A stretch of DNA of 64,000 bases from Cadophora sp. MPI-SDFR-AT-0126 (Eukaryota > Ascomycota > Leotiomycetes > Helotiales > Ploettnerulaceae), in contig JAGMVK010000014.1 in NCBI GenBank assembly GCA_020747065.1, positions 248,001 through 312,000 on the forward strand, read 5' to 3'. Of this stretch, positions 1 to 64,000 are shown piece by piece. The notes under the pieces are model-generated. The model was not told the DNA's origin. It made no database searches and saw only the letters and a list, made by a program, of their open reading frames with translations. The position numbers were made by a program, and so were the translations under genes. Position 1 is the stretch's first letter. The number at the start of each line of letters is the position of its first letter.

Positions 1-3000
1 TAGCTTAAGAGTAAATACATTATAAATATTCGATCTTATAAGTAACTAGAGTTAGTAAGAGTTCCCTACTTAATATAGGATTTTAAATAGCTCTTCCTAT
101 TAATTACTGAGCTTACAGCTTAGTTAGTAATTTTTAAGGTTCTTAATAGATAAGTATACTTTATTACTTACTTAGAAATCAATAAGTCTGTAATACTAGT
201 TTATAGCTTTTATTATATAATCTTATATAGCTTATATATTTGATTTAATTAATTCCTATGCCTTTTTTATATATTCTATTACTACTTTAGTATTACAGTA
301 GTTAAGCCTTTCTAGAGGAGTAGTAGTCTTAAGAGAGTTCTAATTCTAACTATTCCTTAGATTTAATCTGAATTTAAGCTAGTATAAAGCTATACTAATA
401 GAGGTATAAGAAAAAGTTATCTAAGCTTAATTTATTAGTAGAATTAGTTCACTCTAATTATCTTAGTAGAAATTAATAAATAGTTATAATCTTTAATTAA
501 TATACCTATTTATAATCTCTATCTAGCTATTAATCTCCTTATAATATGCCATAGAAAGCTTAACTTTAATACTAATAATTCAGTAGAACTCTTTCTAAAA
601 TAATAAAATAAATTATAGCCCTTAATCTAATATAATTAACTCCGGAGTATATCTGAATTAGTAAATCTACTAAATAAAGAGTTTAGTAGTACTGCGTATA
701 TTAATATCTTAATAATAGAGAATTATTACGGAATTCTTTTCTAGGCAATTAATAAATACTAGGATTCTATTATAACTATACTTATCCTTTAGAAAATCCT
801 TGTAATTTATATATAAATACTATATAAGATAATTTGGAATTAGTAGTAGGTAAAGAAGACTTTATTATTTAGAATACTTAAAGTATAAGAATTAATAGGC
901 TTAGTAATTTCTTATGTACTAATTATAGTCTGAACTTATTCTAACTTAATAGTACTTTAGGGCTAGGAATTAATATATCTTTAATTTATTAGAGTAAGTA
1001 ATAGATAGCTAATTATATACTTCTTTAATTAACTTAGTATAAAAGGAAGTATTATATTATATATAGAATCAATCTTTAAAAAGTAGGAGTCTATCTTTAA
1101 TTAAGTAGTCTTTAAGTAAGGATTTTCATATATTAATAAAGGTAATATAATTATCCTAATAAAACTTTTTAATAAGATTAAAAGAGTTTAAGGGAATATT
1201 TAAAAGAACTTTTGCCTTAGTAGTAGTTAATAATAAGAAAGATACTATAACTATAAAGAAAATAAACTATTCTACTAGCTTAGAATTAATATAAGAGTCG
1301 AGCCTTCCTAGTACTAGTAAAATTCAATTCTAACTATCTTTCTGGATTTATTTCTATACTTTTAAATCCTACTTCTAATAGCTTAAGATATTAGCTCTTT
1401 AATTATCTTTACTAAGGGTATATATAATTTAAAAATTAAAGTTAGAGAGAAATTCTATTTAATAAGCTTACTTAATAGTAAGTACTTTAGTAATTATAAA
1501 GTACTCTAAAGAGTAGTAATTTAAATATACTTTGATTTTATTCTAAAGAGATATTAATTCTAGGCGCTACTTATAAAAGCTTTCTATAATAATGTATAAT
1601 TCTTTATTATAGATTTCCTAATTTAGTTTATGACTATTAAGTACATGTAAATAGAAACTGAGAAAATACTATTATTTATTATTATACTATTATAATACTA
1701 CTCTAGCGATTACTCTATTAAAAGTATCTATTTCTAGCTTAGTAAATAATTTTAGCTAGAAATAGTAAATCTATTAAATTAATAGTAACTACTTTTGGAG
1801 CTCTTTAAATATAACGCAATACTCTTCTATCTAATTCCAGGCTACTATAAGTTAAGTAAGTATAGATAAAGGTTTAGTAATAAGCCTAAAGTTATATATA
1901 AATTATTAGTAAAAACCATAAAACTCTAAGTATAACTTAATAGCTATTATAGTCTTAGGGTACTTCTAGTTACGTAGTAGTTTAATCTTCTCTAGATCTG
2001 CCTTAATACCCTTAGTAGTTACTATATAGCTTAGGTACTTAGTATAAATAATATAAAATTCGTATTTCTTAATATCAGCTTATAATCCGATTTTTATTAA
2101 ACGCTTTAGTATAAATTCTATATAAGCTTAGTATTCCCTTATAGATTTAGAGTAAATTAGGATATTATTAAAGTAAGTTATATAGAAGTTATTTAAGTAA
2201 TTAAAGAGTATGTTATTTATATAACGTTAGTATATACTAGGTCTATTATAAAGGCTAAATAGTAGTACTTTATACTTATATAATCTATATTTAATCCAAA
2301 ACATAGTATATTCTTCAAAGGCTAGATTTATATAAATATAATTAAAAGTAGCTTAAATATCTAATTTTATAAATATCTTTATATTTAATACTCTAGTAAG
2401 GAGCTTATTAATTTAGGAAATTAAATAAGTATTTTTCCGTATAAGGGTATTTAGCTTCTGATAATTAATATAAAATTATAAGCCTCTATCGGGCTTTTTA
2501 ATAAAGAGTATAAGTAATATAAATAGGCTCTAGCTTAATTTAATAAAACTCTTATTTAAATTCTCTAGGAAGTACTTCTTTATTACTTTAAGCTCCTTTA
2601 TTAATTAATAGTAAAGAGGAAAGTAGGTATTAAGTAGTAGTCCCTTAAGATAAATCTTATAATTATAATATTAATAAAGTAAAAGAGTATCTATATCTTT
2701 TTTAAAAAATATTAACTTTAGATATTAGTATTATTTTAAAAGTTTTTTAAATAAGAGTTAGGCTATATTAAAATCTTTTAGTTTATACTATTCCTATAAA
2801 ATATAGTTTATTTTATAAATATTAGTTTAAAAGAACTTAGTATCTTTATATTTTATATTAAAATAGAAGGCGTTTATACTAATCTCGTAAATAAATACAG
2901 ATATAAGTAGTATTCTTAATAGTTTATGTTTTAATTTCCGAACTTATAAAAGTCCTTTACTTATAGGAAATAATATTAGAATTAATTTAGGAATAACTTA

Positions 3001-5687
3001 AAAGAGATATTCTTTTAGTATTTAAACTATAAAAGAGAGATATTTTTGTTATATCTTATTCTTTTAGATTACTAAATCTCTGCAATTTACGTTGCTCTAG
3101 TAGTCTTGTTATAGAAAAAACTATATACGTAAAAAGAGTAAGACTAGCTCCCGAGACTATTATTTAATAAGTAGGTAATTAAATAGCTATAAAAATCAAT
3201 TCTAGTCTATCTGTAACTTAAGACGGAATTGATGTATCTATTTAACGCTTATTATTATATCCTACTTCCTTAGGTTAAGGATTATAAAGGGATAGTTATA
3301 TACATGTTAATTATTAATTGTTAAGTACAGATGTATATAGTAGGTAGCGTAGCTTCAGATAGAATTCTAAAAACTATAAATTAGTATAGTATATAAGAAG
3401 GACTAAATCTTTATTTCTAATACCCTTGAAAGGCGTATAAATATAGTCTAATTTATAAAGAGATAATTATTTACTCTAGTATCTACTAATATAAAGAGTG
3501 TAACTTCTAATCTATTTATACTAAGTATATAATTAACTATAAACTACTTCCCTTCTATTAGAGAGTTTAAATTAAGCTTTAATAGATTATATTTATATAA
3601 GCTTAAAAAGGAGTCTTTCCTTAGGCCTCTTTATTTTTCTTTACTTAATCTTTCTTGCTCTTTACTATCTCTTTAGTATTATTATTAACTTTCTCTTTAT
3701 TAAAAACTTAAACCTTAGCTAATTTAAGATAATTTAATTTATAGTATTTAAACTTTCTGTACTTATAATACTTTACTTATAAGTTACTAAAACCTTCCTA
3801 AAGTTTCTATATACTCTTTTAATATAGTAAAGTAAGAATTATAGTCTATAGTATTAAGTAGTAGTAGAAGGAAGTATTAGAAGAAGAAGTAAGTTTAAGT
3901 ACTAGTTAAGAAGTAAGTGATTTAGAAGTCTTTTAAAAAGGGCTTAATTTAGCTATCCTTTAAGGAGAATCTAATTTACAGAGGCTAGTAAGAGATAAGT
4001 TAAGTTATGTATTTCGTTACCTATTAGTATTAATTAAAATAAGATAAATTACTATTACTATATAATTATTTTACTATAGGCTTTTAACTAATATAATAGT
4101 AGTATAAAGCTAAGAAATAATTTTAAGCTTTATAAAGAAGAACTATTTTATATAAGCTATATTTCCTTAGATTATAATATTTTAGAATCTTATATAAAAT
4201 TAAGTAAAAGTTTTATATATGTAATTTAGTTCTTATATATTTATATTAAAGAACTTAGTATAAGCCTTATAAGCTTTATTTCTAATAAAAAAGTAAGTCT
4301 CTAGTAAAGAAATTATTTCCTAAGCTATCTAGAATATATTAGTTTTAGATAGGTATTAAAGCTCTAGGTAAGAGCGAGCTAAGCTAGTAATTAATCCTTA
4401 TACTAAAGCTTACTATACTTAAGTATCTAGGTAGAGACTTATATTAACTTCTAATTAATCTTTAACTAAAGCTTTCTCTTACTTAAATATTAGATTAGTT
4501 CTTTTATTTAAGGAAAAGATCTTTTCTATAAGCTATACTTTAGGTCCTTAAGGGGTATCTAATTCTACTTTAAATATAATAAGAGAAGTATTTTTTAACT
4601 TAAATAAGATATATTTACTCTAACTTATTAATTCATTTTTTTTCTGTTAATTAAATAATTAGCAGTATAATTCTAAGGGGAATTAAGGTAGGATTAGTAA
4701 GGAGTGCTACTAGCGTAGCTTAAGCAGAAATTAGTAATTACTTAATACGAGCTAAGAAGGCCTCTTAAGTATAATTTCGATTCTTTATAGATTAGATAAT
4801 TCCTCTTAATATATCTAGATTACTAAAGTCTTTCTTATCTTAGTTAGCGCGACCTTTATTTTTATTACCTTAAGTCCTATAACTAGAAAAGCTTTCAGCT
4901 AGAATTAAAGAATTAAGAGTATTATTAGTAGCTCTACTAGATAGACCTACTATATTAGTAATATCTATAATAAGAATAAGAGAAGATTTAAATGTGATTT
5001 AGGTCGGGCTTAAAATAGGGGTTCTAAGAGTATTAAAGAGATACTTCGTAATTTCCTAGTAAGAAATATTAGTATTAAGGTAGTTTTTATATATTATAAC
5101 TCTATAAGTAATAGAAGTTATATAATTATATTCTAAAGGAGAATAAAAGTAGTTTAAAGGAGTTTTTATAAACTTAAGGGTTCTAGTAGTAGTAATTATA
5201 ATACCTTAAATTTATCTATAGTAATCTCTATATAGAGGGGATTATTTAGAGTCTCTATTAATAGAGACTACTCTACTTTGATTATACTGATTTATAATAA
5301 GTAGAACTAAATCCTAGTTTATTAGTTCGTTTAAAAGATCTCTAAAATCCTAACTCTTTAAGAATAATAGTTAAGAGCAATTTAAATAAGAATTAATCAA
5401 CTATATCTTCTAGGTAATAGAATATTATATAAGCTATTCCTAGTAAGAGTAACCTTCTTATTTAATATAATAACGTAATATTACTAAATGTAGTATTAAA
5501 TATAGGAGTAAGAGAGTAAGTAAATAGTAATATTATAGGTCTAGTATAAAGGAAATAAGAAGGTAAGGAGCCCTTAGAGAGAGAGCAGTCTTATATATAT
5601 ACGAATCTAGTCCGACTTCTGTTCGGTAATATTCCGGCTAAACCTGAGTACCCTTATTTCTAGTACTTCCGTTACTTCAATATTACA
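1..5687 (-). mobile_element. RIP-degraded Ty3/gypsy LTR retrotransposon, truncated by left window edge
   Basis: The reverse strand carries recognisable but heavily mutated gypsy pol, in the order expected for an element reading right to left. Reverse transcriptase lies at about 2530-1985 and integrase at about 1000-390. A probable gag with zinc-knuckle remnant (Cys changed to Tyr) lies near 3790-3725. A candidate 5' LTR start (TGTAATATTGAAG on the minus strand) is at 5687, directly beside a copy of the ~205-bp repeat. The 3' LTR would lie left of the window. Stops are scattered in every frame and substitutions look like C-to-T/G-to-A transitions. The element should be inactive. Boundaries other than the RT and integrase blocks are inferred. 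Confidence 0.75.
390..5400 (-). pseudogene. gag-pol remnant of the minus-strand gypsy element
   Basis: On the minus strand, RT motifs are readable around 2510-2000: LFIKKPDRGL, INYQKLNTL, KIFIKLDI, YRLYKYKVLLFSLYN, then NNILFNYL and YFNNILIYS. The last is the YLDD catalytic box of gypsy RT with both Asp codons turned into Asn, a RIP-type change that would abolish polymerase activity. About 1.5 kb further on, INSQIEIINRYINQRL (about 560-490) matches the TDGQTE-x-x-NRYINQRLR block of Ty3-type integrases. Many in-frame TAA/TAG codons occur where Gln or Trp is expected. The gag start is not resolved. Confidence 0.7.
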
Positions 5688-5689
5688 GA

Positions 5690-5896
5690 CTTCTTATAAA
5701 TCAGGCGAAAGGGCGACAATGTGAATATAAAATTTTCTTTAGAAGGTATCAAATTACTAATAAATAGCTATATAATACTACTAATTTTTTATTTTTATAA
5801 ACTTATAAGCTAGCGTGGAATTTAAAATACTTAAAGTTAAAGTACTTATAGCTTTTCTTAGTACGCAGGGTTTTTCGACATATAGGGACGGATGTT
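5690..5896 (+). repeat. ~205-bp dispersed repeat, copy 1 (orientation A)
   Basis: The copy starts in the CTTCTTATAAATCAGGCG block and ends in TACGCAGGGTTTTTCGACATA followed by GGGACGGATGTTAAT. The same start, middle and end recur near 23,850-24,052, 28,350-28,559 and 28,560-28,755, and inverted at 5,935-18,045 (split) and 18,415-18,635. Copies differ mostly by transitions. Function unknown; it could be a solo terminal repeat or a MITE-like unit. Confidence 0.7.
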
Positions 5897-5934
5897 AATA
5901 TAAAGCCTTAATTTAGGCTCTAATAAAACCCCTC

Positions 5935-6031
5935 TAACGTTCGTCCCTGCGTAGCGAGAAACCCGTCGTACCGAGAAAAATAATAAGCACTTTGACTTTG
6001 AGTAACTTAACCTCTATATATACCTTAATAT
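5935..6031 (-). repeat. ~205-bp repeat copy 2, left half (orientation B), interrupted by gypsy insertion
   Basis: Begins TAACGTTCGTCCCTGCGTAG and continues through ACTTTGACTTTGAGTAACTTAA, then stops exactly at the 5' LTR. The remainder resumes directly after the 3' LTR at 17,927. It is inverted relative to copy 1, with a ~38-bp AT-rich spacer between them. Confidence 0.7.
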
Positions 6032-6306
6032 TATGGTGGGGATCGGCCTCGGTACACTTTTATCACCTGACCTATATACTCAGTATTATACTTAAGCTGA
6101 GATTTCCCTGAGAGATTAGAAATAACAATAATAGCTCTTTTCCCTCTAATAGGTTTTATACTTCTTCCTTTACTCAATAATTTACACTCTTCAGATATAT
6201 AATATCTTTTAATTCCGTTTATCTGTTATTTTGCAAACTTCATACCTTATATACTATATATTTACTACTCTCTTATTATATAGAAATTAGGGTCTTCCCC
6301 TCTATA
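6032..6306 (+). repeat. 5' LTR of the gypsy element
   Basis: Aligns without gaps to 17652-17926. Differences seen in the compared stretches are all transitions (for example GGCCTCGGTACAC versus GGCCTTGATATAC), as expected for RIP. The outer ends TATGG and TCTATA are consistent with mutated TG...CA termini; the other LTR keeps the CA end. Confidence 0.85.
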
Positions 6307-7129
6307 TATATTTTAGTAATTAACGCAGGGAATATATCTAGTATATAAGGTATTTAGGTATATATAATAGAGTGTCCCCTTATACTAATTTAGAATTCTT
6401 AAGGTTTAAGGATATTAATTATGTAACTATAGGAACTATTTAGTTAGCCCTCTTATAGGCTTCGATATAATAATAAACGCAACGATAAAAGCTGCGATAT
6501 TAAGAGATTATACTAGGACAACTAAGTTACCCCCTAAAGTAGGGGGGGATCTTAAAGTACTAGAAAAATACAACCTTTTCTTATAGGAGCTTTACTACTA
6601 TTACCTATTTTATTTAGTGCCTTTTTCAGAACTTAAGACTTACTCTATATAAGAAAACTACTAGCTCGGATAGAAATCGATTAGCTCCTTATTAGAGCCT
6701 AAAAGCTTACGAGTATTAGGAAAAACAAAATCGCATAGGGGTTTTAAGCCTGAAATACTTAAGTACTAGAGCATTTATCTTTACATTTGCTGTTTTTAGT
6801 TTAGAGCCTTTAGGGTCTTATATACTAGAGTAGAGCTTTCTGTCTTAGTATCCTGTTATTACAAATATCGTTTTATAATTAGTTTAGTCTTCTGTTTTAG
6901 TGCTTATTTATAAATTATATTCCTTCTGTTATTTATATACTAAATCTTTACTTATTTTAGAAGCGAGGGTAAGGAGGTTATATAAGGAGAAACCCTATTA
7001 AATGGATTTTTTTATAGTTATTTTCTTTACTATCTTTTCTATTTATAATACGTATATATTTCCTTACTTTTTAAAAGTATAGTTAAAACTTTATTAAATA
7101 TAAAACCTTTTATACTATTACTTAATATA

Positions 7130-10100
7130 AAATTAATACTATACTAACTAATAACACTAGAAACATAGGCCCTAAGAAGAAGAAGGTAGTAGGCTCTAGT
7201 AGTCTTAAGCTAACGACTTCTATAGGTAATTCAGTAGATACCCTATAAGTAAGTATAACCTCTAATATAAGCTCATTAATTCCTAATATTACGGAAGATA
7301 AGGGTAAAACTAGCTTTACTCTAAGTACTTCTGAATACTTAAGAGGAACTAAGACCCCTATTAAGCCCCTATAAGATACTAAGTAATAGATAAATATTCA
7401 ATAATCTATACTACTAATTCAAAGTATTAGAGTACTATATTTTAATAAGAGAGAGGTGATTTAATTTTTTAAGAGTCTTATTTACTTATTTTAAAGCTAA
7501 AGGATTATCTTAAAGGAAGAAATAAAGCAGTGAGTTATTAAGTATACTAAGCCTTCTATAGCGTAGAATTTAGAGAAACTCCTAGGCTACGCCTCCAGTA
7601 CCTTTCGTGAATTCAGTACTATAATTTAGAAGGAATACTAGAGTCTTAACTTACTCTATTAACTTTATATTATTAGTTATTTAAATACTCTAATTTAAGA
7701 CTTTCAGATTCTTTAAGAGACTAATTTTAATCCTAGTTTAGTAATAATTCACTAATTTTATAGGGCCTTTAAAGAAGTTACTAATAATTATAAAAACAAA
7801 GGGAATTTTATAGACAAGTAAATTGTTTTTTAATTCTTATTTGCACTTTTAATGTACTTTTAGAAGAAAGCTATAGAGGTTTTAATTTAGTAAGGAGGAG
7901 GATAATTCGATACGGATAATTTAGTACTATTTTCTAAAGTATTTAAAGTAGTAGAAACTAGGATTTCTCTTACTAAAAATATTAATACTTTAGTTTAAGA
8001 GTAAAGTATTAGGAGTAAACTCGTAGTTTATTCTAATATTAATTATTTCACTAAACTAGTAGTGTTAACTATTTAAGCTAGAGATACTACGAGATTTTAA
8101 GCTAATTTTACTACTTATTATAATAATGCACCCACTACTTAGATTCAGTGAGTCTTTTAGAATAGTTCTAAGTCAGTAAGGGCTAATATCTTTAATCAAG
8201 TTACTACTCTAGTTAGCGAGGATTTAATTTCAACTATTTAAAAGATTAAAAATAATGCTACTTAAGTATTAGATCACGATTTAAATGTAATTACTAAAGG
8301 GCTAGGGGACCTCTAAATCTTATAAGGGATAGCTAAGCGAATCTCAGATACTTAACTAATATTTAAGATTAACTTAATTTAATATACTAAATAAGCTTAA
8401 GAGGAAGCACTGATTTAGTATAAAGAGAGCTAGTATACTAGTAAATCCGGCTATTACAATTGCAGTAACAGTTACTATAGTAATAACAATAAGGGGTATA
8501 AGTAGTACTATAATAAATAGTTTCTAGGGATAAGATTCTAAGCTTTTCACTAATATATAAATTAGTACTATAATTATAAGAAGTTTATTAGTCTAGGAAT
8601 AATCCATAAAGTAAACGATAATAACTATATTTGTATTAGTTTATAGAAAGAAGGAAAGCTAAGGTACTCTATTATATTTCCTAATAGCGATATACTTTGA
8701 AGATAGGAGGTGCTAAAGAAAGTACTTAATACTATATATAGCCCTGATTCAGTAAGAAGAGCTTAAGCAGAGAAGGATTTTCTCGATTCGCAGGTATAAG
8801 CTGTACTAGCTCGAGAACTAACCTATAATAATTTAGTAAAGAGTTTAAAGATTAAACTTAATCTTGAATCTATTAATACCTTAGATATTCTTATATAAAT
8901 ATTTTATAATTAAGATACCCTAGCTAGAGTCTAAGGCCTTTATATATAAACTAAAGAAGATATAAAGACTAAGGAATTTCAAGTATAATTAGTAGAGACT
9001 AGAGCTTACTCTACTACTTCTTAAAAGCAACTGTATAATATAAGGGCTAAACTTTAAGATAAAATTAAAGTACACGCCTTCTATAAAAGAGCTAAGTTCC
9101 CTAAAGAAATAACTAGAGGGATTTAGTTTACTAAGGCTTAGAGGAATACTCGCCTTTTAAGTATAGTAGATATTAATAATCCTAAGAAAATTTGTAAAAT
9201 ACTTATAGAAATCCTGAAATAGAACACGAAAAAGACTAGCTTTACTAAGCCTTTAATTACCCTTAAGGCTTTAGTACTACTATTATTAATTTATAAGATA
9301 GGAAAGAAATTAGTACTTACCCTAGTTCTTCCTCTAATAGCACTAAGACTAAGTATTTAGGGGCTAAATTTAAGAAATCCTTATATATATAATACCCTAT
9401 TTTAGAATAGTTATAAGTATAAGAGTATATTAGATAAGTTACTAAACTAGACGAAGATTTCCGGAAATCTTACCCTAGGGGAATTAATAGTACTAATCGA
9501 TTTACTTAAAATAGTAAAAGCTTTTACTAGGGCTATTAATTAAATAATATAGTAATACAGAAAAAAAGCTTTATAAGTAGAGAAAGTAAGAGTTTAATTA
9601 CTAGAAGTTTCAACAGAATCAGATGATATTCTTTAGTAAAGACTAATACTTCAGCCCTTACCTGTTATTAATAAATATAAAGAAGAAAATACTAAGCTAT
9701 AGGATAATAACTCAAATAATATTACTACGTTCCTAGAAAAACCCTCTTACGATTTATCTATCCTAAATATAAGTATATATTACTATACGCTACCTTAGAA
9801 ATAGTTCCACGAATATAGGGGAATTAGACTAAGGTAGTATAATTTTATATTAAAACTCAGGAGCTATTAGCGAAATTAGTAGGCTTAAACCACCTAATTA
9901 GTAAAGGCGCTAGTCTTATATTTAGTGCTCTTTTTATTAATTAGCTCGATTTCTTTACTTAGATTCCCTCTACTTACTCTTTTTATAGGCTTAGAGTGAT
10001 CTTTCTTACAACGCTAGTAATACTATTATATATATAGCGACATTAATTCTTTAGTAGGTATATTTATTAGCGAGGCGTTTAGTATTAATCCTATTAAAAC

Positions 10101-13100
10101 TAGTCTTAATAGAATATAATCATACTACTCTCTAACCCTAAAGCTAGTAGTAATAATACCTAGAAGAATAATAATTAATAATATTCAAGCTACTCTAAAT
10201 ACTAAAGCTAAAATTAGTTATATAATACTAGAGGCGGTAATAAAGCTTAAGCTAGCTATTACTAATAGTTATAATATAGCTTTAAAAACAATTACTAGTA
10301 TTAGGTCTTAGTTTCTTAGATTTACTAATAATATTCCTATAGTAATTAGAAATTATGTTATCTATATAAAGTTTTATATTATAAATACTTCTAGAATTAA
10401 AATTATTCTAGGGTTTCTATTCTTTCAAAAGGCTAAGCTAATCTTTTACTACTCCTTTAATTATAATAGTAGGAAAGTCCTTACTAATTTATAGGATTCT
10501 CGCTCTTATCTTATTACTACTATTAAAATAAATGATACTATAGAGGAAGCTAAAGATACTAAAGTACTAAAGAAGTAGTAAATAATTAGAATAGTCTATT
10601 AAGATAAAGATAGTGATTACAACTTCTAGGATAAATTTTTAGAAAACGAATAGCTAATTATAAATAAAGTATAGTAGTTAGAGTAATAGAATACTCTGTA
10701 TTTATAATAATTCCTATACTTAAGAGTAAGCTTAATAAAAGGGGGGATAATACTTGGATTTCTAATTTCGGCCTTAACTCCCTTGAACTAGCTATTATAA
10801 TACCTTTAATTTCCAAGATAGAGCTTATAGTAATTATTAAATTTATTAAGAAAGAGTTTTATATTTTAGAATCAACTTTTTAAAATTTTGCTCTAGGGAC
10901 TATTATTAAGGAAGCTTTATTAGACTCTTTCTTAATTATTAATCCTGAATTAATATTCCAGTTCACTATAAGCTATAATAAGCTTAATATAAAATACCCT
11001 TACTATAAGAGGCCTCAGTAATTACGCACAGTTTAAATTAATACAATATATAAATTAAAAGTAAAGAAAGTATAATCGATTAATAAAGCAGACTAAATAA
11101 GAGAAGCTCCTAGTAAGAAAGATAATTGATATAAGAGGTCTTAAGTAAGAAATACTTAGTAAAATTAATATAGAAGATTTTAGTACCTTTTATTACCCCG
11201 ATTCTTAAACTTACCTTAAGGTTTAAGACTTACTTTAGAAAAGTTAGTGAAGCTTAATATCAGTAGCACGCTATAGCTAAAGAAGAAAGCTCTCTTTAAT
11301 AAAATAATACTAAACTAAGAGGGAGCTATAGTATTTAAGTAGCCTAAGTATAAATAGTTTCATGAAGATATTTCTCTATCGGTAATTATTAAGATAATAC
11401 CTTATAAAGCGTAGTAAGCTCCTAATTTTCCGCTACTTAGAGCGTTAGTACCCGAAGTTACAAAAATAGTATAAGAGCAATTAGATAAAGGAGTACTTAA
11501 ATTCTTTAAGGGACCTTACTAAAACGCTTAGTTTTTTATTAAGAAGAAGGAGCTCGGAAAATATAGGCTTATTAATTCAGCGACTATACTAAATGCAGTA
11601 ACTCGAAGGGATATAAACTTACCTCTATTAATAAACGAGTTCTCTAAGGAATTTATAGGCTACTAAATAGCTAGCTTTATAAACCTCTATTCCGGCTATA
11701 ATTAGTAAATACTTCACTAATCGAGCCGAGATATAACAGCATTTTACATGCCGCATATAAGGCTAATCAGAAACACTACCTTACTTTAAGGGTGCACTAA
11801 CTCAGTTACTTAATTTATATAAATAATATTGAGAATCTTAAAAGATATTATACTAATTATTATTATGCTATTTCTTAATAATATAAGTATTAAAGGCCCC
11901 TATATAGATTACAATTAAGCCACTACCCTTCTAGGAATTCGCTAATTTATAATAGAATATATTACTAACCTTAATAAAACTCTAGAAAGACTTAAAAGAG
12001 CTGGAGTAATTATTAGAGCTAAATCATAGTTTTGCCTTAATAAGCTAGATATTATAGGCTACGCTTATAATTTAAGGGGTAGAGAACTATCAGCGATACA
12101 CCTTATTAAAATATAGAATTAAGAAGAGCTAAAACACCTCTCTAATATTAAGGGATTTCTTAGGCTTATTATATACTTTCGAATTTAGATTAAAGATTTC
12201 CAATTTATTACTGAACCTTTCTATAACCTTTTAAGAAAAGGAGTCCCTTTTTTATTTAAATTAGATAGACCTATAAGTAAAGTTATAAAAGTATTTCAAA
12301 ATACTTTTTATATATCCCTTATACTTTATAAGGTTAATTATAGCGAAGGTACTAGGGAAATTATAGTAGCTATTAATTCTAGTAGATTTAGGTAAGGAGG
12401 TTACTTAAGCTAAAGAGACCTCGATAGTAGATAGGTACGCCCTATATAGTATAAGAGTAAATACTAGAATAAAGCTAAATACAATTATAATACTATAAAG
12501 AGAGAATATAAAGGAGTACTTTATATTCTAAAGAAGCTAAAGATTTAGCTTATAGGAGTATACTTTATTTTAAAAATAGATACTAATACCCTAGTAATAC
12601 AATTTAATAGCGCTATTAATAATTACCCCGGAGCTATACTTATGAGATAGCTTACTTAGATAAGGCTCTTTAATTTCGAAGTTTAGTATATTAAAGGTTT
12701 TATATATACTACTACGGATATTCTTTTTAAGAGGCCTAGATACTCTAATAATACGAATTATAATAACAATACTTCTAATAATAACAAAGATTAGATTCTT
12801 TTAGAGCTTAGAGTATATAAGATTTACCTTATAGAGCTTAATTAGGTAAAGGAGGTAGTTAAAATAGATCCGGAATTAATAAGACAGAACGCTATTTTTT
12901 AAGATATAAAAGCACGAGTATAATAATTTAAAAAAGGCGAAGAGCTTATAGAAAGCTCTAGTAATACTTCTAATATAAAATTAAATACTAAATACAAGTT
13001 CCCGGTTTCTTTTTCTAAGTACTTTAATTACTTTATACAAATTGCCTTATACTTAATAATACTTAAAATCCCGAAAGGAATAGATCAAAAGACCTTTTAT

Positions 13101-14320
13101 ACCTTTAAGAAAGAAGCTCTAAATTTTAGAATATATAGTTAGAAAATCTAGAAGCTATTAATAAAAGGAGCCCCTATTAGGCTTATAATCAATATTAATC
13201 GAGATAAAGCACGGATTCTTTAAAGTTATTATAATAATTTTAGTTATAAAGGGAGGGAAAGTATTTATTATTGTATTTTCACACGCTACTTTTAGAAGAG
13301 GTACTATAAAGATACTATGAATTTTATTTAAACTTACTTAGAATACTAATTAAGATTATTAAGATAGTAAAAAGAACCTCTTTTCCCTATAGCTTCTAAT
13401 AATTTAATAAAAAAGTAGGCCCTAAATATTACTTATATAATTAAACAATAAGGAAAATAATATTTAATTATTACTAAGGATAATATAAGTAATTAAATTA
13501 AGGTATGAACTCTTATATATAAAACAGTAATAGCTATAGCTACTTTTATTTAGAAAGATATTATTTACTACTATAGCCTATTCTAGAGATTAGTAGTTAA
13601 TAAGGGTAAAGAGAATATAAAAGAAGTAATTTAGTTTCTAAATAGAATAGAGATACAGCGTATATAAGTATTAGCTTATAACCTAAGAGTAAATAGTATA
13701 GCTAAATAAGGCTATAAACTAATTAAAAATACTCTTTTTAAGATAGAAAATTAATGGATTAAAAACCTTTTAGTAGTGTTATTTATAGACTAGATAATAG
13801 TACACGGACCTATAGGCTTTATACCCTTTTATATAGTTTATAGTAAACAACCTATTCTTCCTATGGAAATAAGATATCCTACCTAAAGAATCCTATTTAT
13901 AAAAGAAATCATTAATTAATTAAAGTTATTATAATTTAAGGTAATTCAGTTTCAAATGCAGTAAGAAAATATTAACAAAGTAATACTACATAAAAGCTAC
14001 TGTAAGTAAGAGGGTCAAGATGCTTTTAATAATAAGCATAATATTCGACGGAGACTATTTTAAGTTAAAGATATAGTCCTTTATTACAATTTAGTAAGGG
14101 AAATCAATAAGTTAATACTAAGAGCTTTAGATTTCCGGTAGTTAGGATTATATAAAATAGTGTAAGCTAATACTAAAAAGGGTTATTATAAGCTTAAAGA
14201 GCTAGGACCTAATAGCCCTTAGCTTTAATTAACCTTTACTAGAAGTATACTAAAACTATTTCATATATAAAAGAAGTTTATTTATAGTGCTAAAGATGCT
14301 AAATTTATTACTTACCTTAG
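7130..14320 (+). pseudogene. gag-pol remnant of the plus-strand gypsy element
   Basis: Readable blocks in order: a zinc-knuckle-like GYYNCSNSYY in probable gag (about 8447); RT from about 11,560 (KYRLINSATILNAVTRRDI, then SRDITAFYMPHIRLIRNTT); the RT catalytic box as FLNNISIKGPY at about 11,868, where the expected Asp-Asp is Asn-Asn; a DILFKRP remnant of the RNase H/tether DxLSRRP motif near 12,710; and integrase remnants with LVVNKGKEN and QRIQVLAYN near 13,590-13,690. Frames are interrupted by numerous TAA/TAG codons where Gln or Trp is expected. Inactive; the exact start is unknown. Confidence 0.75.
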
Positions 14321-17300
14321 TAATTAAGAGAGAGAGGTTAGTACTAAATCAGGCCTAGAAAATCCCTGCTAATAATACTTTAGTAATAATAATAATAATT
14401 CTAGTACAAATACTTCTAATATACCTACTATTTAAGTTAAACAAAATAATAGAATTATTATTAGAATCCTAGAGATCTTATAAAGCTAATAAGACAAGTA
14501 TAAGGTAGTCTTACTGTAGTTAATCTTAGAATAGTACCTCTAATAGCGAGGACATCGATTCTTTAAAACAGGGGAACTATCGCTAGTACTACTAGTACTT
14601 ATTTCCGCTAGCACTATTTAGGGCAGTTTCGATTTGCTATAGTACTGCTTATAAGTACCTAGAGAGCGTATAAACTACTAAGATACAAAAAGCTAGTAAA
14701 AAGTAGAGCTTAAGCACCCCTGAAATATTAGAGTACGATCTAGCTTTATGAAGTAATTATTTAATATAAGGCTAAATATCACTTACGTTAGCGCTAATAA
14801 CTCCCTTAAGTATATAACGTGAATTATAGAGCTCTCTATTATTACTAGTACTTTTCGTAGAATTAATAATAAGCCACTTATTAAATAGGAAAGTAAAATA
14901 GGCTTAATTTATATGTCCTAATAACTAATTATAATAGCTTTAAGCGTATACTTTGGAAGTAAGTAGTGAAAGGTCTATCTCCTATACGCAAAAGTTAATG
15001 TAAAGTATCCCCTATTTAAGCACTACTTTTCTGAGATAATTTACTAAATCCCCTATTTGCGAAAGCCCCTAGGAGAATAGCTAGTAAAAATAAAGGATTT
15101 CCCTAAAACTATAAGTAAAAGATATTTCCTAAGGTAAATATTACTAATACTAATAGCACTAATAATAGAAAAGCTTTACCTAGTAATAAAGATCTTTAAT
15201 CTATTATTAAAAATAATCTAAAGAAGGATATTTACTAGTAAAAAATAATGAAAATCCCGGTTTCACTAGCTCTATAAAACCTTTTCCCTTATAAAGCGCA
15301 TATAGAATTAAAGAGATTCTAGTTATCTTAAACTTAGAACTACTTATACTATTTATTATTTTAGTAGTTTCCTATTAGTTAGGTTATTACTATAGCTTTT
15401 AAGGAGATATAGCACTTACTAATTAAGGTCTTATTAAAGGCAGAAGCTTTTTAGCCTATCCTTACAAAGCTAATATCTTTATGCCTTAGAATTACCTAAG
15501 GGTTAGAGTTTCTTATATATTAAAAGCCTAAATATACTATTAGCTAATAACCTTTAATAAAGTAACTTCACTAGAGGAAGGAGTATTAGTTTATTTCTAG
15601 ATTAGCTTAACCTTAGTTACGCCTACTAAGTCTGGGTCCCTATCTATATTATCTTTACTTTCTTAGAAAAGAGCGGATAGAAAGAATATAGCTCATAAGG
15701 TCTACTATAGCTTAAGTACTAGTAAGAGTATTAACATAAAAAGTGCAGATATAATACAACGAAGTCAGAATCCACGAGCTTACGTAATATACTTAGAGTA
15801 TCTCTATTAAAGCAAGTAATTTAAGTTAAAAGCTCTAATTAGCTAGCCCTTAAGATAATAGAGTTAATAATAAATCTATATATCTTTTAGGAACTATTAA
15901 ATATACCTAAGATTATTACTAGATTAAAAAGCGAACAAACCTATAATAGCTATTACTCTTTAGTATACTATACTTATACTCTAAAGATAGAAGAGTTAGG
16001 CCTACTTTTAGTAGATACCCTCTATAGTGGATAGCCTTTATATTAGATGGAAATCGCTATAGCTAGATATTAATTAAGAAGAAGCCTTAATAGTATTCAG
16101 AAATAAGAGTAATCTCTATTACTCTTAAGTCTTTATAATAGTTCTTACGCTTTAAGATATTAGTAAATTCCTTTAGTAATTTAATAGGTCTTATATTCTA
16201 GTAAGAAAGCCTTAGAATTAAGAGAAGATACTTAATAGCAGAAATAGCCTTAGTAACCTCTATTACCTTAGTAAGAATCTAATAGTTCTTACCTTTTCTA
16301 ATATATTAGCCTTTTTACTAATTACTTAGACCTTTAATCCTATAGATATATATACACCTAAAGTATATATCCGTAATAGTAAGGTAAGAAACTATTATTA
16401 AGTATAGGAGGAGAATTACTGAGTTAGATGCGCCTTAATTACTAGTACTAAAAGGTTAGTAGTAATATTAACTTAATAAGGAAGTAAAGAGTAAAGGAGT
16501 TAGGAGAGGGAACTTAGCTATATAAAATAAGATTAGTAATTATGTACTTAAGTACTTTAGATTAAAGATTATATAGTAGAACTTATAAAGATATTACTAG
16601 AATTAATATGTTTTAGAAAAAAGGGAGGACAGAGACTTACTAGGTAATTTAGAGAGCTCCTTCTTTAAGAGATATTCGTTATAGCGGAGTAAGAGATTAT
16701 TATAAGGTAAAATAGTTAAGGTCTAAGTTTAGAAAAGTAATAGTATAGCTAAAGACATAATATAAAGGAAGGAAACCTCACTTAGAGAAGCTCTGATATT
16801 ACTAAGTTTATTAAAGAGGCAAAGACCTCTATAGAAAATCAGTATAAATTAATATAGAGATCTAGTCTATACACGAGGTAATTAATAGAAGGGAAATAAA
16901 AGTGAAGAGATTAACTTAGCTTAATTAGAGAAAATAGTGTCTCTAACTTAAAGATCTATGTTCTAAAGCTTATAAGTTAAGGCTTTAGTATAAGATTTAA
17001 GTATATAAGAGCTATATAAAGAAAGGGAAGTGTAATTAATAGAGATTAAAGAGTTTAGAGCCGCTTAGCTTAAGTTAAGTACTAGAAATCGTTAGTCTTA
17101 ATCTTAAGCCTGATCTTAAGGTTATAAGATTAGAAGGAGAGAGATTAGAATAGAAGAGCAACGAAGCTCTATACTTACTTTAGTTAAAGAGAGAGTAGTA
17201 TTACTTCTATAACTTCCTTAAAAGTTATTTACTCTTAAAAGTAAGCTCTTAAAGGAAAAAAGCGGCTGCAACTTAGTCTTTATTACTAAAGGAACGCGTA

Positions 17301-17651
17301 TAGTAATAAGGAAGAATAAAGAAGCTTTCTACGTAGCTTTAAAAAGGATTATAAAGCTTATTAAGTAAAGAAAAGGAAGGAAGTAGTAAAGGTATTATAA
17401 TTATAAAAGTTAAGGGAAAAGATAGAGGTATTATAGTAGGGGATAACCTTATAAAAGTAAGCTAAGCGAACCTTTATTTATAATTTTATTAAGACTAATA
17501 ATAGTTCAGGCCTTATATAACTTTAATATTACTTTTATATTACAGACCTCTACTTTTACCTTTAAAGATTTAATACTTTTAGAAATAGCTTAGCTCTACT
17601 ACATTCGTTTACTATAATACTTAGGGGCGAGTTTTTGAAGGAGGGGACGTA

Positions 17652-17926
17652 TATAGTAGGGATCGGCCTTGATATACTTTTATTACCTGACCTATACGCT
17701 TAGTATTATACTTAAGCTAAGATCTTCCCGAGAGATTAGAAACAATAATAATAGCTCTTTTTCCTTTAATAGGTTTTACACTTCTTCCTTCATTCGATAA
17801 TTCGCACTCTTCAGATATATAATATCTTTTGATTCCGTTTATCTGTTATTTTACAAACTTCACACCTTATGTACTATATATTTACTACTTTCTTATCGTA
17901 TAGAGATTAGGGTCTTCCCCTCCACA
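17652..17926 (+). repeat. 3' LTR of the gypsy element
   Basis: A 275-bp copy of 6032-6306 ending CCCCTCCACA, followed immediately by the interrupted ~205-bp repeat. Confidence 0.85.
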
Positions 17927-18045
17927 ATATATACTATAATTTTATATAAATCGTATTCTATAGTTACTCTTAAATACTATAAGTACCTACTACTAGTGAA
18001 TTACGTTCATATCGTCGCCCTTACACCTGATTTATAAGTAGTCTT
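17927..18045 (-). repeat. ~205-bp repeat copy 2, right half (orientation B)
   Basis: Continues the copy broken at 6031. The ATTCTATAGTTACTC ... ACGTTCATATCGTCGCCC series matches 18,535-18,605 of the intact neighbouring copy. Confidence 0.7.
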
Positions 18046-18414
18046 ACTACATGGCATAATAGAGTTCCTTAAGATCAGCTCGATGATCTAGCTTTAATTT
18101 CCTAGTATATATATAAAAGGGTTAAATCTAATTAATACGACCTTATTTTTAAGCTGGAAAGTGTTATAAGTACTGTAGCTGCTGTAGTATGCAAATTCAT
18201 ACTAGATTGCTACTCGGGTCGGTACCTCAACTAAGCAGCCCTACAAGGCACAGATTGCTGCACCAGGTGACTGAATTGCGCTTCTATAATCAACGCCAAG
18301 CATATGACACCTCCTCTACAACATTTAGATATCTACACTCAAAAGTAAGTTCCTTACGTAGGAAATAATTCAAAGTATAAAGATATAGAGAAAAATATAT
18401 TATATATAAGGTAT

Positions 18415-18635
18415 TTAACGTCCATCCCTGCGTAGCGGAAACTCTGCGTATTAGAAAAAATAATAAGTACTTTGACTTCAAATATCTTAAAATCTATATA
18501 TAACTTACTATCTCTTATATTTTCTTATAAGTTATATTCTGTAGCTACTCCCGGATACCCTAGATGCTTTTGACTGAAAAAATCACGTTCGCGTCGTCGC
18601 CCTCACGCCTAATTTGCAAAGAGTATCCTTTTATA
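18415..18635 (-). repeat. ~205-bp repeat copy 3 (orientation B, uninterrupted)
   Basis: Runs from TTAACGTCCATCCCTGCGTAG to CACGTTCGCGTCGTCGCCC and CACGCCTAATTTGC. It lies just downstream of the 3' end of the HET-NACHT-WD40 pseudogene and serves as the unbroken reference for the gypsy insertion site in copy 2. Confidence 0.7.
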
Positions 18636-18781
18636 GCGGAACTAACTTCCTCTACCACTCTCCCACTCGTTTATTGCTGCCCCGCCATCTAACTTGGTAT
18701 GGAATAGAGAGAAAAAAAAGAGATTATATATTAAGACGTTTATATAATATTTAGTAATATATAAATTCTATATAATAAACT

Positions 18782-21700
18782 TTAGCTCTTCTTTAATCTG
18801 AAGAAATGAGATTCTCCTTGACGAATATCCTAAAATAACGATTCTATCCTAGATAGCTTTATAAGTAAAGTAGTAATCAGTAAATAGCTAGAGAATATTC
18901 GTGATACTATCTACTAGCTAATTATTTTATATACATAGAGTTAGTAGTAGCTTGCTATTAGGTGAGAAGGCAATAGAAGTAACTGAGTCCAAGTAGTCCT
19001 TGAGTATTTACAGCGCTATTCCTATTATAATATTCCAAAGCTATACTATCTTATTAATAAAGCCCAAGATAATTTACTTACTATTAAGTGAGAAGGCGAT
19101 AAAAGTAACTAAATACAAGTAGTCTTTAAGCGTCTATAGCACTGCCCTTATTATAGCGTTCTAAAGCTATACTACTTAATTATAAGAGCCTGAGATAACT
19201 TACTTACTATTAGGTAAAAAGGCAATAGATCTAACTGAATCTAAGTAGTTCTTAAGTTTCTATAGTAACGTTTCTATTATAGTATCTTAAAGCTATACTA
19301 TTTTATTATTAAAGCCTAAGATAATTTATTTACTATTAGGTAAGAAAATAATAGAAGTAACCTAATCCAAGTAGTTCTTAAGTATCTATAGCACTATTTC
19401 TATTATAATATCCTAAAGCCGCACTATCTTATTAATAAAGCTTAAAATAACTTACTTATTATTAAGTAAGAAGGCAATAGAAGTGACTAAGCCTAAATAA
19501 TCCTTAAGCGTTTACAGCACTATCCCTATTATAATATCCTAAAGCTATATTATTTAATTATTAAAGCTTAAGATAAACTACTTACTATTAAATAAGAAAG
19601 TAATAAATCTAACCTAGCCTAAGTAGCTCTTAAGTATCTGCAGCACTATCCCTATTATAGCGTCCTAGAATCGTATTATCTAATTATTAGAGTCTAAAAC
19701 GACCTACTTACTATTAAGTAAGAAGGTAATAGATCTAATAAAATATAAGTAACTCTTAAGCGTCTATAGCGCCGTCCCTGTTGCGGCGTCCCAGAGCCGC
19801 ATTATTTAATCGTAAGAGCTTAAGATAACCTACTTGCCGTTAAATAAGAAGGCAACAGAACTAACCTAGCCTAAATAGCCCTTAAGTATTTGTAGCACTA
19901 TCCCTGTTATAGCGTCCTAGAATTATATTATCTGATTATTAGAGCCTAAGATAGCTTACTTATTATTAAATAAGAAGGCAATAGATTTAAGTAAGTCCGA
20001 GTAGCTCTCGAGTGTTTGCAGCGCTATTCCTATTATAGTATCTTAGAACTGTATCATCTGATCGTTAGAGCCTAAGATAACCTACTTACTATTAAGTAAA
20101 AAAGCAACAGAAGTAACTAAGCCTAAATAGCTCTTAAGTATTTATAGCGCTATCTCTATTATAATATCCTAGAATTATACTATTTTATTATTAGAGCCTA
20201 AAATAATCTACTTACTATTAAGTAAGAAGGCAATAGAAGTAATTAAATATAAGTAGTCTTTAAGTATCTATAGCACTATCTCTATTATAATATCCTAGAA
20301 TTATATTATTTAATTATTGGAGCCTAAGATAATCTACTTGCTATTAAGTGAAAAGGTAATAGAAGTAACTGAGCCCGAGTAGCCTTTAAGTATCTGCAGC
20401 ATTATCCCTATTACGGCGTCCTAAAGCCGTACTATCTCATCGATAGAGCCTGAGACGACCTGCTTGCCATCAGGTGAGAAGGCGATAGAAGTGACCGAAT
20501 ACGAGTGGCCTTCAAGCGCCTGCAGCGCTGAATCCCAATCTGCTCGTACTCTTAGCTGCCTTTGAATCTAATGAGAGACACGCGCTTTGAACTCTCTCCG
20601 AATAATACTTATTTCCGGTGCGAAAACGAGTGCTGCGCAATAAAGCTGTAAAGGTGCCTGCTCAATCATTGATCGGTTAAATAAGGCAAATCGCTTTATA
20701 TCATGGATAAACGCTTGTAAATTAGGACATCTGCCATCCTTTACGCAGTTAACTAACCCTTCTTAGGTAGATTTTAAAGAAAACTTACACGAATAAGTGC
20801 CTCTAAAGAGAGTATTGCAAGAATCCCTTCTGAAGCCTTCTCTATCCAGCCAAGGGCCTCAAGCCAGTGGAGGAGATGCACTCGGAGGAATTAGTGAACT
20901 TGGTCCTTGTCATAAAGCTAAGCATTACTCTTCTGTAAATGCTGAATCCAGTAAAGACATGCATATTGGACCTCTAAGGGAAGGCATTTCTCAAGGCGAT
21001 TACATTCAACCTAAGAGGCTAAATAACCTGGAGCTTGTAATTGGTAAACGTCCTTCTTAAGTGTCTCGGACATGAGCTGTATGCAGCCAGCAGCCAGTGC
21101 CTGGTGCGCCTGCTTCTCGTCTACCCACAAATTTGGATCTTCGCATCGATCTTTATGGAGGAGAAAGTCGCGAAAGGAAGAGTGATGCAAACGAAGAAAA
21201 CCAGCAATACTATTTGGAACATCTAAGATGGCTTGTAATTTCCCAAGCGTCTGTTTAACCTATATTTCAGTGAGGCCAGTTAATCTCCCTAGCGAGGCAG
21301 CGGGAAGTGGGGATAACAAGGTAACAATGCTTCCGAGAATTAGTCGTAGTCTCGAATATAGCCGCACTTTCTCCGGTTCTCTAAAAGTCCTTGTTATGGA
21401 GCTATGGAGTACAGTAAGATATATCTAGTCGAGGTGCCGTTCCGGTGTGCCGTTAGAGCTAGTTCCTTCAAGAATCTCACAAAGCCTGTCGTTAGCAAAT
21501 GTTTCGCCTTCGTCAAGAAATCGACAGGCAGTAGCAGCCCAAACGAATAAGCCACTTGATTTTTGTACCAGCTATCTAAGGGCCTGCTCGCCTAGCCAGC
21601 TAACTTCAAAAGTCCACTTTTGCCCGATTATCACCAGGTTATATTCCAAGAAGAGAGAGATGTCATAGTTAACAATCGTTAGTTGTATGTTATAGAGTAC

Positions 21701-23160
21701 GAAGTCCTAGTGTTTAGCTTATGGAATGCTGTACATGCTATGTCGAATAGGAATCTCAGGTCTGCTCGTCAGAAAGACTTGAAGTCGTACGATTATTAAG
21801 GATCGAGCTTCGGCTAGGAGCTATAGAACTGTCTGAATGTGCCCTTCGTTGTCACACTTATCAAGAGTATCAACGATAAGTAGATAGGAAGACGGAGATA
21901 ACCGCTTATCTAACCTCGATAATAGACAGAGGATGAGCTGGCGCTACTAGTCGTGGAGAGACTGGTTTGCAATATCTTCCTGCTCTATAATAGTATCCAG
22001 AACTAGTTGTTGAATTTATGGTATATTACGCGCAAGCTGTACAGCAAGGCTTATAAAGAATCTGCTAGTATGGCCTATATCTCCATCGCCTCTGGAGAAG
22101 AAGAAACTAGCTCCAAGGCGCTTTCGTTCAAAGTATCGGCGGGCAATGGTCCGAGTAACTGTCGATTTCCCAGTGCTAGCTAGGCCGCTCAGCTAGAAGA
22201 TACACCGCTCATCTTCGCTATCCACCCAGTTATATATCTCTCCTTGAGAAGACCAACTCGAGTATTCGGGAGGCAAGATACCGAGTCTTGCTTTGCATAT
22301 GAATTGAATAGTGCACCGACCGCATACGGTAGGCAATGAAGCACATCCAAATCGAGTCCTGGCTTGACGATTAGCACCGGCGTTTACAAAGGGGGGCACA
22401 ACCTCGACCAAATGGTCTACTTACCCCTTGAATGTGCATTAATCAACTCTCGAAATCGTTTGAAAGCGTGTTCTTTCCCTTCGCTATAGATAAGTAGTAT
22501 ATAAATATCGAAAATGCCGAGTAGTAAATATGCCTGGTCTTCTTTGCAAGTAGTTTCATATTATTCTGCCCACGATATTTGCTCAGCGATACTGAAATTA
22601 GACAATAGGCTCCCTTGAAGGGCATTAACTGGAATTCCTATTATCTTGTAAATATGTTTTTCTAGGGAGGCCTTATTACCTAGGAGTTCCCCCTCTTTTA
22701 AAAAGAAGTCAATTAATGCCGGCGTAATAAGCTCTTGTAATATCCAGTCTTATATAAACTATTTACTTTTCCGAAATACTAATACTTAAGCTTTATTAGA
22801 CTTATTAATTAAATTAATTCAAGGCTATAAAATATCTAGTAGATAAACATAGCACTTAGTCGTATCCTAATACTAGCGAAACATCGAGTTAATAGCCTCT
22901 GCGAGCTTAGTACTATTTGATTTATTAATATAGCAGGTATTTACCTAAAAGTATTATAAGCTATTACGCTTTACTTATTTTTTGCAGAATTATATCTTGC
23001 TATAATTAGCTATCTTCTTACTATTATTATTTATTAGATCTACTAAAATGACCTCCTCTGCTCCCTATTTATACAAAAGTATTACATACTTTAATATATC
23101 ACTCTTAAAGAACTTAATTAGTCTAAGATCGCTATTATTATTATACTATAGTAAATATAT
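18782..23160 (-). pseudogene. HET-NACHT-WD40 (HNWD/HET-D/E-type) NLR pseudogene
   Basis: Fungal STAND incompatibility-type receptor, reading right to left. The HET domain (about 23,160-22,430) shows CYINKSNSTKLAEAINSMF and LQELITPALIDFF. EGKEHAFKRF precedes a probable intron (GTAAGT near 22,420). A linker follows (LPYAVGALFNSYAKQ, NTRV), then NACHT with Walker A GLASTGKSTV (22,159-22,185), Walker B LLIVDTLDKCDNE and FLTSRPEIPIR. The pre-WD helix segment is DIKRFALFNRSMIEQAPLQ. Thirteen WD40 repeats follow, then a family-typical C-terminus ending at the TAA at 18,782. The start ATG is now ATA. There are many stops, including TAG at 22,193-22,195 just before the P-loop, plus a frameshift near 22,250. 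HET and most WD repeats are heavily RIP-mutated; NACHT is nearly spared. Confidence 0.88.
18870..20535 (-). repeat. 13 WD40 repeats in exact 126-bp register
   Basis: The motif reading GTGAGAAGGCAATAGAAGTAAC (or a mutated form) on the plus strand recurs every 126 bp from 18,961 to 20,473. On the minus strand each unit encodes a 42-residue WD40 repeat; the least mutated unit reads LEGHSYSVTSIAFSPDGKQ then VVSGS. Indels are almost absent, so the array was highly homogeneous before point mutation. The unit nearest NACHT is cleanest; the rest are AT-shifted. Confidence 0.9.
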
Positions 23161-23849
23161 TATTTAACTAGGTTCGAGGATTGTAGTAAGAAGGATTCTT
23201 AATAGCTTTTAAGCTATTAAAATAATATCGATATAAAGTAAGGTAAAGGTTAGAGAAGATGTCGTATTAGGGCAAGCGCACTCAGCTGGGCGGCAGCCTT
23301 GCGGTAATAGTATTATTGTACCTCACTGAAAGCGCGCAAGATCGGCTAGTCGCATAGGCTCACCGCAGGAATTGTGGAAGTCATAGGTGGCATAGGATAT
23401 TCGAAGTCACTCTCGATTGAGCATGATACGTTCTTGTCGCTGAGAGGGAAGCTGAAGGAATTGAAGAGCGGATGATAGAAACAGAAGTCTAGGATCCAGA
23501 ATCTACCTTCGATTATCCGTTTGGTGTCCGAGCTTCCACTTCTGCCATATTCGAATTAACTAGCCTTAAATTTTAGGCTGTCATTTATTACATCCGTCAT
23601 GAAATGCGGGGAGAGCGCGGGATTGTTTTACTCTAACCAAACCTCGTTAGTCGCTTCGATTCGAGGTACTGTCCCGCGTGTCGATCCTATATGAATTTGC
23701 GGTCTATAGCAGCTATAAAGCGGACGACGATTTCTCACTTAGTAGGAAGGCTTTAAAGATTGAATAAGACCCCTTTATAGATATCAGAAGCGATAAGAGC
23801 TTAATAGTAGAGCTATAGTAAAAGAACTCTCTTACGTTATAAAAGGAGG

Positions 23850-24052
23850 CTGCTTATAGATCAGGCGCAAGGGCGGCAACACGAACGTAATTATTTAATA
23901 GAAGGGGCTCAAGAGGTTTAAAAGTAGTTACAGAGTACAAGTTATATAAAATTGTAAGTTATATTAATATATATATAGAGTTTAAGTTACTTAAAGTTAA
24001 AGTACCCCTTAATGTTCTCGGTACGATGGGTTTCTCACTACGCAGGGACGAA
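23850..24052 (+). repeat. ~205-bp repeat copy 4 (orientation A)
   Basis: Begins GCTTATAGATCAGGCGCAAGG and ends GGGTTTCTCACTACGCAGGGACG. It lies between the upstream region of the HET-NACHT-WD40 pseudogene and the 3' end of the HET-NB-ARC-TPR pseudogene. Confidence 0.65.
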
Positions 24053-24132
24053 CAGTACCATAACCATAATAGTAAGCTCTCATTATCCCTAACACGTCTT
24101 AAAAGTATTTAGATTACTTTAACTTCTTAAAC

Positions 24133-27100
24133 CTATAGATCTGCTATATTCTTCAACCACTGCTCGATTAATATACTATTATTTGCATTATCAGTTGAAG
24201 AAGACCTTACTATACTAATACCATCCAATTCAAAGAATGTATGGCGTTGACATGAAGAACCCTCTTCAAGGTTATTACTTTTCAATTTATTAAAACAGCT
24301 TTTACATATATCCCTGTCTTTACAAACCGTGCAAACAAATCGACTCGTGTCGACATATAACCTAGTATTACAGCCATCACAATCTGCATTGTATTCAAGT
24401 GAACTTAGAGCTAATTGATGTGTAAAGGCAGCTGCAGACTTTTCATTATCTCCTACCTAGATGAATGCTCGCCTAACACTATCAAATAGTACTAGTCTTA
24501 AGTGTGGAAATCTAAGGCAAAGGCTCGCTAACTGCTTGATATACGTAAGTACAATAGTACGGCCTAAGAGCTTGGCAGCTGTATAGCACTGTTTTTTGTA
24601 AAGGAGACCTAGATTATTAACCGTAGTGAGTATTGACGTGTACTCCGGGCCCTAGACTTTCTCGTAGCCTTATAGCGCCTACTAGTATATTAGCTCGGCC
24701 TTAATTAGCTTACCTTAGTTTTTATAGACGATCTCTAGGTTATTAATTATATTAAGTATTAATAAGTACTTTGAACTCTAGGCTTTCTTATAGCCTTATA
24801 AAATCCACTAGTATATTTTCTTGGCTTTAATTAACTTACTTTAGTTTTTATAAAGGATTTCTAGATTATTAATTATATTAAGTATTAATATATGCTCTAT
24901 ATCTAATACTTTCTTTTTACCTTATAGCGCCCGCTAGTACATCTTTTTAGCCTTAATTAGCTTACCTTGACTCTTATAAAGGATCCCTAGGTTATTAACT
25001 GTATTAAGTATTAATATATACTCTATACCTAATACTTTCTCCTTACCTTATAGAACTCGCTAGTATATCTACTTAGCCTTAATTAGCTTACCTTAGTTTA
25101 TATAGAGGATCCTTAGGTTATTAATTATATTAAGTATTAACGTGTACTCTGTACTTAATGCTTTCTCCTTACCTTGCAGCGCCCACTAGTACATTTACTT
25201 AGCCTCGATTAGCTTACCTTAGTTTACATAAAGGATCCCTTAGTTATTAATTATACTAAGTATTAATATATACTCCAGACCCTAGGCTTTCTTGTAGCCT
25301 TATAGCGCCTATTAGTATATCTACTCGGCCTTAATTAGCTTACCTTAGTTAGTGTAAAGGAGCCCTAGATTATTAATTATATTAAGTATTAATATATACT
25401 CTAGATTCTATACCTTTTCGTAGCCTTATAGCACCTACTAGTATTTTTTCTTAGCCTCGATTAGTTTACCTTAGTTTTTATAAAGGATCCCTAGATTATT
25501 AATTATATTAAGTATTAATATATACTTTATACTTAATGCTTTCTCCTTGCTTTATAATACCTGCTAATATATCTTCTTAACCTTAACTAACTTACTTTAA
25601 TTTTTATAGAGGAGACCTAGATTATTAATTATATTAAGTATTAACGTATACCCCGGACCCCGTGCCTTCTCCTTGCCTTCGAGTGCCTACTAGTACATTC
25701 GCTCGGCCTCGACTAGCTTGCCTTAGTCGGCGTAGAGGTCCCTTAGGTTATAATAATCGTCTACTAGCTCATTGTTTATAACTAAACTATTTGAAAACAT
25801 ATATAAATATCTTACTATATATTAGAGAAGCTAATATTATATTATCTATAGCTAACTATCCTTCTCTCTAGGAATATATACTCTTATAAACTTTATAGCT
25901 ATTCTAGCTAGTTCGTAATCCTATTCTTAGTTTAGAGTATAAATAGTCTAGGAGTAAATACATCTATAAATACTATACCCTATAGACTTGATTAAGTCCT
26001 ATAGAAACGTAGCTACTTCCATTAGCCTATAGCTACTTAAGACCCGTACTATACTGTTAAAGCTTAACTTATCTCTAGTAAGCTCTTGCAGTTATTTAGG
26101 TTTATTAGATTCACTATATTGAAGAAGCTCGAACTAAAGATCCTAGTTATTAAAATACGCCTATAAGCGAAGAAAGTTCACTAAGAAGAGGTTCTGCTAT
26201 TTAATATTTTTAAAAGAGATTTACTATATTAAGTACAAGATCCGGTCTTTATATAAGCTTAGCTCAGGGCTTACCTCCTTAAACCTTACCTATAACTCCT
26301 TATATAGACAAAGATAGTCTAAGAAATTCCTTATTATTTAATTAAGATATACTCTAGTAGTAGCTAATACAAAGGAAAGGCTATCTAATTCCTCTGTAAG
26401 CTTTATAGTATCGAGATCTAGTTTAAAGTATTAACTAATAAATATTAAATATAGAATATCCTTACTTATCTTTAGTTCTTATTATCTTAATACTATTAAT
26501 AAAATCTCAAGGCTATCACGAATATCACTAAGCTTCCTAATCTAGATAAGATAATTAATTCTAATCTCAGATAACTATATTATAATAATAAGTAACCCTT
26601 AATATAATTCGGGAAAGAACTTTTTAATATTTATAATTATAAGATCTGTCCTACTAAATATTTTAGAAGTATCATAATTATCGTAGATTATTAGCTATCA
26701 TATATTATTAGGCAGACTTAACTAAGTCTTAATAGCTTTAACAACTTTATCCAGGTTTTAGTTCGTTTCTTAATTACTAACTAGGATAGCCGATAAGTGT
26801 TCTCTTAATATCTGCTTAGCTAGCTTAGTAAAGCTCTGCTTTACAGAATCCTCGTCTTTAATATTAAGCCAGAATATTACTAAGTAATTATCCTTATACT
26901 ACTTCGTATATATAATACTAAATTATATCTTACTAATTCCGCCTAGACCATATAGAATAACTGCCTAATAGAACCTATCGCCTCTAAGTATCTTATATAT
27001 TCTCAAGAACTTATCTTCCTAGGCTACAAAATATTTGATATCGAAAGTATTAGAAAGGCTAAAGGTGACTAAGAAGTTCTCGCGCTTAAGACCTAACGTA

Positions 27101-27909
27101 GTCAGTAGTTTCCCTTTACCTACGTACTTTTACCTTTAACTGCTACTTATAACCAAAAAAGAACTCTAATCTTTGAAAGCCTTTTCAATCTCTTCTCGGA
27201 GTCACTGTATTACCTTTTCTTTTCCTTCGCTATAGATAAGTGGTATCTTAATATTAAAAATACTTAAAAGTAAGTATACTTTATCTTCCTAGCGAAAAGT
27301 CTTACGATTTACTACTTAAAACAATTGTTCAGTAATACTGAAATCAGATAAAGGCTGCCCTTAAAGGGCCTGAGCTAGAATACCTATTATCTTACAGATA
27401 TATTATTCTAAGGAGGCCTTATTACTTAGTAGCTCCCTGTCTTTATAAAAGAAATCGACTAACGCCGGCGTAATAAGCTTTTATAGAGTCTAGCTTTATT
27501 TAAACTATTTACTTTTTTAAAATATTTATACTTAGTTTTTATTAGACTTATCTACTAAATTATTTTTAAGTTATAAAATATTTAATAAATAAATATAGCA
27601 CTTAGTTATATTCTAATACTAGTAAAATATTAAGTTAATAACTTCTATAAGTTTAGTGCTATTTAACTTATTAATATAGTAGGTATTTACTTAAAAGTAT
27701 TATAAACTATCGTACTTCACTTATTCTTTACAGAACTATATCTTACTATAGCTAACTTTATCTTTACTTATACTTTCTATTAGATCCTTAAAAGTAACCT
27801 CTTTTACTTCTTATTTATACAAAAGTATAGTATACTTCTTAAGTATATCGCCTTCGAAGAACTCGGTCGGGCTGAAATTGCTATCGTTTTTATACTATAG
27901 CAAATGCAT
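24133..27909 (-). pseudogene. HET-NB-ARC-TPR NLR pseudogene with C-terminal ZZ-like zinc finger
   Basis: Reads right to left from ATG at 27,909 (MHLL, then a stop). The HET domain (about 27,909-27,150) includes FFEGDILKKYTIL, EVKEVTFKDLIES and YINKLNSTKLIEVIN. NB-ARC (about 27,100-26,100) has Walker A VILYGLGGISKI (GLGGIGKT expected) and a LIIYDNYDT Walker B block. About ten TPR units with 126-bp spacing (25,750-24,490) follow; each resembles AD-x-GKLVEAERMY...ALEGKEKA. The C-terminal ~110 residues are almost unmutated: CDGC-x12-CTVC-x4-CKSC then a CQRH motif, a ZZ-type zinc-binding pattern, ending at TAG 24,133. Stops are abundant in HET, NB-ARC and TPR, but only one was seen in the zinc-finger part. 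Same orientation as the neighbouring NLR and homologous to it over HET. Confidence 0.85.
24490..25750 (-). repeat. ~10 tetratricopeptide repeats in 126-bp register
   Basis: The TTATTAATTATATTAAGTATT block (minus strand encoding LNIINN, from LNTVNN) recurs every 126 bp at about 24,615, 24,741, 24,867 and so on to 25,623. The spacing encodes 42-residue TPR units of the kinesin-light-chain-like type found in fungal NB-ARC-TPR receptors. Confidence 0.85.
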
Positions 27910-28349
27910 TATTAGACTTACTTCAAGGATCGTAAGGAGAAGGGTTCTTAGTAGCAGTTAAGCCCTCGAGTTAGCATAGATACAAAAGTAAAGACTTCAT
28001 GTCGAGTTAAGGCTAGCGCACTCAGCTAGGCGGCAGCCTCGCGGGTAAGCCCACATGCTATTGCAAGTGTCCCTATTAATTATATAAGCGGAACTACGGC
28101 GAAACTACTAAGGGAAGCGCGGGGTCAGTCCCCCTTAGCTAAGAACTATTAGTTCCGTGGATTAGAAGTACTGAACCGCGGGGCGTTCCTATAATAATTC
28201 ACTCGCTACAGCAGTATAAACCTTATAAGGGCTTCGGATAAAAAAAAAATCAAATCTAAAGCTTAGATAAGGGCTTTTCAAACATGTAAGGGACGATAAG
28301 AGCTAGCTAAAAAGCTATAGTAGAAGACTCGCAATAAAGTATAAATAAA

Positions 28350-28559
28350 GGCTTCTTATGAATTAAGCAAAATTGTAATAATGTAAATATAAAAATCTTT
28401 TCGGTAAGGATTAAATTACTAATAAATAGCTATTTAATATTACTCTTATTTATTTTTGTAAATACATAAGTTAGTGTAGAGTTTGAGATACTCGAAGCCA
28501 AGGTACTATATATTTTTCTCGGCACGCAGGGTTTCTCGGCACGTAGGGATGGACGTTAA
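28350..28559 (+). repeat. ~205-bp repeat copy 5 (orientation A)
   Basis: Starts GGCTTCTTATGAATTAAGC and ends GGCACGTAGGGATGGACG. Strongly transition-mutated. Immediately followed by another copy in direct orientation. Confidence 0.65.
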
Positions 28560-28755
28560 TCGGGCGAGAGAGCGACAATATGAACACAAAATTCTCTTCT
28601 AAAGGTGTCAAATTACTACTAAATAGCTATATAATGCTTCTAATCTTTTATTTTTATAGACTTATAAGCTAGTATGGAGTTGAGAATACGTAAAGTCAAA
28701 GTACCTAATGATTTTCTCGCTACGCAGGGTTTCTCGGCACGTAGGGACGGACGTT
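28560..28755 (+). repeat. ~205-bp repeat copy 6 (orientation A, tandem with copy 5)
   Basis: Begins GGGCGAGAGAGCGACAATATG and ends GGCACGTAGGGACGGACG. It is much less mutated than copy 5, so it gives the best view of the ancestral sequence. Confidence 0.65.
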
Positions 28756-28882
28756 ACCTTGACTTCAAGCATTATAAAATCAGTGCATACTATCTCTTAT
28801 ATTTTCTTTCGAGTTAGATTCCATAGCTACTCACGAATAACCTAGATACTTCCAACTGAAAAAATCACGTTCGCGTCGTCGC
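28754..28882 (-). repeat. ~205-bp repeat copy 7 (orientation B, lacks outer end)
   Basis: TTGACTTCAAGCATTATAAAATC through CACGTTCGCGTCGTCGC matches 18,470-18,600. The CGTCCCTGCG outer end is missing, so it abuts copy 6 tail to tail. Confidence 0.6.
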
Positions 28883-31800
28883 TTCATCTACTAGGCCGGC
28901 TCTGTGATCCTCGTTCACTGAGGTCTTAACTACGTTAACTTAGTTATTCCTTCGTAGTGCTCAAGGCTAATTGTTGGCTTTGCTTACGAAGCCGATTTTG
29001 CGAGCTATTATTGAGTTTCGAGGTAATATTAGTAGCCTTACGATCGCCAGGAATAAATCAGCCGAAGTTTAAAAATTAGATATATTAATTCTAAAATCCT
29101 TTTTTTGAATTAAAAATGCGGAATCCGAGCTTATATTAGTCTTATTTCTTTTACTATAGTCTTAAATAAACCTTAAAGTATCCTAAATTAGATTCACTTG
29201 CTTTTAATATAGAGAACTAAAGAAACATTAAATATCCGCTCTTTAAGATATATTTAAAAACTAGATAACAGCTTCTTAAGCTAGTAATATTAAAAGGGCA
29301 AAGTGAAGAAGTAAATGCTAAGAAAAACTATCTGAGTACATACGTATAATACTATATCCTTCTAATATCGTCTGATAAAAAGTAATATATATTAAAGAAA
29401 ACCTGGAACTATTAATCGAGCTAGCCCAGGTTTGTTTAATTACTACTATGAAAGACTTATATAACTGGAAATTCCTTTCCGAGAAAAAGCATTTCTTTAA
29501 GAAGTAATTGAGTAAATATTTAATTAGGGCTTATATGGAATTATTTCAAGATATTAGGATTTTATTTGAAGTAGTATTAGCTACTAGCAAAATAGTAGAC
29601 TAAGAACCAGATAGCGATAGAAGTATTACTTTCTCTAGGAGAATCCTTAAGCTTAAGAGAGATAAATCAAGGTTAAGTAAAGAGCTTTACGAGTAGAAAA
29701 CTCGTGCAGCGAGTACTAAAAAAGATCTTAAATAATTCAAGTTTACTCTTTATACTCTTAGTTAATAAGATACTTATAAAATAGCGCTTATCAATTATTA
29801 TAAGAATATTATTAAGTTATTATAAGAAGCAATTAGTGCGTTTAAGAATTTAGGGTTTTAATATAAGAGGTGATTAAGTATAGTAAGTTAAGGCCTATAA
29901 GGTAATCATAGTTTTTTTAAAGGTAGATAAGTATTAGAAATATAAGTTAAAGAAATAAATATCCTATTAGAATTATTTATATTACACTATACCTTACCCT
30001 TTTACATACCTCTTATAGCCCTTTTCTAATCGCTAAGTATTTTCTATCTAAAGAACGATTTTAAGTTACTTATAGTTAAGCTTAATTCTTACTTTTAATC
30101 GCTTAATATAGCTATTAACCCTAATTATACTGGAATTAGTTTTATTATTAGTTATATCTGCGACTGTCTTATATTCGGCCTTAGCAATGGAGCAGTCAAG
30201 GGCTTCATCACTATTAAGAAATAAGCTTAAAAAAAAAGATAATATAATATACTAAAAGATAAAGTCATCGAATAACTTATTTAACTTAGAAAGATTAAAG
30301 CTATTTATATTATCTAAGCCCTTATAAAAATCAATAACACTCGAGCAAGTAACTGCGTCATATCTGCCTTTAAGCTTCTTAAAGCTATATAAGATATAAG
30401 ATTAAGGGTTAGCGTAAGGCCAGCTATCCTACTAGTTTGAATCCGCGTTATTATATTTTCACTTTCAAGGAACCTTAATTATACAGTGAAAGCTATATAT
30501 ATTACTTTAGTAGTAGCAAAACAATTACTTATCCTCGAACTTAGCACCTTAATAAAGCAGATATAGGTATAATTCCGTGTTATACTTCTTTTCTATATAT
30601 ACTAAGATATCTATATCTCGACCCTAAGACTGTATTCTCAGCGACAGGAATATAGTTATACCTAAGTAACACGAATAGTATATACGCTTAATAAGGATAC
30701 GATAGTAGGTTATTAATATGTAGATTTTAGAAGAAAGCTGCGAGAGGTATTACTAATAGTACTTATTCTATTAGGGCCCTTAAATATACTATTCTATATA
30801 ATTAAAGTAGTACTTAAGGCTAAACAGTTTTTAGTTTAAGTAATTAGCTCTTTCCTTTCTGCGATATTTATAAATATAGCTAGCTTGATAGCGTTACTTA
30901 TATCTAATCGCGAGTTAGATAAAGTCTATAGTTTGCAAAGGTATACCTTACCTTTTCATATCCTTACTATAAACTAGATATAATCTATTCTATAGTTATT
31001 CACTAAGAAAGTAAAAGACTTTATAATTTCAAGTAATTAACGTGTATATATCTTAGATTACCTTATATATCTTAATCGTAGATAAAGGTAAAGGATTTAA
31101 TATCCTTACTTAAATACAGTTCTATTTAGAAAGGATAAAAAAGAACTAATTACGATCCGTCTTAAGTTTCAGTAAGATTTTACTCTAAGTTAAAATTTTC
31201 CAGTCCCTCTATTTCCTTACTTAAGCTACCTAGTATAAGACTAAAGTCCTGTACTTAAGTCTTTTTAATAGACTTTCTATTACCTTTAAAGCCTTACTAT
31301 TCCCTTTAGCTATAGTCTTTTTTAGCTTTACGACTTTAAGATAATTTCTTAAATTAGCCTTTATAGTAATCGAAAAGAAAGTAGGCGCGCCCTACTTACG
31401 AAATCTCCGAAGGCTCTAGAAGTATTCAATAATACTATAGTCAGCCTCTTTACCAAGAAAAGCGGCTTATTCGTCTATAACTAAGTAATTTGCAATATAG
31501 TTCTATTTAAAGATATATAAATTAGATTACAAAATATACTGCGAATATTCTATAGCCGTATATTACTTTAGAAATATATTAGAAGAGAGAAAAGAATAGA
31601 TTTTTACGTATTAAGATACTACTTACTATTAACCTTCTTCTCAAGGCACTAACGAATCTAGTAGATTAAGACAGGATAGCTTATATAGTCTGTATTATCC
31701 AGAATTAATCTTAATATATATCAAAATATTAATATTAATATTTATATAATTTTTTTATTCACTGCTGTATTATTTTATTAGAAGTTCACTTTATTATCGT

Positions 31801-33000
31801 TAGTAAGGATTTTCTACTACTATAAATTATTTAAGCAATTGTATCTAAAAAGGGCGTTATTATTAAAGACTAGCGGAAGTAGCATTGCTCTATTATTATA
31901 GAAAAGCTAGGAATACTCTTTACTAGTAGTACTAAAACTATAGAATTATTAGTTAACGCAATCGTAATATCTATATAAGTTTATTATACACTATAGTATT
32001 TAGATTGCGATTCCCCTTAATCTATTATTAATTAATCTACTATATTAATTCATAGCTATTACTATTAGTGCGTTATCTTATAATAAGGTGAATATCCTAT
32101 ATAGAAGTTTAAATAAATAGTGAGTAAGAAGTTATTTATAAATATACCTTATATATCAGCCCTTTACTATTAAAGAAAGCACTAATCCTTGCGCTAGTTT
32201 AATAGTAAATATAAAGCAGGAATATAAACTCTACTTAGTCCCTCTTAGAGATATATATAAGATCTTTACGAGTCTAAAGGGTAAGGAGTGTTTAATCTAG
32301 ATCCTCTCTAGTAAAGTTGTATTTTAGTAAGCGTTTATTAACGATATCGCCTTTAAGAAGGAGTACGTATTTACTCTACTATATTCTTTTTCAACTTAAG
32401 ATACTTTAATAGTATAATAGAGAAAGTATATACCTAATAAACTTTAGACCTTTCTTTCTTAATAATTAGTATTCTAATTACTTTCATGAATCCTACTAAG
32501 AAGAATTCCGCTTATAATTTAATTAATTTAGTAGAGGCATACTTCCTAATATATCCTTTACTCTATTTACTATAAAAACAGAGAAAATCTTTAATATCAG
32601 TAATATAAAAAGTATTAATGCCTTTATAAAGAACGCGGTTTCTAGTAGAATCTAAAGTAAGATTATCTTGTATTTCTTCCTCTTCTATCTTACCTTTTTA
32701 TTACCTATCTTTATATAAGAATTATATATCTAAATTCATAGGGAACTTAACTTATATAATATAAAGTTTAAGTATTTAGTCCTAGTCCCTCTTAACCTTA
32801 TTAATATACTTATTAAGGCCCTTAAGACTATCCTTAGCTTTATATACTCTAAGTTAGTAGCTATTTGTTTTTACACGAGCCTAAATCTTAACTAAGATCT
32901 TTTGTTAATATACTTAATAATAGTAATTAAGAGAAGTAAAACTAGGAGGAAAAAGAACTATCCTAGATTTAAATAGTGCCCTTATCTTCCGCCCCGTAAA
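28883..33000. other. AT-rich RIP-degraded DNA, origin not identified
   Basis: No open reading frame of useful length. The base pattern (TA-rich, short G/C islands, dense stops) matches the decayed elements to the left, so this is probably one or more transposons. Minus-strand frames around 32,900-32,500 show long stop-poor segments, with stops where Gln/Trp codons could have been, but I recognise no motif. The pattern ends sharply near 33,000. Confidence 0.5.
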
Positions 33001-35290
33001 AAGATTTTACATTTCCTATTTCTTAAATGTTAGAACAGGGAGTTAGTTTTCATAAGTACTTAGCCGGCTTAGGCCAGGGGGTGATCGCTCACTTAAGGCA
33101 TCACCCGTCGCCTTGGCAAAAGCAGCGTGCTCGGGTGAGCCTCGCGAAATCAATCTGCACAAATTTTGCATACTTGGGTACCAAGGTCAAGCCTTGGTCT
33201 CCGCAAATTTGCGGGGGTGCCTTGCCCTGTCCTGCCATCCCGCCTGTCTAGATGTCTATCGTGATGTTTATCACCGTTATCGCTCCTTGAAAATCGGATC
33301 TGTTCTTCTCTTCTCTTTTTTCTCTTTCCCAGAAACAAATCAACAGTACCCAAAATTTGTTCCTCTGGTAGTGTAGTCACCATCAGCTAAGGTGGCCTAC
33401 TTTACTTGTCCTATTCGCTGGTTGAAGCTTTCTTTTACTCATCCATACCCCTGGCTCTCGTGGACGGTCTCAACAGACCATCATTCTGCTTCTTTCTCTT
33501 TCGCAGCGACGCGTATGCGTTTACGTTACTGTAAAGTACTTCTCTTCCGACGACACACCTAGCAAGACCACAGGACATCTCCAGCCATAGCATCGTTTGG
33601 CGCGGTGTATGGCGCTTGGAGAGACGTCCCTTGACCTTCCCTCCACCCTGTGAGCGTTTCTGTAGTCCAAGAGTCCGCACTGTCTGTATATTTCCTGATT
33701 GGATTGAACGATGATTTGAGATGTTTATTTGATTTATTTGCTCACAAACTTTCGCTCCATCTTAACAGGCAGTCCATCCTCGTTTCAACTTCGTCGTTTG
33801 AAACTCAGCGCCAGCTCCTGCTTTGACCGTGTCCTTTTTCCAGAATTGCATTGTAAGCGGCCAAACTTTACTTCGATCCATGATGCACGAGCCCGAGAGC
33901 CAAAGGCTTGGTTGGCAAGGCAGTCCCAAAGCCATGTTTCGGGCTCCCATTACTCATATCATCCATCTTTAGGACAGAGTCTGGAGATCTCTACGATCAG
34001 ATGCGTGTGCTTCCATGCGAATATCTTCATGCCCAAGGTGGGTGGGAATGGGAGCTCGAACAATATTTTTAATATCCTGCGTCGCCAGAGTCGGCAGTTG
34101 AAGATATTGGTCTAGTTATAGTCCTCCGTACGGCTTCTGAGTGTTCTAGCTCTCGCGCTTCGCAACACCGAAGCGGAATTGGTGTTAGATTATCCTCGCA
34201 ACAAGCAGTCTATCACGAGACAGTCGACCGCACTAGAAGCACCACCTATTGGGGTTGACTTCCCAGAGCTAGGAACGACCCAACTCGATGTTTCAACTCA
34301 TAAGCATCCCGCCTGCACATGTTATGGTCTGAGGCTATTCCGTACACAGACAATGTGCGATGATTCTCATTGGCTTCTTCGAAATATATGCTTCAATATA
34401 GGTAAAGTTTATGCTAGGCACATTTGGCAAGACGGGTGTTCCATGGTCCACGTCTCGTTCATCTCTTCGCCGACTTCCGAGTCCTTGATCAGTTTTCTCG
34501 AAGCACCACTTCACTTCTTTCATCGAAAGCGAATCGAAAGCTCTTTGTCTAGAGTCGACCAGGCTCGTGGAAGGCATCTCTAAGACATAGATCCACTCAA
34601 GCTCGGAAGTAACAATCGTCTTGATCTCCTTCGGCATCGACTGCCAGGCTTGGTAACACCTATGTCCCGAATCCTCAACACCAACTGGTTTGGAACTCGC
34701 TATGAAATTCGGCGCCTGGATTTCGTCTGTACTGGTCCCATTTACCTTTGCGTCAAACATCACCGATTATAGGAGTGGTATTCCACAATGCGGGGTATGG
34801 ACGCTTCTTCATTGTGGATATTGAAGCTGACTCCATCTTAGCTCGATTGTCTATCAGCTTGCATTCCTCGAGATCCCAATGGGCCTGTGAATGTCCTTTG
34901 TTTGTGTATGGACGCTTCCATTACCGACAATTCTAACTTGTGTGTCAATGATAAATGTACGAGGTTGGAATCATGGGGTATGTTCTGTTCCAATGTTGTC
35001 GGAATCTGTCAGTAACATCTTCTCAGAGGCGACGAAGCTTACCAACAAGCTCTGCTCTAGAGAAAAAAACTCCCGCCAACCACAGATTCTTTCCACAGTG
35101 GCTTTTGGGGCTCTGGCTTCGATATCTGTCAACGCTCGTCTCTGGTTGCGGTAGGTCACTTTCGAGTCCATCCTTGCCTTTTGCGACATTCGAGCTTTGT
35201 GGCTCGCCTGCCAAGGAATACAAGCAAACATCATTTTTAACATTTTCACAATCATGCATTTACTATGAAGTCGCTTGAGGAATGCGAGCA
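33001..35290. other. Normal-composition DNA without a supported gene
   Basis: Base composition becomes ordinary here. Only short overlapping ORFs are present. The longest is 142 codons on the minus strand (34,763-34,335). It has no motif I recognise and no clear splice partners. It could be a relic or a small hypothetical gene, so I do not call it. Confidence 0.4.
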
Positions 35291-35294
35291 TTGT

Positions 35295-36740
35295 TAACTA
35301 ATTCTTGTGCAATTAGCTGGAGATCGGAAGGCAGGTTCAATAAAGACGATTGGGTTATGATTGTAGTCAACGTCTGTGCTTTCGCCAACTGCAATTCGAC
35401 TTCTGATTCCAACTGTATAGGTCTTACTACTCATATTTTCCACGCTTGGAGCTCTGACGGTGGCAGAGGGGTTTGGTCTCGATGCTTGGGAGTAAGTCAA
35501 ATATTCCTCTGCTATGTTTCTAAGCACTTACTCCGGACCTTTTTATTCCTCATTATATGCTGATTTCAATAACAAATCTAGCGTGAGCAATCTGTCTTTG
35601 GCTCTCGGTGTCAGTGAAAATTTCTAATCCATCGGCTAAGTGCTAAACATAAGCAGTTATTCTTTTGGGATGAGATTTTCTACGTCCTCATTCTTGGTCT
35701 AGGCAAGGTATCGATCCTCACATTCTATTTGAGGATTTTTCCGCATCAAAATTTTTGAAAGACTTGCTATATCATACTTGGATGGGTCATACTGAACACC
35801 ATTGTCTTCACACTTACTGCCTTGTTCCAATGTATACCGATTTCAACCAACTGGAACGGATGGAAAGAGAAAGGAGGGCGAGATAAATGTCTGGACTTGA
35901 ACGCCCAGTCTTTTGCGAGCGCCGCAATCAATATCGCTCAAGATGTTGCCATTTTGCTGCTGCCAATTCCATGGCTGCTCAAACTACAAGTCACTCTGAA
36001 GAAGAAATTGCATGTTTTGTTCATGTTCAGCCTCGGGATATTGTACTGTCACAGCATCCTGCTACCTACGAAATACTGACGGTTCCCAGCATCTGCATAT
36101 GCTCGATCATTCGGATTTTTACGGTGCCAAAATTTACCAATCAGAGTCGCAATCCGACAAGTAAGGGATGATAACGACTATGTACGTAAACAGAACTGAT
36201 ACTTTCCATAGGAGATTTTGTTGATGTCACTTATTGGACCGCCATTGAAACCTGTAAGCTTTTGTCCTCCTCATCATACCATCACAGTTCCGTCCAATCC
36301 GTTGTGTTATTTGATTTCTGCAGAATTATTTTTTCCAGGAAATATGGATAAAAGGCTGACTCAAATGCTCCCATTCGCAGACGCATCAATTGTCGTGCCG
36401 GTAGGTGCTCACCGACTCATTGATATTCCTACAGAGATAGTAGCGGCCTCGTTCATCGGGCCCTGGCTACGACGAAGACTTCATCTGGTCCGAAATTTTT
36501 TCGCTGACACAAAGCTTTAGAACCTTCCCGCTATTCGGTCGTTTCTGTCGCTCAAATTTCCCGGTATATTTGGACTCGACTCTCGCGCGACTGGATACGA
36601 GCGATCACAAGCTGCACCTCCGAATGGAACCGGAGAAAGCATCGAGTTGACTTTGACCGGCAAAGGCCACATCAATACAGAGGCCAGATCGATCAAAGAT
36701 GGGAGCTATTTTAGTAATTCACGAATCGGAACAGCCGTCT
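35295..36740 (+). pseudogene. SAT4/PTH11-like fungal rhodopsin-domain membrane protein, broken
   Basis: Pieces of the fungal rhodopsin-like (PF20684-type, SAT4/PTH11-related) seven-helix family are present in order: KDDWVMIVVNV; EGFGLDAW before a GTAAGT donor (35,490); FFWDEIFYVLILGLGKVSI with LTFYLRIFPHQNF; LGWVILNTIVFTLTALFQCI; QSFASAAINIAQDVAILLLP; GDFVDVTYWTAIET; and a tail LPAIRSFLSLKFPGIFG. A TGA interrupts PHQNF-x-KTCYIILGW near 35,755. A one-base shift near 36,040 separates MFSLGI from VTVTASCYLR. The exon joining TAIET to LPAIRSF is also disrupted by about 250 bp. Probably a decayed gene; sequencing errors or missed introns cannot be excluded. Confidence 0.6.
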
Positions 36741-36796
36741 AGTCTGCATCTTAGGTGGCTTCACGACCTTTCAGGACTTGCCCAAATTGCGCTTAA

Positions 36797-37312
36797 ATGT
36801 GTTTGCAGGCTCGGTATCGAGAAGAACGAATCGAGCCATCAAAAACATATATACTACTAGTTCAAAAGCCGGATGTTTTGTCTTTGCATCTGGAGCGAGG
36901 AGCGATCTTTTTCGGGGTTGAATTGCTCGAGAAGAAATCCTGCTCTATCATTCGTCTGCCAGAAATAGAAGCATTTCTCCGGTATAGCGGCTTTTGGTAT
37001 TTGCCCCAGGAATTGCAGAGTAATATCAGGTCTTCCACCGAAACAATTCGATACTACTTTTCCTCAAAACAGCGCTTACCATGGTCAGGTTTTCCGCAAA
37101 AGTTAGAGAGATCGTGTACAGGTTTAAGCCTAAAAGAGGCTAGGGAGGGTAGCTTCTGGGGGATGTTGAGCCATATAGTGGCATCAACGGAAGAAATTGA
37201 TGCTGAATTTGATGCCACGAAGACCCTACGAAACCCTAGGAAGGAAAACTGCACACTTCCGGGCAATAAGGTTGAAGACGATGGGTTGGAAGATGCTTCT
37301 GGTAAAGAGTGA
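36797..37312 (+). CDS. Uncharacterised 171-codon ORF
   Basis: Open frame beginning MCLQARYREERIEPSK and ending EDASGKE, with a normal amino-acid mix and no transmembrane segment or signal peptide. I recognise no domain. It follows the broken rhodopsin-like gene on the same strand and could be an unrelated relic or a chance ORF. An alternative frame exists on the minus strand. Low confidence that it is expressed. Confidence 0.25.
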   Translation: MCLQARYREERIEPSKTYILLVQKPDVLSLHLERGAIFFGVELLEKKSCSIIRLPEIEAFLRYSGFWYLPQELQSNIRSSTETIRYYFSSKQRLPWSGFPQKLERSCTGLSLKEAREGSFWGMLSHIVASTEEIDAEFDATKTLRNPRKENCTLPGNKVEDDGLEDASGKE

Positions 37313-38294
37313 GTTCCTCTTCACATAGAAAGCTTGAGTGCCCGCGATCTTAACTCTGAAAATCCAGTCGTCAGACATGTTCAATCGGTGATAGCTCGCT
37401 GGCTGTACTGGTTCATTATCAGAATGAAACTCGAGACAAATCACAACCACGGCTTAGAATACTAACCCGTCGAAACCAACAAAGTCAAAGATGGACAAGG
37501 ATTGTCGTTCGGTTTCTCGATGGTAGACACAACCAGCTAGGACAAAAGCAGGAGATACGATGACGGTATTTGGTGCGAAGCCTTTGCCTACAAGGTCGGC
37601 CCCTGTGTAAATTCTTTACCACAAAGATAGTGGTATGGATTTCGTAAGGGATAATGGTAATTCGTAAGGCTGTTGGTACAATTTCAAAACGTCACTGTGC
37701 CTATTCTGGAACCGACGGAGAATTAAAATTAATATCAAAATGGATTAATTCGTATAAGTATTGGAATAAACCCTGACGTGAAGGAGTTGAACTGCAGAAA
37801 GCTATGAATCAAGGTTCCATTTACTTTCACTCACTTTGAGCACCTACTCGAGCCGGTTTCGTCCAGCTCACATCGGGGTTTTGAAATGAGCCCAGAACGA
37901 TAGCTTGTCGGTATATTGTTGCCCACTCTACAATATCTAGCCCTGAATCGCCAATTTGCTGGTCAAGTTGTGGAGAGGAAGATCGTTTGGTGTCGTCAGC
38001 TTTCAGCGAAACTCGCTGCCTTTCTGTTTTGAAGTAAACAAAGAGTGTCTTGGCATGAAAACAGCTCATTCAGGCTAGCTTACTTGCGCAAGGCTGTGTG
38101 GTGGCTTGCTCAATCACTTTTGGCAGCCATTTATGCAACGCGACATCACACACCACTGCACACTCGATCACCAGTAAATTCGTTCTTGCCATCCGCACAC
38201 GCCCCCTCAATCATTCCACTGCCCTGGAGTCGTTGATGAAGGCATATCAAGCCAATTCCCCATATAAACACTGGTACTAATACCAACAAAAGAC
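37313..38294. other. Intergenic, nothing supported
   Basis: Only short ORFs on both strands without recognisable motifs or splice structure. Confidence 0.4.
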
Positions 38295-38696
38295 ATGGTA
38301 GCTGCTTTGGACAGAATCTCGGATCCTCTCGCCACATGGGGCACCTTGGAGTGGGACCAAGTGCTGCAAATGTTGGGCAAGTTGAACGAGCTGGCTATCG
38401 AGACGGGACACGTTGGCAGAGACTTTAATGCAATCAATCAACTTCTAAATGGTCCAAAGTCTTCCAAAATCCCCAGAAAATACCGTGTGGGATCTGTTGA
38501 AGCTGACGAGTTCTCGTAGCTGTCCTTTATCATCCCCAAATTCAAGCTTGTCCGAGAGGTCGAACTTCAATCTGGTGGCGAGGCACGCGTTGGCATGGTT
38601 GCAAGTTTCTTCGACCCTACCATCTTGGCTCTCGAGCGCTCTGTTGAGAATTTTGCTGCAACGAGAACTAAGATGATCGAAAAGTTTCATGGATAA
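38295..38696 (+). pseudogene. Small hypothetical protein gene interrupted by one in-frame TAG
   Basis: MVAALDRISDPLATWGTLEW begins a 74-codon frame ending at TAG 38,517-38,519. The same frame then continues for 58 codons (LSFIIPKFKLVREVELQSGG ... MIEKFHG) to TAA at 38,694-38,696. The second half looks like real protein, so a 134-codon gene with one nonsense change is plausible. The TAG is preceded by GCTGACGAG, resembling a branch site and 3' splice site, but no good donor was found at a suitable distance. Family not recognised. Programmed readthrough is possible but unsupported. Confidence 0.4.
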
Positions 38697-39121
38697 TGAA
38701 GGGTCTACTGATACATTGGGGAGCGTCAAGATGTTTAGTAGAGGTCACAAGCCCCTTTTAACTCGCTACAAAGGTGAGCTGCAGGATCTATGACCATGTT
38801 GATGATTCCATCAGACCTCAGCAGGATATACACGCCTGAAATCAGAGTCTGAGGATCGATCTCCCAGCAGAAGATGTCTTGTCGATCGTGTGAAGGGGTC
38901 TACTGGGAAAGCTTAATTTTGTGCATCATTGAATTCAACACAACCCTTCCGAAGGCCTGGTACATGTTTGAGATCTGTGTGAAACTGACTTGCTTCTACT
39001 CACACTCCGCAATCGAATGCTTTCCGAAAGTACTACTCCTGCACCATAACTCAAGAAGCGGAAATTCCTAAAATCCGTCCACCTATGACGGTTTCGTCTC
39101 AAGGCGCCTAAGAGACAGCTG

Positions 39122-39909
39122 TAACGTCCCACCCCGCCCTTCCGGCCACCTTTTACACCAAAACTCACTAACTTTAGTAATTAATATTTTTAATATTTAT
39201 TAATAAAATAAGCTAAAATTAAAGATTTGGATTATTTTTTATACGTTCTTTTATTTAATTAATTTTTATGTATTTTATATTACGTAATATTATAAAGTAA
39301 ATATTTAAAATCTTAAAAATTTTCCCCTAATAAATTTGGTGTAAAATTGATTTTTCTTAATTTTTTAATAACTTCAGTTATTATTATTAAAAATAGCTAA
39401 AATTAAAATATTATATATATTATATATATACTATTAAGTATTATAAGTTTAAAAGTTTTTATATTAGTAATTATTAAATTATTAAGTAAAGTATAAAGCC
39501 TCATATAAAAATTTGTATGAGGAAATTTTATTACTTAATTACGTAATAATTACTAATGCAAATACTTTTAAGTTTTAGTACTTTAGTAATATATATATAA
39601 TATACCTATATAGTAAGTTCTAGTTATTTATAATAATAATTACTAAAGTTATTAAAAAATATTAAAAAAATATTTTTACACTAAATTTGTATGTAAAAAA
39701 ATTCTTAAACTTTAAATACTTATTTTATAATATTACGTAATAGAAAATATAAAAGACTTAGTAATATAAAAGAACATATAAAAAATAATCTAAATTCTTA
39801 ATTTTAAGTAATTCTATTAATAAATAATAAAGTTATTAATAATTTAAAGTAGTGAGTTTTGACGATTTTTGGTGTAAAAGGGTGGCCGGAAGGGGGGGGT
39901 TAGACGTTA
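39122..39909. mobile_element. 788-bp palindromic (foldback) MITE
   Basis: The left end TAACGTCCCACCCCGCCCTTCC is mirrored by the right end, whose reverse complement is TAACGTCTAACCCCCCCCTTCC. The next ~50 bp (GGCCACCTTTTACACCAAAA on) also mirror. The whole AT-rich interior is roughly an inverted repeat with its centre near 39,500-39,530 (CTCATATAAAAATTTGTATGAG loop). No coding capacity. TA at both edges suggests a TA target duplication, as for Tc1/mariner-type MITEs. Flanked by ordinary non-RIPed DNA. Confidence 0.75.
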
Positions 39910-40933
39910 TCAGGCAGAAGATTTGCACCCTTTCCTCCCTGCGAAACCGTTCCTGATAACCAAGAAGTTCAGTCTCAGCGACACCAATCTACATTCTCGA
40001 AGCATCATCAGTGGTCTCGCTCCCCCCCAAAATCTGCTGACCCAACATCTGAATATTGATCTGTTAATCCAGAGAAGTCATCGGCCCTTGCTACCACAGC
40101 CTTTGTTCGACATATCTGGATCGGTTCCTAGGCACAAATTCCAGATATCCACTTCGGACCATCAGAAAAGTCTTCGAGGGAGACGTTTATGGCGTATTCT
40201 GGTACGAGGTGGTATTTGACACTGATACTAGAGCAGGAAAATCGATCATCGTTTCATCAAGCGCGTAGCGGAGGGCAGGGATGGGCTGGATGTATAATAT
40301 AGAGATGCAATAGAAGCACCTCAAGACAATCCAGGGGAGGCGTGAAAACGTACAGTACTACGCCGCATCACACTGTAGTAGCATATCCTCTGGGAATCAG
40401 AGAGAACTATCCACATTAATGAAATCGACAAACGGTCTCACGAAACAATCCACTGACAAATAATGACCAGAGCAGGATGATTGGACCCCAAGAACTATGG
40501 ATTCTTCATGGTGTGCCGATGGGCTTCTTACCACAGACCTGGATTCTGGACTCCAACAGCAACGAGGATCAATTCATGCCATTCACTGATGAGAGTTTTG
40601 AATTTCCTTTACGGATTCAATGTCATAAATTTCGATGCTTCCGATGCGACACTCAGCATCAATCACACATACAAGCAACTGTACCTGAAATGGTCTTTAG
40701 ATTCTCAAGGTTCAGCTCTCTTGATTGGATTTTGTGTATCTGAAAAATTGAACACCAGCCTGTCCAAAGCCATCATCACATGAACTGAAGACGCTCCCTC
40801 GGAACAGAACGGGACTGTTTTTGTCTTGTCTTGTCTTGACGTCAAGCAGTCTTTTCATTAGCTACCATGGGATCATTGCTAATGAGGATGGATTGAAGTG
40901 GTCCTAAGACGTGTATGTAAAATGCAGTTGCTG
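39910..40933. other. Intergenic, nothing supported
   Basis: Short ORFs only (98-100 codons near 39,923 and 40,481) without recognisable motifs. A short TCTTG tandem is present near 40,817. Confidence 0.35.
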
Positions 40934-41937
40934 TTACAGCAAGTAGCTGCACTTGAAGTAATTCTCCTGCAAGGCATCGTGTAGCCGCGCGAAAACTCCA
41001 CCATGCCACGTCCTAAAATCACTCCACTTTATAAAGTCAGCATTGTCTTTCTACTGCCTGTTTTTGATCTCAGATCACGGGCAGAAGCAGGGAGATTGAG
41101 CACATACCTCTTCCTGAGGCATAGTGGCAAAGAGCATATTCAGCCATCCTCCCACAATTAGGTCGGCATAATTAGCCTCCTTTCCCTCAAGATACGGCCC
41201 AGTCTCGTGCACCATGAATAGCTGGGCTAAAGACGTTAATCCTGTCTTGAACGCCGCCTTCATCTGCTCTCTTGCCTTGCCCCGAATCGACAAATCGTCC
41301 CATGAGTTCAGCCGTGCACGCTTAAGAAAGACGGCTCTCGTGGCTTCGGCAGTCTCTGGGTTGAAGGGAAGGAACTGAGCGACCAGCCCGACGTAGGCGG
41401 TAAAGGTAGCGTCGATCTGCACGTTGAACCTTGCGTAGTCACTGTTATTGGCACCCTCCCTGGAGGTTAGAGGAACGAGAAATAACATGTCCTTGTTTGG
41501 GCTCTCGTAGTCGAGTCCGGTGCGCGTGGATCCCGGCGGGAAAAGACAGCCACCTGAATCGGGAAATGTGTCCTCGAGGTAGTTTGCGATGTCGAAGGAG
41601 TCTCCAATGACTTCTCCAGTGGCACTGTTCCGTAGTATGGGAAGCGTGAAGAAGTCCGAACCATCGGCGAAACTGCGGGTGGCTGGGCAATGAAGACCTT
41701 TGCGGACATTGGAAATATCAAGCATATCAACCCACTAAGAGCTTAAACAGTCAGGTCGTGAGCTTGGTAGATTTTCAAAATAGAGGTAAGGTGAGTTCGA
41801 ATGCCACTTACTGTTGTTGTGAAGGTTACAGATTTGAAGCTGAGCGCAAGACGTGCCTTGGAAGGATTTGGCGCGTAGGAGCGAGGTTGTAAAGGTGACG
41901 AGATGTCATAAAGGATCAAAGAGCCCGAGTCTGTCAT
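40934..41937 (-). CDS. Glutathione S-transferase-like protein (281 aa, 3 exons)
   Basis: Exons 41937-41812, 41734-41108 and 41026-40934 join in frame (GTAAGT and GTATGT donors; CTGAC branch sites) to give 281 residues. The N-terminus, MTDSGSLILYDISSPLQPRS, is the first beta strand/alpha start of fungal GST-like proteins. The thioredoxin-fold half contains LPILRNSATGEVIGDSFDIA and NYLEDTFPD, the Pro/Ser glutathione-binding region (cis-Pro before the ILR strand; D-S in GDSFDIA). The helical C-terminal half contains GPYLEGKEANYADLIVGGWL and the typical end WSDFRTWHGGVFARLHDAL. Likely cytosolic conjugation or a lyase-type role; substrate unknown. Similar GST-like proteins occur in secondary-metabolite clusters, but this gene lies about 20 kb from the RiPP genes. 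The first ATG giving the GST start was chosen; an upstream in-frame ATG exists at 42,018. Confidence 0.85.
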
Positions 41938-43167
41938 TTGGACAAGAAAGTTGGAGATCGGAATCAGAAAGTTGTATTGGAGGCAGGGTACCCCGTTTGC
42001 TTGATGGGAATCAGTCAAGTGTGATGCGGTGAATATATGTCTTGTGACACTGTGGTCTTATGAGGATGCTTGGTTGAACCAAGCAGTGTTTAGCCAAGTG
42101 TGGGGTGACTAGCTAGCCAAGCAAAAAACCAAGCCACAGTTGAACAACACTTCTTTATTTAAAAATTGAACTTCTTGTCAATGGTCTTTTGCTGTTAGAA
42201 GCAGGCGGTGCATTTTCTTCATGCCATATTCACACAGAATGTAAATTCGAACGCAAAAGGCAGCATCAATTAGTACCTAAGATGAACTGAAAAGTTCACG
42301 TGTAGGCGGTTTCGACTTAATATAACTAGAATTTCCAGCGCTTTCAAATCCAGCAGCTCTTTCCTCAAACTGCCACTCAGAGATTTCACTCATCTTCGGG
42401 CACCACTTTTGACTCGGAGCCAATACTAAGCGAGCGAAGGAATAGTGGATCCAACACAACAATGCCAAGCTTTGTGCCAGAGAACTTCTTCTAATGCCTC
42501 TATCAAGCTCATGGGGGTTGGGGCATAAATTTCTTCTGCATTAGTGTTGAGTTGAAGACAACAAATTTGGAGAATAAGCTTTTGAGGTGAAGGACAAGAA
42601 AAGAACGCCCACGCCACAGCTCCAACGACAAGTGATCTAAAATCGGACAGAGTCGTGTCTTCTCGTGATGGTCTTGTTCTTCTAGATATTAGTCGCTTCC
42701 CCTAGCCGTATCCTTATCCTTTGAGGAGTGAACACTACAAGATTTAGATGAAGTTAAATCATGTGATCGTGTCACGTGATTATACAACGAACCGCAGCTT
42801 GAATTGCAGAGACCACAGCTCCGTGCTCAGCACAGGAAGAGTTCCTTTGTTGCGCTCTGTGTTGAAATTTAGTGCTCAAAAGGTAAGCATGAATGCGATG
42901 CTCAACCCAAATAATCCGCACAATGACAGTATTTGAAGTGTCTGGATATGAATTGACCAATGGAACGTTGATTCTAATTAAAGCGCGACATGAATGCCAA
43001 TTCCGGCCAAGGGCATTCAAGCTTGTGGCTCAGCCCAGCTAAATAGCTTCAGCCTTGTCATGTCGCGCTTACATCCAAGGCACTGTACGTAAGCCGCCCA
43101 ACCCAAACAAAGATCCAACCTTCATATAATTAACCCGCGCCCCAGAAGCCTTCATCCCTTTCACGAA
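41938..43167. other. Divergent intergenic region between GST-like and TVP38-like genes
   Basis: 1.2 kb of ordinary composition serving as the upstream region of both flanking genes. Short ORFs only. No motif was recognised with confidence. Confidence 0.4.
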
Positions 43168-44772
43168 ATGTACGACCCCACGATGGACCATCAAGCACCT
43201 CATACACAGACATATATACCCTATTCGGAGGGCGATATAGGAGATGCTCACAGCAGACCTCCTGTCGCGCTGTACGATCCGCCTCCGGCAATCCAGCCAC
43301 CTCCCTTGACGTCTCAGGGGTACACACCGCCGCCAGCGCCGCAGCCATCACCTTATGATACAGCATCAACAAGTAAATGGCAGCCGACGAGAGGTTTTAT
43401 TCAAGGCTTCACATCGAAAAAGAAGATCAGCAAGAAGTGGCAGAAGAGGCTGTACTGGTACGCTTTCCGTGATTAGCATCACGTGATTAAACCCTTCGCC
43501 CAGAATCGCTCATATTCACACTCAACAGGATCGTACCACTGTCGATCGTTGCGCTTGTCTTGGCCATTCTTTTCGAGGTATATAAAGATGATTTTGAGCG
43601 CTGGTTGAAGCCAGTTTCTGATTGTAAGTATCGTGATAGCCTGTTCTGCCCTTGAGACGGTTGTTTCACATCGCGTCTCGGTTTTGAAATTCTCGGGCAA
43701 ACACTGACTTTGCTGGTATCTAGGGCTGAAAGAAAGAGAGTCGTGGAGTTGGACTATCCCGACTGCGATTTTAGTAATTCTGAGTTTCCCACCATTATTT
43801 GGGCATGAGATCGTCCAATTGATTGTGGGATTGGCCTACCCATTAGGCGTTGCATTGGGCATCGCTTGTGCTGGTGCTGTGATAGGGGAAGCCGCTTGCT
43901 TGTAAGTTTTCATATTTCCGAATATGCCACTGTGTGGATAGTTTGCAGTGGTTGGACTCGGTGACTATAAATGAGACAGTTGATGGCTGACTGAAAGCAG
44001 TATTGTTTTCAAGTACTTCTTCACAGGATGGGTAGAGAAGAAGATCGCTCAGAAAGTGAACTGGGCAGCTACCGCACGTGTCACGCAAGAGGCCGGTTTT
44101 CGAGGTGTTTTAGTGATCAGATATTCGATCGTTCCCCCTCGTAAGTCTGCTCTCAATAATAATGTGCTCAAAAATTTGGAGTAACATATTTTTAGATCTT
44201 GCAAACCCCCTCTTCTCTTGTACGGGGATGAAGTTCTGGATCTATATGGCAACCGTCGTCCTTTCACTCCCGAAATCCATGGTCTTTGTTGCGCTTGGGT
44301 CCCCATCAAGCAAGAACTCCAAGGCAGCCAAGTGGGGTAAAGTGGCTGCGATTGCCATTGTGGTAGTCATTACGATTTTTGCCAGCATGTGGATCAGAAA
44401 GAAAATGGCCGTCGCCACGGTATGTCATTCTTTTACCGCTTAACCCCCCTTGATCTAGGATATGATGCTCCTTTTGTCTTGCGATCGTGCTCTTCATCAT
44501 TAATCCTGATCATCGACATGTACAATAGCTGACCTTATCATCAGCGCACAATCATGGCTGAGCGCGGTATCTCTGCTACTGGAAGTGATGAAGAACTTGG
44601 GATGCTCAACGATGCACCAGCGCGAGTTGAGAATGGAGGAGGGGAAAGTGATACAAGTTACAAGGGTGCGGCTTCACAACCGTATCTGCCGTATCAAAGT
44701 CAGGAAGTTGGCGTTGGTAGCTCGGCACCCTTGCCGTACTCTTATCCTGCAGCTGGCCAACAAGAGAGATGA
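43168..44772 (+). CDS. TVP38/TMEM64-family (VTT domain) Golgi membrane protein (384 aa, 6 exons)
   Basis: Exons 43168-43457, 43529-43623, 43724-43901, 44001-44140, 44196-44419 and 44545-44772 join in frame. There is a proline-rich cytosolic N-terminus (about residues 1-80), then a basic KKKISKKWQKR stretch and a first membrane helix (WIVPLSIVALVLAILF). The VTT (SNARE-associated Golgi) core has a small-residue helix GVALGIACAGAVIGEAACF, the R-G-VLVIRYSIVPPHLANPLF segment with its conserved Arg and Pro, then the GMKFWIYM and LPKSMVFVALGS helices. A final helix IAIVVVITIFASMWI and a polar, acidic tail with PYLPYQS follow. The family acts in Golgi/late secretory membrane transport and lipid handling. 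Housekeeping rather than cluster-specific is likely. Confidence 0.88.
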
Positions 44773-45248
44773 CCCTGCTGTACAAGGGCTTGCTGCGTTT
44801 CATACAGAAATACGTGTTTCTAGGTACTACTCATCGATACGGCGGGATACAAAACAGCGGCATGGCGGAGGTCTTCCAAACGGTACTTTCCGCTGGAAGT
44901 CTTAACCCAATGTTGCTGATCCCAGTGGTAGAATGACGTTTAGACAAGGACGGCGTTGAATAAGGGATATAGGAGACTTTTTATCAATCACTTTGAGTAT
45001 ATATCACTTGAAGCTATGCGAATCGATATACTGTTTTCCGTGAAGCGACTATCTCCTTTCGATTCAACAGCAAATCCAGGATAAATAGCAGTGTTCTTAA
45101 TCTGACAGCGACAAGGTAGTGAAAGTCACAAATCTACGCCACGCATTGCTCTGAATCGCGAACCATTTCAGAGGACTTCCAAGGATCTCAGATTTCACCT
45201 CGTTAAGTAAACGATGTACTATTTACAGTCGTGTGACACTAGCAATGT
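44773..45248. other. Convergent 3' intergenic region
   Basis: Lies between the 3' ends of the TVP38-like (+) and NmrA-like (-) genes. No gene supported. Confidence 0.4.
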
Positions 45249-46297
45249 CTATCCTTCCAATGCCGTCTTGAACGCCTCAGCTACCGTTATTTTCGGTGCC
45301 CGAATTTCAAAAACCTCCTTACTCGTTGTAGCTATCCCGCACTTTCCCTCCCATGAAGTCTCGACCGCGTGCTTGATCGAGAGAGTAAGGACCTTGAACG
45401 GTCCCTGTGCGATATGATCAAGGAACGATAGATCTTTGAAGATCACCTTGTCAACTTTGGCTCCAATCTCCTTCTCGACCATCTTTACAATCTCCTGACC
45501 GCTGACATCCTCCGGCCCATTCAGCACATATCGCTTTTTGTTGTGTGACTCCGGGTTAGGGCTTGCCAGCACATGTGCTGCGAAAGCCCCAACATCGTTT
45601 GCATCAATAATTCCAACGCCAACGTCTTTTGAGCCAATCAAGCTCAAAGGCTGCTGCTTGCCCGTCTTGCGATACTCTTTGACCAGCCCCACGGCACTGC
45701 CCAGAACAAAGCTAGAAAAAACGTTGGGTTGAAGGCTCGTCCACACCATTCCTCTGAACTCCTCGGTATCCAGCATTGCTTCAATGGCCCAGTGTGTGCG
45801 AGGATAGTATGCCCGGAAGCTTGGATGCACATTCGCAGCTGTAGTGGAGATGCGCACGACCTGCTTGACGCCTGCATTCAGTGCAACGACGAGAAAATGG
45901 GACTCCTCAGCGAAGGCTGACGGCTCATTGTGGGAGGCGATGAAGACTTTCGTGACCTCATTCTCGTGGAGCCAGTGACTGGTGATGTCAAGCCAATTTT
46001 GCTCCAGGATCGACACTTTGGGAAGAGAAGCCAATTGTTTCGCAGCGTCGCCAGAAGCCGATCGTGTTTGTGCGATGAGGCGGTAGGAAGCCACTGGGCT
46101 AGTGGGGACTTGGATCAAGTCTGAGAGTGTAGACACCACGCTGCGGCCGGTGTTGCCAGTTGCGCCAACAACAAGTCTATGATCGGAAAACAAATGTCAG
46201 TATGCCGTTCTATCGCATGTTCTCAGCCTGTTCAACCGGCTATGGCTTGATTATGAGAGCCTAAGGGGTACGACACAACGTACATGGAAGGAGCCAT
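45249..46297 (-). CDS. NmrA-like NAD(P)-binding Rossmann oxidoreductase (313 aa, 2 exons)
   Basis: A 14-nt first exon (46297-46284, MAPS plus two bases) is joined across a GTACGT...TAG intron to 46176-45249, giving MAPSILVVGATGNTGRSVV at the N-terminus. GATGNTG is the glycine-rich dinucleotide-binding loop of atypical SDRs of the NmrA/azoreductase-like group. No catalytic YxxxK is obvious, as usual for NmrA-type members. Later blocks fit that fold: VKQVVRISTTAANVHP, then YPRTHWAIEAMLDTE, SLQPNVF and YVLNGPEDVSGQEIV. Relatives include festuclavine/agroclavine dehydrogenase-like enzymes and redox sensors; the reaction here is unknown. Skipping the tiny exon leaves an in-frame start at 46,193 with no proper N-terminus, so the two-exon model is preferred. 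Confidence 0.85.
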
Positions 46298-46848
46298 AGA
46301 ATCCGTGCGAGTTCAGTTGGCTCGAGTTTGAGCTGGGAGGAAATTCTTTTTTCTGTTGTTTTATTTCAACGAGATTGGAGTGCCTTCTCAGAGTTTGCCG
46401 TGGAGCTGTATATATAGTGATGCAGTCCCCCCGAACAGCTCTTACAAATCACTGAGCGGGAAAGTATACCAGAGCCAAGAAGTCTCAATCCACTCAATTG
46501 AACCAAAAGAAACAGCTTACAAAGAACGGAGGCGGCTCGGCAAGGGGTGCATAAGGAATTTAACCTTGATCTGGACTACAGCAGTAGTTCCCGCTCCCGT
46601 CCCCACCAAAAACTCGCCAGGCCCCGTGCCTCTCTCTCAGTATGGGACGATGTCCCTCATTTACACGGGCACAACGGGCCCAGCATTCGAGTCACAAGTA
46701 CGTAGCATTACAGGATTTAATTGAGTCTCAGAGAAGAAGTTCCCTTGCAGTTGTCCTTTCGGATTCGGCAGCCGGCTTCCCGTTTACATAACAGCTAGGT
46801 ATCGTCCGAGGCAGACTTGTGTCTACAACATCCACTCTATCTAGCTGT
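46298..46848. other. Intergenic, nothing supported
   Basis: Contains a 122-codon plus-strand ORF (46,356-46,724) with no recognisable motif. Otherwise upstream DNA of the NmrA-like gene. Confidence 0.35.
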
Positions 46849-47130
46849 TCAGTAGTTGAACTTCTGTCCCACAACTTGTTCGCTCAGAGCCCAAAGCCTC
46901 TCCGCATTTTCCAGGCTAGAGCATATTTTCGGGCTGTGGTCGGCTTACAACCATCCAGGAATGCTCTAGAAAGACCTACACATATTTCATGAGCACATTG
47001 TTCAAGGATGCCCGCAGGTGAAGAAAACCTACTGGCAAGTAAGGGATCCAAAGCAGCGATCAAGGTGGTTGCGCTTCCCTGCTCCAGTGTTTTTGCTTTC
47101 GGCATCTCTCGAGTTTCCGGAACGGGAACG
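46849..47130 (-). pseudogene. C-terminal fragment of a short-chain dehydrogenase, frameshifted
   Basis: The minus strand reads KTLEQGSATTLIAALDPLLAS, a GTAGGT...TAG intron, then FLDGCKPTTARKYAL. After a one-base shift it continues ENAERLWALSEQVVGQKF to TGA at 46,849. This is the typical C-terminal end of fungal SDRs of the retinol-dehydrogenase/TIC32-like group (KTPEQGA...LDP; ENAERLWxLSE). The Rossmann half and catalytic residues are absent upstream; the preceding sequence becomes a Pro-Val repeat encoded by GGAACG hexamers. A truncated relic. Confidence 0.65.
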
Positions 47131-49860
47131 GGAACGGGAGCGGACATAGGGATCGAAAAGCTACATTGATAATGGCAGGGCTTTTTTGTGGGCGAAAGCA
47201 TTATTAGCGTTGTCCTTATTTTTTGATTACTATACAAATAGCCTCTTTTATCCTTGGCGGTTCCGCTAAGCGAGAGTTCGAGTCAGGCAGCCACTGGAGC
47301 AATCAAAGAGGCCAATCGAAAACAAGACTTCACAAAGATCTGACTGTAGTGGATAGCCAGTCACAGGCAAAATTTCAGTCACCACATGCCACAGAAGTCA
47401 ACTTGAACATTGGCATGTGAAGCCGTTCAAGACTCGCCGCCTCTGGGAGACTGGACCTATTACAGTGGCCTTGTGGGGAAGTTTTGGTCAGCGAAAACCT
47501 CCCTTGTCTTCTCCCCGGGACAGATTCATTTCCACCTAGAAACCGAGTATATCACAGAACAGGGCCAGCAGCATCGTGCATAATTGTTTTGGAAACGTAC
47601 AAACGCCGGGTTGATTCTCTTTCGAATTGGAACCTTCTAGACACGATCTTGATCCACCACGAGGTACAGCATTCCAGAAAAGTTGTACCTCTACTCTTTC
47701 AGGTTTACACTCCAGCAATAATAACACTATGTTCATGTTAAGGATTCTCTGCGTATCTGCTTGTAAGTCCTAGAAAGGTGGTAGGTACACTTTGAAGACC
47801 AACAATCTCGGCCCTTCGCTCTCGGGGCGCCATGAGAAGCCTTCTTCAAGGAACAAGACTAAAATGATGTGAGACAAATTTATTGTCTGTTTCTTCCTTA
47901 CTCTTGCCGTGGATTTCTCCTGAGCAAGACGCTCAAATCGAATCACAATTTGTTCCTTTCGAAGTTCTGACTCTCCTACTGCCACTTTTTGGCGGAAGCC
48001 CACAACTCTGTACTTGTTTACCTGTCCTTACGGATTTATTATAATTCAGTCTGGAGAAACATCCGCTACATGATGCTTCGAGATATCAAGATACGGACTT
48101 CATAATATCTTCCTCCGAAAGATGTCCTTCCGGATGATATACTTTTGTGCATTCATTGAGTCTTACTTCAAACCTTTTAATTTACTTCGGGGGTTTCGTA
48201 GCTCAGGAATGCTTCATAGTTACTTTTCCCTTGTCAAAAGTGGTCTTAGAATACATAGGCACTGTAAACAGCCGTTTTTTTGACAACGGGATATGAGCGA
48301 CAGGATCTCAGCTTCTCAGCAAAATTTGGGTTCTATCAGTACTGTTATCCACTTGTCTAATGCTGTCCACCAATCTTAAAACTTCAGCTTTTCTGGTCTA
48401 ATTGAGCTGAAAATTGAGATTCTGTGCCTCCAGTTCAAAGATTGACTTTTCAGTTGTTGAAGTGCTGTCATGCAGCTGGTAGTCGCATAATTTTGAGGTT
48501 CCCAAAATATTGAGACAACACACTGAAAGCGGAACAAAGAGAGAATTGGTTTCTCTTCATTTCATGAAGGGAAAAGTTAGACTACTATATTCTACAAAGA
48601 GGATTTTGCATGATTGCAAGATGTAATATGCTTCTGAACCTCAATGCACTGAACTAACATCAGGGCTATTTGATACCAAGAATAGCAAGTTTGTTATCTG
48701 GTTAGAAACACATGTAGTAGAGAGAGTCTGTTGGTCAGTCCATTGAATATACATCATAATTACTGCCCATGTTCACTTTTATCTTGAAATGCAGGAAACA
48801 AATTAGTGCCGAGTTCCCGACTATTTCTAGCGGTCCACAGCGAAAGACGAGGAAATCAGGAGTGCGTCCTCGGCTAGCGTACTGATCCACTCCCAAACTC
48901 CTCGTACACGAGCTTCCCCCGTTAAGTAGATTGAGAACGGGGCTAATTTCACCTTTCAAATTTTCCTGGCTTGGCAAAGTCAACATCCGATTTCGTGAGC
49001 ATAGAAGCTCCTCAAAGGTACGACGTAATATTACTCCACCGTGTGAGCTCTTTCATGATTTCCATCGTTTCCAGAATAACATCGTTGTACGGCAATGCTT
49101 CCAAGCCATTGAGGCTGATGGCGGTTAAATAAGCCATCCACTTTCGCTTCCGCTGGGTGAAGTAACATAGGGCACAGTCGAGTAAGCAGTAACCGAGAGG
49201 AGGCATCTTCCCGACGTCTCCCTTTTGACTTTTCCTGTTCGATTCTTACACGAGATGTGTCGAAACTTGGTCACAGTTTTCGACACGGGTTTTCCCTCGC
49301 AGTCTCCGTAAGACTATGGCGGTAGATTCGATCGGCTGGGACGCCGCCTTCATCAGGATTTTACCGAGTCATAGCATCTGGACTGTGCCACCCTTGAATT
49401 ATCACCACATGAAAAACAACCATACCGGAGTCAAATCTTAGCGCGTCAGATGCCGTTCTAGAACAATGCCGTATGTTTGAAGTCCCCACAACCCACATTC
49501 GGATACCAGATCGTGGTGAGATCTACGCGAAATGTCAAGCTTAATTTCGTTCTAATGGGGACGGGACTCAGGCTCACCAAAAGAGGGGTTCAAAGTCCAC
49601 TTTCTGAATCATTTAACACTTTTGTCGATGAGCCTGCCAATCATAAAGGAAGCACTCATTTCTATGATAAATTAGCGCAAGATGGATATGAGAGGCACAG
49701 TCGAGCTTAGGACATTCGTGCACGGTGCTGTCATCCACGAAGTACTAAAATAACCAATTCCTATGAATTCTTTCTGTCTTTCAGTAAGAACATTTCCTCT
49801 GGGTATTTTGGGCTTACTTTCTCTTTGAGCTTTCAACGTAACTTCAAGTTGTTGTTGATC
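47131..49860. other. 2.7 kb without a supported gene
   Basis: Short overlapping ORFs only, none with recognisable domains. A GGAACG-type hexamer tract is near 47,118-47,145. The right end is the promoter of the SGNH/subtilisin gene; no element could be assigned. Confidence 0.4.
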
Positions 49861-52800
49861 ATGGAAAGCTGGCCAAAGAAAGTTATTTGGCTTACTGCTA
49901 CAGCCTTCTCTTGCCTTTTCAATGTCCATCAAACTTCGGCTGCTCCCGCTCCTGTCACTACCTGGACACCTGAGAACCAATCGTTAAACAATGCATCCCT
50001 CTCCTCGGCCGATTTTGGGGTTTTCACCAACAAAATCCGAGACAACTCTATCCCGTTGCGCATTTTAGGGCTGGGAGCCTCCATCATGGCCGGATGGGGT
50101 TCCCCCTCCTACAATGGGTGTGTGTTACTCATCTTCGAGTGCCATATTTCAAAGACTAGAGCGCACCGGCTGACTTGTGTTTAGTGGCCGTAAACCTCTG
50201 CGAGATGCACTTAGACAGGATGGCTGGGACGTGGACATGGTCGGAAGTCTGAAATGCGGAAACATGGTCGACAATGTCAGTAATTTTACTTCTGCTACCG
50301 CCATTTGATCAAATAAAGTACAATGCTGCTAATGCTTGATAACAGGATTGCGAGGCTGTTGCTGGAGATGTTCTTACCCAGATCCTAGCAAGGGTCCCTC
50401 ACTCTCTCGGTTACAAGGTTAGTTGGTTCCCTATCTCACGATGCTTTTACGGATGATTTCCATGGCTCAATTTCCGGGCTAACGTTGTCAAATAAGCCTA
50501 ACATTGTCATAATCAATGGTGGTACGAACGATGCCAACGGGCCAGCGCCTGGATCAGCGAGCGTTTCCACTGCGGGTAATCGTATGAACGACATTCTCAA
50601 CGCACTCTGGGGCGCCGACGGCATGTCTAACACCTGCATCATGTTGTCAACCCTTATTCCTACCAATAATGCCAACGGGATGGTCAATGTACCTGTGATC
50701 AACAATCAATATCGTGCACTTGTCACCCAGCGTGCTGCTGAGGGCAAGTGTATATATTTGGCAGAAATGTGGCCCAATGGTGACTCCGCCCCATGGTTAC
50801 TCTTTGATACTCATTATCTGGCGACTGAATCGCCTCATGTTCATCCGAACGTACGTCGCTCACTTCCCACAATAGTGCTATCGCAAATGTATCAGAACTA
50901 ACAGCCCTATCTATAGGACAAGGGCCACTCCATGATGGCATCGGTATTTTACAACTCGATTCTGTCGGCTATATCAGACAACAGGTATTTTGTTCAATCA
51001 TTGACGATCTTTGTCATGGTTACTAAATCTGAAAACAGGATCGTTGTGCCTGGCGAAATGGTCCTCGGATCCACAGTTTGCGACAAGGTGGCAGGTACTG
51101 GCGTTGATGCCGGCGGTCTCACCCAGCGTGGCAGTGGATACGATGATGGGATCTACTACCATAACAGCGCAGAACAGGGCGTGAGTGCCTATTCGTTTTG
51201 AGAAATCTCGAGCGCTTGAGACAGGAACGATTGGCTAACCTGATCATGTAGGTGGTGTTGACTTTGACCAATAATTATGACCGTGGTGATTACAAATGGG
51301 CCCGGCTCTTCAACCGCAATTATGACGACCTTCTCATTTGGAACAACCATTCGGCTACTTCTCAAGTATACGCTGTCTTTGCCAATTCCGCCGATGGGAA
51401 GGGAACTTTCAAACAGACTGCAAGCGCCATGGATGGTGATCTGAACTGTGAGTATCCGGAAGGCGTCAATTTTATCGACATGAATGGAGATGGCCTAGAC
51501 GACCTGGTTTATATCGATGCGGATGGGAATGCTTATCTATCCATCAATCAAGGAGATGGAGATCGCGGCGCAGGAAAACCACCCACCTTCAAACGTGTGA
51601 GTAGTACGGCCAAAATTATGGACACCAACGGTTATGACAGGCCTTTCGTGGTGCTCGCGGACATTGATGGAGACGGTCGAGGAGACTTTGGCAGAATCGA
51701 CTATGACGGAAATGTAAAATTTTGGCGGAACGGCGGAACCGGCGACAGTCCCTCTTATTGGCAGGCTTTAGGACAAAGGTGGGCCAGCAAGAACTACGCA
51801 GGGTCAGACCTTAACGGGAATTTCGAAGGTACACGCTTTGAAGATGTCAATGGAGATGGACGCGATGACATGGTGTGGCTGGATCAGGACGGATCTGGGC
51901 ATGTGTGGACCAACTCCCGAAGCTGTGGGAAGGGGCTCGAAGGGGACGGATTGAAAGTTGCCTGGCGGGAAGGCTTCTACCAAGGAGGAACCAGCAAAGC
52001 TTACGCGGGCATGGGCGCCTACGTCACTAAGACGGAGACGAATCTTCGACATCGTATTCATTTCGCCCGAATCTACGGTGAAGTAAATATCTTCGGTAAT
52101 CTTCCCAGACAGGACTACGTTTTCATGGAGCATAGTACCATCGGCAGCTATCATCAGTTCAAAATCCGTGTATGGAAAAATACGGGGGGCGGTGGGACTA
52201 AACTCAAAGGCGACGGCAATAAGTAGTAAGTTTCCAATCTAGCTGTCTTCTCATTGGAAACTACATGAGTTCCGCAATTGCTGATTTTTATATGATCCAG
52301 CTGCAACATGATGGGCCATAGCAACGGCATGGTAGACTATGTCTGGACATACTCTTTCGGAACCATGGAGATGTGGGCAAACCGTGGTAAAGGCAAGATA
52401 TCAGACTCAGACCCGGACGGCTACTGGGACTATCAGGTAAGACCATCATTAATCCATTTGTCGATCTTTGTCTGGATGTTCAATGCCTGCTTTCAATGTC
52501 GCTTTTCGTCATGAAACACCAATAACAATTCAAATAGGGTACCATCTGGACACCTCCGAATAATATAAACCGCAAAGACTTGCATTTGAGCGACTGGGAC
52601 GGTGATGGCGCCTGTAATATCATCTATGTTAACCCAGATAATGGTGCTGTGAAGGTCTGGTACGTACATAATTTCTAAAAACTTGATACCCTTATACAAG
52701 CGATTCACATTCCTACTTCGCGAAGTCCCCGCTGTATTCCAAGATTCACATATTTGAAACTTTTGCGAGAAAAGTATACTAAATCGATGTTCTAGGCTCA

Positions 52801-55800
52801 ACAGATATCCGAAAGAGGGCAACTTCGACTCTTGGAACTCGATTGAATACCTTCCAAGTACCATGTCTTGTTCTGAAAAGCGCGGACTTGGCTTCTCTGA
52901 CCTAGCTGTCCGTTTTGCTGATATCACGGGGAATGGACGAGCCGATTACTTGTGTATTTCACCTGATACCACGGTCAAGGGCTATATTCACAATTCCGAC
53001 GGCTCCTTCACCTATCATGATCAAATCAAACTTTCTATCGGAAAAGATCGAGCCAACTTGCGGTGGGCTGATGTGAACGGCGATGGGCGCGAGGATATGC
53101 TCTGGATCGAGAAATTCTCCGGTGGTAGGTGATCGAGAAGAACCCAATTCTTCGTTCTTTCAGGACTTTCTCAAGTTACTTCATATCTGCTAGTCCTAGA
53201 AATACATTGATAAAGTGGTTGCTAATGATATGATCAATTTAGATACCTTCGTATATTACAACGAGGGGCCCAAGGATCCAAGTCAGGCTGCTGGTTCCTC
53301 GTTCGGTTGGTACGTTTTCTGGGCTAGTACCTTTCCCTCGGTTAAGTGTCTAAGGGGTATTGTATTCGGAGACAAGCCCCCAAGGCATAACGAATGAGCA
53401 ACTACTAATGTATAAATCATCACAGGAGAGTGCAGGATGAAGTCGCTTACGCTGGCCAAGTCGCTGGCAGTTGTGAATATTTTGCAGATCTTAACGGCGA
53501 TGGCTTTGCAGACGAGCACTACCTCAGTGATGGTACATCCAATAACAAAGCAATGACCTCATTGTCTCCTGGATGTGTAGGTACATGGGGAAGGCTAATA
53601 TCTCCTTTTCCTGCCAATTTTCATAATCGCATCATATCTTATTCCACTTCCAAAACTGTCCAGTCAGTCTTAGTGCTAACCTCTTCCCCGTCTACTTAGG
53701 GTCTGATCGACAACACCGGTGATGACAGCGACATGACCAGTGACCTCCCTTTACCGACAGTACCGGGTAGCGGAAGCGGAGGAGGGGGAGGGGGCAGTGG
53801 CGGGAATACAGGAGAGGGATGCATATCTGGCACAGGTACAGGGGAGTATTCCGCCCTGTGCAACTTCGTCTGTGCACGTGGATACTGCCCAGCTCCTTGC
53901 AGCTGTACTGCTACAGGTACTTACGTGAGTATTCTCCGAGATATCTCCCTGACCCGGTTTTTTTTGGCAGATGCGATACTTCTTCGGAAATTTCTATCTA
54001 AAGAATCAAAACTAATGTGGAGATCATATTATAGAACTCGGGAACCGAAGACAACACTATCGATGGGTACGCAAATGTGGGCTATGACCAAGCTACCTTC
54101 ACTCCGCTCTGCAACTTTGCGTGCAGCCACTACTTTTGTCCCGATGAGTGCCTCTGGACCGACATCATCGACCCCGATGTAGCTGGCACTATCCCCGCCC
54201 TGCCAGCTCTGGATGATTACATCGAAGATGTTGAAGTTTCTGCTGGCGCCTTTTATCGTTACCAATTCCCTGAAGATCCAAACATGAGTGTTAGCATCTT
54301 ATAGTAAGTAACAGCCGAGTCTTCCCTCAACATTCCAGATCGATCCGGGAGATTAAGCTCTTGCACTCCTCTCCGCATAAACTTACCAGCTATTGCCTTT
54401 CCTTGCCAGCACGGAAACTATATATTGAGATTTTGCTGATAGCTGTCTCTTCAGTGCCGGGAACAAGATATCTCTGCCTAGTGATATCACATGTGCCAAT
54501 AGTGAGTTGAGCCTTGGCTTATATCTGCACGGGGTTGAATGATCAAGTCATACTGATAGAAACTCTTTAACAGTAACCCCAGGCGATAATGGTGCATTAG
54601 TTGGCTGTGTTGGAGACACCGTCGAGTGGTTGTTTCTTTCTTTATCCCAGGATCCCGACGTACGCAAAATCGAGGGTCGCGACGAACCCAAACCACCTTC
54701 AACCTCAGACCATACATTCACACCACTTCCGCACCTTCAACCCGGGTATGGCTGCTCTTTGCACTGTCAATTGAATGCCTCGGCACCGCGCGAGACGTGG
54801 ACTCCCGTTGGGGAAGGCACGCTGAAAGGTCGAGCTCATAGCCTTCACTTTATGCATACCGGAAAAAGTGTCGTATTCAAGGCCACCGCGGGCTCTCTGA
54901 ACACAGCAAATTTACAAGAACGGGTGGAGAGCAGGGCATTGGGCGCTGCTCTGACATTCGAAATTGGCGCGTGGGCCTACATGATTAACCATGTAAGTGA
55001 TTTCACGAGATCAACAAAAAACGCATCCTTTCAGCTATTGGGGCAGTTTCCAGTTACAAATGCGCCTCTTGCTAACCCAGCACCGTCTCAGCTGTACAAT
55101 ACCCCAGACCAGTTTAAGGTAAATGTGCCAAATCTCGTACATCCGATTATGGATGCTGCGGTTGGTAAGGTCTTGAATAATTGTCTATTTGTCGTATCAA
55201 ATGACTCGGCTACCATAAGCCTGGACACGATCGAGACTGGATTCGGTGTTATGATTGCTCCAAGCACGTCGCTTGCGATTGACACCGACACAGTCGATTC
55301 TATTTCGAAAACCTGCGAAGATGAACTCAAAAACAAACGTCGATACATTGTGTGGCCCCGCAATGGAAATGATGTGGACTCTCTTCGGACCCAGCTGTTT
55401 CTCTTGGACCCGGCGACAGAAGAACACAAATCTGTGAATTCATGGGGTACTATGTACTTCATTTCTCGCTTAACAATCCTAGAGGCGGCGAAGGTGACTT
55501 CAAACAAGCAGGTATTTGACCCCATTACCCGCCAGCGTATATAAAGTAGCAGAGAATGCTGATCGAAATTATTTCAGTGTATGGAAGTTGAACCGCATTG
55601 CGAAAATAATCACTGCGAAGACCCATCACTTTTCAAGGACAAGCACGTTCCCGATCACGATGTGGCTTTGGACAAGTCGATAAAACCTGCTCGTACTAAC
55701 ATCAAGCCTGAAACCATAGTCGAGGTTACCCGAAACGTCGAAAAGCGGGATGGTATGTGGACTACTCAAGATGATGCACGTCCAGAGCTTGCCTTCATAT

Positions 55801-56910
55801 CGCGCCCCTCTGGCAGCACTCGAAATTCTTACGTGTACGACGCCACCCCGCCAGATAAACAGGCTAGGGTATATATTCTAGATGGAGGATACATTGACGT
55901 AGATCTTCCTGTAAGCAAAAAATCTGAAGCAACCCGCTGTTATTGGTTCTACGGTGTTGATCCGAACGTATTTAAGATTGACCAACATTTTCAGGAATTC
56001 ACTACCGTGACCGATAGCACCGGCAAAACAATGAAGCAAAAGGCAACTCTGGCTTCTATAGGACCAGAAGGCTGGACCGCTGCAGATGCGCGGAATGGTT
56101 TGCATGGCACCGCGATGCTGACGTTCTTAGCCGGAGGCTCCTATGGAGTTGCGAGAGAAGCTGTGCCATACGGAGTGACATTCGCTGCGGAGGACGGCCA
56201 CCAGTGGGTTATTAATGCTCTTGATGACATTGAACGAGATTGGAAAGCAACCAAAGCAGCTGGATTGTTAGCAGACATCTGCGTACTTTCCATGTCATTT
56301 GGATATCTTCCAGATTTCGGCGGGACAGCTTTCAACAAACATTTCGCAGATAGACTCAAGGCTCTAGACAGCCTCGATATGCTCAGTATCGTTGCCGCAG
56401 GTAATGACGGGGAGGTGAGTAGACTAATTGTTTTAGTTAGACGTTTCAAAGAGAACTTACGAATTACCAGGCAATCAAAACGGTTCCTCAGATTTTTGCC
56501 GATAGCAATACCCCAAACAACAACCACGTGAATACCATGCTTGTCGTCGGCGCTGTGGATAGCACTGGCATTAAATGGCAATACTCATCGACAGCCAGTT
56601 TCGTTACATTATATGCGCCAGGCGTAGACTGCACATGGAAATCGAAAGACCCTGCGACTGGAGCCATAAAGGTACACGTTGATCCTGGCACATCTATAGG
56701 TAGGCAAGCTTCCAGCTCTTCCAAGACCACGAAAATTAATGATTCACGTTTGGTGTAGCGGCAGCTAAAGTAGCTGGGCAAGCGACACAACTTCTTGGAT
56801 TACCAGACATTTCGGACGAAATTCTTGACATAACAGATTTACGATCTATATTGCTGGGCGATGCGTACCCTCGAGTTACTGAATTGGCTGTGTACAACGG
56901 CGCGCCGTAA
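49861..56910 (+). CDS. Giant secreted SGNH hydrolase / FG-GAP / Cys-rich / subtilisin fusion (1819 aa, 19 exons)
   Basis: Nineteen exons (49861-50117, 50185-50275, 50346-50417, 50497-50850, 50917-50984, 51039-51180, 51252-52225, 52301-52436, 52538-52659, 52796-53124, 53243-53309, 53426-53576, 53700-53924, 54035-54303, 54455-54501, 54574-55511, 55578-56414, 56471-56699, 56759-56910) keep one frame of 1820 codons. Order: signal peptide (1 to about 26); SGNH/CE3-like esterase with LGLGASIMAG (Ser74), GGTND (148-152) and SPHVHPND (252-259); seven FG-GAP/VCBS calcium-type motifs such as VNGDGRDD; a Gly linker; two Cys-rich modules (CARGYCPAPCSC, CSHYFCPDEC); a long unknown segment; then peptidase S8 with Asp1516 (YILDGG), His1590 (HGTAM), Asn1690 (AAGNDG) and Ser1768 (GTSIAAAKVAG). 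Likely extracellular or wall-acting; substrate unknown. A split into two genes near 54.6 kb is possible, but there is no ATG there and splice phases match. Confidence 0.8.
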
Positions 56911-57115
56911 AGATGTGCTACATGGAAGGAACACGTCACAAAGCTGGAAGAAAGCTGAGAGTAGGATGGTATCGTACAGCAATATCAGTGATTCGGGCTG
57001 CTGTGAGACGATGGGGCTCTCCCTGGAGCACCCTTCTTGTCCTTTACAAACAGACACGAAATTACCACAATGGTGCTAATATCATTTATCTGCCTATCTG
57101 CATGATTTGATCATG

Positions 57116-59862
57116 CTAAAATCCATGACTCTCAAACCAGATCTCCATGCCCGCGCGGTCTCGTTCAACCCAATTCATTCTGGCTTCACCTCCCTTAACC
57201 GCTTCCTCAAACGCCGGTTTAAATTTGTCCTGATTTTGTTGTTAGTTGATTCCCATCAAGACCAGCTTGTGAGACGTACCTCAATAGATGAAGCAAAGCT
57301 CCTCAGCTCGTCCAATTGCAGAGCTGTCGATAGACCGCTAGTGCAACTACCAACGTATCGGGAAACAGTCACCCTGTCAACGCGACCGAAATTGTTCCAT
57401 TTCTCTTTCAACCATTTCCAAGATGCATCAGCCCCGGCATGATGCGTCTGAAGTGCATTCAAAAGGAACCATTTTTCCAGCGAGGAGAATGGCTCACCGT
57501 CCTTTGTCATGAGCTCCAGCGATCGCTGGATCAAGGTCGGGGAATCTGCGTAGCCAAGGGCAACGAAAGCATCAGTACGGATTTCAGGATCTCGTGTCGT
57601 GCGGGCGAGTTTCAAAATGGATTCATACTACAACCAACGAGTACGCATGCAGGTTAGCTTCTTTTTCTTGACTGGTCGGAAATCTGTCTGCATCCAAACT
57701 GTACTTCTTTCACTTACACGATCATTGATGACGGCTTGAAATACGTGCTTCCGGATATTGGGATTCAAGATTTTACCTTCGCCAGCTACGAATTCGTCAA
57801 AAAGTGTTGAAGAGACAGCTTTGAGGTGACTGTGCTTGGCTCCTTGGGCGTAGAAGAGCGCCTTTGCGTTTTGACTAGGAATAGGATCATTGGAAGTGAT
57901 TTTCCAAACACGTTCTGGCGTGTTGGATACAACGAGATGCAGATGGAGGTTCTGTAATGCTGTACGAATCCGAGATGATGAGAACAGGAATGCTTGCCAG
58001 ATTTTGGCAAAGACGAAGAAGATCTGCCGCCAAACAAGGAAGTGTTGTCCATTTGGAAAGCCGTGTATAAGGTCGAGTATGTCAGCAGTGGTCATCGGTA
58101 TGTCAAGACAGGATGAGACCAGTGCATGGGAATCAGAAATCAAGCCAACCCAGTCTTCTGCCGTTAGACTGAGATTCGATGTCTGCTTCCCAAATGCCTG
58201 TATGCGACACAGTGGGTAACAAACACGATAAAGTCCGATCTGCCCTGCATTAAGCTTGTAAGATTCGAGATCGACTGAATATTTCTGCTTTCGCGAGGCC
58301 AGCAAAGCGGAACTGTCCACTTCACCATCATATTTCGTCTTCAAGTTCAAAGGAATATGGTATATGTTCTGGTCTTCCTCTGGCTCCACCGTAATTGCTT
58401 GCAAGTAGCGATGTTGCTCAAGAGTAATGGTGCCATTGACATCATCTTCAGAGACCAGCAGAACAGGATAGCCAGCGCTTTTGGTCCACGTGTGCATAAC
58501 ACTACTCACATCTGTACCACTGCTGGCAGTCAGTGATACCCAGAGATCATGAGTCGTAGCGTTTGCGAAGGCATGCATTTTAAGGTAGTTCCGGATGCCG
58601 TCAATAAAGACATCTGTTCCTAGGAATCGAGAGAGCATCCTGAGAAGCGAAGCGCCTTTCATATATGTGATGTTATCGAAAAGCTCGTGCATGCGGTCAG
58701 GTGAAGCATTTGGATTGTAGACCGCGTGACACCCCGGCGTTGAGTCGAGGTCCAAGGCTCCCTGATAAAATGCCATGGCTTCAGGATCAGGATCCGCAGC
58801 CACAAAATGTAACCAGTATCTCCATTCTGGAAACATCTTATCGACCACATGAAAGCCAGCCCATTCCGCAAATGCTTCATTCAACCATAGATCATTCCAC
58901 CAGCCCATAGTCACCAGGTTTCCGAACCACTGATGAGCGATCTCGTGGCACAAGGTTTCAACGGCCATCTGCCAGGACTTCGCAGCCGTCGTCTCAGGAT
59001 CAAGAAGAAGGAAGCGCTCTCCGAAGACGATACATCCCCAGTTCTCCAGTGCACCAGAGTCAGGCAATGCGATTAAGTCCAGCTTGGGAAGAGGGTATTC
59101 GAGGCCGAATATGTGTTCGAAAAGATCCAAAGCTCGTGTAGCAACGTCGAGCATGTTCGACGCATGTTGGATATTGGCTCCCTTCAGAGCATATGCCCGG
59201 ACAGGAAACTTGAGCTTTTTGGACTCGATGAAGTCAAAATCGCCGATGACAAAACAGATCAGGTAAGTAGATGTTTTAGGCGTGGTGTTGAAAGCAACTC
59301 GTTTGGAAAATTGCCCTCCAGATCCGGACTTCGTGACCATGGATGAACGAACGTCCATATTGCTGACGCACGTCAGATCTTGATTGATGGTGACCGTGGA
59401 TGAAAGCGTGGCTTTGAAGTCGGGTTCGTCCAGGCATGGAAAAATACAGCGTGCCCCGATCGGCTCACAGCTTGTCGAGTAAGCCCGCAGACAATCCCCA
59501 TTGGCGTTCCTGTAGGCAATCCATTGGAAGCCAGGAGTTCTACCATTCTCTTTGATCGTCCCGTGGAAGGACTGGCGAAGCAGAACCTTAGATCCAGCGT
59601 CCAGTTGCTCTGGTGGAGAAACTGTGATTGTCTGCTGGTCGGAGTCGTAATGAACGGCGGGAATGTGGACTGTGTAACCAGAAGAATGCACGATTTCTGT
59701 AGCGTCTATCTCTAGATCTTTCGCGTGGAGAACAATTGACGTGGCTTGTTGGCAGACATCTAGATGAGCCTCGACCGAACCTTGAAAAGTCAAGCCATCT
59801 AGATCTAGGTTTAGATCTAGATCGTAATGGCTTGGTATCACGGTCCTTGGTAGACGGGTCAT
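57116..59862 (-). CDS. M1-family zinc aminopeptidase (868 aa, 3 exons)
   Basis: Exons 59862-57718, 57627-57280 and 57229-57116 join in frame (GTAAGT/GTACGT donors, CTAAC branch sites) to 868 residues, the usual size of Ape2/AAP1/puromycin-sensitive-type enzymes. MTRLPRTVIPSHYDLDLN is the typical start; an in-frame ATG 12 codons upstream is less likely. The exopeptidase motif GALEN is at 270-274. Zinc site HEIAHQWFGN has His306 and His310, with Glu329 in WLNEAFAEW, giving HExxH-x18-E with catalytic Glu307. The C-terminal ERAP1-like helical domain ends MNWVERDRAGMEIWFESHGF. It removes N-terminal residues from peptides and has no signal peptide, so it is probably cytosolic. It neighbours the RiPP pair and could trim peptides, but a housekeeping role is equally likely. 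Confidence 0.93.
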
Positions 59863-60428
59863 GATCAAGAAGTACGATAATTGAGTGACCCAAAGCAAAT
59901 ATTCGAATAGATCGAAGACTGAAATATATCACGTCAGACGAAGAATTAGAAGGATTTAAGCAAACGACTCTCTGCCGCTTACTCAGCTTGAGAATATCAG
60001 CAGTGGGAAGATCGACCGATTACGCCTGCCTAATGGAGCTCGGTTGTACAACATCTGCATTGCATTGTCACGAAATTAGTCTTGGCATTTATGCTGCTTG
60101 CCATTTTTTATCACGCTTAGGTATTTTGGTTGGATAAATACATAGAGAGGGTAGAGCGAAACCCAATCAGGTGATTGGCTGGAAAAGTTTATCGTGGATC
60201 AGACTACAAATACCTGATTTTATCTTCGGCAGTATCTGACCAGTGCTCTAGGAGGTACGGAATTGAGAGTATTTGCGTTTCGAAAACTCCAATAGCTAAT
60301 CCACAGGGACCAAAGAAAGAGTAACATCATTGTGCTGCAGTAGAGTAACCATAAGCTCCCACATGTAACTGAAAGCTCTGAACCAATCGATAAGTTTAAA
60401 AGGCGGCCCACTTCTTGCCCGGACACCC
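59863..60428. other. Intergenic between M1 peptidase and UstYa genes
   Basis: Upstream region of the aminopeptidase and 3' region of the UstYa gene, both on the minus strand. Short ORFs only. Confidence 0.4.
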
Positions 60429-61575
60429 TCACAGCTCAGATGATGGGGCAGGACAGTCTTTTGGTCTAGTGATACCATCAAGCTTCTTCAACATAAATCC
60501 ATCCACAGTGCTTGTGACTTCGAGCTCGTCAAGATGAGGTGGCATCTCGAGTAGCACTGCATCGGCCGGTCTGACGATTTTCTCCCACTTGGCGGGTTCG
60601 TCTTTCAACTCCACTTCTTCTTGCCATCGAAGCAACGCGTCGAAATCTCGACACAACTTGTTTGCCCCGATGTCTGGGAAGGGATTGTGCTGCGTGTGTC
60701 GCCAATTGTACGTGAGCATCTCCAAATCTGCGTTGCACATGATGTTCTGCCGCAAAATATCGATACAGTGGTCGACATGAGACTCGAACATAACGGGAGG
60801 TTCGTATCCCCAGTCTTTTCCCCAGTAGTAGTCGTAATTCAGAACATTGGTCCTGCGCAATGCATCAAGGCAATGCAGCTGGTGGAAAACATCAACTTCG
60901 GCCATATAGGTGTCTGGACCGTAGCCCCATTCAGGCATAGTTTTGGCACATTCCGTTGCATTTTTGCCAATCTTTTCAACCTCTTGCTTTGTGAGGGCAT
61001 GCATTCCAATATCTGCTCAAAGTTAGCATTTCGAAAGTGATTTGACTTTGAACCGGGAGGCCTACGGGAAATACGCTCCCATGCAGCATCAACCTCGGGA
61101 CTTGGTCTCATACGATAGATGTGCTCAGGATTGCCTGGCTCTGGGAACAGGGAGGCATCAATCTTCTTCCTGATCAAAGGTATGTGGATCTTGTCCATCA
61201 CGGGAGCTACCAAAAATTCAGCAAAAAGGACCTTATTACCTTGCAGTAGAGACATGACTCACAATACGCTGTCTTCTTGTACAGATTGCTACCTTCTTCA
61301 CGGCTTTGAACTACCCAAGTACCGAGAACAGCGGCATAGATACTAAGTCCATAGACCAGCATCATAGTGACAACACCCGCAGTGTTAGCTGCGATGTGCG
61401 GCAAGCGGGAACGGCGTGCTGGCTTGAGAGTGTAGGACATGTCAAAGCCTTCACCTTCTGCCTTCTCACTATTTACATCACTATCACTGAACCGTGATGC
61501 AAAATCTTCTTTGTTGTCATCGTGACCGACGGAGGAGTACGCGATTTTCTTCGCAATCTTTTTGGTAATCCACAT
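60429..61575 (-). CDS. UstYa-family (DUF3328) oxidative cyclase/crosslinker (345 aa, 3 exons)
   Basis: Exons 61575-61263, 61206-61066 and 61012-60429 join in frame (GTGAGT and GTAGGC donors) to 345 residues. Cytosolic N-terminus, one membrane helix (about 63-89, TAGVVTMMLVYGLSIYAAVLG), then the UstYa segment: YSPVMDKIHIP, WGYGPDTYMAEVDVFHQLHC with HQLHC at 195-199, and SHVDHC with HVDHC at 230-234. These two HxxHC motifs are the family hallmark, thought to bind the metal used for catalysis. Relatives act in ustiloxin, phomopsin, asperipin and cyclochlorotine pathways, where they crosslink, cyclise or hydroxylate peptides. It is longer than many homologues because of a C-terminal extension of about 110 residues after HVDHC. 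Transcribed divergently from the repeat-precursor gene at 62,542, the arrangement expected for a dikaritin-type RiPP cluster. Confidence 0.92.
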
Positions 61576-62541
61576 TGTTTAATTTTTTGTCAATATGGTG
61601 GATGAGAGACGGTGAGAGGGTGAGCCTGCCTCTGAGGAGGATTCTGAAAGTATGTTCAAGCTTTGGATATAGTCCAGCAATGACTCTGAAGGCTGGCAGT
61701 CTTTGAATCAGAAGTTATTTAGCTCGGTTTGCATGGTATTTGCATCTACGAGACAAGTCTTCGTTAGCGCTGTCGCCCTAGTAAGTCCTTATCACCCACG
61801 GAACCCAAATGGCCACTTTTGCGCATGCAGGCAATCCATGTCGGTCTTGATCAGGTTACTCTACATGGTTGATCGTATGATGATGAGTATGAGTAGGAAC
61901 TGCGCAACCTCCTTCTATGTTGGGTCTTTGCATGCATACGAGCTTACCGTCGTGTCGTGGAACCGTAACTTGATGTCAAGGTCGGCCGACCTCTTCACTA
62001 TCCACAGTCGGCCGACCAAATCTGGCCATCGATTGGCTGAGATAAGTGGGATCTGAAGATCTTACACGTTGCTGTTTAGGACCATGCTGGTTGGGAGATG
62101 ATTCCAGCCGTTCACTTCCTGGTGTGTATGTAGTATGGCATGCAACAACAGCTTTGTTTGGTTAGCAGATTTGACACGGCTCAAAGATCGGCAGTTGTGA
62201 AAGTTGCATTAGCTATCACGTAAGACAATGCACTATATTTTCAATCCAAAATGGAAGGTCAAAGTTATCCGCGGTTGCGACTAGTAAATGCAGAAAGCAG
62301 GATCCACACACAACGCTAGCTGTTGATCGAGATGACCCAAAAACGGATAAACGACTTGAAATTGATCACCCCGCCTTTGTAGAACTGTGAAACATTACAT
62401 ACAATATACAGACAATAAAGTCCTGTCACCTTCATCTGCATCCTCCAAGCTTCTTCATTCTCAAAACTTGTTCTAAGCTTTTCCACTCACATCTCCCTCT
62501 CTACAAGCAATCAAGAATCGTCCTCACACATTCATACCATC
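61576..62541. other. Bidirectional promoter between UstYa and RiPP precursor genes
   Basis: 966 bp shared upstream region. It contains two GGTCGGCCGACC-type palindromes (61,980-62,017) and, on the precursor side, a CT-rich leader (about 62,430-62,510) typical of fungal transcription start regions. Only short ORFs. Confidence 0.6.
61980..62017. promoter_or_regulatory. Pair of GGTCGGCCGACC palindromes, candidate Zn2Cys6 regulator sites
   Basis: GGTCGGCCGACC (61,980-61,991) is a perfect 12-bp palindrome. AGTCGGCCGACC (62,006-62,017) repeats 11 of 12 bases, 26 bp centre to centre. TCGGCCGA contains abutting inverted CGG half-sites, the usual recognition pattern of fungal Zn2Cys6 factors. They lie about 405 bp from the UstYa ATG and 525 bp from the precursor ATG. 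A binding role is inferred. Confidence 0.55.
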
Positions 62542-63256
62542 ATGAAGGTCCAAAATGTGTTCCTTTTGCTAGCCGCCCAGGTGATCACCGGAGTTATATC
62601 GGCTCCAGTCGCTGCTCCAGGTAATGATCAAACGCATAGTTCTTCCTTGATGGTTGTGATAACACCATAGCTGACTTCGTCGTTATAGCTGCAGCATTGG
62701 AGAAAAAGGACATTGAGAAGAAAGGTGTTGCCGAAGTATGGGCTAATTGGTAAGTTCTAACGTGGCTTGAGAATTACAATTGGATCTGACCCTCAAACCA
62801 GGAATCACCCTCCCGGAAAGAAGGTTGAGGCCCCAACAGAGCAACTCGAGAAGAAAGGTGTTGCTGAAGTTTGGGCGAACTGGCAAGTTGTGACATCGTC
62901 TTTGAAACTCAATAATATCTGATCTGTCGCGCCAGGAACCATCCTCCGGGAAAAAAGGTGGAGTCAACAGAAACCCTTGAAAAGAAAGGTGTTGCGGAAG
63001 TCTGGGCTAATTGGTAACTTAATCCTTGGCATTGTCAAACAGACACACAGTCTAATTTCAAATTTAGGAATCATCCTGCCGTGGGAAAGGTCGAAGCGTC
63101 GGCAGACCAGCAGCTTGAGAAGAAGGGCGTTGCCGAAGTCTGGGCTAACTGGTGAGTTTCATAGCTGTATGGGCAATAACAGCATCTGACGTGAGTTATA
63201 GGAATCACCCAAACAAGGGGAAAGTCGTGGAAGAATCCGCCGACGAGAGTGAGTAG
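62542..63256 (+). CDS. Secreted repeat precursor with four kexin-flanked core peptides, putative RiPP (dikaritin-type) precursor (145 aa, 6 exons)
   Basis: Exons 62542-62620, 62689-62749, 62802-62882, 62936-63013, 63068-63151 and 63202-63256 join in frame. Signal peptide MKVQNVFLLLAAQVITGVIS-A, short pro-region, then four copies of EKK-GVAEVWANWNHP, cores starting at Gly39, Gly66, Gly92 and Gly120. Lys-Lys before each core is a kexin site. Copies 1 and 2 also have PPGKK after the core, so GVAEVWANWNHPPG could be released. In copies 3 and 4 the second KK is lost (AVGKV, NKGKV). Spacers are acidic (VEAPTEQLE). Every core is split at its second Trp codon by a phase-2 intron; the intron at 62,883 uses a GC donor. 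The architecture matches ustiloxin/phomopsin/epichloecyclin precursors, and UstYa is adjacent. No core resembles one I know. A pheromone-like or structural Kex2-processed peptide is an alternative. Confidence 0.88.
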
Positions 63257-64000
63257 GTGAGGATTGACCATTATTGGGTGCACATTTTGGAGATACAGCC
63301 GTTGAAGCTTGAATTTGTGGCTGGCTGAAAATGGTTCCAAATTGGCCTTCTAGGGGTGGATTTTTCAAATGCCTTGGCAAGTGTAGAGATGAAATTAACT
63401 GCACTGAGTTCACGTACTTTGTAATTTGACAATTGAAAATCAAAGTTCTGTCTGTCTCTGTGTCATAATATCGCAAGTGATCTACTCAAAAGCTTTCAGC
63501 AGTTCTAATCACAATCAAATCATTGGACAATCCAGTTCGAGCTACTTCTTTATTTGCCTAGGAGGTCTTGTCTCAAGTACGCTGGGTAATTGTGTCACCG
63601 AGCCAGGCATTCAGGTGCTTGATGGAGATGCTGCGATATCATGTCCATACACAAAAATAGATAACGTCAGCTCTGTATACAGCTGAATCGAGTGTACTTC
63701 ATGTTGCTCCCGCAGCAAAGCTAAGCTACATAGCGAAGGTGGATACCTCTATCCATTGCTTACATCCATACCTGAAATGTTGATCTGTGTCTGTCAAGCT
63801 GTAGGGCTGACGTGCTTACTCCCCGCTTCCGCCAAGGCGCATGACCGAACTCTATCTACCGGCCGAGAGTGCACAATATACGGACGTAGCTTGTGCTACC
63901 GATATGCTTATTCCCTCTTACTAAGACGTGTTCCTGACGGTTCATTCTCCACTTTGTTGCATTTACCCGCTGACTTGACGTCTCTTTATGATCGAGTGGC
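63257..64000. other. 3' flank to window edge, nothing supported
   Basis: Short ORFs only (86 codons at 63,426). Further cluster genes could lie beyond the right edge. Confidence 0.4.

What the first reader, a model, noticed from the sequence alone, without database searches (positions are those of the whole stretch)
62542..63256. Candidate new fungal RiPP precursor with core GVAEVWANWNHP(PG)
The sequence shows a signal peptide, a short pro-region and four near-identical repeats, each introduced by Glu-Lys-Lys. Such a layout is established for kexin-processed dikaritin precursors (ustiloxin UstA, phomopsin PhomA, epichloecyclin GigA). The core has two Trp, one His and no Tyr, unlike the Tyr-containing cores of classical dikaritins. 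Any UstYa chemistry here would therefore have to use Trp, His or an aliphatic carbon. I know of no described peptide with this core.
Basis: partly seen in the sequence, partly recalled or inferred. Interest (0 to 1): 0.92.

Follow-up and report, generated by a model that had tools for sequence, protein, structure and literature searches.

The report
Trp-rich fungal peptide precursor with UstYa enzymes
A fungal genome carries an intact gene for a secreted protein holding four copies of a short tryptophan-rich peptide, flanked by two oxidase genes of the kind that turn such peptides into cyclic natural products, so it probably makes a small modified peptide; the product itself has not been seen.

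Summary
Window 62542-63256 encodes a 145-aa secreted-type precursor with four repeats EKK-GVAEVWANWNHP; all ten variable nucleotide positions among the repeat heads are silent. Beside it lies a UstYa gene (60429-61575, -); just past the window end lies a second, divergent UstYa-family gene, 100% identical to an annotated Cadophora sp. MPI-SDFR-AT-0126 protein. Homologous precursors occur in two other Cadophora and three unnamed records; in Cadophora sp. M221 precursor and UstYa bear consecutive locus tags. The palindrome GTCGGCCGAC, 34 sites genome-wide, occurs three times in the promoters of these three genes.

Best reading: a Kex2-processed peptide oxidised, probably cross-linked, by two UstYa-type enzymes at Trp, His, Asn or aliphatic carbons. 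No tyrosinase lies within 220 kb and no S41 peptidase was found, so it is not a dikaritin in the strict sense. Trp-containing or Tyr-free repeats beside DUF3328 genes are known as a class (PMC7329392): a new variant of a known kind. Chemistry and function are untested.

The parts
62542..63256 (+). Precursor gene, six exons 62542-62620, 62689-62749, 62802-62882, 62936-63013, 63068-63151, 63202-63256; 145 aa; four repeats EKK-GVAEVWANWNHP
   Evidence: gene model and translation; homologues
62750..63201 (+). Stretch with the four repeat-splitting introns (62750-62801, 62883-62935, 63014-63067, 63152-63201), each in phase 2 of the second Trp codon of its repeat
   Evidence: inferred from sequence, no RNA
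60429..61575 (-). UstYa-family gene, exons 61575-61263, 61206-61066, 61012-60429; 345 aa, one predicted membrane helix by eye, two HxxHC motifs
   Evidence: (PF11807, E 1.2e-53); homologues
61981..62016 (.). Two copies of the palindrome GTCGGCCGAC (61981-61990, 62007-62016) in the divergent UstYa/precursor promoter
57256..59862 (-). M1 aminopeptidase gene next to UstYa (exons 59862-57718, 57627-57256; 838 aa, HEIAH at residue 306); membership of the pathway is only possible
   Evidence: other M1 loci in the genome
63257..64000 (+). Intergenic stretch that leads, past the window end, to the second UstYa-family gene (C6:312669-313722) with a third copy of the palindrome at C6:312433, and to an S53-type peptidase gene (C6:314763-316963)

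Best explanation
The gene encodes a secreted, Kex2-processed repeat precursor of a UstYa-type pathway. Shown: signal-like N-terminus, dibasic site before each of four cores, invariant core, a UstYa-family gene on either side, a shared promoter palindrome. Inferred: Kex2 releases peptides that begin GVAEVWANWN; the two membrane-bound UstYa-family oxidases act on the invariant AEVWANWN segment in the secretory pathway and most likely close a ring through Trp, His, Asn or an aliphatic carbon; other peptidases trim the ends (the neighbouring M1 and S53 enzymes are candidates); the three core genes are switched on together. The product is probably a small secreted bioactive peptide of a plant-associated fungus.
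For: Silent-only differences between the four repeat heads. Five homologous precursors, each holding AEVWANWN with changed surroundings. UstYa beside the precursor here and, by consecutive locus tags (IFR05_001195, IFR05_001196) and equal longest-contig length 142,761, in Cadophora sp. M221. A second UstYa-family gene on the other side; in Clarireedia jacksonii the two UstYa relatives bear tags 004690 and 004692 with equal longest-contig length. Both HxxHC motifs invariant in 30 of 30 aligned family members. Three of the genome's 34 GTCGGCCGAC sites in the two promoters, 0 of 3000 simulations with such a palindromic 10-mer. DUF3328 genes are enriched next to repeat precursors (PMC7329392, section 7).
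Against: No RNA, peptide or product. No named precursor was found for Clarireedia, Agyrium or Phaeoacremonium, although their UstYa relatives are 71-88% identical. The second UstYa gene of Cadophora sp. M221 was not listed under that name. The last copy in P0001 reads GLAEARAN, not the core. The KK behind the core is missing in 2 of 4 repeats, so the C-terminal end is unclear. No Tyr and no Phe for the cross-links that UstYa enzymes are known to be involved in. The promoter motif was noticed first and tested afterwards; a palindromic 8-mer pattern arose in 10 and any shared 10-mer in 30 of 3000 simulations.
Confidence: 0.6

Rival explanations
1. The UstYa enzymes oxidise the peptide without closing a ring (hydroxylation, dehydrogenation or the like), and the product is a linear modified peptide.
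For: The lichen RiPP paper says DUF3328 proteins catalyse diverse modifications, ether bonds and hydroxylation among them (PMC12048977, passages). The core has no Tyr or Phe.
Against: Two UstYa genes, as in ustiloxin, where both are needed for the first cyclic-pathway intermediate together with a tyrosinase (PMC6514808, passages); AprY alone is linked to two ring closures (same passages).
Confidence: 0.22
2. The released peptide is a linear signal (pheromone or hormone type), and the UstYa genes act on something else.
For: Trp residues close together are common in repeat precursors, mating factors included (PMC7329392, section 6); the layout is the same as that of alpha-pheromone precursors.
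Against: No Cys and no GQxC type ending in the core (pheromone motif recalled). Pheromone-type repeat precursors were without DUF3328 neighbours with three exceptions (PMC7329392, abstract). UstYa and precursor share promoter palindromes and conserved adjacency. The fungus's own pheromone gene was not found by my patterns, so this rival is not fully excluded.
Confidence: 0.12
3. A decayed or unexpressed repeat gene, or a secreted structural repeat protein that is not cut into peptides.
For: No expression evidence was available here; the KK behind the core is kept in only 2 of 4 repeats; one homologue, P0001, ends in a degenerate copy.
Against: Silent-only variation between the repeat heads, dibasic sites before 4 of 4 cores, homologues with the same core and different spacers.
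Confidence: 0.06

Closest known systems
Kex2-processed repeat proteins (KEPs) with DUF3328 neighbours (PMC7329392)
   Same: Signal-like start, tandem repeats set off by dibasic sites, UstYa/DUF3328 genes next door.
   Different: The core is not among the types described in the sections I read; supplementary tables were not readable. Each repeat carries an intron; that paper's text has no word beginning with 'intron'.
Asperipin-2a (aprA/aprY)
   Same: Precursor plus UstYa-family enzyme without a tyrosinase in a four-gene cluster (PMC6514808, passages).
   Different: Asperipin's core FYYTGY is closed through Tyr; there is one UstYa gene, with a transporter and a reductase that I did not find here.
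Ustiloxins and phomopsins (dikaritins)
   Same: Multi-copy Kex2 precursor; ustiloxin has two UstYa-family enzymes.
   Different: Tyr-Ile ring, tyrosinase, S41 peptidases and methyltransferase against no Tyr, no tyrosinase within 220 kb and no S41 match here.
Victorin
   Same: UstYa-type pathway product closed without Tyr, through Phe and Leu (PMC9233826, passages).
   Different: Different core; Phe is absent here, Trp and His are the only aromatic residues of the core.

Membership tests
KEP with DUF3328 neighbour | Signal peptide | tested here: inconclusive
   Hydrophobic N-terminus by eye; no predictor on hand
KEP with DUF3328 neighbour | Tandem repeats set off by dibasic Kex2-type sites | tested here: met
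   EKK before 4 of 4 repeats
KEP with DUF3328 neighbour | DUF3328/UstYa gene among the nearest 15 genes | tested here: met
   One on each side
Dikaritin, five-gene definition quoted in PMC12048977 | Precursor with leader and repeated cores | tested here: met
Dikaritin, five-gene definition quoted in PMC12048977 | Tyrosinase in the cluster | tested here: not met
   43 PF00264 matches in the genome; the two on C6 lie near 86 kb, over 220 kb away. The same passage says that working clusters lacking one or more of the five exist
Dikaritin, five-gene definition quoted in PMC12048977 | Methyltransferase | tested here: inconclusive
   None among 40 scanned reading frames and six further proteins; short exons can be missed
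Dikaritin, five-gene definition quoted in PMC12048977 | Several DUF3328 proteins | tested here: met
   Two
Dikaritin, five-gene definition quoted in PMC12048977 | Transporters or peptidases | tested here: inconclusive
   M1 and S53-type peptidases adjoin; S41, the family named for dikaritins in PMC6514808, has 0 matches in the genome
Dikaritin, chemical sense | Ring closed through a Tyr of the core | tested here: not met
   No Tyr in the repeats
Ascomycete alpha pheromone | Trp-Cys ... Gly-Gln-x-Cys type core (recalled) | tested here: not met
   The core GVAEVWANWNHP has no Cys
RiPP | Post-translationally modified product | not testable with these tools
   Needs mass spectrometry

The most novel reading that the evidence does not exclude
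Two UstYa-type oxidases join the two tryptophans of AEVWANWN to each other, or to His, Asn or an aliphatic carbon, giving a Tyr-free, Trp-bridged macrocyclic fungal peptide kept in several Helotiales; use or skipping of the in-frame repeat exons (81, 78, 84 nt) could set how many copies a precursor holds.
Probability: 0.33. Interest if true: 0.8.

Novelty: new variant of a known kind. Interest (0 to 1): 0.55.

Why it matters
What UstYa-family oxidases can do to residues other than Tyr is, as far as I know, an open question in fungal natural-product chemistry. This locus is a compact case: one precursor, two UstYa-family genes, a core whose only aromatic residues are Trp and His, and no tyrosinase nearby. 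The precursor is easy to miss because each repeat is broken by an intron: the homology search listed this strain's second UstYa-family protein as annotated but no identical precursor. Mining that relies on annotated proteins may overlook such genes.

Tried and rejected
Structure: a UstYa model was predicted on the Clarireedia orthologue (26 sequences, mean pLDDT 64.4, pTM 0.54). Foldseek against the PDB gave 24 matches at E <= 10 and 0 at E <= 0.001; a PDB sequence search gave one match at E 0.021 that I take as chance. The structure adds nothing about the chemistry.

Pheromone control: I sought this fungus's alpha-pheromone gene by recalled patterns, which matched four places; the frames that I printed around all four showed no repeat precursor. 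Inconclusive.

Dedicated M1 and S53 peptidases: an S53 tripeptidyl peptidase taking off GVA would leave EVWANWNHP (inference); this fits AVA in P0004 but not AEIA in P0005. The genome has M1 matches at 5 places and Pro-kumamolisin matches at 17 places by my count, and neither gene has the palindrome in the 122 kb scanned. Kept as candidates only; I had no search left to test whether they adjoin the UstYa genes of relatives.

Intron copies: of six intron pairs one (introns 2 and 3) scored above nearly all shuffles (3 of 500 reached it); the other five were reached by 34, 45, 60, 163 and 285 of 500. Tandem duplication of an exon-intron unit is neither shown nor excluded. P0003 and P0004 seem to have introns in some repeats only (read from their translations; no DNA seen).

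Literature: none of five core strings occurs in the held library. Searches on UstYa, DUF3328, Kex2, Trp and Cadophora listed no paper whose title or abstract start describes this peptide. Supplementary files could not be read, so the core may sit in the KEP tables of PMC7329392 or PMC6339444. A gigA intron search was swamped by unrelated words.

Full report
What is there. The window is C6:248001-312000 of a 54-Mb, 38-contig genome. At 62542-63256 (+) six exons encode a 145-aa protein with a hydrophobic start, a short pro-region and four repeats beginning EKK-GVAEVWANWNHP. A 74-aa part of it matched the own genome at five places, all in this one locus. Over the 15 codons of the repeat head the four copies differ at 10 nucleotide positions, 10 of 10 silent, which means selection on the peptide. 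What follows the core varies: PGKKVEAPTEQL, PGKKVESTETL, AVGKVEASADQQL, NKGKVVEESADESE.

Introns. Besides a 68-nt intron in the pro-region, each repeat carries its own intron of 50-54 nt in the codon of the second Trp (TG|G). The three inner exons are 81, 78 and 84 nt long and could be skipped without a frame shift. One donor is GC. The joints are inferred from sequence and homologues; there is no RNA.

Neighbours. Divergently, with 966 bp between the start codons, lies a UstYa-family gene of 345 aa (60429-61575, -). In an alignment of 30 family members (this protein, 26 of the 67 found and 3 of the 11 found) both HxxHC motifs and two further Cys are invariant. Beyond it on the same strand is an M1 aminopeptidase gene (57256-59862). 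Past the window end, 1412 bp behind the precursor, is a second, divergent UstYa-family gene (C6:312669-313722, 296 aa, PF11807 E 5.4e-22), then an S53/kumamolisin-type peptidase (C6:314763-316963, 633 aa, PF09286 E 4.6e-46), then a helicase reading frame (PF00271) that I take as the right border. Forty reading frames of the surroundings gave no transporter, methyltransferase or transcription factor; genes of short exons can be missed this way, as the second UstYa gene was at first. Tyrosinase matches on C6 lie only near 86 kb (2 of 43); S41 has 0 matches in the genome.

Organism and relatives. The second UstYa-family protein is 100% identical to an annotated protein of Cadophora sp. MPI-SDFR-AT-0126 on a contig of 1,497,170 bases, the length of C6, so the window most likely comes from that fungus (Helotiales, Ploettnerulaceae). 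Homologous precursors: 5 proteins at E <= 1 among 5762 candidates, from Cadophora gregata f. sp. sojae, Cadophora sp. M221 and three unnamed records. AEVWANWN occurs in 5 of 5; before it stand GV, AV or AEI, behind it H or W; the last copy of P0001 is degenerate (GLAEARAN). Of the UstYa search (67 proteins) four cover at least 97% of the query at 71-88% identity: Clarireedia jacksonii, Agyrium rufum, Cadophora sp. M221, Phaeoacremonium minimum. Of the second UstYa search (11 proteins) four are full-length at 79-100% (Cadophora, Rhexocercosporidium, Leptodontidium, Clarireedia), one is a partial at 88%, and the other six drop to 33-40%. In Cadophora sp. M221 precursor and UstYa bear tags IFR05_001196 and IFR05_001195 with the same longest-contig length, 142,761. 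In Clarireedia the two UstYa relatives bear tags 004690 and 004692 with the same longest-contig length, 1,867,080. The order UstYa - precursor - second UstYa therefore looks conserved, but it was not seen whole in any relative: Clarireedia's middle gene and M221's second UstYa gene were not listed.

Shared promoter element. GTCGGCCGAC occurs 34 times in the genome, no more often than its reversed control (37). Three of the 34 lie here: two in the UstYa/precursor promoter (61981, 62007) and one 236 bp before the second UstYa gene. The expected number in those 2378 bases is 0.0015. In 3000 Markov simulations of the two stretches, 0 had a palindromic 10-mer at least three times across both, 10 had a palindromic 8-mer so, and 30 some shared 10-mer. 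The motif was noticed first and tested afterwards. Its form (CGG/CCG) would suit a zinc-cluster regulator (recalled).

How it probably works. Kex2 release, oxidation of AEVWANWN by the two UstYa-family enzymes, trimming of the ends. Repeats, dibasic sites, enzyme families and gene order are shown; cleavage, oxidation, ring closure and joint regulation are inferred. The KK behind the core exists in two of four repeats only, so the end of the product cannot be read from the sequence. Bacterial RiPP pathways do use M1 proteases for leader removal (PMC10885120, passages), which makes a role for the M1 gene possible, no more.

Relation to what is known. Repeat precursors with DUF3328 neighbours are a large class: 1758 of 7878 KEPs; 65.6% of their repeats have Tyr and 20.5% Trp (PMC7329392: abstract and sections 6, 7 and 9 read). 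A Tyr-free, Trp-bearing member is therefore not a surprise in itself; what the enzymes do to such a core I found in none of the papers that I saw. PMC6339444 (abstract, sections 10, 16 and 17) names conserved motifs, one of them YVW[G/A][G/S], but not this one. Strict dikaritin membership fails on tyrosinase and on Tyr. The same genome holds other repeat precursors with Tyr next to UstYa matches, two of them within about 6 kb of tyrosinase matches, a contrast with the Tyr-free locus that has none.

Verdict. Real, apparently intact, conserved in relatives, and not found in the searched literature: a new variant of a known kind, with the chemistry open.

Noticed in passing
L024 (C5, about 1,076,200-1,076,500) and C5:1070942-1074635: A frame with five copies of a TIEDYVGGVDVDK-type repeat close to a UstYa match (C5:1077344) and to tyrosinase matches: looks like a classical Tyr-type cluster.
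   Followed up: partly
L020 (C36, minus strand) and L022 (C33, minus strand): Two further repeat frames beside UstYa matches: SGEGVVVADKEKYDRR units, and three units around ALGNY; a tyrosinase match lies near the second (C33:981466). Only about 1.5 kb on each side of 30 UstYa matches was scanned.
   Followed up: partly
61981, 62007 and C6:312433: Palindrome GTCGGCCGAC three times in the promoters of precursor and both UstYa-family genes, 34 sites in the whole genome.
   Followed up: yes
60429-61575 and P0007, P0008: The window's UstYa is 87% identical to that of Agyrium rufum (Lecanoromycetes) but only 80% to that of Cadophora sp. M221, the same genus: transfer, contamination of the Agyrium assembly, or paralogy.
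   Followed up: no
1-33700: AT-rich half of the window (22-41% GC in 2-kb bins) with 126-bp tandem repeats at 18951-20492 and 24652-25651; probably RIP-affected repeats (recalled).
   Followed up: no
50389-53132 and 54543-56800: GDSL-like (below cut-off) and FG-GAP frames, then a gene that by eye resembles a divergent subtilase although its two long frames had no Pfam match.
   Followed up: no
41075-41734 and 45249-46196: Reading frames resembling a glutathione S-transferase (below cut-off) and an NmrA-like protein.
   Followed up: no
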